48,120 nucleotides of DNA from a virus, in IMG/VR virus record IMGVR_UViG_3300028802_000024, positions 1 through 48,120 of that record; one strand, given 5' to 3'. The translations under genes and the position numbers were made by a program. This document shows, in pieces, positions 1 through 48,120 of this stretch. The notes beneath the pieces were generated by a model, which was not told the origin of the DNA, made no database searches, and saw only the letters and a program-made list of their open reading frames with translations. Position 1 is the first letter of the stretch; every line of letters starts with the position of its first letter.

Positions 1-127
1 TCCCCGGGCGAGGATGCCTCGCCTCCCGACGGGATGCCGCCGGCCGGTTCTGCCGATCCGGGCTCGGGGAAGGCCCCTCCTTACGAGCCCGACGATGTCG
101 AGGAGACGTGCCCGCGCTGCGGTCGAA
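1..127. repeat. Terminal direct repeat, left copy (circular join)
   Basis: Bases 1-127 are identical to 47994-48120, checked base by base at both edges. A gene reads in frame across the join, so the contig is a closed circle, or a circularly permuted genome. An overlap of 127 is a common assembler k-mer size, so it is probably an assembly overlap and not a biological terminal repeat. The unique genome would be about 47,993 bp. Confidence 0.95.
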
Positions 128-552
128 CCTACCCGGCATCGGCCGATACTCATCACTCCGAGCTGGAATGCACCGAGAACCTCGAAGCCGACCGGAAGTG
201 CGGCTCCTGCGGTGCCCACAAGGACGGCCCGCACGAGGACTGGTGCCCGACGCTCGTTCACACGATGACCCCCGAGGAACTCGGGCGACAGCCACGCGAG
301 CCCGTCGGCGGCCCCCAGGAGGGCGAGGGCCTCGAGGTCTTCACTGCCCGGCGTATCGCCGAGCTGCAGGCGCTAAACCGCCCGACTATCGTCGCCCGCG
401 CCGAAGCCGAATCCGAGTGGCGCCGGTTCTACGAAGAAAAGGCCACCGGAACCACTTGCCAGCACTGCGGCTGCACTCGCAGCGACGCATCGAAGCCGTG
501 CCCGGACTGCGGGGCGGCACCCCAACTGCCGATAGGAGGCACAACACCATGA
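1..552 (+). CDS. RHH DNA-binding protein with zinc-binding clusters (C-terminal part; starts at 47709)
   Basis: This is the 3' part of a gene that starts with GTG at 47709 and crosses the circular join; position 1 is the first base of codon 96 and the full protein has 278 residues. This part holds a Pro/Gly-rich linker and then three cysteine clusters: CPRC (132-135) with further His/Cys to 152, CGSC (162-165) with a Cys at 177, and near the end CQHC plus CPDC. They look like zinc ribbons. Just before the last cluster is an ARRIAEL...VARAEAESEWRR motif, also found at the C-terminus of the RHH protein at 46611-47060. The stop overlaps the next ATG (ATGA). Its likely role is a DNA- or nucleic-acid-binding regulator; the targets are unknown. 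Confidence 0.8.
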   Translation, partial: SPGEDASPPDGMPPAGSADPGSGKAPPYEPDDVEETCPRCGRTYPASADTHHSELECTENLEADRKCGSCGAHKDGPHEDWCPTLVHTMTPEELGRQPREPVGGPQEGEGLEVFTARRIAELQALNRPTIVARAEAESEWRRFYEEKATGTTCQHCGCTRSDASKPCPDCGAAPQLPIGGTTP

Positions 553-1184
553 ACGCTCCACCCGCTATTTCCCAGGAATCTGCCGACCGACTCGCCGATG
601 CCCTCGAGAAGCTCGAGAACGCCCGGGTCGACCTCGTGACGGCTCCCGCCGGGCTGAAACCCGCCAGAGCGCTCGACTACCTTCAGGTCCGCGAAGCGAG
701 CTCACCGGCCTTCGAGGCCGCCCAGCGCGAGTACGAACTGCTCAAGGCCGGCGCCAGCACTCCCGGCGCGCCGCCGGTCGACGCCGAGGTCCCGGCCGAA
801 GTCGACGGGATCAACGTGCTGCCGCCCCCGAACGAGATCGTCACCGCCGAGAACGTGGCCGAGTTCGCGGGCGGGATCGGCTATTTCGTCGCCAACGCGG
901 AAAAGAGCGTTGCGGTCGAAGTCACGAGGCTTGCCTTCGGACCTGGCACGCAAGTGGCGGTGCTCGACAACGGGGCGATCTCCACCGTCGCGCTCTCGGA
1001 GCCGATGCTGCTCCAGCTAATCTCCGGGGGCCTTATCCCGATTCCGGTCACCGGCTTCGCCAACGCCTACACGGAGGTCTCCGACCTGCCCGAGGAGTCC
1101 CAGGAGGATTTGCCCCCGGCCCCCGCCGCCGGCGAGCCCGCCGCCCCCCAGGGCACGCCGCCCCCAGCCGCGCCGGCGGAGTAA
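549..1184 (+). CDS. Hypothetical protein, Pro/Ala-rich C-terminus
   Basis: The 211-residue product is not recognised. The ATG overlaps the preceding stop (ATGA) and has a GGAGG ribosome site about ten bases upstream, so this start is preferred to a longer reading of the same frame, which would run through the zinc-ribbon gene. The N-terminus is helical and charged (SADRLADALEKLENARV). A middle segment of about 80 residues looks like a small alpha/beta domain. The last 40 residues are Pro/Ala/Glu-rich and probably disordered. It lies between the RHH regulator and the HAD phosphatase, ahead of the packaging genes. Confidence 0.7.
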   Translation: MNAPPAISQESADRLADALEKLENARVDLVTAPAGLKPARALDYLQVREASSPAFEAAQREYELLKAGASTPGAPPVDAEVPAEVDGINVLPPPNEIVTAENVAEFAGGIGYFVANAEKSVAVEVTRLAFGPGTQVAVLDNGAISTVALSEPMLLQLISGGLIPIPVTGFANAYTEVSDLPEESQEDLPPAPAAGEPAAPQGTPPPAAPAE

Positions 1185-1188
1185 TACC

Positions 1189-1710
1189 GTGGGCCTCCTC
1201 TGCCTCGATCTGGACGGAACCCTCGTCGAGAGTTCGCTGGTCGAGCGTGACGGCAAGCTGCAACCGGCGCTGGGCCTCTTCACCGAGCCCCGGTTGCGGC
1301 CCAACGTCTACGACGTGATCCAGCGCTCCGCCCTGGAGGGTGACTCCTTCGCGATCGTCACCAACCAGGGCGGCGTCGCATGGGGGTACGCAACGGCAGA
1401 GGAGGCCTACGCCCGCATCTCCCGCACAATCGGCCTGCTCGACTGCTTCTTCGGGCGCCCGCTCAGCATCCACGTCTGCTTTGCACATCCGCGGGCGACG
1501 ATCGAGCGCTACCGCGAGGGCCACTACCGACGCAAGCCCAACCCGTCGATGATCTTCGAGGCAACCGCCGCTCATGGCGATAACGGCATCGGCGTGACTG
1601 GCAAACACGAAGAGCCGGTCCTGATGGTCGGCGACCTCGACGACGACAAAAGGGCTGCCGTGGCGGCCGGTGTCGACTTCGTGCACGCAAGCGAGTTTTT
1701 CACTTGGTAG
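1189..1710 (+). CDS. HAD-superfamily phosphatase (HisB-N / PNK 3'-phosphatase type)
   Basis: The 173-residue protein carries the HAD motifs in order: DLDGTLVE near the N-terminus with nucleophile Asp7 and Asp9, motif II as VTNQGG, a motif III lysine in RRKPNPSM, and motif IV as VGDLDDDKRAA. The TNQGG and RKPNPxM signatures are characteristic of the histidinol-phosphate, heptose-bisphosphate and polynucleotide 3'-phosphatase branch. In a phage, removal of 3'-phosphates from nucleic acid ends is a plausible role, but no kinase domain is present and the substrate cannot be read from sequence. The GTG start lies four bases after the preceding stop. Confidence 0.85.
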   Translation: MGLLCLDLDGTLVESSLVERDGKLQPALGLFTEPRLRPNVYDVIQRSALEGDSFAIVTNQGGVAWGYATAEEAYARISRTIGLLDCFFGRPLSIHVCFAHPRATIERYREGHYRRKPNPSMIFEATAAHGDNGIGVTGKHEEPVLMVGDLDDDKRAAVAAGVDFVHASEFFTW

Positions 1711-1722
1711 CTTCTCGCTCCT

Positions 1723-1872
1723 GTGGCGGGTAGGGGCCGTAAACGCGAACAGAAGCTCCAGCGCATCAGGGAAGCCAACGAACGCCTTGAAGGCCGGCAG
1801 CCACCGAAGGACACGCGGGGAGGCTCGAATTCCCCTCAGCGGCGCTCTCAGGGCGTCAGGCGGCGTCGTTAG
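1723..1872 (+). CDS. Small basic protein (possible)
   Basis: A GTG-started frame of 49 residues, very rich in Arg, Lys and Gln (GRGRKREQKLQRIREANERL, ending VRRRR). It fills the space between the HAD gene and the tRNA. There is no convincing ribosome site, so it may not be translated. A basic peptide just before terL could be a nucleic-acid-binding packaging accessory, but that rests on position alone. Confidence 0.3.
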   Translation: MAGRGRKREQKLQRIREANERLEGRQPPKDTRGGSNSPQRRSQGVRRRR

Positions 1873-1881
1873 GCTCGCTCC

Positions 1882-1953
1882 GGCGGCGTAGAGCAACGGC
1901 AGCTCACCGGACCAGAGAATCCGGAGGTGCCCGTTCAAGTCGGGTCGCCGCCC
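1882..1953 (+). tRNA. tRNA with 8-nt anticodon loop, abutting the terL start
   Basis: The cloverleaf is clear: acceptor stem GGCGGCG (1882-1888) pairs fully with CGCCGCC (1946-1952). U8 and A9 are present. The D-stem is GAGC/GCTC with a loop containing the conserved GG. The anticodon stem CCGGA (1907-1911) pairs with TCCGG (1920-1924). The variable loop has 4 nt. The T-stem closes the canonical loop TTCAAGT, and the discriminator is C1953. No CCA is encoded. The anticodon loop (1912-1919) reads CCAGAGAA, eight bases instead of seven, with C where U33 is expected. If A-A occupy 37-38, the anticodon would be four bases, AGAG. The terL ATG follows at 1959, five bases after the 3' end. It could be a frameshift-suppressor tRNA, a decayed tRNA, or a processing signal that frees the terL 5' end. 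Confidence 0.75.
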
Positions 1954-1958
1954 ATTCG

Positions 1959-3857
1959 ATGCCCCCAGCCGCCACCTCAGAGTCGACCCTTGAGCAGCAC
2001 GAGCAGCTCCGGGGTCGTCTCCAAAGCGACGACGTCTTCTACGCGAAGAGTTGCCTGAAGATCGTCGACCAGCGGGAACAGACGGTTGCCCTCGACCCGA
2101 AGCCGGCCCAACTGCGGCTCGCCCAGATCAAGGCCAAACAGGAAGCCGAAGGCAAGCCGGTCCGGATCATCGTCCTGAAGGCCCGCAAGGAGGGGATATC
2201 GACGATGGTCCAGGGCATGATGATTAAGCGGGTCACGCAGCGGCGCAACCACAAAGCCCTCGTTGTCGCCCACGACGGCAAAACCTCAGGCGAGCTCTTC
2301 TCGATCGGCGAGACGATGTATTCCGAGTTGCCGGACGAGATCATCGCCGCCCACACGGCTGACGGCGGTCTCGCGCTCAAGCCACCGGTCGCCGGGTCCA
2401 GGAAGGGCCAGGAGATTCGGCTCGGCGAGCCCTCCCGCCGGCGCCGGCTTGAGGGTCACCGTGGACTGAACAGCACCTACCTGGTCGACACCGCCAACGA
2501 GTACGAGAGCTATCGTGGGTTCACGTTCCACAGCCTGCACTTGAGTGAGCTGGGCTTCTACGCCTCGCCCGAGAAGAAGCTCAAGTCCCTGCTCAACACC
2601 ATGCCGGAGGAGCCGGGGACGATGGTGGTGATCGAGTCGACGGCGAACGGCTACAACCTTTTCCGCCGGCTCTGGGTCGCTGCGGTCTCCGGCAACTCCG
2701 ACTACTACGCCCTCTTCATCGCGTGGTACGAGGACCCCGACTACTGGCGCCCTTTCCCCAGCGAAGAGGCTCGGGACAGCTTCATCGCCGAAATTGGCAC
2801 CGGTGAGTACGGCGAAGAGGAGCCAGGGCTCGTTGAGCTTGGCGTCAAGCCGGAGCAGCTCTATTGGCGTCGCTGGGCGATCGCCAACCGCTGTCACGGC
2901 GACCTGCGGACCTTCTGGCAGGAGTACCCGGCCGACTGGGAGCAGGCGTTCCTCGCCACCGGCCGCCAGGTTTTCGCCCCCGTGCTCGTCTCCAAGGTGC
3001 TCGAGTCGACTGAAACGACGGACCCCCAGGCCGAGCGCGGCCTGATCAAGCCCGGCAGCTTCGAGCAGGGTGTCTACATGGGCCGCACGGTCGAAATTCC
3101 GCGAGAGCCTCTGTGGACGCCGGAGAGCACGGCCAAGATCGCCATCGCGACCCCGCTGTGGCGCCGTTGGGCGCCGCCTGACCTCGGCGACTATGCGCTG
3201 GAGCAGCCGCCCGGGCAGTACGCGATCTACGTCGACTCCGCGTCTGGGGTCGAGACGGTCAGCGAGGGGTCCGACTACTTCTCGATCCAGATCGTCAACC
3301 ACCGCACCCTCGAGCAGGTTGCGGAATGGCATGCCCGCGGCATCGACGCCGACGTGGTCGCCCAGGAGGTCTATCTCGCCGCGCAGCTCTACACCGTGCA
3401 GGCCGGCGACACGAAATGGCTGCCGTGGGTGGCGGTCGAGATCACCGGCGGTTACGGGCAGTCGATCGCCTCGAAGCTCTGGCGGGTGTGGAAGTACCCG
3501 ATGCTCTATTTCCGCCGCCCCGCCGAGCAGAAGGGCGAGAAGCTCGAGAGGCGCCTCGGCTGGTCCACCGACCAGAAGACGAAGCCGCTGATTGTCGACC
3601 ACGCTAAGGAGCTCCTGCGTCTCGGCCGTCACGGGATCCGCTCCAAAGCCCTGGCCGGCGAGATGCAGACCTTCGTCAAGGACGAGAAGGGCAAAATGGG
3701 GGCCGAGGAGGACTACTTCGACGACCGCCTGATCGCGTGGATGGGCGCCGTCTATATCGCCCAGGAGAAGCCGCTGAGACGGCTCAAGACGGCCGCCGAT
3801 TCGGGGGCTATGGTGCGGGCTCCGTCCATGCACATCCGCCCTCACAGTCGCCGCTGA
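1959..3857 (+). CDS. terL: Terminase large subunit
   Basis: This 632-residue ATPase-nuclease packages DNA into the prohead. The ATPase domain has a terminase-type Walker A (LKARKEGIST, about 73-82), a downstream LHLSELGFY segment in the Walker B region, and a coupling motif VIESTANG. The C-terminal RNase H-like nuclease has an Asp in YVDSASG and paired Asps in DYFDDR near the C-terminus. Length and order fit tailed-phage TerL. No ribosome site precedes the ATG: a tRNA ends six bases upstream, so translation may begin on a very short leader after tRNA processing. The stop overlaps the next ATG (TGATG). Confidence 0.95.
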   Translation: MPPAATSESTLEQHEQLRGRLQSDDVFYAKSCLKIVDQREQTVALDPKPAQLRLAQIKAKQEAEGKPVRIIVLKARKEGISTMVQGMMIKRVTQRRNHKALVVAHDGKTSGELFSIGETMYSELPDEIIAAHTADGGLALKPPVAGSRKGQEIRLGEPSRRRRLEGHRGLNSTYLVDTANEYESYRGFTFHSLHLSELGFYASPEKKLKSLLNTMPEEPGTMVVIESTANGYNLFRRLWVAAVSGNSDYYALFIAWYEDPDYWRPFPSEEARDSFIAEIGTGEYGEEEPGLVELGVKPEQLYWRRWAIANRCHGDLRTFWQEYPADWEQAFLATGRQVFAPVLVSKVLESTETTDPQAERGLIKPGSFEQGVYMGRTVEIPREPLWTPESTAKIAIATPLWRRWAPPDLGDYALEQPPGQYAIYVDSASGVETVSEGSDYFSIQIVNHRTLEQVAEWHARGIDADVVAQEVYLAAQLYTVQAGDTKWLPWVAVEITGGYGQSIASKLWRVWKYPMLYFRRPAEQKGEKLERRLGWSTDQKTKPLIVDHAKELLRLGRHGIRSKALAGEMQTFVKDEKGKMGAEEDYFDDRLIAWMGAVYIAQEKPLRRLKTAADSGAMVRAPSMHIRPHSRR

Positions 3858-4111
3858 TGCCCTCTCAGGTCTGGGTTCCTGCCTCGGCGCGCCCGGCCTT
3901 CAAGTGCGAGGTGCCGGGGTGCGACGCGGAGTTCCGGGCCGACGAAGAATCGAAATTCCTGCGTCACGTCCCCCGTTGCGCCGCCCGTCACCGCGGCAAC
4001 ATCCTCGAGCTCTCCGAGGAGCGCGCCGACGCCAGGAGCCGTGACCCACTCGAGGGCGCCTTCGACGAGGAAGCGCTCGACTTCCAACGGCGCAAGTACG
4101 GCAGCGGCTAG
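3857..4111 (+). CDS. Small zinc-finger protein
   Basis: The 84-residue protein has a single C2HC-type cluster, Cys17, Cys22, His37 and Cys41 (CEVPGCDAEF...FLRHVPRC), followed by an acidic/basic helical tail. It is coupled to terL through a TGATG overlap and precedes the portal. It may assist packaging or prohead assembly by binding DNA or protein; no specific family is recognised. Confidence 0.75.
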   Translation: MPSQVWVPASARPAFKCEVPGCDAEFRADEESKFLRHVPRCAARHRGNILELSEERADARSRDPLEGAFDEEALDFQRRKYGSG

Positions 4112-4177
4112 GCCGTCCGCTTCGGCTGGTGCAATCCAGCGCGACCAACCCCGCCGCCGAAGAGAGGACTGTCTCGA

Positions 4178-4534
4178 ATGGACCCCAACCCGACCCCTTC
4201 CGAACGCACCTGGACCGTGCCTTGCTACGTCACCACGGCCGAGGGCGATCTGCTCCCCGACCCACAGGGCCTTGCCAGTGCGCTCTACGAGGTCCAGGCG
4301 ATCCTCACCCGTGTCGGTGGGGTCATCCAGATGGGGACGAAGCGCGAGTCGATCCCGGTGCCACCGGGCTACCCGGAGCAGATCGCGACGACAGCGGTGG
4401 TCGTGCGATGGAAGGCGTTCGCCCCGGTTGTTCGAGACGACCCTGCCGCCGAGATCGCCAGCGCCGAGACGATCCCCCTTGCGCCACCCGTACCAGTGGC
4501 CACCGAGGCCCCCCCGCCCACGCAAGAGGGCTAG
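4178..4534 (+). CDS. Hypothetical protein in the packaging-portal interval
   Basis: A 118-residue product with an AGAGAGGA ribosome site upstream of the ATG. It is predicted to be mostly beta-strand (TWTVPCYVTTAEGDLL...AVVVRWKAFAPVV) with a Pro-rich tail. The portal gene starts three bases after its stop. The position suggests a minor virion or assembly protein, but it is not recognised. Confidence 0.7.
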   Translation: MDPNPTPSERTWTVPCYVTTAEGDLLPDPQGLASALYEVQAILTRVGGVIQMGTKRESIPVPPGYPEQIATTAVVVRWKAFAPVVRDDPAAEIASAETIPLAPPVPVATEAPPPTQEG

Positions 4535-4537
4535 CTC

Positions 4538-6463
4538 GTGGACGAACCCCGGCAGAGCACAGAGGACAAACAGCTCCTCGAACGCGTCATCAAGGTGCTC
4601 AACACCTGGGAGCCTTACCACAAGCGGTGGGGCAAGAAGGCCGATCACTACTACTCGCTCTACCGCAACTACCAGAACTGGCAAACGGCCCTCTCCGAAA
4701 GCAACTCGCCGAACGGCCGCGACGCGATCTTCCGTGACGGCCAGACCGAGTTCGGGCCTGAGCTTTTTATCCCGATGTGCTTCTCGACGGTCGAGACGAT
4801 CGTGCCAGCGATGCTGGCCAACCCGCCCTCCCTGGACGGGATCCGGCCGCGGACTCCGGCCTCCGACAGCAACGTCGCCAACGTCAAGGCGATGCTGGAA
4901 TCCCAGCACGAACAGATCGACTACGAGCTGAAACTCCAGACCGTCGCCAAGGACGGCCTGATCTACGGCACCGGCGTCCAGAAGTGCTACTGGCGAAAGG
5001 ACTGGCGCAAACGCCGGGTGTTGGTGAACTCCGTGCTCCCCGGCGGCGGCCTCGTTCCGCAGGAGATGTGGAAGCTCGTCTTCGACGATCCCGACGCCGA
5101 CGCCGTCGATCCCAAGGATTTCATCGCGGATCCGTTCGCCGCCGAGATCGCCGTGGCAGAGGGCGCCTTCCACCGTACGTGGCGGTCAAACCGCTACGTC
5201 GAACGGATGATCGGCTCCGAGCAGTGGCGGAATCTCACCGGCCTCAGCGGGGACCAGCTTGCAGCCCTTGCCAACGACAAGAAGTACGACGAAGTGTGGA
5301 ACGAACGAAATACGGCGAGGTCACAGCCGCAGCGCCAGACAGGCACGACGCCCGCCGGCGGCACCGGCGCCAAGATCATCCACGAGGTGCTCGAGTTCCA
5401 CGACGGCGAACAGGTCGTCACCATCCTCGACCGCCAGGTCGTCGTCGCCTCCGGCCCCAACCCGAACTGGCACGGCGAGTTGCCGTTCCAGGTATTCCGG
5501 CCCACGCAGGTCACCCACGAGCTGCACGGCATCGGTGAGATCGAGCCGATCGAGCGCCTCCAGGAAGAGCTCAACACCCTCCGCACCCAGCGCCGCTACA
5601 ACGCCGACCTCGTCCTGCAGCGGGTCTTCGCCTACCACGAAGGGCTCGTCGACCGCAACGACATCAAGTTCGGGCCGGGTTATGCAATCGGCGTCAACGG
5701 CGACCCGCGCGAGCTGCTCTTCCCGATCCAGGTCGGCGACATCCCCCACTCCGGCTACGAAGAGGAGGATCGCATCGGCGCCGACATCGACCGGACATCG
5801 GGAATCTCCGACGTGATCGCCGGCGCGGGGATGCAGGGCGGCGGCGACACCGCGACCGGTGTGCAGCTCGTCCAGAACGCGGCCTCTCGCCGGATCGAAA
5901 ACAAGACGCGGCGTCTCGAGCTCGAGGTGATCAACCCCGGCGCCCGGCAGTTCGTGCTGCTCGACCAGCAGCGGATTCTCACCGATCGCGACGTAAGGAT
6001 CCCGGTCCAGCCGACCCCGGGCGAGCCCGACCGGCGCTGGGCATGGATCCAGGTCGGCCCCCAGGAGCTCATGGGCGAATTCGACATTCGGACCGACCGC
6101 GGCTCGACGCAGCCGGAAAACATCCCCCAGAACCGTGCCGACGCTCAGATGGCGATGACGCTCTTCGGCCAGAGCGCGAGCGTCGATCAGCAGAAGCTTG
6201 CGGAATGGTCGATCGGAAAGCTGGGCGTGCCGCGGCCCGAGGAGTGGATCGCACCGCCGAACCCGACCGTCCCCGCCGAGGTGCTCGACCGTCTGGCCGA
6301 ACAAGGCGTGCCGCGCGAGCAGATTATCGAAGCCCTGGCCCAGGCCGGCGGCCCGGATCTTCTCGGGGGCGCCGCCGGGGCTAACCCGGCCGGTCAGCCC
6401 GGCGGGGAGCCACAGGGACCGTCTGCCCCTCCCCCAACTGAACCCATAGGAGAAAAACCGTGA
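4538..6463 (+). CDS. Portal protein
   Basis: This 641-residue protein is called portal from its position directly after terL, its length, and its general character. It has an N-terminal helical region rich in aromatic residues (WEPYHKRWGKKADHYYSLY). A central section follows in which a head-proximal PFQVFRPTQVTHELHGIGEIEPIERLQEELN stretch resembles podovirus-type portal stems. The C-terminus is acidic and Pro/Gly-rich. The dodecameric portal forms the DNA channel at one capsid vertex and docks the terminase. The GTG start follows an AGAGGG ribosome site. The stop overlaps the next GTG (GTGA). Confidence 0.85.
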   Translation: MDEPRQSTEDKQLLERVIKVLNTWEPYHKRWGKKADHYYSLYRNYQNWQTALSESNSPNGRDAIFRDGQTEFGPELFIPMCFSTVETIVPAMLANPPSLDGIRPRTPASDSNVANVKAMLESQHEQIDYELKLQTVAKDGLIYGTGVQKCYWRKDWRKRRVLVNSVLPGGGLVPQEMWKLVFDDPDADAVDPKDFIADPFAAEIAVAEGAFHRTWRSNRYVERMIGSEQWRNLTGLSGDQLAALANDKKYDEVWNERNTARSQPQRQTGTTPAGGTGAKIIHEVLEFHDGEQVVTILDRQVVVASGPNPNWHGELPFQVFRPTQVTHELHGIGEIEPIERLQEELNTLRTQRRYNADLVLQRVFAYHEGLVDRNDIKFGPGYAIGVNGDPRELLFPIQVGDIPHSGYEEEDRIGADIDRTSGISDVIAGAGMQGGGDTATGVQLVQNAASRRIENKTRRLELEVINPGARQFVLLDQQRILTDRDVRIPVQPTPGEPDRRWAWIQVGPQELMGEFDIRTDRGSTQPENIPQNRADAQMAMTLFGQSASVDQQKLAEWSIGKLGVPRPEEWIAPPNPTVPAEVLDRLAEQGVPREQIIEALAQAGGPDLLGGAAGANPAGQPGGEPQGPSAPPPTEPIGEKP

Positions 6464-6993
6464 AATTCATAATCGGCAGCACCCCGGCTTTCCCGGTGGG
6501 TACGACTGTCAAAGCGTACTCCTCGTCCAACTGGTCGCAGTCCCAGCTTCCGCGCGAAGGCAAACCCGTGGGGGCCGCCACAGCCGAAGCCGTGGTCGCC
6601 GCCGATGGCTCCCTCGCCTTCTCCGGTCTCGCTGCGTCGACCAAATATCAGGCGGTCGCCGAAGTCGGAGGTGTGTGGAAGTATCTCCGTTTCCAGACTG
6701 ATGCTGGGGCCGGCACAGGAGCCTCCGTTGCCACCACTCCAGCCGAAAGTGTGACCGCTAAAAATGCTTCCACAGCCGTCGTAGCTGCCAATTCGGATAG
6801 GCGGCTGCTCATCATTACCAACGATGGTGGCAACACTGTCTACCTATGCCTGGGGAAACCGGCGGTGGCCGGCAAGGGTCCGCGCCTGAACAAAGAAGGC
6901 GGGTTCCTGGTGATCACTGGGGACGAGTATGACGGCGAAGTAACCTGCATCACCAAAGAAGGCGAATCCAACGTCTCATTCTCGGAGTCCTGA
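6460..6993 (+). CDS. Virion protein: FPVGT anchor-like domain plus beta-sandwich domain
   Basis: The 177-residue protein starts with a module of about 70 residues (FIIGSTPAFPVGTTVKAY ... GVWKYLRF) that recurs in the tailspike at 7749 and in the 97-residue protein at 9617. After a short linker, the C-terminal half (LLIITNDGGNTVYLCLGKP...GGFLVITGDEYDGEV) resembles the small beta-sandwich domains that decorate phage capsids and fibres. It likely sits on the virion surface. GTG overlaps the portal stop. Codon choice shifts here toward GAA and AAA compared with neighbouring genes. Confidence 0.7.
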   Translation: MKFIIGSTPAFPVGTTVKAYSSSNWSQSQLPREGKPVGAATAEAVVAADGSLAFSGLAASTKYQAVAEVGGVWKYLRFQTDAGAGTGASVATTPAESVTAKNASTAVVAANSDRRLLIITNDGGNTVYLCLGKPAVAGKGPRLNKEGGFLVITGDEYDGEVTCITKEGESNVSFSES

Positions 6994-6999
6994 TTCTCG

Positions 7000-7752
7000 G
7001 TGATCAGCCGTATCGCCACATTCGCTCACTCGGGTAATCCCACGATTGCCCCTACGGCTGCGTTGCCTGCGACCCAGAAAGATGACATCCTGGTTCTTGC
7101 AGTTGCGAACGGGGGTTCCAACTCGAACCCAGCGATCAGTGGCACGTCGGTCGCTCTCGGTGGATTGACCTGGACGAGAAAGGTGTCGGGGGTCGGCCCG
7201 ATCCAGGCGAACGCTTTCAACGGTTCGTTTTGGTGGGCGCGGGCGAAAGAAAACCATGTGGGACAGACGGTGATCGCAACTACCGTCGATTCCGGCTCGC
7301 TTGTCGGGGCCGTGTATAGGGGTGCTGCATCGTCTGGCGATCCGTTGCGATTTGGGCTTGCGGAAAACAATGAACTCTCTGGCAATACGGGAATAACAGC
7401 GGAAACCCCACTCTTGGCCGGGGATTTCCTGATATTCGGGGTGGCGGTAGACGATAATTCGACAGCTCCTACCGATCGCATCTTCTTGAAATTGGGTGGC
7501 GAAGTCGTAAGCGGCGAAAAAGTAGCTGTGTACTCAATGAGCGAAGGCGGTGCCGATACAGGTGCGGCGCTCTGGGACTACCGGGCCCTAAGCACGGACA
7601 CGTTGGAAGCCGCAGAAGCCGAAATACTGGAACCCGAATCGCGCTCGATCTGTGTTGTGGCCGCATTGATCCCGTTGCCCGAAGAAGAAGGCGGTGCGCC
7701 ATCGCCTATGCCTGGCCGTATCGGGGTTCGGTGCCGGATGAGGAATCCATGA
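7000..7752 (+). CDS. Beta-rich virion surface protein
   Basis: The 250-residue product is rich in Gly, Ser, Thr, Ala and Val with alternating hydrophobic residues throughout (ISGTSVALGGLTWTRKVSG, GSFWWARAKENHVGQTVIA). This is typical of jelly-roll phage surface proteins, including capsid fibres and receptor-binding modules. It sits between two anchor-module proteins, so a tail or head appendage is likely. The coding sequence has visibly lower GC than its surroundings. The final bases overlap the tailspike start (ATGA). Confidence 0.65.
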   Translation: MISRIATFAHSGNPTIAPTAALPATQKDDILVLAVANGGSNSNPAISGTSVALGGLTWTRKVSGVGPIQANAFNGSFWWARAKENHVGQTVIATTVDSGSLVGAVYRGAASSGDPLRFGLAENNELSGNTGITAETPLLAGDFLIFGVAVDDNSTAPTDRIFLKLGGEVVSGEKVAVYSMSEGGADTGAALWDYRALSTDTLEAAEAEILEPESRSICVVAALIPLPEEEGGAPSPMPGRIGVRCRMRNP

Positions 7753-9419
7753 TCGAACTGTCCAACGTCGCCTCGGTCTTCCCGGTGGGTACGAAAGTCG
7801 GTCTCTACGTCGACGCCGTCTTCGATGCGGGTCAGCCCTCTCCGGTGGGTCCCGCTATCTCAACGGCCGTCGTCGCCGGCGACGGCTCTCTCGCCTTCGA
7901 AGGGGGTGTCAACGACGGCACGACGTACGTCCTCGCGGCCAAACTCAAAGGCGAATGGAAGGTGATGCGCCGCACGACCACGGCGGCGACTAGCGAGACC
8001 GGGAAACCCGTAGGCCCTGCCGGCGGCGATCTGGCGGGCGAATACCCCGATCCTGAATTTGCCGTCGATATGGCGACCCAAGTTGAGCTTGAAACAGTGA
8101 AAAAAATCGCCGAAGAAGGCCTGCGTACGCCAGTCATCGATGTGACTGGACCCCTCTACGGGGCCGTAGGCGACGAAAAAACCGACAACACTCTGGCGAT
8201 CCAGGCCGCCATCGACGATGCCAGTAAAGCTGGCGGTGGGGTTGTTTACTTGCCCGCCGGGGTCTTCATGACGAAAACGCTGAGTATGCGCTCTAAGGTC
8301 TGCTTGCGGGGTGCGACCCGGCAAACGAGCTGGCTTAAACTGATCTCCGGCTCTACTGACCTGCTCAGCACCTTGAAACTCGGCGAAGGTGGCCAGGACG
8401 GCTATACCGCCCGTGAACTCACGCTCGACGCCAACGAAGCGGGCGGTGGGCTCGGTAGTGCCTGGAACTCCGACGGCCGCAAGGTGACCGGCTTCGATAT
8501 CGAGATCCGTAACGGCAAGGTCAACGGTCTCCGTCATCGGCAGAGTGGCACCGAACTGTCCGCTGCCGAAGGGGGGGACGATTCGTTCTTCCTCTGGGTC
8601 TGGGCCTTCAACAATGGTGAAAACGACATCTTGGATGAAGCGCACGACTGCACCTTCACGCACTGCCGTCTGATCGGTAAGGCCAAAAATGGCTTCAAAA
8701 ACACCGGCCCGGGCTCGGAGGCGATTCTCTATGACGTGCACGTTTGGTCGAAAAGCGAACGCCACGAACGCTGCTTCAATTTTGAAACTACTTGGATTGC
8801 AACTGCTTGCACCGCCGAGGGCGCTTCGGTCGCACAGGTACGAGTCAAGGGCGCGGGGGTCTGGAATGGCGGAAGGGTCTTCAGCGTCGCCGGGGCGGAA
8901 AACACGCCGGGCTTCGAACTGGTCGAATCCGGCTCTCGCCTGACCACACGGGCCACCGTGATCAACGCGACGGGGACCGGCGGAGCCTTTAGGGCGGTCG
9001 GTGAAAGTGTCGGCTCGGGCTCGGACCTCGATTTCATCTTTGAAGGCGGCAAATCCGTCTGCTTTACAAAGGCAGAAGGCGCGAAAATCGGCTTCTCTGA
9101 ACATATCCGCGTCACGCCGAACCTGCGTGGCGAAGTCACGATCGGCGAACCACCGTCGGTGCCATCGATTCCTTCCGCCGCCGAACTCACCGTCGACTCG
9201 AACGCCCGCATCGTCAAGGTGTCTGGCAAAGAAGAAGTGAAAAAAGTCAAGGCGACCTACGGTGGGCACGTGGTCACCTTCGTCACCACATCCGAAGCCA
9301 AATTCGCAGATGGCGAAAATCTGAAGCTCAAAGAAGCCTTCTCAGGCACGCCCGACGACACGATCACGCTGGCGTGCGACGGGACCAACTGGTACGAGAC
9401 CGGTAGGAGCCCCAACTGA
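7749..9419 (+). CDS. Tailspike, beta-helix (pectate-lyase-like)
   Basis: The 556-residue protein starts MIELSNVASVFPVGTKVGLY, the same anchor-like module as at 6460 and 9617. From about residue 125 it reads VTGPLYGAVGDEKTDNTLAIQ...GGGVVYLPAGVFMTK, the signature entry of the pectate-lyase-superfamily beta-helix used by tailspike depolymerases. The helix runs to about 430, followed by a small C-terminal domain. It probably binds and may cleave a host surface polysaccharide. I chose ATG 7749 over GTG 7731 because it has a GAGGA site, gives an ATGA overlap and matches the N-termini of its relatives. Confidence 0.85.
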   Translation: MIELSNVASVFPVGTKVGLYVDAVFDAGQPSPVGPAISTAVVAGDGSLAFEGGVNDGTTYVLAAKLKGEWKVMRRTTTAATSETGKPVGPAGGDLAGEYPDPEFAVDMATQVELETVKKIAEEGLRTPVIDVTGPLYGAVGDEKTDNTLAIQAAIDDASKAGGGVVYLPAGVFMTKTLSMRSKVCLRGATRQTSWLKLISGSTDLLSTLKLGEGGQDGYTARELTLDANEAGGGLGSAWNSDGRKVTGFDIEIRNGKVNGLRHRQSGTELSAAEGGDDSFFLWVWAFNNGENDILDEAHDCTFTHCRLIGKAKNGFKNTGPGSEAILYDVHVWSKSERHERCFNFETTWIATACTAEGASVAQVRVKGAGVWNGGRVFSVAGAENTPGFELVESGSRLTTRATVINATGTGGAFRAVGESVGSGSDLDFIFEGGKSVCFTKAEGAKIGFSEHIRVTPNLRGEVTIGEPPSVPSIPSAAELTVDSNARIVKVSGKEEVKKVKATYGGHVVTFVTTSEAKFADGENLKLKEAFSGTPDDTITLACDGTNWYETGRSPN

Positions 9420-9586
9420 TGCGCCCAACCCGCCGCACGCAGCCCTATAGGAAAGGCCCCCGGCCTCCGAGCCCGCAGTTGAAGGCCATGCAGCGTGGCC
9501 GCACCCTCTACGGCCAGAACCCCGCCGACATCTCGAGGCTTGCCACCAAGCGAGCCACCCAGCGCCGTCGCCGCTTGCAGCGCTAG
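9419..9586 (+). CDS. Small highly basic protein
   Basis: A 55-residue Arg/Lys-rich protein (MRPTRRTQPYRKGPRPP ... KRATQRRRRLQR), translationally coupled to the tailspike stop by TGATG. Small basic proteins in structural operons often bind packaged DNA or help assembly. No family is recognised. Confidence 0.6.
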   Translation: MRPTRRTQPYRKGPRPPSPQLKAMQRGRTLYGQNPADISRLATKRATQRRRRLQR

Positions 9587-9587
9587 C

Positions 9588-9609
9588 CGTCCGCTGGCCC
9601 CCTTACTTT
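9588..9609 (+). promoter_or_regulatory. Promoter-like element, copy 1 (leaderless start)
   Basis: CGTCCG (9588-9593), ten bases, then TACTTT (9604-9609), followed seven bases later by ATG 9617. The same arrangement with the same ten-base gap precedes the gene at 9944. TACTTT fits an actinobacterial -10 for a leaderless transcript, and no ribosome site is present. Confidence 0.45.
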
Positions 9610-9616
9610 CCGCCCG

Positions 9617-9910
9617 ATGGAATTCACGCTAGACCGGCCCGCCGCCTTCCCAGTCGGCACTTCGGTGAATCTCTACTTCGCCGAGGCCGTGGTCGACGAG
9701 GCCACGCACCCCGCCGGAGACCCGCTGGACACCCAGATCGTCGGGTTCGTCGAAGAAGTCGAAGACGAAGAAACCGAAGAAATGAAAGTCGTGCTCGACG
9801 AGGCCAGCACCGCGGTCGTCTTCAAAGGGCTCGAAGCTCGCAGGTACGCTGCGGGCGCCGAAGTCGACGGCGAGTGGCGGTTCCGTTTCTTTCAGGCCAC
9901 CGCTTCTTAG
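9617..9910 (+). CDS. Stand-alone FPVGT anchor-module protein
   Basis: The 97-residue protein is essentially the anchor module alone (FTLDRPAAFPVGTSVNLYF ... GAEVDGEWRFRFFQ). An acidic insertion (VEEVEDEETEEMK) lies between the halves that align with the proteins at 6460 and 7749. It may fill virion sites not occupied by the spike, or serve as an adaptor. The start has no ribosome site and probably uses a leaderless transcript. Confidence 0.7.
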   Translation: MEFTLDRPAAFPVGTSVNLYFAEAVVDEATHPAGDPLDTQIVGFVEEVEDEETEEMKVVLDEASTAVVFKGLEARRYAAGAEVDGEWRFRFFQATAS

Positions 9911-9913
9911 CGT

Positions 9914-9935
9914 CGTCCGTACCTCCGGCTACTTT
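9914..9935 (+). promoter_or_regulatory. Promoter-like element, copy 2 (leaderless start)
   Basis: CGTCCG (9914-9919), ten bases, TACTTT (9930-9935), then ATG 9944 after eight bases. Similarity to copy 1 extends to CGCCCGATGGA around the start codon. The two copies suggest duplicated internal late promoters feeding the head genes. Confidence 0.45.
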
Positions 9936-9943
9936 TTCGCCCG

Positions 9944-10297
9944 ATGGATTCGCTCCCTTCCGCAGTCGGCTACTGGCGCAAGATTCTGCGCGGCCAATCC
10001 ACGCAGAATCTCTTCACGCTAGGCGAACAGGTTGAAGAGCTGCAGCGCAACGACGGCTTCGGCGCGGTGATGAACCTCGTGAAACAGGGTCGAGAGGCTC
10101 TCGTGCGCGGGGCCACCGAGGGCCCAACGCGCGACCTGGCCCAGTATGCCCGCCTCATGGGCAACATCGCCGGTTTGGACGATCTCCAACATATCTGCAC
10201 CGCCATCCTCGAGGCCGTCGCGAGTCGACGGGACGAGGAAGAGAAACGGATCGCGGCCGAGGGCCGTGCCACAACCGATCAAGAGGAGCCATCGTGA
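9944..10297 (+). CDS. Hypothetical protein upstream of scaffold
   Basis: A 117-residue, mostly helical, charged protein (FTLGEQVEELQRNDGFGAVMNLVKQGREALV). It lies directly before the scaffold and overlaps its GTG by GTGA. Similar small helical proteins before the capsid genes act in head assembly, but the sequence alone does not identify it. Confidence 0.65.
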   Translation: MDSLPSAVGYWRKILRGQSTQNLFTLGEQVEELQRNDGFGAVMNLVKQGREALVRGATEGPTRDLAQYARLMGNIAGLDDLQHICTAILEAVASRRDEEEKRIAAEGRATTDQEEPS

Positions 10298-11244
10298 CGA
10301 GCGCACGACTGCCGGTACCGAGCAACCCCAGTGCCCTGTCTGCCTGGGCAAACGACTTCGAGGCCCGCTTCGGGATCCCGCCGATCGCCGGCGGCGAGAC
10401 GACTACAGTCGCTCCGCCGTCCCCCGCCGCCGCGCCGGCCACTCCGACAGCGCAGCCAGCGGGCACCCCTGCCGCCCCGGCTGCTCCTGCGGAGCCCGCC
10501 GCGCCGGCCACTCCGCCCGCCGCTGCCGCACCCGCCGGCGAGCCCGCTGCCCCCGACCGCCCGCCCTGGGCCGACGATCTCTTCTCGCGCATGGATCAGT
10601 TGGCGCCGCCCCAGCAGGTCGATCCCCTCGCGGTCGACCTCGGGCTCGTCGACGCTCCGTTGCCTCCCTTTGGGCAGGATCCCTCGCAGGCCGCCCCCAT
10701 GGCGCCGCAGGCTCAGCCTGGATTCCCACCTTCCGGTCAGGCGCAGCCTGGCCCAGCGGACGGCCTCCCGGGTCAGCCGCTACCCGGTCAGCCCGGCGAG
10801 AACGAGCTGATCCAGCGATACATCGACGAGCGCGCCGCCACGGCCGCTCAGCGCATTATCGAGGAGCGCGTCAATCCCATCCTGCAAGGGCAGGCCGCGG
10901 ATCGGCGTCGATCGGAGGGCGCGGCCCTCACGAAGGACTATCCGGAGCTCAAAGACCCGGCCAGGGCGAACGCCGTAGTGCAGGGCGCTCGTCAGTGGTC
11001 GCAAGCGATCTTCGGAACCCCCGACGCCGCCGGCGAGCCCGGCTTCGTTGAGATGTACCTCCTGGCAAGTAAGGCGATGGAGTCGGCCGAGGGCGCAGCC
11101 CCCGCCGTGCCCGGCCAGCCAGAGGTTCCCATCGAGACCCCCGGCGCCGCCTCCCCTGGCGCTCCCACGACACCCGAGAACGAGCTCGTGCAAAGGATCA
11201 AGTCGGCCGGCCCCGGAGGGAACCTTCCCTCCATCCTGGTCTAG
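10294..11244 (+). CDS. Capsid scaffolding protein (probable)
   Basis: The 316-residue protein has a long Pro/Ala/Gly-rich, low-complexity first half and a charged helical second half (ENELIQRYIDERAATAAQRIIEERVNPILQG...YPELKDPARANAV). The end is short and Pro-rich. Position immediately before the major capsid protein and this composition are typical of scaffolds, which fill and shape the prohead and then leave. No protease domain is visible. Confidence 0.7.
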   Translation: MTSARLPVPSNPSALSAWANDFEARFGIPPIAGGETTTVAPPSPAAAPATPTAQPAGTPAAPAAPAEPAAPATPPAAAAPAGEPAAPDRPPWADDLFSRMDQLAPPQQVDPLAVDLGLVDAPLPPFGQDPSQAAPMAPQAQPGFPPSGQAQPGPADGLPGQPLPGQPGENELIQRYIDERAATAAQRIIEERVNPILQGQAADRRRSEGAALTKDYPELKDPARANAVVQGARQWSQAIFGTPDAAGEPGFVEMYLLASKAMESAEGAAPAVPGQPEVPIETPGAASPGAPTTPENELVQRIKSAGPGGNLPSILV

Positions 11245-11290
11245 CCGTTCCACGATCTGCGGCGAGCGTGACACAGGAGACTCACTCGAA

Positions 11291-12607
11291 ATGCTCACCT
11301 ACTTGAAAGCGATGGCCCAGAACCGGGCCTCTCGCGCTCGTCGCTACCTCCGCGGAGTCGCCCGCGGCTTCCGCTTGCTGCCGCCGGCGGACGCCCTGTC
11401 GCTCCTCTTCAACCCCTCGCACGCTCGTCTCTTTGCCCCGATCGCCGGTGGCGAAGAAGTGGTCGAAGGGCAGCGAGGCATCGCCAACACGCCCGAACGT
11501 GGCCAAGAATTCGATATGCGGCAGGCGATCCTCGAGCTGGAGCCGAACTCCTCGCCGCTGCTCGTCTTCAGCAAGCAGGCCGAATCTCTCGCCGCGATCA
11601 ACCCGAAGTACTCGTGGTGGGAGGACAAGCTCAACGCCCGCTTCGACACCTGCGCCAAAGAAGCCGAAAAAGCGGTGACCAAAATCAAAGTCGGCAACCA
11701 GAACCTCTGGGCGGCCGACGACCTGATCTACATCACTCGCACCGGCGAGACGATGCGGGTCACCGGCAAAGAAGGCTCCGAAGAAGTCGTTGTCGTCCGC
11801 GGGGTCGGTTCGACCGCCGCGACGATCAAAGCCGAAGACGAGCTGATGCGAGTCGGCTCGGCTGCCCAGCAAGGCGCACTCGACAAGGCGGCGCGGTCGC
11901 GCAACCCGGTCGAGATCGTCAACTACACGCAGATCTTCCGCGAACCCGTCGACGCGACGGCGACCCGCCTTGCGACCCGCGACCGGACGCAGCCCCGCGA
12001 CTGGGACCGCCAGGTCAACCATGCCGGGATCGAGCACGCCAAGGACATCGAGTACGCGGCGATGCTCGGCCACCCGTCGATCGACACCACGGGCTCGCAG
12101 CCGCGGACGACGACCGGTGGGTTCGCCCACTTCGCCACCCAGAACATCACCGACGTCGGGGGCGAAATGACCGAGGTGGAGTTCTGGAACGCCTGCACGC
12201 CGGCCTTCCGGTATGGCTCCCAGAAGAAGCTCGGCGTCCTCTCCGCGACGGCCGCCAGCATCATCACGGGCTACCCGCGGTCCAAGGTGATCGTCACCCA
12301 GCCGGATCCCAGCCTCACCTTCGGGATCCACATCACCCAGATGATTACTCCGCACGGCAAGATCCTCAACCTGGTCACGCACTGGTTGATGGAGGGCAAA
12401 GAACTCTCCAAGCAGATCTGGATCGTGGACCTCTCCAACGTTGGCTATCGCTACCTCGACGGCGGCGAAGGCAACCGCGACACCCACATCCGGCACAACA
12501 TCCAGGCCAACGGCCAGGACGGCAAGAAGGACGAGTACCTCACTGAGTGTGGGTTCGTCTACAGCCAGCCCCTGACCCACGGCAAGATCGTCAACATCAC
12601 GTCGTAG
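11291..12607 (+). CDS. Major capsid protein, SU10/DUF5309-like
   Basis: The 438-residue protein builds the icosahedral shell. The segment RNPVEIVNYTQIFREPVDAT (NYTQIF at 211-216), the following HAKDIEYAAMLG helix and the GYPRSKVIV region match, from memory, the DUF5309 / phage SU10 major capsid family (HK97 fold). An N-terminal basic segment of about 40 residues (NRASRARRYLRGVARGFRLL) is unusual and could be an internal DNA-facing arm. AGGAGA lies ten bases before the ATG. Two hairpins follow the stop. Confidence 0.85.
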   Translation: MLTYLKAMAQNRASRARRYLRGVARGFRLLPPADALSLLFNPSHARLFAPIAGGEEVVEGQRGIANTPERGQEFDMRQAILELEPNSSPLLVFSKQAESLAAINPKYSWWEDKLNARFDTCAKEAEKAVTKIKVGNQNLWAADDLIYITRTGETMRVTGKEGSEEVVVVRGVGSTAATIKAEDELMRVGSAAQQGALDKAARSRNPVEIVNYTQIFREPVDATATRLATRDRTQPRDWDRQVNHAGIEHAKDIEYAAMLGHPSIDTTGSQPRTTTGGFAHFATQNITDVGGEMTEVEFWNACTPAFRYGSQKKLGVLSATAASIITGYPRSKVIVTQPDPSLTFGIHITQMITPHGKILNLVTHWLMEGKELSKQIWIVDLSNVGYRYLDGGEGNRDTHIRHNIQANGQDGKKDEYLTECGFVYSQPLTHGKIVNITS

Positions 12608-12613
12608 GTGGTA

Positions 12614-12661
12614 GGTGGGGGGTCCTCGGGCTCCCCACCGCCCCTTCTCGTGGAACGAGAA
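12614..12661 (+). terminator. Two hairpins after the capsid gene
   Basis: GGTGGGG (12614-12620) pairs perfectly with CCCCACC (12633-12639), and TTCTCG (12645-12650) pairs with CGAGAA (12656-12661). There is no T-tract, so these may be partial terminators or mRNA-stabilising structures that raise capsid mRNA above downstream genes. Confidence 0.45.
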
Positions 12662-12679
12662 AGGAATCGGTGAAGCAGC

Positions 12680-13240
12680 ATGAATGCAACCGCCACTGAG
12701 ACGACGGGAGCCCCGACGGTCACCTTCGTCTCGAAGACCAACAACCTGCGGCTGGTGAAGAAAAACGCCCGCAACCAGCCGATCGGCGAATCGGGCGACT
12801 ACCGCCAGATCCCCGGGGAAGATTTTCAGTTCTACGACGGGGTCCTCAACGTGAGCGATCCCGACGACCTCGCGTGGCTTCGAGCGCACGGGGAGCTGGG
12901 AAAGCTCTTCCACGAGCGAGGCGCCGAGGCCGATCGTCCGGTCGAGGATTCCTCGGCTCTGCATAAGGAACTCGTCGAGCTCGCCTACGACGGGAAGTTC
13001 GCGGAGATCGCCGACATCCTCACGGCCGAGCGGAGCACCTATAGCCGCCCGGACGTGCTTGCGGCGTGCGAAGCGTTCCTGACCAGCGGGGGGAGCGACG
13101 TGCCAGCGAAACCGGAGACGCCGGAGCACGAGCTCGAACGGACGCGCACGGAGCCGGCGGTAGGGGCTTCGGTCCCCGAGGTCGTCGCCCCGGGAACGGC
13201 GGGAGAGCCGGTCGCCGACACGCCGCCGGTTGCGAGCTAG
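12680..13240 (+). CDS. Hypothetical head accessory protein
   Basis: The 186-residue product begins with a beta-type segment (VTFVSKTNNLRLVKKNARNQP...GEDFQFYDGVLNVSDPDD). A helical middle and a Pro/Glu-rich tail follow. Such proteins directly after the capsid gene are often decoration or connector-adjacent proteins. It follows the paired hairpins and has an AAAGGAA ribosome-like site. Confidence 0.6.
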   Translation: MNATATETTGAPTVTFVSKTNNLRLVKKNARNQPIGESGDYRQIPGEDFQFYDGVLNVSDPDDLAWLRAHGELGKLFHERGAEADRPVEDSSALHKELVELAYDGKFAEIADILTAERSTYSRPDVLAACEAFLTSGGSDVPAKPETPEHELERTRTEPAVGASVPEVVAPGTAGEPVADTPPVAS

Positions 13241-13261
13241 GCGCCCCTGGGGGCCTCCCCC

Positions 13262-13909
13262 ATGCGCACGTTCGACGATGCCGTAGCTCAGCTACAGGGG
13301 GCCGAGGCCGGGGGCTTCGACTTCTCAGCGACGCAAGCCGCCACGCTCCTCAACGAGGGGCTGAAGCGGCTTGCGTCGCGTTCGGAATGGATCCGCACCG
13401 AGCTCGACCTCGGGCCCACCGTCGCCGCACAGGAGCTCTACTCGATCCCCGACAACGTCGTCCACGTCCGCGGCCTGGCTGTCGGAGGCGTCCCCTACCT
13501 CCTCAAGGACGTGACGATCGTCTGGGACGTCAAGAACGGCACCCGCTCGCTGCATCTCACCGGCGGCGTCGGCGGTATCTACGCCGAGCGGTTCGACGAA
13601 ACGGGCATCGCGAAGCAGATCGGCCTCTGGCCCATCCCCGAAGCCGACGAACTCCCGATCGTCGGGCTGGCCTCGATCGAGCCCGACGACCTCAAAGGCG
13701 AAGACCAGATCCCCTTTCCCCCGGAGTTCCGGCGTGCCGCACTCGACTACGCGAAGGGCATCGCCTACGAGGACGTCGACGAGAACCCGACGTCGGGCAA
13801 CTACTTCATGGGGCGGGCCGAGACCCGTGCCGAGGAACTGCGCCAACTCGCCAACCGCCGCGTCAGCGAAGGCCCTCTCAAGATCCCGGTGGCCGGACAC
13901 TCGCGCTGA
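13262..13909 (+). CDS. Head-tail connector (adaptor) protein
   Basis: The 215-residue protein starts with a helical segment, TQAATLLNEGLKRLASRSEWIR, followed by YSIPDNVVHVRGLAVGG. This arrangement is typical of podovirus adaptor proteins that bridge the portal and nozzle. A C-terminal helical hairpin (FPPEFRRAALDYAKGIAYEDV ... RAEELRQLANRR) also fits. The assignment rests on sequence character and on position between the capsid and nozzle genes. The stop overlaps the next ATG (TGATG). Confidence 0.7.
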   Translation: MRTFDDAVAQLQGAEAGGFDFSATQAATLLNEGLKRLASRSEWIRTELDLGPTVAAQELYSIPDNVVHVRGLAVGGVPYLLKDVTIVWDVKNGTRSLHLTGGVGGIYAERFDETGIAKQIGLWPIPEADELPIVGLASIEPDDLKGEDQIPFPPEFRRAALDYAKGIAYEDVDENPTSGNYFMGRAETRAEELRQLANRRVSEGPLKIPVAGHSR

Positions 13910-15741
13910 TGCCACTCGGGCGGGTTCTCCAAGAGGAATTCCGCGGTGGCGAACAGAGGGACTTCGCTCCGCACCTAATCGACCCGCGTGCCGTCTACAA
14001 GGCGCTCAACTCGATGCTCGACGACGACGGGTCGATCTACCGCCGTGGAGGCTCTGTAAGCGTCTCTAACGCTCCATTCGGGTCTGCCCTGCGGGGAGTG
14101 TGGGAGGGGTGGCTCCAGGGCGTTAGGCGGACGTTCCTGGCCTCTAGTAGCGCCTTCGGTGTTCTCGCCGCCGACGGCGTTACTCCGGTCAAACTCGGCG
14201 GCGCCGGCTTCGCGACCGTGCCGAAGCCGATGCACGCGATCCAAGACCTGCTCTTCGTCGGCGGCGGAACGATCTACGGCGGCTCGCGAATGGCAGCCGA
14301 CTACAGCACCGGCACGGCGACGCTGACCAAAGGCTCCAAGGTGGTCACCGGCGCCGGCACCAAATGGGCGGCCAACGTCGATGTCGGGATGCTCCTGCGC
14401 CACGGCGAAGGCGAGCGCGTCTATCCCGTCGCCGAAGTCAACTCGGACACCCAGCTCACCCTTCGCGACGCCTACGAGGGCGAAACCAAAGAAGGGACGG
14501 CCTACACGCTGAAGCGCCTCGAGGCCGCCACGGCGCCCTACATCGCCAGCGACATCTATGCGATCGCCTCCAAGCGCCTGATCGTCTGCGAACGCAACAT
14601 CGTCAAGTTCTCCGAGCCGGACAAGCCGCACGTCTACGAAGCCAAAATCGCGCCGCTCGAAACCGTGGTCCAGAACCGCCACGAACTCGAGGAGGGGACG
14701 AAGATCCTCGCGGCCGAATCGATCGGCGTCGACCGCGCGCAGATCTTCACCACGACCGGGATCACGATGATCTCCAACCTCGCCCTCTCGATCGTCGACG
14801 GCCAGGGCAATTCCCAGCACCGGATCGACAAGCTGAGCGGCGAGGTGCTGTGGGGCAACGGCGCCGGCATCGCGAGCTACTCCGGCTCGCTGGTCGTGCC
14901 GACCATGGAGGACGTCTTTCTGATGGACGGCACGAGCTCCCCGACCGCGCTGGGCCAGTCGATCATGCCGCGGCTTCGGGAGTACGCCGTCGATGGCCTT
15001 ACACCGGGCGGCGCCTTTGTCTTCCGCAATCACTATTTCCTGCCGCTCGTCGACCCCAGCGGCGTGCCGCAGGCCCTGGAGATCTGTCGCCTCGACCGGC
15101 CGCTGTGGCTTGGCCGCCATATCCCGATGCGCTGGCCGTGGTCGATGCACAACGGCTCGGGGGCGAAAATCTCTGCCGGGGTGACACGGCCGGCATCGAG
15201 CGCCGGTGACGCGCCTAGGGCTCTCGCCGCAGCCAGCGACGGGCTTCTCGTCGACCTGCGGACCTTCTTCGAACCGTCGGCCGCGGTCAAGAACGACCAC
15301 GACGGCACCACGCATCTGTGGGAAGTGATTACTCGCGACTACCCCGGCGGCCAGACATCGCTCGGGCGGTTCCGGCGGCTGCGGCTGCTCTACGAGCTCG
15401 AAGCCGCCTCCGGCGATGCCCCGCGCATCTACGCCGAAGTGGGTCTCGGGATCCGCAAACCCGGAGAGGCCGAATGGGACGTCGACACCTGGGACGACTT
15501 CGAATGGGTCGATCCGGAAGAGTCGGAGTTCGATCTGCTCGAAGAGCCCGGGCCCGCGCCGCCGAATGCAGGCGCGGAGTCGATCCTCTCCCAGAACGCC
15601 TGGACCTGGTATCTCAAAACGCACGCTCGCTACGCCCGCTTCCGGCTTCAATCATCCGACCCGGCCGCGAAACTCACGCTCCGAACGATCGAGGTGTTCG
15701 TCGCCCAGGCCGGCGGCATCCGACAAGGAAAGGTGGTCTAG
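13909..15741 (+). CDS. Tail nozzle-like protein
   Basis: This 610-residue, beta-rich protein directly follows the connector, as the tail-tube B/nozzle protein does in T7-like and SU10-like phages. An early domain (TATLTKGSKVVTGAGTKW...GMLLRHG...YPVAEVNSDTQLTL) resembles a small beta domain recurring in phage tail and neck proteins. Repeated strands such as IYAIASKRLIVCERNIVKF and GTSSPTALG suggest a propeller-like core. The C-terminal part is acidic and then beta-rich. It likely forms the distal end of the short tail. Confidence 0.7.
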   Translation: MPLGRVLQEEFRGGEQRDFAPHLIDPRAVYKALNSMLDDDGSIYRRGGSVSVSNAPFGSALRGVWEGWLQGVRRTFLASSSAFGVLAADGVTPVKLGGAGFATVPKPMHAIQDLLFVGGGTIYGGSRMAADYSTGTATLTKGSKVVTGAGTKWAANVDVGMLLRHGEGERVYPVAEVNSDTQLTLRDAYEGETKEGTAYTLKRLEAATAPYIASDIYAIASKRLIVCERNIVKFSEPDKPHVYEAKIAPLETVVQNRHELEEGTKILAAESIGVDRAQIFTTTGITMISNLALSIVDGQGNSQHRIDKLSGEVLWGNGAGIASYSGSLVVPTMEDVFLMDGTSSPTALGQSIMPRLREYAVDGLTPGGAFVFRNHYFLPLVDPSGVPQALEICRLDRPLWLGRHIPMRWPWSMHNGSGAKISAGVTRPASSAGDAPRALAAASDGLLVDLRTFFEPSAAVKNDHDGTTHLWEVITRDYPGGQTSLGRFRRLRLLYELEAASGDAPRIYAEVGLGIRKPGEAEWDVDTWDDFEWVDPEESEFDLLEEPGPAPPNAGAESILSQNAWTWYLKTHARYARFRLQSSDPAAKLTLRTIEVFVAQAGGIRQGKVV

Positions 15742-16299
15742 ATGGGCATCGTCGTCCTCCCGAAAACGCTTACCGCTCACACGACCGCCAAGGCCGCCGA
15801 CGTGATGGCCGACCTCAACAAACTGGTCGAAGTCGTCAACGGCAACATCGACCGCGAAAACATCAAAGACGGCGAGGTCGTCACCTCCAAGCTGCCCGAC
15901 GGGGCGGTCACTTCGCCGAAGTTCAAGCCCACCGCCGGGGCACTGTCGCTTGGCGCCGATGTCTCAGGCAAAGGCGAAACCATCGGCGGCGAAGTCTTCG
16001 ACCTGGCCGGGATGGAAGCTCCGGTTACCCCTGCGGTCAAATCTACCCTGTTCGTCTTCTTCTCTGCCTGGTTTTTTCATGTTTCTTCAGGCTACCCGGT
16101 GTCTGTGCAGATTTGGGTTGACGGTGTCGCTGTCGGCCTTCCGGCTGGCATAGGCGAAGAATCGAATACTTACCCAACGGGGGTTGTCGCTGTCAACCTT
16201 GAACCAGGTGCCCACACGGTGAAACTGCGCGGCAACGGCAACAAATTCACGAGCGTGCGCAAAGGGACCCAGTTCTCCTACTTCCTGGTCTCGCGATGA
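15742..16299 (+). CDS. Minor tail or fibre protein
   Basis: The 185-residue protein has a helical N-terminus (TAKAADVMADLNKLVEVVNGNIDRENI) and DGEVVTSKLPDGAVTSPKF repeats typical of short fibres. The C-terminal beta domain (SVQIWVDGVAVGLPAG...GVVAVNLEPGAHTVKLRG) resembles small sugar- or protein-binding sandwiches. It probably attaches to the nozzle. The C-terminal coding sequence is lower in GC than its surroundings. Confidence 0.65.
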   Translation: MGIVVLPKTLTAHTTAKAADVMADLNKLVEVVNGNIDRENIKDGEVVTSKLPDGAVTSPKFKPTAGALSLGADVSGKGETIGGEVFDLAGMEAPVTPAVKSTLFVFFSAWFFHVSSGYPVSVQIWVDGVAVGLPAGIGEESNTYPTGVVAVNLEPGAHTVKLRGNGNKFTSVRKGTQFSYFLVSR

Positions 16300-16442
16300 C
16301 CCTGCTCGACGAAATCAAGGACAAGGCCGACCTGGAGCGCTTCATCCGGCAGGCAGTCGAGCAGCGCCCGATGAATACCGTCGCTGGCCTCACCGCCAAG
16401 ATCGCCGAACTCGAAGCCCGTCTCAAAAAAGGCGGCCTCTAG
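16296..16442 (+). CDS. Small coiled-coil protein
   Basis: A 48-residue protein with an ATGA overlap to the preceding stop and a GTG of the next gene directly after its stop. The C-terminus (AKIAELEARLKK) has heptad spacing. It is probably a small virion or assembly factor coupled to the fibre gene. Confidence 0.6.
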   Translation: MTLLDEIKDKADLERFIRQAVEQRPMNTVAGLTAKIAELEARLKKGGL

Positions 16443-17471
16443 GTGGCGCGACCGAACGTCAGGAAGGGGCAGCACGCCGGCGTCGGCGGCGGCCAGCGGG
16501 CGACACGCCCGGGCGGCGTGCACTTGCCCTACCGCTTCCCGGGTCTTGGGCTGCCCCCCCCGGGCAGCTTCGACCCCGGCCTCGAAGCGCAGATTCGCGC
16601 CTCCCAGCGCGGTCTGATCGACCTGATCGAACAGACTCACCGCGAATCCAAACGCACTGGTCAGGACGTTCGCCAGGGGCAGCGCAAACTCGGCCGGGAA
16701 GAGCGTCGCAGCGTCAGCGATATCGGCCGCGAACGTGGCTTCGCCACCGAAGACGCGGCCTACGCGCAGGGCCAGCTCCACACCAGCTTCGCCCGCGACA
16801 TAGAAAGCCTCGCGATCGCCCGCCAGCGTGGCGAGGAGGACTACCAGCGCACGCTCGTCGATATGCAGCACCGCTACGCGACTACCGCGGCTGTGCAGGG
16901 TGAGCGCAGCCTTCAGCAGGGCACGGCGGAGGGCGGCACCACCTCGGCCACAGACGCCGTGAGAACGGCCAATCAGGCGTTCGACCGAGGGAACGTCGAC
17001 ACCGGCCACGCCCGCTCCCTCTTCGACCTCGCGCGAAGCGAAGATCAGGCGCGCCGGGACTACGGCACCCAGAGGGGCCACATCCAGACCGAGCTCGAAC
17101 GCCAACTCGGCCAGTACGACACCGCTGGCACACGTCTGGGCCAGGACACTCTCACGGCTCGCCACCAGCTCTCCCTTGCCGCCCTACGCGCCGCTCAGGA
17201 CCGTGCCACGAAACTCTCCCACGCCAAGCGCGAGCAGACCTTCTACCAAACCGATGTCACCGGCCAGGCGTATTTCCAGGCCCACCAGAACAACCCGAAC
17301 ATCCTCTTCCCGACCCCAGCCGCCGCCGGTGGGACATCCGGCGCACACCCGAGCGCCGGAGGCACCTTCGCGCCTCACGTCGGCCACCCCGTCTACCACA
17401 TCGGGGTCGGCACCGGCCGGGCCGTCAGCTATCCCCGAAGAACAGCGCGTCGGGCCTACACCCGATACTAG
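16443..17471 (+). CDS. Internal virion protein (helical, Gln/Arg-rich)
   Basis: The 342-residue protein is dominated by long polar helices rich in Gln, Arg, Ala and Thr (RQGQRKLGREERRSVSDIGRE, RSEDQARRDYGTQRG). The ends are Pro/Gly-rich and flexible. Two more helical proteins follow, giving a block like the internal core or ejection proteins of short-tailed phages. Function is inferred from position and composition only. The GTG starts right after the preceding TAG. Confidence 0.6.
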   Translation: MARPNVRKGQHAGVGGGQRATRPGGVHLPYRFPGLGLPPPGSFDPGLEAQIRASQRGLIDLIEQTHRESKRTGQDVRQGQRKLGREERRSVSDIGRERGFATEDAAYAQGQLHTSFARDIESLAIARQRGEEDYQRTLVDMQHRYATTAAVQGERSLQQGTAEGGTTSATDAVRTANQAFDRGNVDTGHARSLFDLARSEDQARRDYGTQRGHIQTELERQLGQYDTAGTRLGQDTLTARHQLSLAALRAAQDRATKLSHAKREQTFYQTDVTGQAYFQAHQNNPNILFPTPAAAGGTSGAHPSAGGTFAPHVGHPVYHIGVGTGRAVSYPRRTARRAYTRY

Positions 17472-17480
17472 GAGGAACCG

Positions 17481-18344
17481 ATGGGACGAATCCAGCAGAT
17501 CGCACACTCCCAGGCGCAGGCCGAATACGGCCCCCAGAAGAGGGCCGTTCGACGTGAAACGGGCAGCGCGGTCCGCTCGATCAGATCGATGACGCCGGCG
17601 CTCGAGGCCGCTCTTGGTCTCGCCGAGAAGGGCATCCGCCACGCCGGCCTTTCGCCGGTCGACCGCGCCCTTGCCCTCTCCGAGCTTGCCAACCGCAACG
17701 TCGACGTCGCTGCGGGTCAGGCGTTGCAGATCGGCCAAGTGCGCCAGGATGCCCACTCGCAGCTCGTCGACCTCGCCACCAGCGAGGGCCAGGCCCAACG
17801 CGGCTACCTCGGCGCCCTGCAGCAGGAAGCCCTTAAACGGCAGCAGGGCATCGCCGACGCGCGGCGTTCAAACCTCGAACAGTTTCACCTCGGCATCAAA
17901 GAGGCGGAGGTTCTGCACCACTTGGGGATCACGAGCTCCGGTGCCAGCGCCAACGGCCTGACGCCGACCCAGCAGCGTGCCCACGACCAGTCCAAGCACA
18001 ACGCCTCCTTCTTCGCCCGCCAGTACATCTCGGCAGCGCGGCACGGCCTCACCGACGAAAAGACGGGTAAGGAGGTGTTGCCGCCGGGGCCGCACAACTG
18101 GAACGACCAGCAGTGGAATCTCTTCGTCGAAAAGGTCGCGAGCAAAAAGGGCGTCAACTCCATTACCGACGCTCAACACGCGGTGGGCGCGATCCGCGAA
18201 CACTTTCAGCCGACCACCGGCGGTCCGTGGGGTCTGGGCAATGGCCTTTTGCGCGCGATCGCGGGAGCAGCTAGTTCCAGCGCGTCGGCGGCGCCCGCCC
18301 CGCAATCGCAGCCGATCCCCCAATTCGGCTCCCGTCGCCGATAG
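17481..18344 (+). CDS. Internal virion protein (helical)
   Basis: The 287-residue protein has a strong AGGAGG ribosome site. Long Ala/Gln-rich helices (LALSELANRNVDVAAGQALQ, YLGALQQEALKRQQGIADARR) resemble the helical part of the preceding protein, and the two may be distant relatives. The C-terminal half has a compact region with HNWNDQQWNLFVEKVASKKGV. It is likely ejected with the DNA or forms part of the core. Confidence 0.6.
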   Translation: MGRIQQIAHSQAQAEYGPQKRAVRRETGSAVRSIRSMTPALEAALGLAEKGIRHAGLSPVDRALALSELANRNVDVAAGQALQIGQVRQDAHSQLVDLATSEGQAQRGYLGALQQEALKRQQGIADARRSNLEQFHLGIKEAEVLHHLGITSSGASANGLTPTQQRAHDQSKHNASFFARQYISAARHGLTDEKTGKEVLPPGPHNWNDQQWNLFVEKVASKKGVNSITDAQHAVGAIREHFQPTTGGPWGLGNGLLRAIAGAASSSASAAPAPQSQPIPQFGSRRR

Positions 18345-18350
18345 GCGCTC

Positions 18351-21300
18351 GTGTTCGGCGGCGGGGGGACCGGAGGCGGGGGGCGAGAAGTCGCCGGCCC
18401 CTACCGCTCGCAGTCGTCGATCCCGTCGATCCGGGCTAAAGCGACCCCCTACGAACACCGCAAGGTCAACCCGCTCGACCAGCTCGACCGTCACGTCCAA
18501 CGCGGCTTCGCGGCATTCCACGTCACCCCGTTGGGCACCGCGCTCGCCAAGGCCGCTCAGCATTCAGCCCCGGCGCCAATCGCGATCGCCGATCTGACGT
18601 CGCTCCTAAGGCCGCCACCGGAACGCTTCGAGGACCCGCTGTCGGCCTACGACAACGCGCGCTTCCACGGCATCCAACCGCCAGCATCGCTCCGTGCGGC
18701 ATACCACCGCGACTACGGACCGGGCGTGTACGGGCAGATCCTCAACGCCGCGGTCAGGCAGATAGGCTCGCACGAAAATCTCGGACAGCCCGCCGACCTG
18801 ACCAACCTCATCCTCGGGGCGGCGACTCTCGGCGGTGGCCTCTACCTCAAGGGTGCGCTTTCCGGTGCCGAGGCGGGCGCCGGCGCCCTCGGAGGGGCCG
18901 ATGCTGGCGAGACGGCGGCAAGTGGGGGAAAGCTGGCGGCGGGGCTGCGACTCGGTGGTCGAGCGCTCACCGCGCCGATCCGCCACCCGTTCATCACCGG
19001 TGGCAGTCCACTTCTTGCCCAGGCCCCGGCCGCCGCCTTCCACGGAAACCCGGGCGAACTCGGCAAGGCCCTGCAGGGGACGGGGGTGGAGGCTCAGATC
19101 CTCGGTGACGCCGGGTCAGCCGTGGCGAAGGCTGTTCCCGGTGTCGCGGGCAACGCGCTCCGGGACGCTCTCAGCCTGCCGTCTCAGGTGTTGCCCTCGA
19201 CCTACCTGACCGGCAAGGCTGCGGTCAACGCGATCGGCGGCCACCCTGAGGAACTGGCCGCGCTGCGCAAGGGGTTCCAAGACACCTCGGCTCTTGCCGC
19301 GCTGCTCTACCAGGGCGACCCGGCAGAGGCCCTGCGCCGCACCGGCGAGCACCCGCTCTACACGGCCCTCGAAGCCCTGGCCCTCAAGTCGGCGGCCGGA
19401 CAGGGCGCTGGAGCGCTTCTAAGGCGTCTCGGGGGTGCGAGGGGTCGGGAGATCGCCGGAGTCGCTCAGCGGCCTCCCCTGAGCGTCTACGGAGACGTGG
19501 GGATCAATCGCGGCCAGTACTCCGGCGATCTGCTCAGCCGTGCCCTCCAGAAAGCCTCCGACGCACGGCGCCAGGTCGGTCCTCACGGCGAGTTGCTGGC
19601 GAAGCCCGGGGAGATCAGGCGTCACCTTGCCTCGGCCCTAGATCGCGAGGTCTACGCTGGCGAGCAGGTCCGCCGTGGCAACCAGCGCCGGGTCACGCAT
19701 GAGGTCGAACAGGGGCGCCCGGCGGATGCCAGCCAAGCCGACGTCGCCTCGCTTGCGATCCAGGGCATCGCCCGCGACCCCGCACGAGCCGTCGCCGATC
19801 TCCGGACCTACCGTGAACACCTCGTCGAGGTCCAGCCTAAGCTCACGGCCTCGGAGCTAGAGACGAACCGCCAGATGATCGGCGTCCTCGACTCCGCGCT
19901 CGCCAATCCGAACCCCGAGGCGATCTTCCACGCCGCCGAGAATTTCATCCGGGTCCAGAAACCGATCAACGATGCGCTGGTCGCCAAGGGCCTGCTCAGC
20001 GACACTCAGGCGCGCAAGGCAATTGCGATCCCCTATGCGCGCACCCACATGGGCGCCGACTATGGCCTCTCGCGCAACGACACGGCGATGCTCGAGCAGA
20101 TCAAGGGCGAGATGGCGCAATCCGGGCTCTCGGCGCAGGAGCGCGGCCAGTTGCTCGGCCGCTACAGCCGCGTCTCCTCGCGCCGTCAGACGCTCGACGC
20201 GAGCGGACAGGCACTCTCGCTCGACGCGATCGAGGCGCATATGAACACCGCCGGCGTCGGGGCACGCGGCTTCGTCACGCAGCGCCTCCCGCAGGCCACC
20301 GGCCCCAGCTCCTTCTACTCGCCGCCGAACGAGCGCCCCTCCCTGCGCAGTCAGCGCCGCACCGGGGAGGCAACCACGCAAGGCACCTTCGATCCGAAAT
20401 GGGAAGCCGTGGTACAGCAGGCGGTCCACGGTCAGACCGTGCTCGACCGCGTCCACAACTTCGAGCGCATCGTCGACCGCTTCGGCCTACGTGGACCCGC
20501 CGGTCGCAGCTTCGCCAACTACTCCGAGGCCAAGCGCGCCGCCGAACATCCCGCCGACTTCAACATGCGCTTGCCCGAGATCCCGGGCGGTTGGACGCCG
20601 ATCCGCACGAGCCCGTGGCTGGCCAAGAAGGCCGAGGTCGAAGCCTCTCACGATCTCGGTGCCACCACGGCCCTCGAGGCCGATCATCCGAGCGTGATCG
20701 AAAACTTCTCCGCAGACGCGCTCAAGAACGCTTTGACGCCGGGCGACGGGCCGACCATCCTGATTCCCAAAGCGATCGCCGACCGGATGCGCCAGCACTT
20801 CCAAGAGCAGCTCCCACTCGAGAAGGCTGCGCAGGCCGTGACGGGCGCCTTCAAGGGTGCGGTCCTGCCGACCTCGCCGGGCTGGATTGCCGGCAACGTC
20901 CTCGACAACTATGTGATCCGTGCGTTCGGCACGGGCCTTGGCCCACGCGAGATGCGGACCGGGCGGAACTTCGCCGAGATGGTGAAGGGCAACCTTCCCC
21001 CGGAGCAGGCAGCGCGGGCACTGGAGTCGATCGTCCCCGGCGGCCTCTACGGCTCCTACGCTCGAATCCAGCCTTACCGTGCCCTGGAGCAGTTCGTGGG
21101 CACTCGGGTCGAGCGGTTCGCCCGCGCTGCCCACGCTGTGCTCACCACGCCGGGCGTGAGGACCGTCGCCAACCTCTACCGCAACTACCGCGACACCGTG
21201 TTCGAGCTGGACGGCAAGTTCGTCGAGACGTTCCCGCAGTACGGCCAGCTCGCCAAGAGCGCGCGCAAGGAGCTCGGCCTGACGCGACGACAGTTCCGCC

Positions 21301-22106
21301 AGGCCGTCGCCTCTCAGGAGCCGGTGCTGGCCGATCTTGCCCGCGGCTTCCGCGACCCCGAGAAGGTCGACCGCTACGCCAAGGACGTCGAGGCCGTGTT
21401 CGGTAACTGGGGCAAGTCCAGTCCGGAGGCGCGGCGCTTCCTCACGACGTGGTCCCCGTTCTGGCAGTGGGCGCGCAACTCATTCAAGTTCGCCTTCGTG
21501 ACGCTGCCCCGCGATCATCCGGTGCTGACCGGGCTGATTGCCGCTTCGGAGCAGATGACCCGAGCGGAGCGCCAGAAGCTCGGCTTCGACCTCGAAGGCA
21601 AAGAACCCCTGCCCGACTTCCTACAGACCGGCATCCCCGATCCCTTCCACACTGGGGGCGCCGTGAAGCTCTCCAACCTGACCACCTTCGGCACCTTCGC
21701 TGATTGGCCCCGCTTTCTCGCTCAGATCCCGGCTCCGCAGTTCGCCTCGCTGATCCTCGGTGGCTTTGGTCTCGATTGGAAGGGCGACAAGCTGGTCCGC
21801 AAAGACGGCAGTCCGGCGAGGGCGCCAGAAAAGATCAAGGTTGCTGTGCTAGGCACCTTGGAAGCCTATCTGCCGTTCCTCAACGTCGCCCGCCAGGTCG
21901 CCGGTCACGGGGCGGGGGGGCTCAGTCCGCTCCGCACCTACCCTCCCTCAACAGTCGGCTTCCTCCGCGAACCGAAGCAGCAGATCAACGTTCCGGTCAG
22001 CGGCGGATCGAGCAGTGGCAATCCCCTCGATCAACTCGATGGACAGCTCGAAGGCGGCGGGAACCCCCTCGACCAGCTCGACAAGCAGCTCGAAGGACTA
22101 CCGTGA
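18351..22106 (+). CDS. Large internal virion/ejection protein (1251 aa)
   Basis: This is the largest gene in the genome. The N-terminal region has Gly/Ala-rich, membrane-compatible stretches (NLILGAATLGGGLYLKGAL). A long helical middle follows. The last third contains KGAVLPTSPGWIAGNVLDNY and RRFLTTWSPFWQWARNSFKF. To my memory these resemble a large polyvalent-protein-associated domain found in very large proteins injected with phage DNA. The motif NPLDQLD occurs near residue 43 and twice at the extreme C-terminus. Delivery into the cell with DNA is the likely role; no catalytic site is recognised. The GTG start is six bases after the previous stop. Confidence 0.7.
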   Translation: MFGGGGTGGGGREVAGPYRSQSSIPSIRAKATPYEHRKVNPLDQLDRHVQRGFAAFHVTPLGTALAKAAQHSAPAPIAIADLTSLLRPPPERFEDPLSAYDNARFHGIQPPASLRAAYHRDYGPGVYGQILNAAVRQIGSHENLGQPADLTNLILGAATLGGGLYLKGALSGAEAGAGALGGADAGETAASGGKLAAGLRLGGRALTAPIRHPFITGGSPLLAQAPAAAFHGNPGELGKALQGTGVEAQILGDAGSAVAKAVPGVAGNALRDALSLPSQVLPSTYLTGKAAVNAIGGHPEELAALRKGFQDTSALAALLYQGDPAEALRRTGEHPLYTALEALALKSAAGQGAGALLRRLGGARGREIAGVAQRPPLSVYGDVGINRGQYSGDLLSRALQKASDARRQVGPHGELLAKPGEIRRHLASALDREVYAGEQVRRGNQRRVTHEVEQGRPADASQADVASLAIQGIARDPARAVADLRTYREHLVEVQPKLTASELETNRQMIGVLDSALANPNPEAIFHAAENFIRVQKPINDALVAKGLLSDTQARKAIAIPYARTHMGADYGLSRNDTAMLEQIKGEMAQSGLSAQERGQLLGRYSRVSSRRQTLDASGQALSLDAIEAHMNTAGVGARGFVTQRLPQATGPSSFYSPPNERPSLRSQRRTGEATTQGTFDPKWEAVVQQAVHGQTVLDRVHNFERIVDRFGLRGPAGRSFANYSEAKRAAEHPADFNMRLPEIPGGWTPIRTSPWLAKKAEVEASHDLGATTALEADHPSVIENFSADALKNALTPGDGPTILIPKAIADRMRQHFQEQLPLEKAAQAVTGAFKGAVLPTSPGWIAGNVLDNYVIRAFGTGLGPREMRTGRNFAEMVKGNLPPEQAARALESIVPGGLYGSYARIQPYRALEQFVGTRVERFARAAHAVLTTPGVRTVANLYRNYRDTVFELDGKFVETFPQYGQLAKSARKELGLTRRQFRQAVASQEPVLADLARGFRDPEKVDRYAKDVEAVFGNWGKSSPEARRFLTTWSPFWQWARNSFKFAFVTLPRDHPVLTGLIAASEQMTRAERQKLGFDLEGKEPLPDFLQTGIPDPFHTGGAVKLSNLTTFGTFADWPRFLAQIPAPQFASLILGGFGLDWKGDKLVRKDGSPARAPEKIKVAVLGTLEAYLPFLNVARQVAGHGAGGLSPLRTYPPSTVGFLREPKQQINVPVSGGSSSGNPLDQLDGQLEGGGNPLDQLDKQLEGLP

Positions 22107-22276
22107 TGCGCTCAGAAGCCTTCGACAGCGGCGAAGATCGACAGGATCAAGAAAAATGCTCCCAGTCGCACTTCGGGGTCACTAGCTCGATACCGCAGGG
22201 TGTTGAACATGCCCACCGGTGTATCACTAATCGTTCTCCCTGTCTAGTCTCGGGGGCTGATCTATGGGTCGCGTAA
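22106..22276 (+). CDS. Short frame in an intergenic region (doubtful)
   Basis: A 56-residue frame beginning in a TGATG overlap and ending 13 bases inside the next gene. It has no recognisable domain and three scattered Cys residues. The same DNA holds a promoter-like sequence, so this may be an untranslated leader. Confidence 0.2.
   Translation: MRSEAFDSGEDRQDQEKCSQSHFGVTSSIPQGVEHAHRCITNRSPCLVSGADLWVA
22203..22231 (+). promoter_or_regulatory. Promoter-like sequence before the lysin gene
   Basis: TTGAAC (22203-22208), 17 bases, ACTAAT (22226-22231), 33 bases before ATG 22264. It is a moderate match to a sigma-70-type promoter in one of the few gaps of the late region. It could drive the lysin and lysis genes separately from the structural genes. 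Confidence 0.4.
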
Positions 22277-24132
22277 CACACATCGGCAACCATCAACGCG
22301 TTCGGCTGGGCCTACGCGAAGACGGCGGCGCCTCGGCAAGCGTGTTCGTCACGGGCACTTCCGACGGGAAAGCTCACACCGTGACGACGCACATCACGCC
22401 GGGTCATGCCCCGGTCGTTATCCAGAACGCTTCCGGCGGCCGGCATCCCAGCATCGTCCGCACGAACCCCAGCACGGGAAGCAGCCACGCCTACTACGTG
22501 CCGTCGTCAAGCGCGTCGGGTCCAGCGGTTCCCCTCATGCCGCCACGCAGGGCACCCTTCACGCCGTCGCCGAGCCTCGTGTCGCTCGTGCCCGGGCTGT
22601 CATCGGTGCTCGGCTCTCTCGGCCACGCTGCCCCCGGCGTCCCGGCGGTGCCTACCCCATTGGTCGTGCCGCCCGCCCTCGAACGGAAGACAGTCGGCTC
22701 CCCCTCGCTCGAGGAAATCCTTGCAGCGGTCAGGGAAGGACGCTTCAGGGGCGGCAGTGCGCCCGCCTTCGCGAAATTCGACCCCGCCACGGGCCAGGCC
22801 GCGGTCACGAGCGGCGGTGGAATCGGGGTAACGCAGGCGGGCAAGATCACGACCCCGGCCGTGCGCGCCGCGCTGCAGGGCCTCTCCGGTGCCAAGCAGC
22901 AGCTTCTCCGGGGCGCCACGCCGAACCTCAGCGGCCTCTCGCCAGCGGAACGCCGGATCTTCCCCTACGCCCAACGTGCCCACCGCGCCTACCCCGACAT
23001 CCCGATCAGCGTCCTGATGGCCCAGGACAAACAGGAGAGCGGCTTCAACCCGCTGGCCGAATCGAGTGCCGGCGCCTTCGGCACCTCGCAGTTCATCCCG
23101 TCGACCGCGTCCAGCTACGGCGTCCAGCGCGGCGCCACCCCGCGAGCGATCCAATCCCAGCTCAGCGGCCAGGCGCACCTCCTACACGACCAGGGTTTCG
23201 CCACGGACCCACAGTCGGCACTCTCGGCCTACTCGGGGGGGTATGCCGCCGGCGACTACAACAACCCGATCCTGGCCGACGCCCGGGCGAGTTACTCCGC
23301 GCTCGATCGCGGCGCTCACGTTCCTCCCCCTCTTAGGGCCGATTACGGCCACGCTGCGAGGCGGGCGCGGACACTGGGTATCGCGGCCCCAACCCAGCGC
23401 CAAGCTCTCGCAGGCGGTCTCCAGGGCGCTGGAAAGGTCGCTAATCCGCCCTACGTGTATCCGTTTCCAAAGGGTGCCTGGGAAGAAGAGCGCATCGACC
23501 AGGGCCAGGATTTCGGCCCGCGTCGCGAAGGGGCGCCCATCCTTGCGATCGGCCGTGGCAAGGTGCTTAGCACCGGGGCACCGGGGTGGCCGGGCGGCGA
23601 AGGTGGCGTGCTCTACAAGCTCTTGCGCGGCCCCAAGAAGGGTCACAACGTGTTCAGCTACGAGTCGCTCAGCCCGACCGTCCAGCCGGGCGACGTCGTG
23701 CACCCCGGCGAGATCATCGGTCGCGGCATCACGGGGGGAACGGGTGTCGAGTCGGGGTGGGCGGACACTGCCGGTGTCCCCCTCAGCCACGCCGAATACA
23801 GCGAGGGCATGGAAACGCGGGCCGGTAAGGCGTTCGCCGGGTTCCTCTCGAACCTCGCAGCGGGTCGGCCGGTTGGCCCCGGGGTGGTGGTTGGCGGGGG
23901 CGGCATCGGGGGTGTGGGCGCTGTTCCGGGTGTGCCTGTGGCACAGACTGCCCAGCAAGCCGCCGCGCTGCACCAGCATCCCGCCATCGCACTCTCCCAG
24001 CTCGCCTCTCCGCTCAGTGCCGGCCCCGTGTTCCCGGAAGGGTCCGCCCCCGCAGAAGCCGGCGAAGACCCCGTGGCGCAGTTGCTCGCGGCCCTTACGC
24101 AGGGTCCGTCGGTTGGCCGACGCCGCGTGTAG
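22264..24132 (+). CDS. Virion-associated lysin: lytic transglycosylase plus LytM-like domain
   Basis: The 622-residue protein has a Pro/Ser-rich N-terminal part. A soluble lytic transglycosylase domain follows at about 230-345: the catalytic Glu258 lies in AQDKQESGFNP, with GAFGTSQFIPSTASSYG and ALSAYSGGYAAG after it. It cuts glycan strands of peptidoglycan. At about 395-520 comes a LytM/M23-like fold (RIDQGQDFGPRREGAP...AIGRGKVL), where the usual zinc-ligand His positions are replaced (IDQGQD, FSYESLS). That module may therefore bind without cutting. The C-terminus is Gly/Pro-rich. It probably acts at DNA entry. Confidence 0.85.
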   Translation: MGRVTHIGNHQRVRLGLREDGGASASVFVTGTSDGKAHTVTTHITPGHAPVVIQNASGGRHPSIVRTNPSTGSSHAYYVPSSSASGPAVPLMPPRRAPFTPSPSLVSLVPGLSSVLGSLGHAAPGVPAVPTPLVVPPALERKTVGSPSLEEILAAVREGRFRGGSAPAFAKFDPATGQAAVTSGGGIGVTQAGKITTPAVRAALQGLSGAKQQLLRGATPNLSGLSPAERRIFPYAQRAHRAYPDIPISVLMAQDKQESGFNPLAESSAGAFGTSQFIPSTASSYGVQRGATPRAIQSQLSGQAHLLHDQGFATDPQSALSAYSGGYAAGDYNNPILADARASYSALDRGAHVPPPLRADYGHAARRARTLGIAAPTQRQALAGGLQGAGKVANPPYVYPFPKGAWEEERIDQGQDFGPRREGAPILAIGRGKVLSTGAPGWPGGEGGVLYKLLRGPKKGHNVFSYESLSPTVQPGDVVHPGEIIGRGITGGTGVESGWADTAGVPLSHAEYSEGMETRAGKAFAGFLSNLAAGRPVGPGVVVGGGGIGGVGAVPGVPVAQTAQQAAALHQHPAIALSQLASPLSAGPVFPEGSAPAEAGEDPVAQLLAALTQGPSVGRRRV

Positions 24133-24146
24133 CTTTCCGGCCGTGC

Positions 24147-24365
24147 ATGGCACAGCGCTCAAGCCCAAAGGAGCCGACACCGCCGGGCCGGCTTTTTGGG
24201 GGCGTCATCGTGTTGTTGACGGTGCTCACGATCATCGGCCTCGCCATCGCAGACTTCGTCTCCCAGCACCACGTCGACGAGGTGTTGGTGGCGGCTCTCG
24301 TCGTGATCGCCTTCACTTTCGGTGGCTACGGCACGGACAAGATCTTCAACCGCTTCGACCGATGA
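24147..24365 (+). CDS. Small two-helix membrane protein (holin-like)
   Basis: The 72-residue protein has two hydrophobic spans (about 18-37, GGVIVLLTVLTIIGLAIADF, and 44-61, DEVLVAALVVIAFTFGG) and charged ends. Size and topology fit a small holin or antiholin at the head of the lysis cassette. The stop overlaps the next start (ATGA). Confidence 0.65.
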   Translation: MAQRSSPKEPTPPGRLFGGVIVLLTVLTIIGLAIADFVSQHHVDEVLVAALVVIAFTFGGYGTDKIFNRFDR

Positions 24366-24460
24366 GGATCCTCTGCCGCGCGGCCCAGCTGCACGTCTTC
24401 CTGGCTGCCGGTTATGCGGCTGGGCTATCGATCGCGCTCTACCTGGTTTTCGGGGGTTAA
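24362..24460 (+). CDS. 32-residue single-span membrane peptide
   Basis: Begins in an ATGA overlap. The sequence is one hydrophobic span (LHVFLAAGYAAGLSIALYLVF) after a basic N-terminus. It could be an accessory holin or regulatory peptide. The following gene starts with GTG two bases after its stop. Confidence 0.5.
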   Translation: MRILCRAAQLHVFLAAGYAAGLSIALYLVFGG

Positions 24461-24462
24461 CC

Positions 24463-25083
24463 GTGCGTCAAGTTCAGGCTGCAATGCGCGAAGGTACGAT
24501 GGCAACTCTCCGGGCCGTGGCTGGCCTTCCCCACCGTCACCCCTTCGCGATCGCCGGTGTGTGTCTGGGGATCCTCGTCGCGATTGTCCTCGGCGCCGGC
24601 ATCAACAACGTCCAGGAACGGATCGACGTTGTCCACACCGAAACGACGAAACTGGTCCAGGCAGCCAACGTGTGCACCCAGAAGAGCCTCTCCAGCCCCC
24701 GGCTCTCTCGCGAATGCGCTGACAGGCTGCGTACGGCCCTCCTCAACTGCCGGCGGTACCCGGGCTGTCGTCAGGCGCTCCTTGCCGTCTACGGGGCTCC
24801 TGTGAGGCCTCAGAGCCAGCCCGTCGGGGCTCAGGGGGAACAAGTGAACACCGCGGCCTCTCCAAACGAAGTCCACAAAGGGGGTGGTTCTCGGTCCCCC
24901 GGTCACTCGCATCCGGGCCAGAAACCGGGGGGCGCGAAGCCCCCTCCTCCCGCCCCCTCTTCTCCACCGGAACCCGAAACACCGGAGCAGCCAGGGCACT
25001 CGGGCAAAGGCAGGTCCGGAGAAAACGGTGTGGATGCCTGTGTCGAACTGGCCGTGAGCGCTTGCGTGAAGGTCACGCCATAG
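24463..25083 (+). CDS. Membrane-anchored, Cys- and Pro-rich lysis-cassette protein
   Basis: The 206-residue protein has an N-terminal transmembrane span (FAIAGVCLGILVAIVLGAGI, about 28-47) and then a helical region with four Cys (CTQK...ECADR...NCRRYPGCRQ). A Pro/Gly-rich spacer and a terminal pair of Cys (DACVELAVSACV) follow. The outside portion may be disulphide-linked and reach into the cell wall. It might act like a spanin or wall-tethered lysis factor, but no family is recognised. GTG is the chosen start because it follows the upstream stop directly. Confidence 0.55.
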   Translation: MRQVQAAMREGTMATLRAVAGLPHRHPFAIAGVCLGILVAIVLGAGINNVQERIDVVHTETTKLVQAANVCTQKSLSSPRLSRECADRLRTALLNCRRYPGCRQALLAVYGAPVRPQSQPVGAQGEQVNTAASPNEVHKGGGSRSPGHSHPGQKPGGAKPPPPAPSSPPEPETPEQPGHSGKGRSGENGVDACVELAVSACVKVTP

Positions 25084-25096
25084 CAGGCGGGACCCC

Positions 25097-25372
25097 GTGG
25101 ACCCGGGGATAGTTGCCCTCATCGGCATCGTCATCGGCGGGGGAGGGGTGGGCGCCTTCGCTGCTTGGCGGACGGCCGGGTCGGAGGCGCACAAAAACAA
25201 GGCCGACAGCGAATCGATCCTGGTCAAAACCGCGATGGCGCTGGTCGACCCGCTGAAAGAGCGCATCGTAGAGTTGGGAAAATTGAACGAAGAGTGCGAG
25301 CGCCGGGCGGCTGCCCTGGCGGAAACGCTCGAGCAACACGAGAAGCGCATTCGTAGAATCGAGGACGCATGA
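25097..25372 (+). CDS. Single-span membrane protein with coiled coil (holin-like)
   Basis: The 91-residue protein has an N-terminal hydrophobic span (IVALIGIVIGGGGVGAFAAW) followed by a charged coiled coil (KERIVELGKLNEECERRAAALAETLEQHEKRI). This topology is common among actinophage cassette proteins next to endolysins. The stop overlaps the PAS gene ATG. Confidence 0.6.
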   Translation: MDPGIVALIGIVIGGGGVGAFAAWRTAGSEAHKNKADSESILVKTAMALVDPLKERIVELGKLNEECERRAAALAETLEQHEKRIRRIEDA

Positions 25373-25815
25373 AACCGCCGGAGCACCTAGTCGAGGAGAT
25401 CGCCGAGAGCCTGAGGGGCGACCCGCTTACGGGCGGCTTCGGCACGATGGTCAACGATATGTTCCCGATCTGCGTGATCGCCGGGGACAAGGAGGGCACC
25501 ATCCTCTATGCGAACGCCAAGTTGCTGACGTTCCTGGGGTACGAGTCAGACGAGATCGTCGGCAGGCCGCTGGACACGCTGATCCCCGCTCACTCCCGCG
25601 AGTCGCACAAGCACTACCGTCAGGGTTTCATGACGCGCCCTTCGCTGCGACCGATGGGCCGCGAACGCGAGGTCAGGATCCTCAAGAAGGACGGCGACAT
25701 CGTGCGAGTAATGATCGCCCTGGGGCCGGAGAACGAATCGGAGGGGATGCCGAAAATCGGCGGCTCCGTGACTTCGGTGATCCTGCCTCTCGACTCTGGG
25801 CTCGGGGACCACTAA
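25369..25815 (+). CDS. PAS-domain sensory protein in the lysis cassette
   Basis: The 148-residue protein is essentially one PAS domain: GTILYANAKLLTFLGYESDE (43-62), IVGRPLDTLIPAHSRESHKH, then the beta-sheet end REVRILKKDGDIVRVMIAL and a short PAC-like tail. PAS domains bind small ligands such as haem, flavin or metabolites, or pair with partners to signal redox, oxygen, light or energy state. No kinase, cyclase or DNA-binding output domain is attached. ATG overlaps the preceding membrane protein, so it is co-translated with lysis genes. A role in lysis timing is inference. It has no signal peptide and should be cytoplasmic. Confidence 0.8.
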   Translation: MKPPEHLVEEIAESLRGDPLTGGFGTMVNDMFPICVIAGDKEGTILYANAKLLTFLGYESDEIVGRPLDTLIPAHSRESHKHYRQGFMTRPSLRPMGREREVRILKKDGDIVRVMIALGPENESEGMPKIGGSVTSVILPLDSGLGDH

Positions 25816-25854
25816 GCGCGGTCCTGTCCGGCGCCATTGGCACTCTGCCGCTCC

Positions 25855-26502
25855 GTGGAGAACGGTCGATTTCCCGCTTCCGCCCTTGCGCCGATCCCCG
25901 GCGGTGAACTCTCCATAGACGCCGCGGCAGCGTGGAACGCGCCCGGCGGACCGGCGGACTCGGGTCTTCGTCCCGGCGGCCCCGAATCGTCCTACCGGAC
26001 GATCGCCATGCAGGAAACGCGCTGGCGCGTCTTCCTCGAAGGCGGCCCGCTTGCCGCCCAGGTGGGGGCGTCGTTGCACGGCATGGGGGTCTGCGTCGAC
26101 AACCCGAACGGCTGGGAACAGTCCTGGATCCACGAACACGGCGCTCGCTTCGGCTGGGTCAAGAACGAAGCGTTCAGCGAGGCGTGGCACTTCAACTACG
26201 ACGGCTCCGTACACTTCCCGGCCTTCACCCCGCTCAAGCGCGGCTCGAAGGGCAAGCGCGTCAAGCACTACACACGGCGACTGGCCTTCATCCACCGCAA
26301 GAACGGCCCGACCTACCTCAAGCGCGCGCCGGGCCGCTTCGGCCGTCGAGTGGGCCGCGCCGTCGAAGGATTCCAGCGCGACCACGGGTTGAAGGTCGAC
26401 GGCGAGATCGGACCGCGCACGGCTGGCCGGCTCGACGCGACCTTCCATCACCAGTACCGCGCGCGCCACGCCGACCATCTACCGAAGGGAGCCCGCAAGT
26501 GA
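25855..26502 (+). CDS. Endolysin: M15 D,D/L,D-carboxypeptidase plus peptidoglycan-binding domain
   Basis: The 215-residue enzyme begins ENGRFPASALAPIPGGEL, typical of actinophage M15 endolysins. The zinc motif is SLHGMGVCVD (His75, Asp82), with the second part in SEAWHFNY (Glu109, His112). It should cleave peptide bonds in peptidoglycan stems or cross-bridges. From about 135 to 195 lies a PG_binding_1 domain (VGRAVEGFQRDHGLKVDGEIGPRTA). GTG 25855 is chosen over TTG 25837 because it begins at the conserved sequence. It has no signal peptide, so export needs a holin. The stop overlaps the GH24 gene (GTGA). Confidence 0.88.
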   Translation: MENGRFPASALAPIPGGELSIDAAAAWNAPGGPADSGLRPGGPESSYRTIAMQETRWRVFLEGGPLAAQVGASLHGMGVCVDNPNGWEQSWIHEHGARFGWVKNEAFSEAWHFNYDGSVHFPAFTPLKRGSKGKRVKHYTRRLAFIHRKNGPTYLKRAPGRFGRRVGRAVEGFQRDHGLKVDGEIGPRTAGRLDATFHHQYRARHADHLPKGARK

Positions 26503-26999
26503 AGAAGCCCTGGAGCTTGATGTGGGTGGCGAAGTTCGTTGCCCGCTGGGAGGGGTTCCTGCCCCACGCCTACCTCGACACCATCGCCTCCCCGGAGGTC
26601 TGGACGATCGGCTATGGCCACACCGGGCCGGACGTTCACGCCGGGATGGTGGTGGGCAAGGCCGAGGCGCTGCGGCTCCTCGCCCACGATCTCCGCATGG
26701 CGGCGCGAGCCGTCAAGAGCGGGATCCACGTCAAGCTCGCCGTGCGGCAGCGCATGGCGCTGATCTCCCTCGCCTTCAACTGCGGCGCCGGCGCGGTGGT
26801 CGGGTCGACGCTGGCCGCGAAGCTGAATGCCGGCGATTACAGGGGTGCCGCCGAGTGCTTCCTCGAATGGGACCACGCCGGCGGTGTCGTCGTCGAGGGT
26901 CTGCTCAACCGGCGCAAGGCCGAGAAGTGGATGTTCGAGCACCCCAAGAAGCGCCCCAAGCACAATCCTCACCACCCAAAACGAAAGGCTTCCCGATGA
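26499..26999 (+). CDS. GH24 (T4-type) lysozyme endolysin
   Basis: This 166-residue muramidase has the GH24 catalytic triad in order: Glu18 (RWEGF), Asp27 (YLDT) and Thr36 (WTIGYGHT). NCGAGAVVGSTL and LNRRKAEKWMF follow in the C-terminal lobe. It cuts MurNAc-GlcNAc bonds, complementing the M15 peptidase encoded directly upstream with a GTGA overlap. The basic Lys/His-rich tail may bind the wall. Two endolysins of different specificity in tandem, with a transglycosylase upstream, is a rich lysis set. Confidence 0.88.
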   Translation: MKKPWSLMWVAKFVARWEGFLPHAYLDTIASPEVWTIGYGHTGPDVHAGMVVGKAEALRLLAHDLRMAARAVKSGIHVKLAVRQRMALISLAFNCGAGAVVGSTLAAKLNAGDYRGAAECFLEWDHAGGVVVEGLLNRRKAEKWMFEHPKKRPKHNPHHPKRKASR

Positions 27000-27445
27000 A
27001 CCCCGTTGCACACCTGATCGCCTACGCCGAGGAACGTTTCCCGGTCAACCGGCTCGTCGCCCTCGCCACCGTCTTTATCTTCGTCCCGCTCGCCGCCTCG
27101 TTCTCGGCCTACGCGGCGAAGCACTTCCCCGGCCTGCCGGTCCCGAGCAACGCGACGATCGTCTCCGGCTTCGCCCTCGGCGCCACCGCAGCGATCTCGA
27201 TCGGCTACAAGTTCCTCTCGAACTGGGGCGCCCACGAACACCGCCAGTGGAGCACTGTCGTCGGGGTCGTCGAGCGCGCCCACGAGCTCCAGAAGGAACG
27301 GCTGCGCCTCGAATCCCAGGAGCGCGTTGCCGCGATACAGGCCACCGAATCTGTCCACGCAGCCCATGAACTCGACCCCATCACCGTGGTGCCCCTAGTG
27401 CCCCTCCCGGCCGAACCCTCCGGGACACCGCCTCCCACGGTGTAG
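26996..27445 (+). CDS. Holin-like membrane protein
   Basis: The 149-residue protein has two hydrophobic spans (VNRLVALATVFIFVPLAASF and ATIVSGFALGATAAISIGY) followed by a charged helical tail (AHELQKERLRLESQERVAAIQ) and a Pro-rich end. It overlaps the lysozyme stop (ATGA) and ends the late operon, the usual place for a holin that permits endolysin access to the wall. Confidence 0.7.
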   Translation: MNPVAHLIAYAEERFPVNRLVALATVFIFVPLAASFSAYAAKHFPGLPVPSNATIVSGFALGATAAISIGYKFLSNWGAHEHRQWSTVVGVVERAHELQKERLRLESQERVAAIQATESVHAAHELDPITVVPLVPLPAEPSGTPPPTV

Positions 27446-27495
27446 CCGAAGTCCCGAGTAGCCTCCGCGCTGCGCGGTGTGGCGCTACCAGTAGA

Positions 27496-27543
27496 CGAAG
27501 CGGTCCGCGATCCGGTCACCTCCGCCGGGGCAGGGCCGCTTCG
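27496..27543 (+). terminator. Hairpin at the end of the late operon
   Basis: CGAAGCGG (27496-27503) pairs with CCGCTTCG (27536-27543); the interior contains a further CCGG/CCGG pairing. It lies 50 bases after the holin-like gene and before the next promoter. There is no T-tract, so termination is uncertain. Confidence 0.4.
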
Positions 27544-27571
27544 TCGTTCCCGCACCTTCCGGAGAATCTTC

Positions 27572-27601
27572 CTTACATTTCGGAATCTAACGTGCTACTG
27601 T
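27572..27601 (+). promoter_or_regulatory. Candidate early promoter before the XRE gene
   Basis: CTTACA (27572-27577), 18 bases, TACTGT (27596-27601), then ATG 27611 nine bases later with no ribosome site. An interrupted inverted repeat TTCCG...CGGAA overlaps it and could be a repressor site. The same TACTGT hexamer precedes the RHH gene at 46611. Confidence 0.45.
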
Positions 27602-27610
27602 GCCACAGCG

Positions 27611-27832
27611 ATGTACCGACCCCAAACCAAGGTGGCCGTCCGTCTCGAGGCTATGGAGCGATCGCAGGCGTGGCTCGCCCGCAAGTTGGGTGTGACACGG
27701 CAGACGATAGGCGCCTACGTGCGCGGTGCCGATAGGTGCCCGCCTGCCCGCCAGGCCCAGATCGCCACCATCGTCGAGAGGAAACCGTCGGAGCTCTTCG
27801 ACGGCGACGGCTACGCGTCCAGGCGCTTTTAG
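27611..27832 (+). CDS. XRE/Cro-type helix-turn-helix regulator
   Basis: The 73-residue protein is a compact HTH domain: RSQAWLARKLGVTRQTIGAYVRGADRCP contains the two HTH helices, and PPARQAQIATIVERKPSELF forms the end of the fold. Size fits Cro-like phage regulators. It is the first gene after the late-operon terminator and starts the long early operon, so it probably controls the lysis-lysogeny or early-late switch. The probable operator is the inverted repeat in its promoter. Confidence 0.8.
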   Translation: MYRPQTKVAVRLEAMERSQAWLARKLGVTRQTIGAYVRGADRCPPARQAQIATIVERKPSELFDGDGYASRRF

Positions 27833-27840
27833 GAGAAACG

Positions 27841-28092
27841 ATGCCCCTTCCCACCATCGACGCCGACTTCCTCCAACGCACCAAGGAACGGATGGCGCAG
27901 ACCGCACAGAATGACGGTGGCGCGCGCGGCTGGGCATCGGACAACGATGTCCTTGTCGGCGATGTCGTCGCAACCTGCCAAACGCTCGCGAACGAAGCCG
28001 CGGAGCAGGACCACGGCCTCACCACGATGCTGATGGTGGCATTCCAGATCGGCTACGAGGTGCGCCGGGCCCAGACCGGGGATGCGGGATGA
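27841..28092 (+). CDS. Hypothetical early protein
   Basis: An 83-residue helical protein with an AGGAG ribosome site, following the XRE gene by eight bases and overlapping the TetR-like gene (ATGA). DVVATCQTLANEAAEQDHGLTTMLMVAF is likely helical. It is not recognised; the position suggests an accessory of the regulators. Confidence 0.65.
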   Translation: MPLPTIDADFLQRTKERMAQTAQNDGGARGWASDNDVLVGDVVATCQTLANEAAEQDHGLTTMLMVAFQIGYEVRRAQTGDAG

Positions 28093-28622
28093 AGGACAGC
28101 CGACCCCTGGGGATGGCGGACTGCGACGTCTTCGTTCGCGAGCGCATCATTGAGGCCGTCGCCACCGAAGTCGCTGAGGGCGGCCGTGACGGCCTCAAGC
28201 TCGCGACGCTGGTGCTACGCGCCAAAGTGAGCAAAACCCGCTTCTACCGGATCTTCGAGAGCGACGGCATCAGGGGGGCCTTCCGGGCGATGCTCGAATC
28301 GTTCACCCGCGAAGTCGAAGAACGGCTCGCCCATGCCGAATCCCTCGAACGCACCCTCGAGGTGTTGATCTTCTGGACCCGGGAGCACCGCGCAAAGGCC
28401 ATCGCCTTTCTCAACTGCGGCTACTACGAGCCGGACATCTTCGTGGCGGCCTTCGATCGCTTCGCAGCCTTCACCGGCCTGCCGAGCCCGCGCGCTGACG
28501 GGGTCGTCGGCGGGATCGCCTGGGCATTTCGCCGGCACCTTGAGAGGGGCGCCCTAGGCGACGACTTCCTGGCCGAGCTGCTCGCCTTCGCGGCCCCGTA
28601 CTTCGAGGGGGTTGAGTGCTGA
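28089..28622 (+). CDS. TetR-family-like transcriptional regulator
   Basis: The 177-residue protein has a TetR-type N-terminal DNA-binding domain: RERIIEAVATEVAEGGRDGL, LATLVLRAKVSKTRFYRIFES (HTH helices) and an all-helical C-terminal ligand/dimer part (TLEVLIFWTREHRAKAIAFL). TetR proteins usually repress and respond to small molecules. Phage-encoded members are uncommon, and here it is paired with an XRE regulator in the first early genes. It may sense a host metabolite or repress host promoters. ATGA and TGATG overlaps tie it to its neighbours. Confidence 0.75.
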   Translation: MKDSRPLGMADCDVFVRERIIEAVATEVAEGGRDGLKLATLVLRAKVSKTRFYRIFESDGIRGAFRAMLESFTREVEERLAHAESLERTLEVLIFWTREHRAKAIAFLNCGYYEPDIFVAAFDRFAAFTGLPSPRADGVVGGIAWAFRRHLERGALGDDFLAELLAFAAPYFEGVEC

Positions 28623-28912
28623 TGGAACGCGACTATCGCTACCTCTACGCGGTCGTGACCAGCAACGGTGCCGGGGTTCACGCCACCTACAAGCGCTGCA
28701 ACGTCGCTCGGCTGGCGATGGCCAGGATCGCTGAAAGGTGGTCAATCCCAGGGACGGTTTTCGAGATCGAGCGCATCCAGCAGTTTTCTGGCGGCCGCAG
28801 GTATCAGATGCGGCGCGGCTCTCGGTGGGTCGAGTGGGATCCCCACAAAGACCACGAGAAGCGCAAGCCGGACTGGATGGCTGTGTCGCCCAAGAAGCAG
28901 AAGGCGGCCTGA
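28622..28912 (+). CDS. Hypothetical protein
   Basis: A 96-residue product starting in a TGATG overlap. The first half has alternating beta and helical character (YRYLYAVVTSNGAGVHATYK) and the end is Lys-rich. It is not recognised. Confidence 0.6.
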   Translation: MERDYRYLYAVVTSNGAGVHATYKRCNVARLAMARIAERWSIPGTVFEIERIQQFSGGRRYQMRRGSRWVEWDPHKDHEKRKPDWMAVSPKKQKAA

Positions 28913-29256
28913 TGCCCGAGCTACTCGAACTCGTCTGCCCCAACCCGGCTTGCCCGGCCCGCACGGTCGAGGTCATCAGCACCTTCACCGGCAACGAGGA
29001 CGCTGAGGTCTCCTCCCGCGAACGGTGGGAGTCGCGCTGGCTCGGTCGAACGGCCGACTCGCCCGGGGAATGCGCCTCGCCGGAGTGCCCGGTGTGCGGG
29101 ACCGAAGGCGTGGTCGATGGCGATGACGAGCGTCTCGCCGGGGAGGAAGAGGCCCTAGGCCGCCGGTGTGACGAGTGCGGAATCGTCACCGCCAACCCCG
29201 ACGGCGCCTGCCCCTACTGTGGGGAGCGCTTCCCGGAGCAGACGGAGCCATCGTGA
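28912..29256 (+). CDS. Multi-zinc-ribbon protein
   Basis: The 114-residue acidic protein has several cysteine pairs: CPNPAC near the N-terminus, CASPECPVCG in the middle, then CDEC and CPYC at the C-terminus. This spacing fits two or three zinc ribbons. Such proteins may bind nucleic acids or host RNA polymerase; nothing specific can be named. TGATG and GTGA overlaps link it to its neighbours. Confidence 0.7.
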   Translation: MPELLELVCPNPACPARTVEVISTFTGNEDAEVSSRERWESRWLGRTADSPGECASPECPVCGTEGVVDGDDERLAGEEEALGRRCDECGIVTANPDGACPYCGERFPEQTEPS

Positions 29257-29618
29257 TCGAGCGTACGGACTGGCGGTGGCGCGGGATGCCTGGGCATCTA
29301 ATCGTCTCGTCTTCGTGCTGCTTTCACATGGTCACCGAGATCGGCGAAATTCGCGTCAGCACAATCGGCTGCTACCACAGCCCGATGAACGCTGAAGAAC
29401 GCAGCTATGAGAATCGGACACCACTTGGCGCCGGTGACGACTCGCTCTACGAGACGATGCTTTTCGTCGTCAAAGACGGAAAAGTCACTGAGTGGGGTGA
29501 GCTTGCCAGCGAGCGCTACGGTGAGGAGTCCGATGCCGAAACCGGCCATATGCGCTTCTGTGAGGAGGTCGCCCAAGTCGACGGTGACCCGGAGCGAGTG
29601 CGAGAGGCGTCCGAATGA
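29253..29618 (+). CDS. Hypothetical protein
   Basis: A 121-residue product starting with GTG in a GTGA overlap. The first 50 residues are rich in Trp, Cys and His (WRWRGMPGHLIVSSSCCFH) and the rest is acidic and likely beta/alpha. It is not recognised. Confidence 0.6.
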   Translation: MIERTDWRWRGMPGHLIVSSSCCFHMVTEIGEIRVSTIGCYHSPMNAEERSYENRTPLGAGDDSLYETMLFVVKDGKVTEWGELASERYGEESDAETGHMRFCEEVAQVDGDPERVREASE

Positions 29619-29734
29619 CCCTCCCTCGCGCCCTCAGAGCCCTCCTGTCGCCCGTCTTCCGCAGTCCGCTGCCCGACCCCCGAACGGACGAGGAGAGGGC
29701 TTCAGATCGTCTCTATGGAAAGGACTCACGGTGA
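29615..29734 (+). CDS. Small basic peptide gene
   Basis: A 39-residue frame coupled on both sides (ATGA at the start, GTGA at the end). It is Arg/Pro/Leu-rich (MTLPRALRALLSPVFRSPLP) and a similar short Arg/Leu peptide is at 32250-32345. The tight coupling supports it; the function is unknown. Confidence 0.5.
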   Translation: MTLPRALRALLSPVFRSPLPDPRTDEERASDRLYGKDSR

Positions 29735-29880
29735 ACGCTGAGCTGCCGAAAGGGCTGATGCTGCTGCGCAATTTCAGTGCATGGCTCTGTCCTCGCTGCG
29801 ATGCTCCAAAGGTCTGGTCCGGTCCTTACATGGTCTGTCCTTACTGCGATCAAAGGGGGCATGATGGTCTTTCGCACTGA
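29731..29880 (+). CDS. Small zinc-ribbon protein
   Basis: A 49-residue protein with two CxxC knuckles (CPRC and CPYC), the classic four-cysteine zinc ribbon. GTG overlaps the preceding stop and the next gene starts inside its 3' end. One of a series of tiny zinc-binding proteins in this operon. Confidence 0.6.
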   Translation: MNAELPKGLMLLRNFSAWLCPRCDAPKVWSGPYMVCPYCDQRGHDGLSH

Positions 29881-30043
29881 CCTAGAACCGGGGAGCGAAG
29901 CAGCACAGCTAGAGGGCTGCATTTGCAATCCCCAAGGCGACCGGCCAGCGGGGCAGCCACTCCGAGTCGAGAAGTGCTGTCCGATCCACGGCCTTGGAGA
30001 GCTGAAGGCCGCTCTCGAAACCTCGGAGGACCCCGATGCCTGA
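29861..30043 (+). CDS. Small cysteine-containing protein
   Basis: A 60-residue protein starting at ATG 29861 with an AGGGGG ribosome site, overlapping the zinc-ribbon gene by 20 bases. It has CICNPQGD and EKCCPIHG, a possible metal site. Not recognised. Confidence 0.55.
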   Translation: MMVFRTDLEPGSEAAQLEGCICNPQGDRPAGQPLRVEKCCPIHGLGELKAALETSEDPDA

Positions 30044-31019
30044 GATCACCCCCACGGCCCCCCAGGCCGGCCTCATGGACGAACTGAAGGCCGACCCGCT
30101 CCGCCAAACGGCCGACAGCGCGATCGTCGCCAAGAAGCCCGACGGCGAGCTGGTCGAAATCACGGCCGAGGGCGAGGTCAAGCCGTTCACGGAAGACCAG
30201 CCCGAACCGATCCCGGCCACCGACCTCGTGCCGGTCGATGCCACCGACGCCGACGAGTTCAAGCCGGACGCGACCGATCTGCTCGTTGCCGACCTCGACG
30301 ACCTTCCGCGGGCAATGGACCGGGCCGACGAGGTGATGATCCTCGACGAGATCCAAGGCCGGGCGCTGGCGAACTGGGTCTACAGCTTCGAGGTCGGCGG
30401 CAAGCTGCAAACCGACCTCACCGTCCACGGCGTCAACGAGTGCGTCCGTGTCCTCAACGAGCGCGGTGGCACAAAAGTCGGCGTCTCCAAAGACCCGCCG
30501 CTGATCGACCAGTTCACCGAGGGCGAGGAACGCTACTACCGGGCCCTCGTCTACGCCGAAGACCGGCGCACCGGCGTTGGCAACTGGGGGATCGCGATCG
30601 AGCCGTCCAAGGTGAAGGGCAAGTGGGACAAGTTTGCCCAGACGAAGGCGCTCAACAAGGCCGAACGCAACGCGCTCAAGAAGCACATCCCCGACGAATT
30701 CCGCCAGGTCATCATTGCCCAGGCGATCGGCAAGGGCCGGGTCCAGGTGCTCAAGCCGCTCGGACTCGGGATGCCGAAAGACGAGCGGCCGGTGCTGACA
30801 GACGAGCGTGCCCAGGAGCTGAAAGCCGAGATCCGTGAGGCATTCGTCGAGCTCAAAAAGCTCAACCGATTGGCGATTAAGCCCGGGCAGTACAACTCGA
30901 TGCTCTTCGGCGCCGAACGCGACAGCCACGAGCGCCTCGAAGAGACCCTTGAGACGATCAACTCGGCGATCGCGGTCGAGGAAGAGGCCAAGGCGAAGCG
31001 TGGGGCCGAGAATGCCTAG
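30036..31019 (+). CDS. Conserved-looking phage protein, possibly recombination-related
   Basis: The 327-residue protein has an acidic, probably disordered first 90 residues and a compact core: ALANWVYSFEVGGKLQTDLTVHGVNECVRVLNERGG, then YYRALVYAEDRRTGVGNWG and KFAQTKALNKAERNALKKHIPDEFRQVIIAQAIGKGRVQ. The basic helical segment suggests nucleic acid binding. Together with the Cas4/RecB-like nuclease (34229), a RusA resolvase and an integrase in the same operon, a single-strand annealing or DNA-binding role is plausible, but I cannot assign a family. Confidence 0.65.
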   Translation: MPEITPTAPQAGLMDELKADPLRQTADSAIVAKKPDGELVEITAEGEVKPFTEDQPEPIPATDLVPVDATDADEFKPDATDLLVADLDDLPRAMDRADEVMILDEIQGRALANWVYSFEVGGKLQTDLTVHGVNECVRVLNERGGTKVGVSKDPPLIDQFTEGEERYYRALVYAEDRRTGVGNWGIAIEPSKVKGKWDKFAQTKALNKAERNALKKHIPDEFRQVIIAQAIGKGRVQVLKPLGLGMPKDERPVLTDERAQELKAEIREAFVELKKLNRLAIKPGQYNSMLFGAERDSHERLEETLETINSAIAVEEEAKAKRGAENA

Positions 31020-31233
31020 CCCGGATCACCAAGTAGACCACCGGGCAGAGGCGCTGAGGCTGCTTGGCATTGCAACGACTCGCGCCCGCGACACTAGCTT
31101 CGAAGCCGCAGAGCATTCGTTGAAGCTGGCGGCGGTGCACGCCTCCCTCGCCATAGCCGAGGGACAGGAGCGGGTGGCGGAGGCTTTGGAGGGGCTTCGC
31201 TCCGACTCCCAGCACCACTGGGTGAGGCCATGA
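31012..31233 (+). CDS. Hypothetical helical protein
   Basis: A 73-residue protein, almost all helical (AEHSLKLAAVHASLAIAEGQERVAEALEGL), overlapping both neighbours. Not recognised. Confidence 0.55.
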   Translation: MPSPDHQVDHRAEALRLLGIATTRARDTSFEAAEHSLKLAAVHASLAIAEGQERVAEALEGLRSDSQHHWVRP

Positions 31234-31577
31234 ACGGTCCCTCCACACCCCAGGACAGCCCGAAGGTGCCAATATGGCCGGTAATCAGGACTGCGCGTCA
31301 GCGACCCGGCGACCGTCCGCTCATCGACTCGACTGGCCGAAAGCCGCACGGTTGGAAGCGGATCGAAACCGAGACCTACATCCCCATCTCCGCCCTCCTC
31401 TCCGATGAGGTTGTAGAAGGGGTTGCTCGGTACCTTTTTCTCCGGTATGCCACCGGAGACGTGCGCTCCTACGGCCTCGACCGGCTAGGAGAAGTGACAC
31501 GGGGCCGCTGGCGTGAAAAGGCTCGCGATGCCCTTCAGGCCGCCATAGAGCAGGTAGGGATAGGAGGCGCCAAATGA
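31230..31577 (+). CDS. Hypothetical protein
   Basis: A 115-residue product with ATGA overlaps on both sides. The Pro-rich N-terminus is followed by an alpha/beta-like region (YIPISALLSDEVVEGVARYLFLRYATG). No family is recognised. Confidence 0.55.
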   Translation: MNGPSTPQDSPKVPIWPVIRTARQRPGDRPLIDSTGRKPHGWKRIETETYIPISALLSDEVVEGVARYLFLRYATGDVRSYGLDRLGEVTRGRWREKARDALQAAIEQVGIGGAK

Positions 31578-31957
31578 GGGACACGGCCCTCTTCTTCGCC
31601 GTCTTCCTGCTCGGCTGCGGCATCGTCGGCTTGGCCGGACTCGCGGTCCTGTGGATCTGGGGTCGGCGGCATCCCGAGCCGAGCGAGCCGGAGTCGACGT
31701 GCCGGATCTGCGGGCGCTTTGGCTGTACAAGGCTACTGTGCTCGCAACTCATCCAGGATGAACTTAATCGCATCCGAGTAAAGCGCCACAGGCTTGAGCA
31801 GGAGCTAATCGAACCCCTCCAGAAGCAACTCCGGTTTGCCGTCGCGTTCGCCGAGGGGGAGGGGCTCGGCGTGGTTGGCGACGTTGGCGCTGGTGACTCG
31901 CAGCCGCATCCGTTCAACTGGGAGACGCGCCAGCCGATGATCTGGGGGCGGTCGTGA
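31574..31957 (+). CDS. Membrane-anchored protein with a cysteine motif
   Basis: The 127-residue protein starts with a transmembrane span (ALFFAVFLLGCGIVGLAGLAVLWIW, residues 5-29). A CRICGRFGCTRLLC cluster and a coiled helix (VKRHRLEQELIEPLQKQLRF) follow. With the basic end after the span, most of the protein should be cytoplasmic. It is the only membrane protein in the early operon, and could act at the membrane in superinfection exclusion, though nothing proves this. Confidence 0.6.
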   Translation: MRDTALFFAVFLLGCGIVGLAGLAVLWIWGRRHPEPSEPESTCRICGRFGCTRLLCSQLIQDELNRIRVKRHRLEQELIEPLQKQLRFAVAFAEGEGLGVVGDVGAGDSQPHPFNWETRQPMIWGRS

Positions 31958-32253
31958 GCAAGAGCAAGCGCCAGCAACGTCGCCCCGAGCCGGAGTCCAC
32001 TCCCGGCATCCCGATCATCCAGTGCGTGGGCTGCGCCACCGAAGGCCGGCGTGTGTGGGGCCTGCACGTCTTCGTCGCCGAAGGGCAACGGGTTCCCGTG
32101 TGTTTCCGGCACCTGCACCTCGGCCGCCAGGACGCCGCGAAGGCCGAGATCAACGAGATGGTCGCCGCGCTGATGCCGGAGCGCCGGGAGTCACCGTCGC
32201 TGCTCTTGCAGCTCGAGCGGGTCTTCGGGATCGCGCCACGGGTGGCCGGATGA
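31954..32253 (+). CDS. Hypothetical protein with possible metal site
   Basis: A 99-residue product. A basic N-terminus is followed by a beta hairpin carrying CVGC and then VCFRHLHLG, so two Cys plus Cys/His could bind one zinc. The C-terminus is helical. GTG start overlaps the preceding stop. Confidence 0.55.
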   Translation: MSKSKRQQRRPEPESTPGIPIIQCVGCATEGRRVWGLHVFVAEGQRVPVCFRHLHLGRQDAAKAEINEMVAALMPERRESPSLLLQLERVFGIAPRVAG

Positions 32254-32345
32254 TCGCCTGGCTCCGTAAGCGTCTCTCCGGGCTCCTAACGCCCGCTGAG
32301 ACCCGGTCCGTGCCTGCTCGCCGAGATCACGCTGCGAGTCCGTAG
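32250..32345 (+). CDS. Small basic peptide gene
   Basis: A 31-residue Arg/Leu-rich peptide (MIAWLRKRLSGLLTPAE) in an ATGA overlap. It is amphipathic at the N-terminus and recalls the peptide at 29615-29734. Confidence 0.4.
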   Translation: MIAWLRKRLSGLLTPAETRSVPARRDHAASP

Positions 32346-32356
32346 GAGGGCGCGAC

Positions 32357-32722
32357 GTGGCTCCTGAGCGACCAGAGATATCGGAGGAGGCGGTGGAGGC
32401 TGTCGCTCGCCTCTGCTGGCAGGAAAGTTTCCCAGATCGGCCTTGGCCCGGCCCTGGCAATCCGGTTGTCGACACGAACTTGGAGGATGCCCGACAAATA
32501 GTCTATGCCGCCGCCTCCGCCATTCGCAAGCAGGAGCGGGAGCGGCTGCGGGGACTGGTCGAAGACTTCCGCGCTCGCGCCAGTGCAGAGGTCACTGGCA
32601 ATCACGGTGAGACCTGGCCGGGTTGCAAGGATGGCGAGACTCCTACGAGCGAAGTTTGGTGGCATGCCGCTTCTGCACTTGAAGCCGCCCTCGACACCCT
32701 GGAGGACTCCAATGGGCGGTAG
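32357..32722 (+). CDS. Hypothetical protein
   Basis: A 121-residue product with a GGAGGG ribosome site before GTG. EEAVEAVARLCWQE, then DARQIVYAAASAIRKQERERLRGLVEDF suggest helices. It is not recognised. Confidence 0.6.
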   Translation: MAPERPEISEEAVEAVARLCWQESFPDRPWPGPGNPVVDTNLEDARQIVYAAASAIRKQERERLRGLVEDFRARASAEVTGNHGETWPGCKDGETPTSEVWWHAASALEAALDTLEDSNGR

Positions 32723-32861
32723 GGCAGAGAAATCCGACCAAGGCGAAGAGACGGCGCGCCAGAGAGACACTCGGGTTAAGCGCGAATACGCCAAGATCCG
32801 TAGGCTCGAACGGGAGCTTGGTCCCGCGCGATACAGAAAGCTCTTGGAGGCCTCCCCATGA
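32712..32861 (+). CDS. Small charged protein
   Basis: A 49-residue, highly charged protein (ARQRDTRVKREYAKIRRLEREL) overlapping both neighbours. Probably one or two helices; possibly nucleic-acid-binding. Confidence 0.5.
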   Translation: MGGRAEKSDQGEETARQRDTRVKREYAKIRRLERELGPARYRKLLEASP

Positions 32862-33379
32862 GTGACAGGGTGGAGCGGTTCGAGCCGACGACAGAAGAAA
32901 TCCCTACCGCGAGGGGTCGCCGGATCAAGGGCACGATGAAGCTAGACCCATTCGGTCCCTGGGTCCGCTACTCCGACTACGAGAAGCTGGAGAGAGGGCT
33001 GGAGCGAGAGATTGAGCTTTCAGAAAAGCGTGGCAGGGTTGTAAGGGAATCCAAGGCCCAACGCGACCAAGTCCTACAGGCCCTAGCCACCGCCCGCACA
33101 GAACGCGACCAGGCGCTTGCAGCCACCGATGTCGAGCATAAGAGTCGCCTCCATGCTGAGCAGGCCCTAGCCGAGTACCGGGAGGGGCTGGAGGGCGCGC
33201 TGCTTAGCGACGAAACGCTGGCCGTCTTCGCCAAAGCTGCGTATGACGAGTTCGAAGTTTGCCCGCACCGGGAAGAGATGCTGCTCAAAGGCCTGAAAGC
33301 TGCTCTCGACTCCATCACCCGGAGGCGAGCAGCCCTCCAGGCCATCCCTATACCGGGGGAGGGCGACAGCGATGTCTGA
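32858..33379 (+). CDS. Coiled-coil protein
   Basis: The 173-residue protein has a long central coiled coil (about 45-125: DYEKLERGLEREIELSEKRG ... TARTERDQALAAT) flanked by a short N-terminal beta segment and a C-terminal helical domain. Not recognised. Confidence 0.6.
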   Translation: MSDRVERFEPTTEEIPTARGRRIKGTMKLDPFGPWVRYSDYEKLERGLEREIELSEKRGRVVRESKAQRDQVLQALATARTERDQALAATDVEHKSRLHAEQALAEYREGLEGALLSDETLAVFAKAAYDEFEVCPHREEMLLKGLKAALDSITRRRAALQAIPIPGEGDSDV

Positions 33380-33569
33380 ACTAGAGAGATGGGAGGAGGT
33401 TCTGCTCGACCTACGCACCGACGCCAAGAACGCGAGGGCATCGGCGGACGCAATCGAGCTGAACGACGGCAAGGACAAGGGCTACGGGGTCAAGATCGGC
33501 GAAGCCCGTGCCTTCGACATCGCCGCAGACCGAATCGCTGGCGAGATAGAGGAATTGCGTTATGCCTGA
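33372..33569 (+). CDS. Small helical protein
   Basis: A 65-residue protein of two helices (LERWEEVLLDLRTDAKNAR and ARAFDIAADRIAGEIEEL), overlapping both neighbours by eight bases. Not recognised. Confidence 0.55.
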   Translation: MSELERWEEVLLDLRTDAKNARASADAIELNDGKDKGYGVKIGEARAFDIAADRIAGEIEELRYA

Positions 33570-33768
33570 GGAGGGAGAGCGACAGACTCTGTACCGCGTG
33601 GTGGCGCATGGCAAGCGCCTGCCGCTCGCAGTGATTGAAGGCCCGCAGCTCAGTCTTGATGTTGCACGGGCGACGATGACGCGAAGCAGCGCTCAGAACG
33701 TCCGCATCCAGTCCCGTAGCGTTACCCCTTGGGTAGACCTCGCAGGGGAGGGGGAGGATCGTGGCTAG
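33562..33768 (+). CDS. Small hypothetical protein
   Basis: A 68-residue product, likely a small alpha/beta fold (TLYRVVAHGKRLPLAVIEGP, then a helix). Overlaps both neighbours; not recognised. Confidence 0.5.
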   Translation: MPEEGERQTLYRVVAHGKRLPLAVIEGPQLSLDVARATMTRSSAQNVRIQSRSVTPWVDLAGEGEDRG

Positions 33769-34102
33769 ACAGCGCGAGTGGGACTACTGGCCCCAGCCGG
33801 ATGGCGAACCGTTCACCGACAAGCACGGGAACGAAGTCCTCGGCTGGCACGACCGCGCCGTGCAGGGGGACCCCGATGCCCTACTTGCCGAATTCCAGAC
33901 GTTCTTCGACAGGGCCGAGGGCCGGGGCTGCCCGTCGCTGATCATGCGTCCAATCCTGGCTAGGGGAGCCACCGAGATCGAGTGTCGGATCAACGGCTGG
34001 GAAGAGGGCACCTTCGTTCGTTGCACGCCTCGCGCCAAGAAGTCCTGGCCTATGTGGCAGATCGAGATTGAGGCCCCCACACCACAGGAGGACGAGGGGT
34101 AA
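33761..34102 (+). CDS. Hypothetical protein
   Basis: A 113-residue, Trp-rich product (WDYWPQPDGE, INGWEEGTFVRCTP, WPMWQIEIEAP), probably beta-rich at the C-terminus. Its TAA overlaps the next ATG. Not recognised. Confidence 0.55.
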   Translation: MARQREWDYWPQPDGEPFTDKHGNEVLGWHDRAVQGDPDALLAEFQTFFDRAEGRGCPSLIMRPILARGATEIECRINGWEEGTFVRCTPRAKKSWPMWQIEIEAPTPQEDEG

Positions 34103-34236
34103 TGGCTAGCTGGTACTGCGTCAACTGCGAGTTCGTGACGAAGACCGAACCTGCCGAGCCATGCCCTCGGTGCAACGGAGCGATCTGGGAACGGGCCAAA
34201 GGTAAACCGCAGGGAGGAATGAAGGGTAATGACTGA
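34102..34236 (+). CDS. Rubredoxin-type zinc-ribbon peptide
   Basis: A 44-residue protein with CVNC and CPRC, a textbook four-cysteine ribbon (rubredoxin-like spacing). TAATG overlap at the start and an eight-base overlap with the nuclease gene. It could be a small partner of the nuclease, by position only. Confidence 0.65.
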   Translation: MASWYCVNCEFVTKTEPAEPCPRCNGAIWERAKGKPQGGMKGND

Positions 34237-35539
34237 GTTCCCACTTCCTGCGATTGACCCCCTCGATCTCCGGACCTTCCCGCCGGTACCGCCGCTGAGC
34301 TCGATCCCCGGGAACTGGCGACAGACGTTCCTTGCCAAGCGCACGGAGTGCCCACGGTCGGCCTACCTCTATCTCAAGTACAACGGTGGCGCGCTCACCC
34401 ACCCGCTCGCCGGCGGCACCCTGCTTCACCGCGCGATCGAGCAGGTCGTCAAGCACATGGTGATCTCCGAAGAGCCCCGGATCGACCCGGAACAGGCCAA
34501 GGACATCCTCAACGACGTGATGGCCGAAAGCCACGACCTCACCGTCTCGGCGCAGCGAATGGACGAGCTGCGCTCAATGATGTTCCACGTCGCCGAAGGG
34601 CTTCTGATCGACCCGACAAAGGTGCTCTGCATCGAGACACCGGTGTCGATCGAGGTCGACGGTCGCACGATCACCGGTACGATCGATTTCGCCGAAGTCG
34701 AAGAGACGCGGGTGACTGTGCTCGATTGGAAGTCGGCCTTCTACTACGCGGCGATGCGACCGCCCGGCGAGGACGAGGAGGACGCCGGGGACGACTACAT
34801 GCCCACCAAGGAGGAATGGGTCGCCAGCTTTCAGCTCGTGCTCTACGCCGTGATGCTGCTCCTGGGCAAGATCGACGGCGCCGACGTCGACTTCAATCAC
34901 ATACAGGAGGTCGTCCTCAAGCAGGTCCACCCGCGGATCTTCTGGGAGAGCGAGGGCACGATGGCCTACCACGAAGCGGTGATCGGCCGCGACGCCCTGG
35001 TCGATTGGATGCTCTACCTGAAAGCGCTGGTCGAGCAGACGGAGAAATCGTTCAAGACCTGGGAGTGGCCGGCGATTCAAGGCTCTCACTGTGACTACTG
35101 TCCGTCCTCGGCCGAGTGCCCGATCCCACCGGTGGTGCGCAGTTTCCGCGGAGAGGTCCGCACTCAAGAGGACGCCCGCCGCGCCGCCGAGCTCTGGGAG
35201 GCCGCCGGCCGCCGGCGCACCGAACTGTGGGAGGCGATCAAAGGCTTCGCCAAGGCCACCGGTCAGCCGGTGCGCTACGGCAAAGACCTCGAGCTCCGCT
35301 GGAAAACAGTCCACAGTGAAAAGATCAAGGACAAGGTCGCCGTGCCGGGTTCTAAAAAGAAGATCAAGGGCCGGCTCGCCCTTCGCGAGAACCTGCAGCG
35401 CGCCGTCGAGTGGGGACACCAACTCATCTGGAGCGACTATTTCACCCCTTCCGTAAGCACCCGTCTGACCCGGCGGAAACTCACACCACAAGAGCTGCTC
35501 GCCGAGGAAGAGGCGGCGCAGGAGGAGGCACACAAGTGA
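34229..35539 (+). CDS. Cas4/RecB-like PD-(D/E)XK nuclease with Fe-S cluster
   Basis: This 436-residue exonuclease-type protein has the RecB-family pattern: Cys41 (RTECPRSAYLYL), His68 (GGTLLHRAIEQ), Asp153 (GTIDFAE), Asp166-x-Lys168 (VLDWKS), and a C-terminal cluster HCDYCPSSAECPIP. One N-terminal plus three C-terminal cysteines is the Cas4/AddB arrangement for a 4Fe-4S cluster. It probably resects DNA ends in phage recombination or replication. The C-terminal 130 residues form a charged helical extension. Its co-operon with a resolvase and an integrase supports a DNA-processing role. Confidence 0.82.
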   Translation: MTEFPLPAIDPLDLRTFPPVPPLSSIPGNWRQTFLAKRTECPRSAYLYLKYNGGALTHPLAGGTLLHRAIEQVVKHMVISEEPRIDPEQAKDILNDVMAESHDLTVSAQRMDELRSMMFHVAEGLLIDPTKVLCIETPVSIEVDGRTITGTIDFAEVEETRVTVLDWKSAFYYAAMRPPGEDEEDAGDDYMPTKEEWVASFQLVLYAVMLLLGKIDGADVDFNHIQEVVLKQVHPRIFWESEGTMAYHEAVIGRDALVDWMLYLKALVEQTEKSFKTWEWPAIQGSHCDYCPSSAECPIPPVVRSFRGEVRTQEDARRAAELWEAAGRRRTELWEAIKGFAKATGQPVRYGKDLELRWKTVHSEKIKDKVAVPGSKKKIKGRLALRENLQRAVEWGHQLIWSDYFTPSVSTRLTRRKLTPQELLAEEEAAQEEAHK

Positions 35540-35976
35540 ACGAGATGACGACCGCACTGCGGCCTGGGGAGGCCCCTAGGAACCCCTATCGGGGCGGCTT
35601 GATGGAGAAGGGGACTGGTCCACGGGAGCTTGCGTCTCCCTACGACGAGCGCGTGAAGGGACTCGACGGCGACTCCCTCGATGCCCTCCTGCGCGCCCGC
35701 GGCACCGAAGGCGTAAAGATCGGCTATTCCGACGGCTTCAACGAGGGGATGTCGCGCTGGGCTGAAATCTACGACCAGGGTTACGCGGCGGGCAGGATGG
35801 ACGGCAAGGTCGACGCAGCTCGCGAGGTGGCAGCGACTCTCGTGCCGCATCTCCGTGTCACCGCCGAGAGCCTCGCCAAGATCGCCGCCACCACAGGCTC
35901 GTCGAAGGTCCGCGAACTGGCCGAGGAAGCCGCCACCGGCGTCACAGCGGCGCTCGAGGCCGCGCTCACGGTATGA
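35536..35976 (+). CDS. Hypothetical helical protein
   Basis: A 146-residue product between the nuclease and the integrase, coupled to both (GTGA, ATGA). FNEGMSRWAEIYDQGYAAGRMDGKVDAAREVAATLVPHLR and the Ala-rich C-terminus are helical. Possibly a recombination accessory; not recognised. Confidence 0.6.
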   Translation: MNEMTTALRPGEAPRNPYRGGLMEKGTGPRELASPYDERVKGLDGDSLDALLRARGTEGVKIGYSDGFNEGMSRWAEIYDQGYAAGRMDGKVDAAREVAATLVPHLRVTAESLAKIAATTGSSKVRELAEEAATGVTAALEAALTV

Positions 35977-36809
35977 CCTGCGACGAGCTCGCCGCCTGTT
36001 GGCCCGACCGCTGGCCGCGACCGGATCTCTCGACCAACCAGCAGCACCGCCGGATGACACGAGGATTCGGCCGCCACTTCGCCTACCGCGACCTCTGGAG
36101 CATTACCCGCTCGGAGGCCCGTGCGTGGGCGATGGTCCACCCCTCCCAGGCCCGCTACGTGCGAACGATGTACAACGACGCGATCGACGAGGGCCTGTGC
36201 GAGGACAACCCGTTCTCGGAACTGCGGCTGCCGAAGGCGATCCCGAAAGAGATCGTGGTGCCGTCTGAGGAGGAGGTGGGGACGCTCTGGCGGGCCGCGC
36301 TCGCCGACCCGAAGAACCTGAGCCCGCTCGCCACGGCGATCCCCTTCGCGGCCTACACGGGCGTTCGGGAAGCCGAGCTGCGGGCCGTCGAGAAGGGTGA
36401 ATTTAGCGACGACTACAAGCGCTGCGGGGTCTACTGGCAGCTCACCCGGGATGACCGTAAAAAGCAGCCGAAGGGGAAGTCCGGCGCTCGCGAGATCGTG
36501 GTCCCCCGGTACGCCCTGACCGCCGCCCAGGCCGCCGTACACGAGGCCAGGGACGATCGCCTCTGGACCTTCAGCCGCGACCAGCGCGAGCGGATGTGGA
36601 AGACCGTGCGGATCGAGACCGGGATCTGGATCCGCTGGCATGACCTACGGCACTTCGCCGCGACCTGGTTCCTCGACCACGGCGCCACCCCGGAGGACGT
36701 CGCCCTGCAGCTCGGCCACGACGACAACGGGGAGATGGTGCGCAAACTCTACGGCCATCCGAACCGGGCGAAGGCGCTGGACCGCCTGGAAAGCTGCGTG
36801 GAGTCATGA
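35973..36809 (+). CDS. int: Tyrosine integrase
   Basis: The 278-residue site-specific recombinase has the full catalytic set: Arg132 (YTGVREAEL), a basic beta-hairpin (DDRKKQPKGKS), His223-x-x-Arg226 (WHDLRH), His249 (LGHD) and nucleophile Tyr260 (KLYGHPN). The first 90 residues form a short core-binding domain, and no obvious arm-binding domain is present, so it is a compact member. It should integrate and, with an excision factor, excise the genome. It is embedded within a DNA-metabolism operon (ATGA overlaps both sides) and not next to an attachment site. The candidate att-like element is 8 kb away at 44112-44157. Confidence 0.92.
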   Translation: MTCDELAACWPDRWPRPDLSTNQQHRRMTRGFGRHFAYRDLWSITRSEARAWAMVHPSQARYVRTMYNDAIDEGLCEDNPFSELRLPKAIPKEIVVPSEEEVGTLWRAALADPKNLSPLATAIPFAAYTGVREAELRAVEKGEFSDDYKRCGVYWQLTRDDRKKQPKGKSGAREIVVPRYALTAAQAAVHEARDDRLWTFSRDQRERMWKTVRIETGIWIRWHDLRHFAATWFLDHGATPEDVALQLGHDDNGEMVRKLYGHPNRAKALDRLESCVES

Positions 36810-37345
36810 ACGGTTTGATAATGGCCAACAAGGTGATGCACGGGTTCTGGGAGGCGACGGTGTTTTCCTGGACGGGAGCCCAGCCAGTCCCCGCCGAGTG
36901 CTGGTTCGCCGCCACCCTGTCCGAGGTCGACCCTCGTGACTGCGACGGCGAGATCCAGGGGTGCCACTTCATCAAGCGCCAGCGGGTGCGAGAGATCGTT
37001 GGCTACAACCTCTGGATCCCAACCGCATCTAGGGCTCGCGACGGGAAGAAAGTTTTCGTTGCAGGCTCCGACAACGCCGAGCAACTTGGCCTGCTCGAAC
37101 TTCTTACGCTTGCCGAATGGGATCCCCGCAACGCCGTCCCCGGCTGCAAACACCACCACGACCGTTTCGACTCCCACCTCATGCCGCCCCTTGTGGTACA
37201 CAGAGAGGACGTGCCGTGCCACGTAATCGAATTCGCCGAAGACTGGGGGCTGGAGACGGCCCTCGAAGATCGTTGCCCACCGAAAGGATCGCAGCCTGAC
37301 GAAGCGCCGGGTCCTGGGGCGGTCTCAGGGGCGTTCAGCTCGTGA
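36806..37345 (+). CDS. HNH-type endonuclease
   Basis: The 179-residue protein has a zinc-HNH signature: CDGEIQGCHFIKRQRV (Cys46, Cys53, His54) and, after a spacer, WDPRNAVPGCKHHHDRFDSH (Asn109, Cys114, His residues 116-118). It may be a free-standing DNA nuclease or a packaging or homing nuclease. Position beside integrase and RusA suggests DNA processing. Its stop overlaps the RusA start (GTGA). Confidence 0.75.
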   Translation: MNGLIMANKVMHGFWEATVFSWTGAQPVPAECWFAATLSEVDPRDCDGEIQGCHFIKRQRVREIVGYNLWIPTASRARDGKKVFVAGSDNAEQLGLLELLTLAEWDPRNAVPGCKHHHDRFDSHLMPPLVVHREDVPCHVIEFAEDWGLETALEDRCPPKGSQPDEAPGPGAVSGAFSS

Positions 37346-37818
37346 CCGACGACGAGCTGCTCGATGTCAGCCCCTACGAGCTGGTCATTCCCGGCGATCC
37401 GGTCCCGTGGTCGGCCGGCACCAACCCAAAGACCGGCGGCAAGATCATTTCTGGACGCGTGACCGTGCAGGTCGGGAAGATCGTCGAAGAGTGGAACCGC
37501 TGCCACGGCCACCGCGGGATCTGGCTGGAGAAGGGACGCCCGGTGCAGCTGGGGCTGGAATTCTACGTGACCCGGCCGAAAACGACGCACTACGGTTCCG
37601 GGCGCAACGCTAGAATCCTCAATGCCGCCGGCTTGGCCTCCCACTTCCCGACCGCCCGGCCCGACCTCTCCAACCTCGTCAAGCTCGCCGAGGACGCCCT
37701 GACGGGCCTCGTGTGGCAGGACGACGATCAGATCGTGCGGCTTCACCCGTCGCCGTCGAAGGACTGGATCCACTGGTGGGAGCAGGCGCGCACGGTGATC
37801 AAGGTGATGCCGTTGTGA
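37342..37818 (+). CDS. rusA: RusA-family Holliday junction resolvase
   Basis: The 158-residue protein matches RusA: GDPVPWSAG near the N-terminus and the catalytic core RPDLSNLVKLAEDALTGLVWQDDDQIV, with acidic residues at about 108, 118 and 127-129 and Lys114. RusA dimers cut four-way junctions symmetrically, which resolves branched DNA before packaging. Coupled to the HNH gene upstream and the next gene downstream. Confidence 0.88.
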   Translation: MTDDELLDVSPYELVIPGDPVPWSAGTNPKTGGKIISGRVTVQVGKIVEEWNRCHGHRGIWLEKGRPVQLGLEFYVTRPKTTHYGSGRNARILNAAGLASHFPTARPDLSNLVKLAEDALTGLVWQDDDQIVRLHPSPSKDWIHWWEQARTVIKVMPL

Positions 37819-38348
37819 TGGCTCCGGAGATCGAAAAGGGTGACCGCGCTGTCGCTCGCCGACTGTACCGGCGAGCCATGCGGGGCTGGTATACCGGCGA
37901 CGAACGGTCCCTTCGACGCTACGCCGGAAAGGCCGACGTCCGTCCCTCGCCGGAATTGTGGATCAGGCTGCTATTCAGTCGTGATCGGATGCACCACTCG
38001 GTCGGTTGGTGGCGAAATGCCGAGTACGAGTACTGCTGGCACCTGTCGATGTCGGCGTGGGATGCAACGACGGGACCCCCGGCGCACGGGAAGCCCGAGG
38101 ACATCCCGCCCGAGGTCGAGCGCTATTGGACTCACGCTTTCTTCCCCGCCGACTTCAACAAGGTCTGGCACGAGCCCGGAGGCACCGACCCGAGGCTGAC
38201 GCCGCGCGAGAAGATGCGCCACCGGCACTTCGTTCACCAGCGCATCTTCCTCGACCCCGAGACCTTCCAACCGTTCGTCCCCCAAGGCGAGGTCTACGAT
38301 CTCACTCGCTGGATTCCCGGCCTGACGCCCGACAAGGTGGATCGGTGA
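37818..38348 (+). CDS. Hypothetical protein
   Basis: A 176-residue product rich in Trp, His and Arg (VGWWRNAEYEYCWHLSMSAW). The C-terminal part carries EKMRHRHFVHQRIFLDPETFQPFVPQGEVYDLTRWIPG. No catalytic motif is certain. Starts in a TGATG overlap. Confidence 0.6.
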   Translation: MAPEIEKGDRAVARRLYRRAMRGWYTGDERSLRRYAGKADVRPSPELWIRLLFSRDRMHHSVGWWRNAEYEYCWHLSMSAWDATTGPPAHGKPEDIPPEVERYWTHAFFPADFNKVWHEPGGTDPRLTPREKMRHRHFVHQRIFLDPETFQPFVPQGEVYDLTRWIPGLTPDKVDR

Positions 38349-38503
38349 GCGCTGACCCGAAACAGTCCAAACGCGAGATCTCCGAGGCGGAGTGGGAGGC
38401 GTTGGTCGCCGAGAAGAAAGTCCCCACGGACGGCCGCCGTGTGCCCTCGAACGTGATGCGCAAGCCGATCCAACTGCCGTACATGGAGAGGGTCCAGAAG
38501 TGA
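38345..38503 (+). CDS. Small charged protein
   Basis: A 52-residue product (KREISEAEWEALVAEKKVPTDGRR) with GTGA overlaps at both ends. Not recognised. Confidence 0.5.
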   Translation: MSADPKQSKREISEAEWEALVAEKKVPTDGRRVPSNVMRKPIQLPYMERVQK

Positions 38504-38817
38504 GCATCGCCTGGGAATGGGCGGGCGATCCGACCGCGACTGAGGGTTGGACGGTGATCGGCACCGAAACGGATGGGACCGAACTAGCGCTCGTCCACTA
38601 CGACTCAATCGCCGGTGCGAGTTCTCGGCCTCTCGGGGAGGGCATTCCCGGCGAGTGGCTGATGCCCGAGGAGAAGGCCAAGGAGCTGCACGACCGGATA
38701 GGCATGATGGACGAGGTCTACTGGCCAGGGTTCAATCCGACCGTCGTCAGGGTCGAGAACGGTGAGATCGTTGAGCGCCTCGCCCCACCCGACGAGCCGG
38801 AGCCGTGGCCCGGGTGA
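38500..38817 (+). CDS. Hypothetical protein
   Basis: A 105-residue acidic protein, beta-rich at first (AWEWAGDPTATEGWTVIGTE) then helical. Overlaps the JAMM gene by 13 bases. Not recognised. Confidence 0.55.
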   Translation: MSIAWEWAGDPTATEGWTVIGTETDGTELALVHYDSIAGASSRPLGEGIPGEWLMPEEKAKELHDRIGMMDEVYWPGFNPTVVRVENGEIVERLAPPDEPEPWPG

Positions 38818-39272
38818 TCGAACTCACCGACCAACTCCGTGCCGAGCTGATACGCCGTGCAGACGCTGAGAGCCCCCAGGAGGCCTGCGGGCTGATCGGC
38901 GGAGGTGAGGCCGGAACGGTCCTCTACGCCGCTGTGAACGCCTCTGGGAGCCCCACAGACAGCTTCGTGATTGCGCCAACGGAACAACTCGTGCTCACCA
39001 AGCGGATCGAGGCTGACGGACGCGAGCTCGTGGGGATCTACCACTCGCACCCCCACTCTGGCCCCGAGCCCTCTAAGCGCGACCGTGAGATCGCCCGGTT
39101 CTGGCCCGGGGTGGTGTGGGTGATCGTCGGGCGACGGCCGTGCCCGGGAGAAGACTGCACGGGCGGTGAGATCCCCGTCGACGGCGAGACAGAGCCGGAC
39201 TGGGATATTTGCCCAACGTGCGATGGCGCCGAGACCGTGCCTGCCTTCTGGGCCGGCTTCCCCGCCGCCTAG
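38805..39272 (+). CDS. Stand-alone JAMM/MPN+ metallopeptidase
   Basis: The 155-residue protein has the complete JAMM zinc site: Glu26 (PQEACGLIGGG), His80-x-His82 (IYHSHPHSG) and, at the required spacing, Ser90 and Asp93 (SKRDRE). This family removes ubiquitin-like proteins or hydrolyses CysO-cysteine (Mec). In phages it is usually fused to NlpC/P60 in tail assembly, but here it is free and lies in the early operon. The C-terminus adds a cysteine cluster (CPGEDC ... CPTC), probably a second zinc site. It could process a host sulphur carrier or counter a ubiquitin-like defence conjugate; substrate unknown. It ends the operon before a strong hairpin. Confidence 0.85.
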   Translation: MARVIELTDQLRAELIRRADAESPQEACGLIGGGEAGTVLYAAVNASGSPTDSFVIAPTEQLVLTKRIEADGRELVGIYHSHPHSGPEPSKRDREIARFWPGVVWVIVGRRPCPGEDCTGGEIPVDGETEPDWDICPTCDGAETVPAFWAGFPAA

Positions 39273-39277
39273 AAAGC

Positions 39278-39312
39278 GTGAGGGCCGCTGGATCTGCGCC
39301 AGCGGCCCTCAC
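39278..39312 (+). terminator. Strong hairpin after the JAMM gene
   Basis: GTGAGGGCCGCTGG (39278-39291) pairs perfectly over 14 bp with 39299-39312, loop of seven bases. It begins six bases after the stop codon. There is no T-tract, but the stem is long and GC-rich enough to end or protect the transcript. Confidence 0.7.
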
Positions 39313-39358
39313 ATACATCCCCAAACCACCAGGGGAAGTCTACCTCCAGAAAGAGCGA

Positions 39359-39374
39359 ACGCCCCGAAGGGCGT
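39359..39374 (+). terminator. Hairpin with CGAA tetraloop
   Basis: ACGCCC (39359-39364), CGAA, GGGCGT (39369-39374): six perfect base pairs around a four-base loop. The second of three consecutive hairpins in this 155-base gap. Confidence 0.5.
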
Positions 39375-39381
39375 CCGAACC

Positions 39382-39400
39382 GGGTGGCAGCATGCCGCCC
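39382..39400 (+). promoter_or_regulatory. Third hairpin in the gap
   Basis: GGGTGGCA (39382-39389) pairs with TGCCGCCC (39393-39400), with one G-T pair and a three-base loop. It lies 28 bases before the next ATG and may be a regulatory leader or an operator. Confidence 0.4.
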
Positions 39401-39427
39401 TACCTTGAATCCGTCCTCAATTAGAGC

Positions 39428-39574
39428 ATGAGTCGCGGCGTCCCCACGGACGACCTGCCGCCTCTCTGCGCCGCCTGCGGTCGCCGGCACGACGCCGGCG
39501 ACTTCGACCGGTGTGAGCTGAACCAGCTCGCCGTGGGGACGACCCGTACAGCTACTCAAGAGGAGGTCCGCTGA
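39428..39574 (+). CDS. Small cysteine-containing protein
   Basis: A 48-residue protein with CAACGRRHDAGDFDRC, possibly a zinc knuckle. An AATTAG sequence three bases before the ATG may be a leaderless -10. It opens the replication operon. A very strong AGGAGGT site at its 3' end serves the next gene. Confidence 0.55.
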   Translation: MSRGVPTDDLPPLCAACGRRHDAGDFDRCELNQLAVGTTRTATQEEVR

Positions 39575-39578
39575 AAAA

Positions 39579-40106
39579 ATGAACCCAGCGACCGCAGCAC
39601 CACCCGCACCCAAGAGCGCTGAGCCGGAGGACGACGGCCTCGGCGACCCCACTCCGCCCGACCCGACCGGCAAGGGCGATCCATCCGCGCCACCCACCCC
39701 GCCGGCAGCGTTGCCCGACGACGGCAACGGCGAAGGCGAGGAGCCGACCGACCAGCTCTTCCTCACGGCGGATCGCGAGCTCGGCGTGAAGGTCGGGGGC
39801 CGCAAGCCCGACTCGTCCGTGCTAAAGCTCAAGGGGGGCAAGGTCGACCTCCCGAAAAGCCAGTTCAACCGCGGAGATCGCTTCCTGGCCGTGACGACCC
39901 TGCAAGTCACCGGCGACAACGACCAGGACACGATCGAGAAACTCTCGGGCGACGTGAAGTCGACGAGCAAGGCGCAATCGGCGACGCTCTGCGGTATCGC
40001 TCGGATCGAGCCCTATCTCCACGAGCGGCTTCTCCCGGTGATGAGCAGCGAAGAGATCGGGCGCGTCTTCGACGCTCTCGACCTGGTGTTGCCGGAGGGC
40101 GAGTAG
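39579..40106 (+). CDS. Hypothetical protein upstream of the replication initiator
   Basis: The 175-residue protein has a Pro/Asp/Gly-rich disordered first 60 residues. A compact domain follows, with TADRELGVKVGGRKPDSSVLKLKGGKVDL and a helical end (SSEEIGRVFDALDLVL). Preceded by a strong AGAGGAGGTCC ribosome site. Its position ahead of the initiator suggests a replication or ssDNA-related role, but that is inference. Confidence 0.6.
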   Translation: MNPATAAPPAPKSAEPEDDGLGDPTPPDPTGKGDPSAPPTPPAALPDDGNGEGEEPTDQLFLTADRELGVKVGGRKPDSSVLKLKGGKVDLPKSQFNRGDRFLAVTTLQVTGDNDQDTIEKLSGDVKSTSKAQSATLCGIARIEPYLHERLLPVMSSEEIGRVFDALDLVLPEGE

Positions 40107-40108
40107 CC

Positions 40109-40975
40109 ATGGGGGAGCCGGGACAGATCAACGATCAACGGCGGTTTGTCCCGGCCCCCGGCTACACCCAGATTCCCAACGTGATCTTCGACGAGTACAT
40201 CCTCGAATGCAGCGGCTCGGAGTGGCAGGTGCTCACAATGATCGCCCGGCGCACCTTCGGCTGGCAGGTCGAGGAGCGGTTGCTGACGACCGGGGATCTG
40301 GCCGACCTCACGGGCCTCTCCCGGCAGGCCGTTTCGAGCGCCCTCAACGAGCTTCGCAGGAAGGGGATGATCAACCGCCGGCACCACAGATCCAACCAGT
40401 GGTACTACGGCATCCCTGTTAAGAAAGTAGACACGGTCAAAAATTTGGGCAGCCCAAAAAATAGGCAGCCCTCGGCGCCTGAGTGTCAAAAAAATAGGCA
40501 CCCACTAATAAGGAAAGAAAGTAAAGAAGGAAAGAAAGAGGGCGGCAAAGCCGCCTCTGTCAGGAAAGCTAACAAGAAGCAATCGGCAGGATCGGACTTC
40601 ATGCCACAGGATGAGGCAGATCGGGTGGTCGTCGAGCTGTACGAGAAGTGGCGGGAGGAGACGGGGCAGCCGGCGAACACGCGGCTCACCGTCAAACGAG
40701 CCGGGCAGGCTCGGCAACGGCTTCGCGAGCAGGCCAAAGGGTGTCCGCCCGAAACGGCTCTCGCCGATGCCCGTTCGGCGATGCTCGAAGCCCTCGAAGG
40801 CTGGATCAACTCGCCGTGGCACCGTGAGCGCGAGGCGTTCGACTGGGAAACGCTCTTCCGCAGCTACGACAAGGTGGAAATGCTCCGCGCACGCCGACGC
40901 GAGCAGCTCGCCAAATCCAACGGCAACGGCAAAAAGGACTTCTCGGCCTACGACTCCCAGGTGGAGAACGCGTGA
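40109..40975 (+). CDS. Replication initiator, phage O-type winged helix
   Basis: The 288-residue protein opens with a replication protein O N-terminal domain (FVPAPGYTQIPNVIFDEY, then ARRTFGWQVEERLLTTGDLADLTGLSRQAVSSALNELRRKGMI), a winged helix that binds origin iterons. A Lys/Ser-rich linker from about residue 105 to 155 is encoded by an unusually A-rich stretch with three iteron-like repeats. The C-terminal helical domain (DEADRVVVELYEKWREE ... REAFDWETLFRSYDKVEML) probably contacts the DnaC-like loader encoded next. This is the lambda O plan with the origin inside the gene. Confidence 0.85.
   Translation: MGEPGQINDQRRFVPAPGYTQIPNVIFDEYILECSGSEWQVLTMIARRTFGWQVEERLLTTGDLADLTGLSRQAVSSALNELRRKGMINRRHHRSNQWYYGIPVKKVDTVKNLGSPKNRQPSAPECQKNRHPLIRKESKEGKKEGGKAASVRKANKKQSAGSDFMPQDEADRVVVELYEKWREETGQPANTRLTVKRAGQARQRLREQAKGCPPETALADARSAMLEALEGWINSPWHREREAFDWETLFRSYDKVEMLRARRREQLAKSNGNGKKDFSAYDSQVENA
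40439..40555. other. Candidate replication origin inside the initiator gene
   Basis: Three direct repeats: AAAAATTTGGGCA (40439-40451), AAAAAATAGGCA (40456-40467) and AAAAAAATAGGCA (40488-40500). Their ends are spaced 16 and 33 bases apart, consistent with one and two steps of about 16.5. A purine-only, A-rich tract (about 40511-40540) follows, then a GC hairpin GGCGGC-AAA-GCCGCC (40541-40555). In an otherwise GC-rich genome, this is the layout of lambda ori: iterons plus an easily melted region within gene O. Confidence 0.65.
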
Positions 40976-42060
40976 CCATCGACCAGGACCTTGAGCGCCA
41001 CATCGAAGAAGCGAAGCGGCCCCCGGCGAAAAAAGAGCCACAGCGCTTCGACGGATCGGTCATCGCGCCCACGTCCGGCCTGGTGACGCCCGACGTCGCC
41101 CCCGACGTGCTCGATGCCTCCTTGACGCTCGCCGAGATGCGCCGGCGCCGCAGCCGCGAAAAGCTCGCCGAAAAGCTCGACCGGCTGGTCCCCCTGGGCA
41201 CGCGAGAGGTCACGGAGGCCAAGCTGCTCAGCGGGGATCCCGGCGACGACCAGGCCTACGAGGTGAGCGGCCCCGTGTTCGAGGTCGTCACGAACTGCTC
41301 CCGCTGCAACGCGGAGCTGAGGCTGCTCAGCGAGGAGGAGCCGGGCCTGCACGCCCGGGGTGTCGCCGCCGGCGTCGTCCGTCGCCTGCCCCGTGGCGTG
41401 ATCTGCGAAGAATGCGAGAGCATCATCGATCACGAGGCCGCCAAGCGCGAGAACGCGGAAAAGCTGCGCGAGCGCGTCGCCGCGTCCGGCCTCGACCCGG
41501 CCATGCAGGAGTTCGAGTTCTCCCAGATGCTCCACGAGGAAGGCCGTGAGGTGACGATCGCCGCCGCCCGGGACTGGGCGAGCGAGGAACACCCGGATCC
41601 GCGCGGCTTTTTCGTCTACGGCGACAAAGGCGCGGGGAAGACCCGCCTCGCCGCGACGGCCGTGTGGCAACGGCTCCGCAGCGGTCACTACGTGACGTGG
41701 GTGTCCTGGCCGATCCTGCTGGCGCAGCTCGGCGCCGCCTTCAACGACTCAGCCCGCGCCCAGGCGATCAGCGTGCTGACCGGCAAGGGGGCGCTGGTGC
41801 TCGACGACATTGCCCAGGAAGAGGGCGAAAAGGTCAGCGACTGGGCCCGGCGCCAGCTCTTCGCCGCCGTCGACCGCCGGATCCAGGCCGGGGCACCGTT
41901 GCTGATCACCGCCAACCTCGGCCCCAAAGCGATCGGCGAGGTGCTCGGCGAGAAGCTGATGAGCCGTGTCGTCGGCTACAGCCGGGTGCTCGAGCTGCCC
42001 GGCCAGGATATGCGGCTCGAGTTCAATTTCGACGGCTCCAAAGAGAAGGGCCAGGCGTGA
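40972..42060 (+). CDS. DnaC-like helicase loader (AAA+ ATPase)
   Basis: The 362-residue protein has a four-cysteine zinc site (Cys109, Cys112, Cys145, Cys148) in its N-terminal half. The ATPase follows: Walker A GDKGAGKT (217-224), Walker B ALVLDDI (about 274-280), a sensor-like LLITANLGP and an arginine in SRVVGYSR. It should load the host replicative helicase at the origin in concert with the O-type protein. GTG overlaps the initiator stop. Confidence 0.85.
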   Translation: MTIDQDLERHIEEAKRPPAKKEPQRFDGSVIAPTSGLVTPDVAPDVLDASLTLAEMRRRRSREKLAEKLDRLVPLGTREVTEAKLLSGDPGDDQAYEVSGPVFEVVTNCSRCNAELRLLSEEEPGLHARGVAAGVVRRLPRGVICEECESIIDHEAAKRENAEKLRERVAASGLDPAMQEFEFSQMLHEEGREVTIAAARDWASEEHPDPRGFFVYGDKGAGKTRLAATAVWQRLRSGHYVTWVSWPILLAQLGAAFNDSARAQAISVLTGKGALVLDDIAQEEGEKVSDWARRQLFAAVDRRIQAGAPLLITANLGPKAIGEVLGEKLMSRVVGYSRVLELPGQDMRLEFNFDGSKEKGQA

Positions 42061-42263
42061 AGCGTTCTCGCTTCAATGTGGAGAGCATTTCGCGACGGCG
42101 CGGTCAACGCATAGCCTGGATTCGGGACGAGTGGCAAGGGCGCGTCATCGGGGTCTGTCTACGGGGATTGCAGGTGGTCGTGTTCGACCAGCGGTATGAC
42201 CGCCCACCTCAGCCCGTTGCAAATCCGACTCTGCGCAAGGTCGCCCGGGAGGTGCTGGGGTGA
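42057..42263 (+). CDS. Small basic protein
   Basis: A 68-residue Arg-rich protein (SRFNVESISRRRGQRIAWIRDEW) with a beta-type centre. GTGA overlaps at both ends. Possibly nucleic-acid-binding; not recognised. Confidence 0.55.
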   Translation: MKRSRFNVESISRRRGQRIAWIRDEWQGRVIGVCLRGLQVVVFDQRYDRPPQPVANPTLRKVAREVLG

Positions 42264-42658
42264 AGCTCTGCAACGAGCCCACCGACGTCCACGGCGCCTT
42301 CGGGTGCCCGCGTGAGGCCGGCCACAGCTCCGAGCACTACTGGTGGCTGCCGTTCGAGCACCAGGGATGCTGGCGCGTCGCCGTGTACTGGGGAGCGCCG
42401 GCCCAGCGCCGCTACGTCGCCCGCGGCGCCTTCGTGCGGGTCCCCACGGCCCACGACGTCGCCGCCCTGCTCGTGACCATCGGAGAACTTCATCGCCGTG
42501 AACAACGCCGACGAGAGGAACGGAAGCGATGCCCCGAACCACCGTCCCCACCGAGCCCAGCCCCCAAACCGCGTCCCCGCAGAAAGGTGCCCACCGGCCC
42601 GAGTCTTGCCGAACGATCACTGCGAGCTGCGGCGCGCAAGGCCGCGGCGGCGGGGTGA
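42260..42658 (+). CDS. Hypothetical protein, basic C-terminus
   Basis: The 132-residue protein has an N-terminal Cys/His/Trp-rich region (CNEPTDVHGAFGCPREAGHSSEHYWW) that may bind metal. A basic Pro/Arg-rich tail follows. Not recognised. Confidence 0.55.
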   Translation: MKLCNEPTDVHGAFGCPREAGHSSEHYWWLPFEHQGCWRVAVYWGAPAQRRYVARGAFVRVPTAHDVAALLVTIGELHRREQRRREERKRCPEPPSPPSPAPKPRPRRKVPTGPSLAERSLRAAARKAAAAG

Positions 42659-42661
42659 ACC

Positions 42662-42895
42662 GTGGCTAGCTGCAAATCGTGTGGGAAGCCCGTGGTCTGG
42701 ACGATCACCGAGAAGGGCAAGCGGATGCCCGTCGACTCCAAGCCCGTGCCCGACGGCAATCTCTTCGTTTGGCAGGCCGACGACGGCGAGATGCACTCTC
42801 GCGTCGAAGCGTCGCAGTGGCCGAGCCAAAAGCGATACGTGTCACACTTCGCAACGTGCCAATTCGCAAACCACCACAGGAAGGATCGGAAATGA
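42662..42895 (+). CDS. Small zinc-binding protein
   Basis: A 77-residue protein beginning CKSCGKPVVWTITEKGKRMPVDSKP and ending HFATCQFANHHRK. The CxxC plus the terminal Cys/His residues form a probable zinc site. The pattern is common in phage operons; the role is unknown. Confidence 0.65.
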   Translation: MASCKSCGKPVVWTITEKGKRMPVDSKPVPDGNLFVWQADDGEMHSRVEASQWPSQKRYVSHFATCQFANHHRKDRK

Positions 42896-43113
42896 ACGAT
42901 CACGACACCGGAGAGAAGCCCGACGGGAGGGCGATCCCGCTCACCTCCTATGAGCCGGGCACCCTTGGTAAGAAGCTGGAGGTCCGCGAACTCGTCGATG
43001 CCGACAAGGTGCGGCTCAGGACCATCAACGCCGACGGTCTAGCCGCCGCCTCGATTGTCGTGCTCAAGGGCGACCTGCGCGAGGCGCTATTCGTGGAGTC
43101 CGACGCCGAATAG
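42892..43113 (+). CDS. Small hypothetical protein, last of the operon
   Basis: A 73-residue protein, likely a small beta-barrel (KLEVRELVDADKVRLRTINADGLAAASIVVLKGD). It ends the long plus-strand operon 26 bases before an intrinsic terminator. Confidence 0.55.
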   Translation: MNDHDTGEKPDGRAIPLTSYEPGTLGKKLEVRELVDADKVRLRTINADGLAAASIVVLKGDLREALFVESDAE

Positions 43114-43139
43114 GGCTAAGCCCACTGGGCGTGCGTCAG

Positions 43140-43173
43140 GGGTCCGGGTCTACTGCCCGGGCCCTTTCTTTTT
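43140..43173 (+). terminator. Intrinsic terminator of the early operon
   Basis: A nine-pair stem (GGGTCCGGG at 43140-43148 with CCCGGGCCC at 43156-43164, one G-T pair) is followed at once by TTTCTTTTT (43165-43173). This is the clearest rho-independent terminator in the genome. It lies inside the 3' end of the convergent minus-strand gene. Confidence 0.85.
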
Positions 43174-43368
43174 GGCCGAAGGCGATTCTTCCTCGATCAG
43201 GGGTGCGATCCCCTTCCGTGCCAGGTCTCGGAACTCCTTAAAGGCCTCCTCCGAGACGAAGTAGGCAATCGGCTTGACCGATGCGCCCCCGCCGGTGTGG
43301 AAGGTGGTGACGCTCAGGCACTTACGTCGTCGCCCGGGCAGGTTGCCGATGTTCAACTCTTTCCTCAT
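43150..43368 (-). CDS. Small basic hypothetical protein
   Basis: A 72-residue product with a GGAGGAA ribosome site. NIGNLPGRRRKCLSV is basic, followed by AYFVSEEAFKEFRDLARKGIAPLIEE. Last gene of the minus operon; its start overlaps the excisionase-like stop. It could be a small regulator; not recognised. Confidence 0.55.
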   Translation of the reverse strand: MRKELNIGNLPGRRRKCLSVTTFHTGGGASVKPIAYFVSEEAFKEFRDLARKGIAPLIEEESPSAKKKGPGQ

Positions 43369-43811
43369 GTTTTCTTCCTCCGTCCGGCCTTGCGCCGGTC
43401 AAGCTCCGCCCACGTTTTCACCGACGACGCCTCCCACACCGGCCCGGCGGCCAGTTTGGCGAGGGGCCGTGGGAACGATCGGTGCCGCCGCCAGCTCGCC
43501 AGCGTGGGGCGGCTGATCCCGTAGGCCTTCTGGATCTCGGCCGAGCCCCAGAGCTTGATTCGCCGTCGTGGCCGTGCCCATTCGTAGAGCCAGTCGGCCA
43601 GGTGGACGGCACCGCGCTTCGATACGGGCACGGCATGGCCGTGGACCAGCAAGCAGGCCAAGCCCACGTAGGGGTCGGGGGGGTCAGACACAACCCGGAT
43701 CTCGATTGCGGCCGTCTCTTGGCGCGTGGAGCCCAGGCATAGCGGGGGGGGTGCCGTGCCCTTCGGCTCACCCTTGGAGGGCGTTAGATCGCCGCTCAGC
43801 GCGTCAGACAT
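43365..43811 (-). CDS. Excisionase-like MerR/AlpA-type DNA-binding protein
   Basis: The 148-residue protein has a C-terminal winged HTH of the excisionase type: KLWGSAEIQKAYGISRPTLASWRR, then the wing SFPRPLAKLAAGPVWEASSVKTW. The N-terminal half, about 70 residues, is not recognised. With an integrase in the genome, a recombination directionality factor is likely, though a transcription regulator with the same fold is possible. It sits beside the tRNA-like element that could be attP. Confidence 0.65.
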   Translation of the reverse strand: MSDALSGDLTPSKGEPKGTAPPPLCLGSTRQETAAIEIRVVSDPPDPYVGLACLLVHGHAVPVSKRGAVHLADWLYEWARPRRRIKLWGSAEIQKAYGISRPTLASWRRHRSFPRPLAKLAAGPVWEASSVKTWAELDRRKAGRRKKT

Positions 43812-43847
43812 CGTTCCTGCGCCCCTTTGCGACCGCTTCGAGGGCGT

Positions 43848-44078
43848 TCATAGGGCGATCTCGTCTCTACGCGCTGCAATCTTGGCCCTGCCGTAGAACA
43901 CGGCGACGATCTCCAGATCTAGCTCGTCCAGGGGAATGTCGCTTTCCTCGGCGCAGGCTTTCCGGGCCAGCTTTGCGACTGCCTTGAGGCCAAGATGCGT
44001 GTAGACGGTGGCGATGTAGGTCTGATCGTCGCCGTAGCGGCCGATCACGGTATAGGTGGGTCCGTGCGTGCCGTCCAT
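43848..44078 (-). CDS. Small hypothetical protein
   Basis: A 76-residue product starting at ATG 44078 with a GGAAGGAA ribosome site, preferred over a frame start that would include the tRNA-like element. It has an alpha/beta pattern (YTVIGRYGDDQTYIATVYTH, then a helix and LEIVAVFYGRAKI). Not recognised. Confidence 0.6.
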   Translation of the reverse strand: MDGTHGPTYTVIGRYGDDQTYIATVYTHLGLKAVAKLARKACAEESDIPLDELDLEIVAVFYGRAKIAARRDEIAL

Positions 44079-44111
44079 GGGGTTTCCTTCCGGTTGGTTT
44101 GGGTGCTGCAA

Positions 44112-44157
44112 GGCCGCGCCCCGGAGTCGAACCGGGGCGGCAAGCTCCAAGCGCGGC
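44112..44157 (-). other. tRNA-3'-half-like element, candidate attP core
   Basis: On the minus strand this holds a perfect tRNA T-arm (CCCGG TTCGACT CCGGG) followed by GCGCGGC. A 5' GCCGCGC at 44157-44151 pairs with it over seven bases, but only 14 bases separate that strand from the T-arm, so no D- or anticodon arm fits. A second, six-pair partner at 44186-44181 lies inside the coding sequence upstream. Phage attP sites often carry the 3' half of the host tRNA used as attB, and the excisionase-like gene is close. It might instead be a hairpin or a decayed tRNA. Confidence 0.45.
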
Positions 44158-44285
44158 TAAGGGACGAGGTGGCCATCTATCGCGGCATAGTCGAGATAGA
44201 AGCCACGTTCGTTTCGAGTGGCTCGGTGGGGCATCCAGACCCACAGCGCGCCAGTAGGAGATCTCACGAATCGCAGGCCGAACAC
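44157..44285 (-). CDS. Small hypothetical protein
   Basis: A 42-residue protein starting with GTG directly after the preceding TAG (FGLRFVRSPTGALWVWMPHR ... FYLDYAAIDGHLVP). It has a regular beta pattern and fills what would otherwise be a gap. Its stop is the first base of the tRNA-like element. Confidence 0.5.
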   Translation of the reverse strand: MFGLRFVRSPTGALWVWMPHRATRNERGFYLDYAAIDGHLVP

Positions 44286-44618
44286 CTAGATCGCCTCCTC
44301 TCCGTAACGAGGCCGCCACAGCCCGGGATCCAACGGCCCGTCGATGGACTCGGGGACCATCCGCGACAGCTCACCGGCCTCGAGCTGACCGAGCGGCGCA
44401 ACCGGCTCTTCGCCGATCCGTTCCATGCGGACCTCGTGCACCAGCGAGTCGTAGGCCGGCGCCGGTGCTCCGACCGGGTAGCAGGCGTTCAGGTGGGAGG
44501 CGATAGCTGCCGCGTCCCCGATCTCCGAGCGCCAGGCGACGGGCTGGCCGTCCCGCGTGTCGCAGACGTTGAAGCCGCCCTCGGTGTCATCAACGATCAG
44601 GAAGTGCGCCGCGGCCAT
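44286..44618 (-). CDS. Hypothetical protein
   Basis: The 110-residue protein begins as an alpha/beta domain (AHFLIVDDTEGGFNVCDTRDG). A helical C-terminus follows. It abuts the upstream stop. Not recognised. Confidence 0.6.
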   Translation of the reverse strand: MAAAHFLIVDDTEGGFNVCDTRDGQPVAWRSEIGDAAAIASHLNACYPVGAPAPAYDSLVHEVRMERIGEEPVAPLGQLEAGELSRMVPESIDGPLDPGLWRPRYGEEAI

Positions 44619-44804
44619 TCAGACCATCTCCTCGGGTGCCTCGTCTTCGCCGTGTAGATCGGCTCCACTGACTGTCTCGGGTTCGATGTAGGTGCTTCGC
44701 GGCACTGGCTTGCCATCAGGTCCTGAAATCAGGTCCAGACTCGATGGCTCTGTCGGGTGGCCGGTGCTTTTAGTTCTGGGTCGTCCCTTCTCTGTGTCAC
44801 ACAT
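44619..44804 (-). CDS. Small hypothetical protein, first of the minus operon
   Basis: A 61-residue, polar, probably disordered protein (MCDTEKGRPRTKSTGHP ... ETVSGADLHGEDEAPEEM). ATG 44804 has an AAAGGGGA site. Upstream lies a palindromic operator in a divergent promoter region. Confidence 0.55.
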   Translation of the reverse strand: MCDTEKGRPRTKSTGHPTEPSSLDLISGPDGKPVPRSTYIEPETVSGADLHGEDEAPEEMV

Positions 44805-44843
44805 CTTGAATCCCCTTTCGGGTAGTGGTTTGGGTAGCACCAA

Positions 44844-44860
44844 CCTTACACCTTGTAAGG
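44844..44860. promoter_or_regulatory. Palindromic operator in the divergent promoter region
   Basis: CCTTACA-CCT-TGTAAGG, perfect seven-base arms, between the minus operon (44804) and the plus gene (44928). On the minus strand it overlaps a possible -35 (TTACAA, 16 bases, TACCCA), so a bound repressor would block that promoter. On the plus side, TAGTCT (44914-44919) lies eight bases before GTG 44928 as a possible leaderless -10. Confidence 0.6.
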
Positions 44861-44927
44861 CAAGGGCGCAAGAGGGGCGAGCGTCCCCGTGCTTCAACCG
44901 CCGCTTCCGCGCGTAGTCTGCCGAGCC

Positions 44928-45533
44928 GTGGCCGCCTCCTACGGATCCCTGTCTCCCGTGCAACGCGAGGCGATCTACGAGCTCAAGAAGCAGAAGAAGA
45001 GCGGCAACGAGATCAAGCGGATCGTCGCCCGCGGCTACAAGGAATTGCACCCGTTCAGCGTGTCCGCCCAGCACGCCAACGCCATCGCCCGAAAGCTGAT
45101 GATCGAGCGCGAGGAGCTGTTCGAGGCGAGCGTGACGAAGATGGCCGACGGGGAGGCCGTGGAAACGCTGGCCCGGCGCCTGATCGTGCTTGCCGATCGC
45201 GAGAGCCTGCGGCTTCAGAGGCTGCAGGCCAACGGCAAGCTCGATATCGCCAGGCTCACGAAGCTCGCCGGCGCCGTGACCAAACTGCAGGGAATGCTCG
45301 AGCGTATGGGGGAGAGCGGGAGCAACGGGAACGGCGAGGGTAAAAAAGACGACGCGCCAACCCGTGCCTCGTTCGCCGAGCGACTCCTACAGAAGGGCCA
45401 GGAGCCGCATGGGGGCGACGAGGCGCCCGCGCTGCCGATTCCCGCCGAGGTGGCCGACGTGATCGTCAGGGGTGCTGTGGGCGCGTCTGACCGTGCACCA
45501 GCGCTGGATCCAAAGGCACCGCCGGGCGCGTGA
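44928..45533 (+). CDS. Candidate terminase small subunit
   Basis: The 201-residue protein has an N-terminal helix-turn-helix region (SPVQREAIYELKKQKKSGNEIKRIVARG, then FSVSAQHANAIARKLM). A long helical middle (EAVETLARRLIVLADRESLRLQRL, LTKLAGAVTKLQGMLERM) and a polar tail follow. A DNA-binding head plus an oligomerising helical core is the small-terminase plan. It is the first gene of the plus operon that runs round the circle to terL, with a complex non-coding region just downstream. GTG 44928 is chosen for the domain start and the TAGTCT box. The identity is probable, not proven. Confidence 0.55.
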   Translation: MAASYGSLSPVQREAIYELKKQKKSGNEIKRIVARGYKELHPFSVSAQHANAIARKLMIEREELFEASVTKMADGEAVETLARRLIVLADRESLRLQRLQANGKLDIARLTKLAGAVTKLQGMLERMGESGSNGNGEGKKDDAPTRASFAERLLQKGQEPHGGDEAPALPIPAEVADVIVRGAVGASDRAPALDPKAPPGA

Positions 45534-45652
45534 CGTGGAAACGGACAGGCGATCAGCATCACCAACACGTTCTGCCCCTGCTTGACGAGGTTGAGCACGA
45601 GGAAAGCGAGGAGTGTGTCTGCGGGACCTCGCATCGAGCCGATAGAGCGTGA
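45530..45652 (+). CDS. Small acidic His/Cys protein
   Basis: A 40-residue frame starting in a GTGA overlap with the preceding stop. It contains GDQHHQHVLPLLDEVEHEE and then CVCGTSHRADR, a possible metal-binding end. The overlap and composition support translation. Confidence 0.5.
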   Translation: MTWKRTGDQHHQHVLPLLDEVEHEESEECVCGTSHRADRA

Positions 45653-45730
45653 GGACGGGGGCATTGGGTGGCTCGTGACGCATCATTCCCTCGATGGCCG
45701 CGAGAGCCGTGGCAAGCAGCCACCCGAGCA

Positions 45731-45742
45731 CAGGAAGAGGTA
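45731..45742. repeat. Direct repeat CAGGAAGAGGTA, copy 1
   Basis: CAGGAAGAGGTA here and at 46239-46250. Copy 1 is followed by GCGGTGGT (45761) and GGCGAACA (45783); copy 2 by GCGGTGGT (46255) and GGCGAACA (about 46313). The order is conserved with different spacing. Confidence 0.6.
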
Positions 45743-45764
45743 GAGCAGCAAGAGGAAGAGGCGG

Positions 45765-45859
45765 TGGTCGGGGAGGGTGCCTGGCGAACACCGCCGGAGT
45801 GTTAGGGCTCCGCTCTTTGGCCCCGATTAGGAATGGCCTGCCGTCTGAGCTACTCCCCG
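45765..45859 (-). tRNA. Class-II-like tRNA or tRNA relic with atypical anticodon arm
   Basis: Minus strand: acceptor CGGGGAG (45859-45853) pairs perfectly with CTCCCCG (45775-45769). Discriminator A and an encoded CCA follow (45768-45765). U8-A9 and the D-arm consensus GCTCAGACGGCA with GG are present. A long variable arm has a GGAG/CTCC stem, and a T-arm stem GGTGT/GCACC is possible. The anticodon arm does not fold normally: the best is a four-pair GGCC/GGCC stem with a 12-base loop (ATTCCTAATCGG). The T-loop is also non-consensus. It may be decayed, or a tRNA-like structure with another role. Confidence 0.45.
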
Positions 45860-45880
45860 AGTTCGTGAGCCGAGCCGAAG

Positions 45881-45893
45881 CCGCAAGGCCGTG
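45881..45893. repeat. 13-base direct repeat, copy 1
   Basis: CCGCAAGGCCGTG, repeated exactly at 46025-46037, 144 bases downstream. A related GCAAGGCCGCG occurs at 44108-44118 beside the tRNA-3'-half-like element. Confidence 0.6.
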
Positions 45894-46024
45894 CAGCAAA
45901 GTCAGTGTGTCGCCCGTAGCCCACCCCAGACGACGTGCCGGTCGCTCCTCTACGAACGCTTAAGACGCTCGCCCGGCTCCCACCCTCGACCTGCCAGCCG
46001 AAGGTGACGTAAGGGTAGCGAAAC

Positions 46025-46037
46025 CCGCAAGGCCGTG
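46025..46037. repeat. 13-base direct repeat, copy 2
   Basis: CCGCAAGGCCGTG, identical to 45881-45893. Both copies are preceded by a GAA within five bases. Possible protein-binding site pair. Confidence 0.6.
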
Positions 46038-46103
46038 TCAACCAGCCATCACCGACAGGGAAGCCTGTACAGGGCAAAGGCGGCGAACGCTGAGAAGACC
46101 ACC

Positions 46104-46137
46104 GGGCGACCCAGGGCCTTGGAACCCCGGGCCGCCC
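46104..46137. promoter_or_regulatory. Strong interrupted hairpin
   Basis: GGGCG-A-CCC-A-GGG (46104-46116) pairs with CCC-GGG-C-CGCCC (46126-46137): eleven G-C pairs with one mismatch and one bulge around a nine-base loop. No T-tract. It may be a terminator, structured RNA or packaging signal. Confidence 0.45.
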
Positions 46138-46238
46138 ACAGAGCGTCAGGCCATCTCAGACGCATCGGGTGGATGAGCGAAGACTATCGCGCCACGCCGT
46201 GACCACCAGCCCCAAAGACACACAGCCCAACCGAAAGG

Positions 46239-46250
46239 CAGGAAGAGGTA
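46239..46250. repeat. Direct repeat CAGGAAGAGGTA, copy 2
   Basis: Second copy of the 12-base repeat at 45731-45742, again followed by GCGGTGGT and later GGCGAACA. Confidence 0.6.
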
Positions 46251-46464
46251 ACGGGCGGTGGTAGTGGTAGCGTTGGCCTCGCCGCGTTGTGAGTGAGTGG
46301 AAGGGCGAGGGTGGCGAACAGCGATCATCGCTCGACACGACGGGTCGATCCAGGCCTGAACACATACTCACTACTTCGTAGTTCTGCGATGAGTGTTGAG
46401 ACCGACTTGGCTCTGTGCCTAGCAATACGGCCCTCATTTGGTCACACTTGCACTGGACTGGTGC

Positions 46465-46494
46465 GATTTCGACGCATCGAAATCCGAATCGGAT
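46465..46494. promoter_or_regulatory. Overlapping palindromes, candidate RHH operator
   Basis: GATTTCGA-CGCA-TCGAAATC (46465-46484) overlaps ATCCGA-A-TCGGAT (46482-46494), and CGAAT-CGG-ATTCG extends to 46497. These perfect inverted repeats lie 117 bases before the RHH gene at 46611, in a stretch lower in GC than its surroundings. RHH repressors usually bind tandem short palindromes at their own promoters. Confidence 0.6.
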
Positions 46495-46598
46495 TCGTGC
46501 CTGTAACTACCCCGCCACCCCCTCGAGCGCGCGTGGGTTCCCGGTCTCGCGCATATACCTCCTCCCCCACATCCACGACAAGCAGTTGACCCACCTGG

Positions 46599-46604
46599 TA
46601 CTGT
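46599..46604 (+). promoter_or_regulatory. Possible -10 box of a leaderless start
   Basis: TACTGT six bases before ATG 46611, with no ribosome site. The same hexamer lies nine bases before the XRE gene at 27611. Confidence 0.4.
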
Positions 46605-46610
46605 CACTAC

Positions 46611-47060
46611 ATGACCGGAACTCGCCCCCGAGGATCGACCATCCAGCTCCGCGTCACCGACGAGGAGAAGGCCCAGATCGCCGGCCATGCCGAGGCGACC
46701 GGCCAAACGGTGAGCGAATACGTCCGGGGTCAGGCGCTTGCCGGGCCGTGGCGGCCAAGAAAGAAGCCGCCGTTCGGACGGGAGGCCCCGACCCTCGAAC
46801 CTTCGACGTCATCCGGGGTAGTTCCGGGAGGTGATGCGCATGAGCGGGACGCTCCAAAAACAGAGGGAACAGGAACCCCGCAAGTAGCTCAGCCGGAGGG
46901 CCAAGAGCAGTCCGGCCCTCCGGCTGACGATTCCCCCGAGATTGAGGAGCAGTTCGTCGAGCGCCGGACCCGCGAGCTCTACGGCCAGGGACGGATCCTC
47001 CGGGTTGCCCGGATGGAAGCCGAAGCGGAGTGGCGGGCGGCGCGTCGGGGGGAGCAATGA
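46611..47060 (+). CDS. Ribbon-helix-helix regulator
   Basis: The 149-residue protein has an N-terminal RHH domain: strand STIQLRVTDEE, helix KAQIAGHAEATG, then QTVSEYVRGQAL. A Pro/Gly/Glu-rich linker follows. The C-terminal helix (FVERRTRELYGQGRILRVARMEAEAEWRAARR) recurs in the larger RHH protein that crosses the join (ARRIAELQALNRPTIVARAEAESEWRR). The two are paralogues with different middles. It likely binds the palindromes upstream and regulates this operon. The stop overlaps the next ATG. Confidence 0.75.
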   Translation: MTGTRPRGSTIQLRVTDEEKAQIAGHAEATGQTVSEYVRGQALAGPWRPRKKPPFGREAPTLEPSTSSGVVPGGDAHERDAPKTEGTGTPQVAQPEGQEQSGPPADDSPEIEEQFVERRTRELYGQGRILRVARMEAEAEWRAARRGEQ

Positions 47061-47638
47061 GCGCTGCGGTCCAAGTTCGCACGCAGGAAGGCATCGTCGA
47101 AGTCGACGAAGGCGCCGGCTGGCGCGAGGCCAACGAACTCGAGCGCTCGGCGCTGGCGACGGCCTTTATGCCCGCGCTCGGGGACGATCCGGAGTTCGCT
47201 ACCGACGAGGTCCATGTGCTCGCCGTTGCCGAGCCGCTCAGCCCCGGGCTCCGCGAGCACTGGCGCGAACTCGTGCAGGGGCTTATCCGGAAGGGAATCG
47301 TCTCGGGTCCCGAGCGTACGGGTGGGCGGGGAGGGGGCGAGGCGGCCGGACTGCTCCGCAAAGAGCTCTACGACTGCTTTGTGGCCACCGGCGCCGAACC
47401 CGAGGAGGACGGCAACTGGCGGCGCCTGAACCCCGGAGAGGCGCTGGCGGCCGTGCGCGAGCTCCGGGCCGAAGTCGACGCCGAGCAGGGACCGGGCGCC
47501 CTAGGCCTTCTAAACGCCGGCAACGTCGTCGACGGCGGAGGGCCGCTCACCGAGGGCGAGTTCAAGCGTACGGTCAACGCCGCCGCGCGACAGTCGAACT
47601 TCACGCCGCCCTTTCCCGAGGAGGAGGGGTGGCCGTGA
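47057..47638 (+). CDS. Hypothetical protein between two RHH genes
   Basis: A 193-residue product beginning in an ATGA overlap. It may hold a small beta/alpha domain (VQVRTQEGIVEVDEGAGWRE). The helical segment LREHWRELVQGLIRKGIVSG and the later LRKELYDCFVATGAEPEEDGNWRRLNPGEALAAVRELRAEV follow. Not recognised. Lying between two RHH paralogues suggests a regulatory or packaging partner. Confidence 0.6.
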   Translation: MSAAVQVRTQEGIVEVDEGAGWREANELERSALATAFMPALGDDPEFATDEVHVLAVAEPLSPGLREHWRELVQGLIRKGIVSGPERTGGRGGGEAAGLLRKELYDCFVATGAEPEEDGNWRRLNPGEALAAVRELRAEVDAEQGPGALGLLNAGNVVDGGGPLTEGEFKRTVNAAARQSNFTPPFPEEEGWP

Positions 47639-47712
47639 CCTTCGACCCGCTCCCCTGGCGCCTGCGCTTTGCGGCCTGGCGCTGGCGGCTTGTGATACAA
47701 CTCCGGCCGTGA
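47635..47712 (+). CDS. Small Trp/Arg-rich peptide gene
   Basis: A 25-residue frame (TFDPLPWRLRFAAWRWRLVI) with GTGA overlaps at both ends, giving tight coupling. Amphipathic and basic, like a membrane-active peptide. Its DNA also holds an extended -10-like TGT-GATACA ahead of the next GTG, so it may be only a spacer. Confidence 0.35.
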   Translation: MTFDPLPWRLRFAAWRWRLVIQLRP

Positions 47713-48120
47713 CACAGAAGCCCAAACCCCCGATGGTCCGGTTCCGCGTCACGGACGAGCTGCTCGCCCACGTGAACCAGGCCTGGAAAGACGCCGGCTA
47801 CGCGAACCTGAGCGCCTACCTGCGCGCCGTGCTGCTCGAGCGCACCGTCGTCACCGTCGCCGACACCGGCGTGGTGATAATCCCGGCCGCCGGCGGCAGC
47901 ACCGGGCACGATGAAGCGGTCAAGGCGGCGTTCATCAAGGCGTTCGCCGAGCTTGCCGGGTCCGGGGACGCGCACTCGGGTCCGGCCTCCACTTCCCCGG
48001 GCGAGGATGCCTCGCCTCCCGACGGGATGCCGCCGGCCGGTTCTGCCGATCCGGGCTCGGGGAAGGCCCCTCCTTACGAGCCCGACGATGTCGAGGAGAC
48101 GTGCCCGCGCTGCGGTCGAA
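47709..48120 (+). CDS. RHH DNA-binding protein with zinc-binding clusters (N-terminal part; continues at 1-552)
   Basis: GTG start nine bases after GATACA (47694-47699), a possible leaderless or short-leader promoter. The first 45 residues form an RHH domain (MVRFRVTDELLAHVNQ, then WKDAGYANLSAYLRAVLLE). A short alpha/beta stretch and a Gly/Pro/Ser-rich linker follow. The frame runs off the window end and continues in phase from base 1, giving 278 residues with zinc-binding clusters at the C-terminus. The last 127 bases duplicate the window start. Confidence 0.8.
   Translation, partial: MTQKPKPPMVRFRVTDELLAHVNQAWKDAGYANLSAYLRAVLLERTVVTVADTGVVIIPAAGGSTGHDEAVKAAFIKAFAELAGSGDAHSGPASTSPGEDASPPDGMPPAGSADPGSGKAPPYEPDDVEETCPRCGR
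47994..48120. repeat. Terminal direct repeat, right copy (circular join)
   Basis: Identical to bases 1-127. Removing it gives the unique circular sequence. Confidence 0.95.

Follow-up and report, generated by a model that had tools for sequence, protein, structure and literature searches.

A predicted haem-binding PAS protein encoded beside a small membrane protein in phage late operons, with a possible part in lysis

Why would a phage carry, in the midst of its lysis genes, a gene for a PAS domain devoid of any output domain, and on what might such a domain act? The question is raised by a 48,120-nucleotide virus record (IMG/VR IMGVR_UViG_3300028802_000024, positions 1 to 48,120; the whole of this stretch is hereafter called the window), which encodes terminase, portal, capsid and tail genes. 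Its lysis cassette spans positions 24147-27445 and, together with the gene at its upstream border, is composed as follows (TM, transmembrane segment):

22264..24132, plus strand: 622-aa protein with an SLT transglycosylase and weak M23 domains, of the virion lysin type (Pfam, PHROG); upstream border of the cassette
24147..24365, plus strand: 72-aa protein with two predicted TMs, holin candidate; no Pfam or PHROG match
24362..24460, plus strand: 32-aa single-TM ORF overlapping the preceding gene
24484..25083, plus strand: 199-aa cassette membrane protein with a TM and a Pro/Gly-rich tail
25097..25372, plus strand: p91, the partner gene, 91 aa, with an N-terminal TM and a long coiled-coil-type helix
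25369..25815, plus strand: P0001, a stand-alone PAS protein of 148 aa, predicted to bind haem (Pfam, phmmer against the PDB, AF2/Foldseek)
25855..26502, plus strand: peptidoglycan-binding protein, putative endolysin (C-terminal PG_binding_1, 1.9e-8; endolysin PHROGs, 1e-8)
26502..26999, plus strand: GH24 phage lysozyme, endolysin (Pfam 2.9e-38; phrog_7 2.3e-45)
26996..27445, plus strand: 149-aa protein with one or two TMs and an amphipathic helix, possibly a second holin or membrane lysis protein; no Pfam or PHROG match

The initial annotation placed the PAS gene before the endolysins, which is the case, the peptidoglycan-binding protein and the GH24 lysozyme both lying downstream. The N-terminal part of the former (SLHGMGVCVDN...WIHEHGARFGWV...WHFNY), read by eye, resembles an M15 D,D-peptidase, Pfam recognising PG_binding_1 only, so that two different lytic enzymes may follow the PAS gene. 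The gene was also said to overlap a holin-like gene upstream: the overlap is real (4 nt, 25369-25372, where ATGA holds the stop of p91 and the start of the PAS gene), but "holin-like" is a loose label for p91. No match to Pfam or to a curated holin family was found for p91, and its PHROG matches are weak: phrog_1397 (unknown; 8e-7), phrog_2658 ("hol-like chemotaxis"; 0.001) and phrog_2466 (Rz-like spanin; 0.005). The two-TM protein at 24147-24365 is the better holin candidate.

The PAS ORF starts with ATG, preceded by GAGG seven to ten bases upstream, and its GC content at the three codon positions (0.62/0.41/0.87) is close to that of the capsid gene (0.61/0.45/0.87), indicating that it is coding and adapted to the phage genome. 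Pfam assigns P0001 to PAS_9 (2.8e-10; 40.8 bits against a cut-off of 27), PAS (1.1e-7) and PAS_4 (3.6e-6), all three above their gathering cut-offs, and the same search returned no domain other than PAS. The AF2 model, whose input included 20 viral relatives, has a PAS fold (mean pLDDT 78, with blocks 31-120 at 81-96); membership of the PAS superfamily is thus established by curated profiles as well as by fold (Pfam, AF2 and Foldseek). A C-terminal HTH DNA-binding domain of the VqmA type is absent from the 148 residues, and the original description of a single PAS domain with no output domain stands.

The closest relatives of the window by lysis genes (L002-L004) share both lytic enzymes at 65-82% identity and are without PAS; the PAS module is therefore optional and not essential for lysis, and we rejected the idea that it is a fixed part of this cassette. 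In one of these PAS-less relatives, a TM protein with collagen-like repeats (L003:2342-2953) takes the position of the window's 24484-25083 protein. The same cassette encodes an 81-aa coil protein with a C-terminal TM (L003:2100-2342), and the membrane-coil element may accordingly pre-date the PAS. A search anchored on the 1251-aa structural protein of the window found no relatives.

Relatives of the PAS itself were found in one collection. A peptide pattern run over viral and genome contig collections found no close relatives of P0001, which also matched no PHROG family, and INPHARED, with its 50,697 records of cultured or deposited phages, gave no tblastn match to P0001, to the bacterial haem PAS protein FG214 or to any of three viral PAS. 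DNA patterns made from the PAS motif and scanned over 2.9 million IMG/VR contigs retrieved dozens of viral PAS genes, mostly stand-alone and 125-230 aa long, the patterns being biased to high-GC, DosP/FixL-like motifs and some of the contigs being possibly host or plasmid DNA. The statistics do not cover long viral PAS proteins, among them the histidine kinases L013 and L028; these two contigs, listed as viral, encode hybrid sensor kinases of 1300-1460 aa with the same PAS type and may be host or plasmid DNA. The viral stand-alone PAS genes constitute a previously unnamed set, and we found no literature report of a phage PAS-membrane module of the kind described below.

Which ligand might such a domain bind? 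The best phmmer matches of P0001 in the PDB are FG214 (4.4e-10), FixL (7.4e-9) and DosP (1.4e-6), and the haem domains of these same proteins make up most of the top PDB matches of the AF2 model in Foldseek. Three codons of the PAS gene specify residues that align with haem-site residues of these proteins:

25606..25608, plus strand: His80, at the position of the proximal haem ligand in FG214 (His156), FixL and DosP
25654..25656, plus strand: Met96, at the position of Met172, the alternative ligand of haem in FG214; Met in 18 of 20 viral PAS, the first search pattern not having specified this residue
25666..25668, plus strand: Arg100, at the position of the distal Arg that stabilises O2 in FixL and DosP (Arg97 of DosP)

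The register of the two haem ligands is exact, His80 and Met96 being spaced by +16 as are His156 and Met172 of FG214 (ligands taken from PMC13060918). His80 lies on the Fα helix, and Arg100 falls at the distal Arg position, as expected of the FixL/DosP type; Arg is found at the latter position in only four of the 20 viral PAS. In a scan that did not require the histidine, an Fα His was present in 22 of 24 short viral PAS clusters versus 12 of 22 long ones. Many bacterial PAS domains possess an Fα His without their cofactor having been characterised. In a published survey this residue was the primary haem-binding determinant of the present PAS cluster (PMC10468136). Taken together, alignment and model make haem binding by P0001 a good prediction, one we think will probably hold; among the cofactors initially proposed for comparison (haem, flavin, acyl ligands), sequence and fold indicate haem.

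FG214, from Fimbriimonas ginsengisoli (PDB 10JX/10JY; PMC13060918), is the best match to P0001 in both sequence and fold, and it resembles the phage protein in the proximal His, in the Met172/Met96 pair and in a similar N-terminal helix before the core. It differs in being an HTH-PAS transcription factor, whereas P0001 lacks an HTH and is paired with a membrane protein, and FG214's distal His175 corresponds to Glu99 in P0001. The oxygen sensors FixL and DosP share with P0001 the Fα His, the distal Arg position and the fold, but their PAS domains are covalently joined to a kinase or phosphodiesterase output, while the phage PAS stands alone.

An alternative would be that the PAS neither binds haem nor senses, but serves as a dimerisation or docking module regulating p91 stoichiometrically, in the manner of an antiholin or assembly factor. 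The PAS fold is often a protein-interaction module, the His is missing from two of the 24 short viral clusters, and a diverged PAS-like domain in Cellulophaga phage phi19:1 (see below) has no Pfam PAS match, all of which would suit such a role. It sits poorly with the strong conservation of His80 and Met96 among otherwise diverged short viral PAS, and with the fact that the kin of P0001 by fold and sequence are haem PAS, and we judge it improbable.

Having no output domain, the PAS had been proposed to act on a holin or another membrane protein, and the surroundings of its viral relatives agree with this: the obvious partner is a membrane protein. We clustered the short-PAS loci at 60% identity, left the window out, and scored as partner any immediate neighbour on the same strand that encodes no more than 200 aa and has a single predicted TM (genes from a home-made caller, TMs from a hydropathy window). 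Such a partner adjoins 27 of the 32 non-redundant short viral PAS, compared with three of 104 distant control genes (genes for soluble proteins of comparable size at a distance of at least four genes; p 3e-20) and 14 of 37 genes only two to three positions away (p 9e-5). The latter figure reveals a neighbourhood rich in membrane genes, within which the PAS is special nonetheless. PAS and partner overlap in 19 of the 27 pairs, against 33% of other same-strand neighbours.

The partners come in two layouts, either with the TM first or with a coil first and the TM last, and their soluble part is predicted inside in 31 of 36 cases by the positive-inside rule, which gives a weak hint here because it would mis-assign Rz-type spanins. 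They belong to several unrelated families, suggesting that the pairing arose repeatedly. The survey of co-occurrence with holins that the initial annotation had called for finds small single-TM neighbours to be the norm, most of them without a holin match. The partner at L087 has weak PHROG matches to a hemolysin (phrog_1193, 0.009) and a holin (phrog_689, 0.001); nine other partners compared with PHROG matched neither holin nor hemolysin. We rejected the notion that a single known holin family supplies the partners, most of them having no family match.

In some phages the two parts are joined. L112 is a 251-aa protein in which TM, long coil and PAS follow one another; its N-terminal TM-coil part matches phrog_2658 and phrog_1397, as p91 does, and aligns weakly to p91, so that it looks like a fused form of p91 and PAS. 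Further TM-coil-PAS fusions are of the L051, L059 and L098 types, and several viral PAS genes possess an N-terminal TM of their own. The absence of PAS from the nearest lysis-gene relatives of the window might be taken to mean that a host PAS gene travels as a passenger (moron) that came to lie in the late region by chance; since PAS genes have paired more than once with membrane partners of unrelated families, overlap or are fused with them, and in the window show a codon use that matches the capsid gene, we regard this as highly improbable.

Several neighbours of viral PAS genes deserve separate mention. A PAS-adjacent family of 79-98 aa (L041:6402-6638, L043:6399-6653, L042:6390-6629, L039:6649-6903, L070:5346-5615 and L089:7783-8076) is characterised by the pattern GWxEYRRLxLxEL, a coil and a C-terminal TM; an unannotated homologue in MW202657 lies directly after terminase, without PAS. 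A second recurrent, unannotated PAS-adjacent domain (L022:3045-3551, L048:6367-6705, L076:5427-5819, L023:6717-7163 and L067:485-865) follows a single TM and contains a motif like FW...LHxPHxxxxDxLLxKy; two of its members, at L022 and L076, had no match in PHROG. One viral PAS neighbour, in the alignment A4 set, has a Pfam match to Tad4, an inhibitor of Thoeris (1.4e-28).

Is the module then tied to lysis? PHROG/phmmer searches recognised a lytic enzyme in the vicinity of the PAS at only between about a quarter and a third of the loci, families absent from the searched libraries escaping such detection. Such an enzyme immediately adjoins the PAS gene in the window and at L026, L085, L068 and L086, and lies within 3-6 genes of it in L039, L041, L078, L092 and L095; only two or three more emerged from 121 neighbours scanned in other loci. 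A link to lysis is present but is not general with present annotation, unlike the association with a membrane partner, which is nearly universal. Homologues away from lysis genes, which the initial annotation had held to count against a lysis role, thus do exist in part. It is a serious possibility that the PAS is a membrane-tethered sensor whose output is not lysis but an effect on the envelope or the signalling of the host in late infection, for example in superinfection exclusion, as a stress or energy sensor, or by docking to the coiled coils of host chemoreceptors or kinases. The far greater generality of the membrane association speaks for such an output, as do the diversity of the partners, one family of which carries a conserved soluble domain behind its TM, and the "hol-like chemotaxis" label of p91's PHROG match. 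Against it stand the lytic enzymes that the window and no fewer than nine other loci have within six genes of the PAS, in several cases as the next gene, and the location of the PAS gene on the late structural/lysis strand rather than among early takeover genes.

A cultured phage offers a further case. Cellulophaga phage phi19:1 encodes a diverged TM-coil-PAS-like protein of 240 aa, found by fold and equated with BFVD R9ZZL0 on protein length:

54202-54924 of KC821607.1 (L166): phi19:1 gp108

Its PAS-like domain gives no PAS match in Pfam, lying below the sensitivity of that search, and the protein is 95-100% conserved in Cellulophaga phages phi10:1 and Nekkels. The gene is situated between a weakly holin-like gene and a lysozyme gene, 1.5 kb before the latter. 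In the phi19:1 record, the MS/MS label for virion proteins is given to the products of tail, capsid and neighbouring late genes and not to gp105-gp108. This tells against the PAS, p91 or both being minor virion or injected components, a role that the position of the pair directly behind tail genes in many loci would suit; as no structural PHROG matches were found either, we consider it very unlikely.

We conclude that the module is optional and is probably a membrane-tethered, haem-binding PAS of phage late operons, for which the gating of lysis is the leading reading, suggested by gene position. The timing of lysis is usually ascribed to holin accumulation and a few antiholins. As the best explanation as a whole, albeit a tentative one, PAS and p91 would together be a membrane sensor in two pieces, produced late in infection and added to a standard lysis cassette. 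The PAS would bind haem through His80, and O2, NO/CO or redox state would alter its conformation or dimerisation; it would dock on the coil of p91, a single-pass membrane protein whose genetic pairing with the PAS is supported and whose like occurs fused to a PAS in other viruses. Through p91, the state of the haem might then bias the membrane step of lysis, i.e. holin triggering or endolysin access, and lysis timing would follow the cell's respiratory or oxygen state. The weak resemblance of p91 to Rz-like spanins (0.005) counts against this sensor reading.

Known systems resemble parts of the proposed sensor. The T4 rI/rIII-type antiholins, which sense superinfection and contain no PAS, would work alike, as small late proteins tying holin triggering to a condition. 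The nearest functional analogue is VqmA of vibriophage VP882, a phage-encoded PAS receptor that, on receiving its signal, brings about lysis of the host via transcription through Qtip (PMC8284805); VqmA has a DNA-binding domain, whereas P0001 has none and adjoins membrane and lytic genes. In PBSX, the small membrane protein XhlA is encoded with holin and endolysin and required alongside both (PMC5589764). Some PAS partners share with XhlA a layout of coil and C-terminal TM, one of them with the weak holin/hemolysin matches noted above; the XhlA/XhlB-XlyA cassette of PBSX has no PAS, and the TM of p91 is N-terminal, this protein not matching XhlA significantly.

That many uncultured phages encode a two-piece or fused haem-PAS membrane sensor in a late operon, with lysis gated by oxygen, NO or redox state, is a broader proposition that we hold to be doubtful. 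If true, it would amount to an input-gated lysis clock that operates without kinase or transcription factor, which we have not found described for any phage. The analysis gives a name to an unannotated viral gene pair and points to phi19:1 as a cultured phage with a diverged, fused version. A recurrent, convergently assembled module of haem PAS and membrane coil would let phages monitor, at the membrane, the oxygen or redox state of the host.
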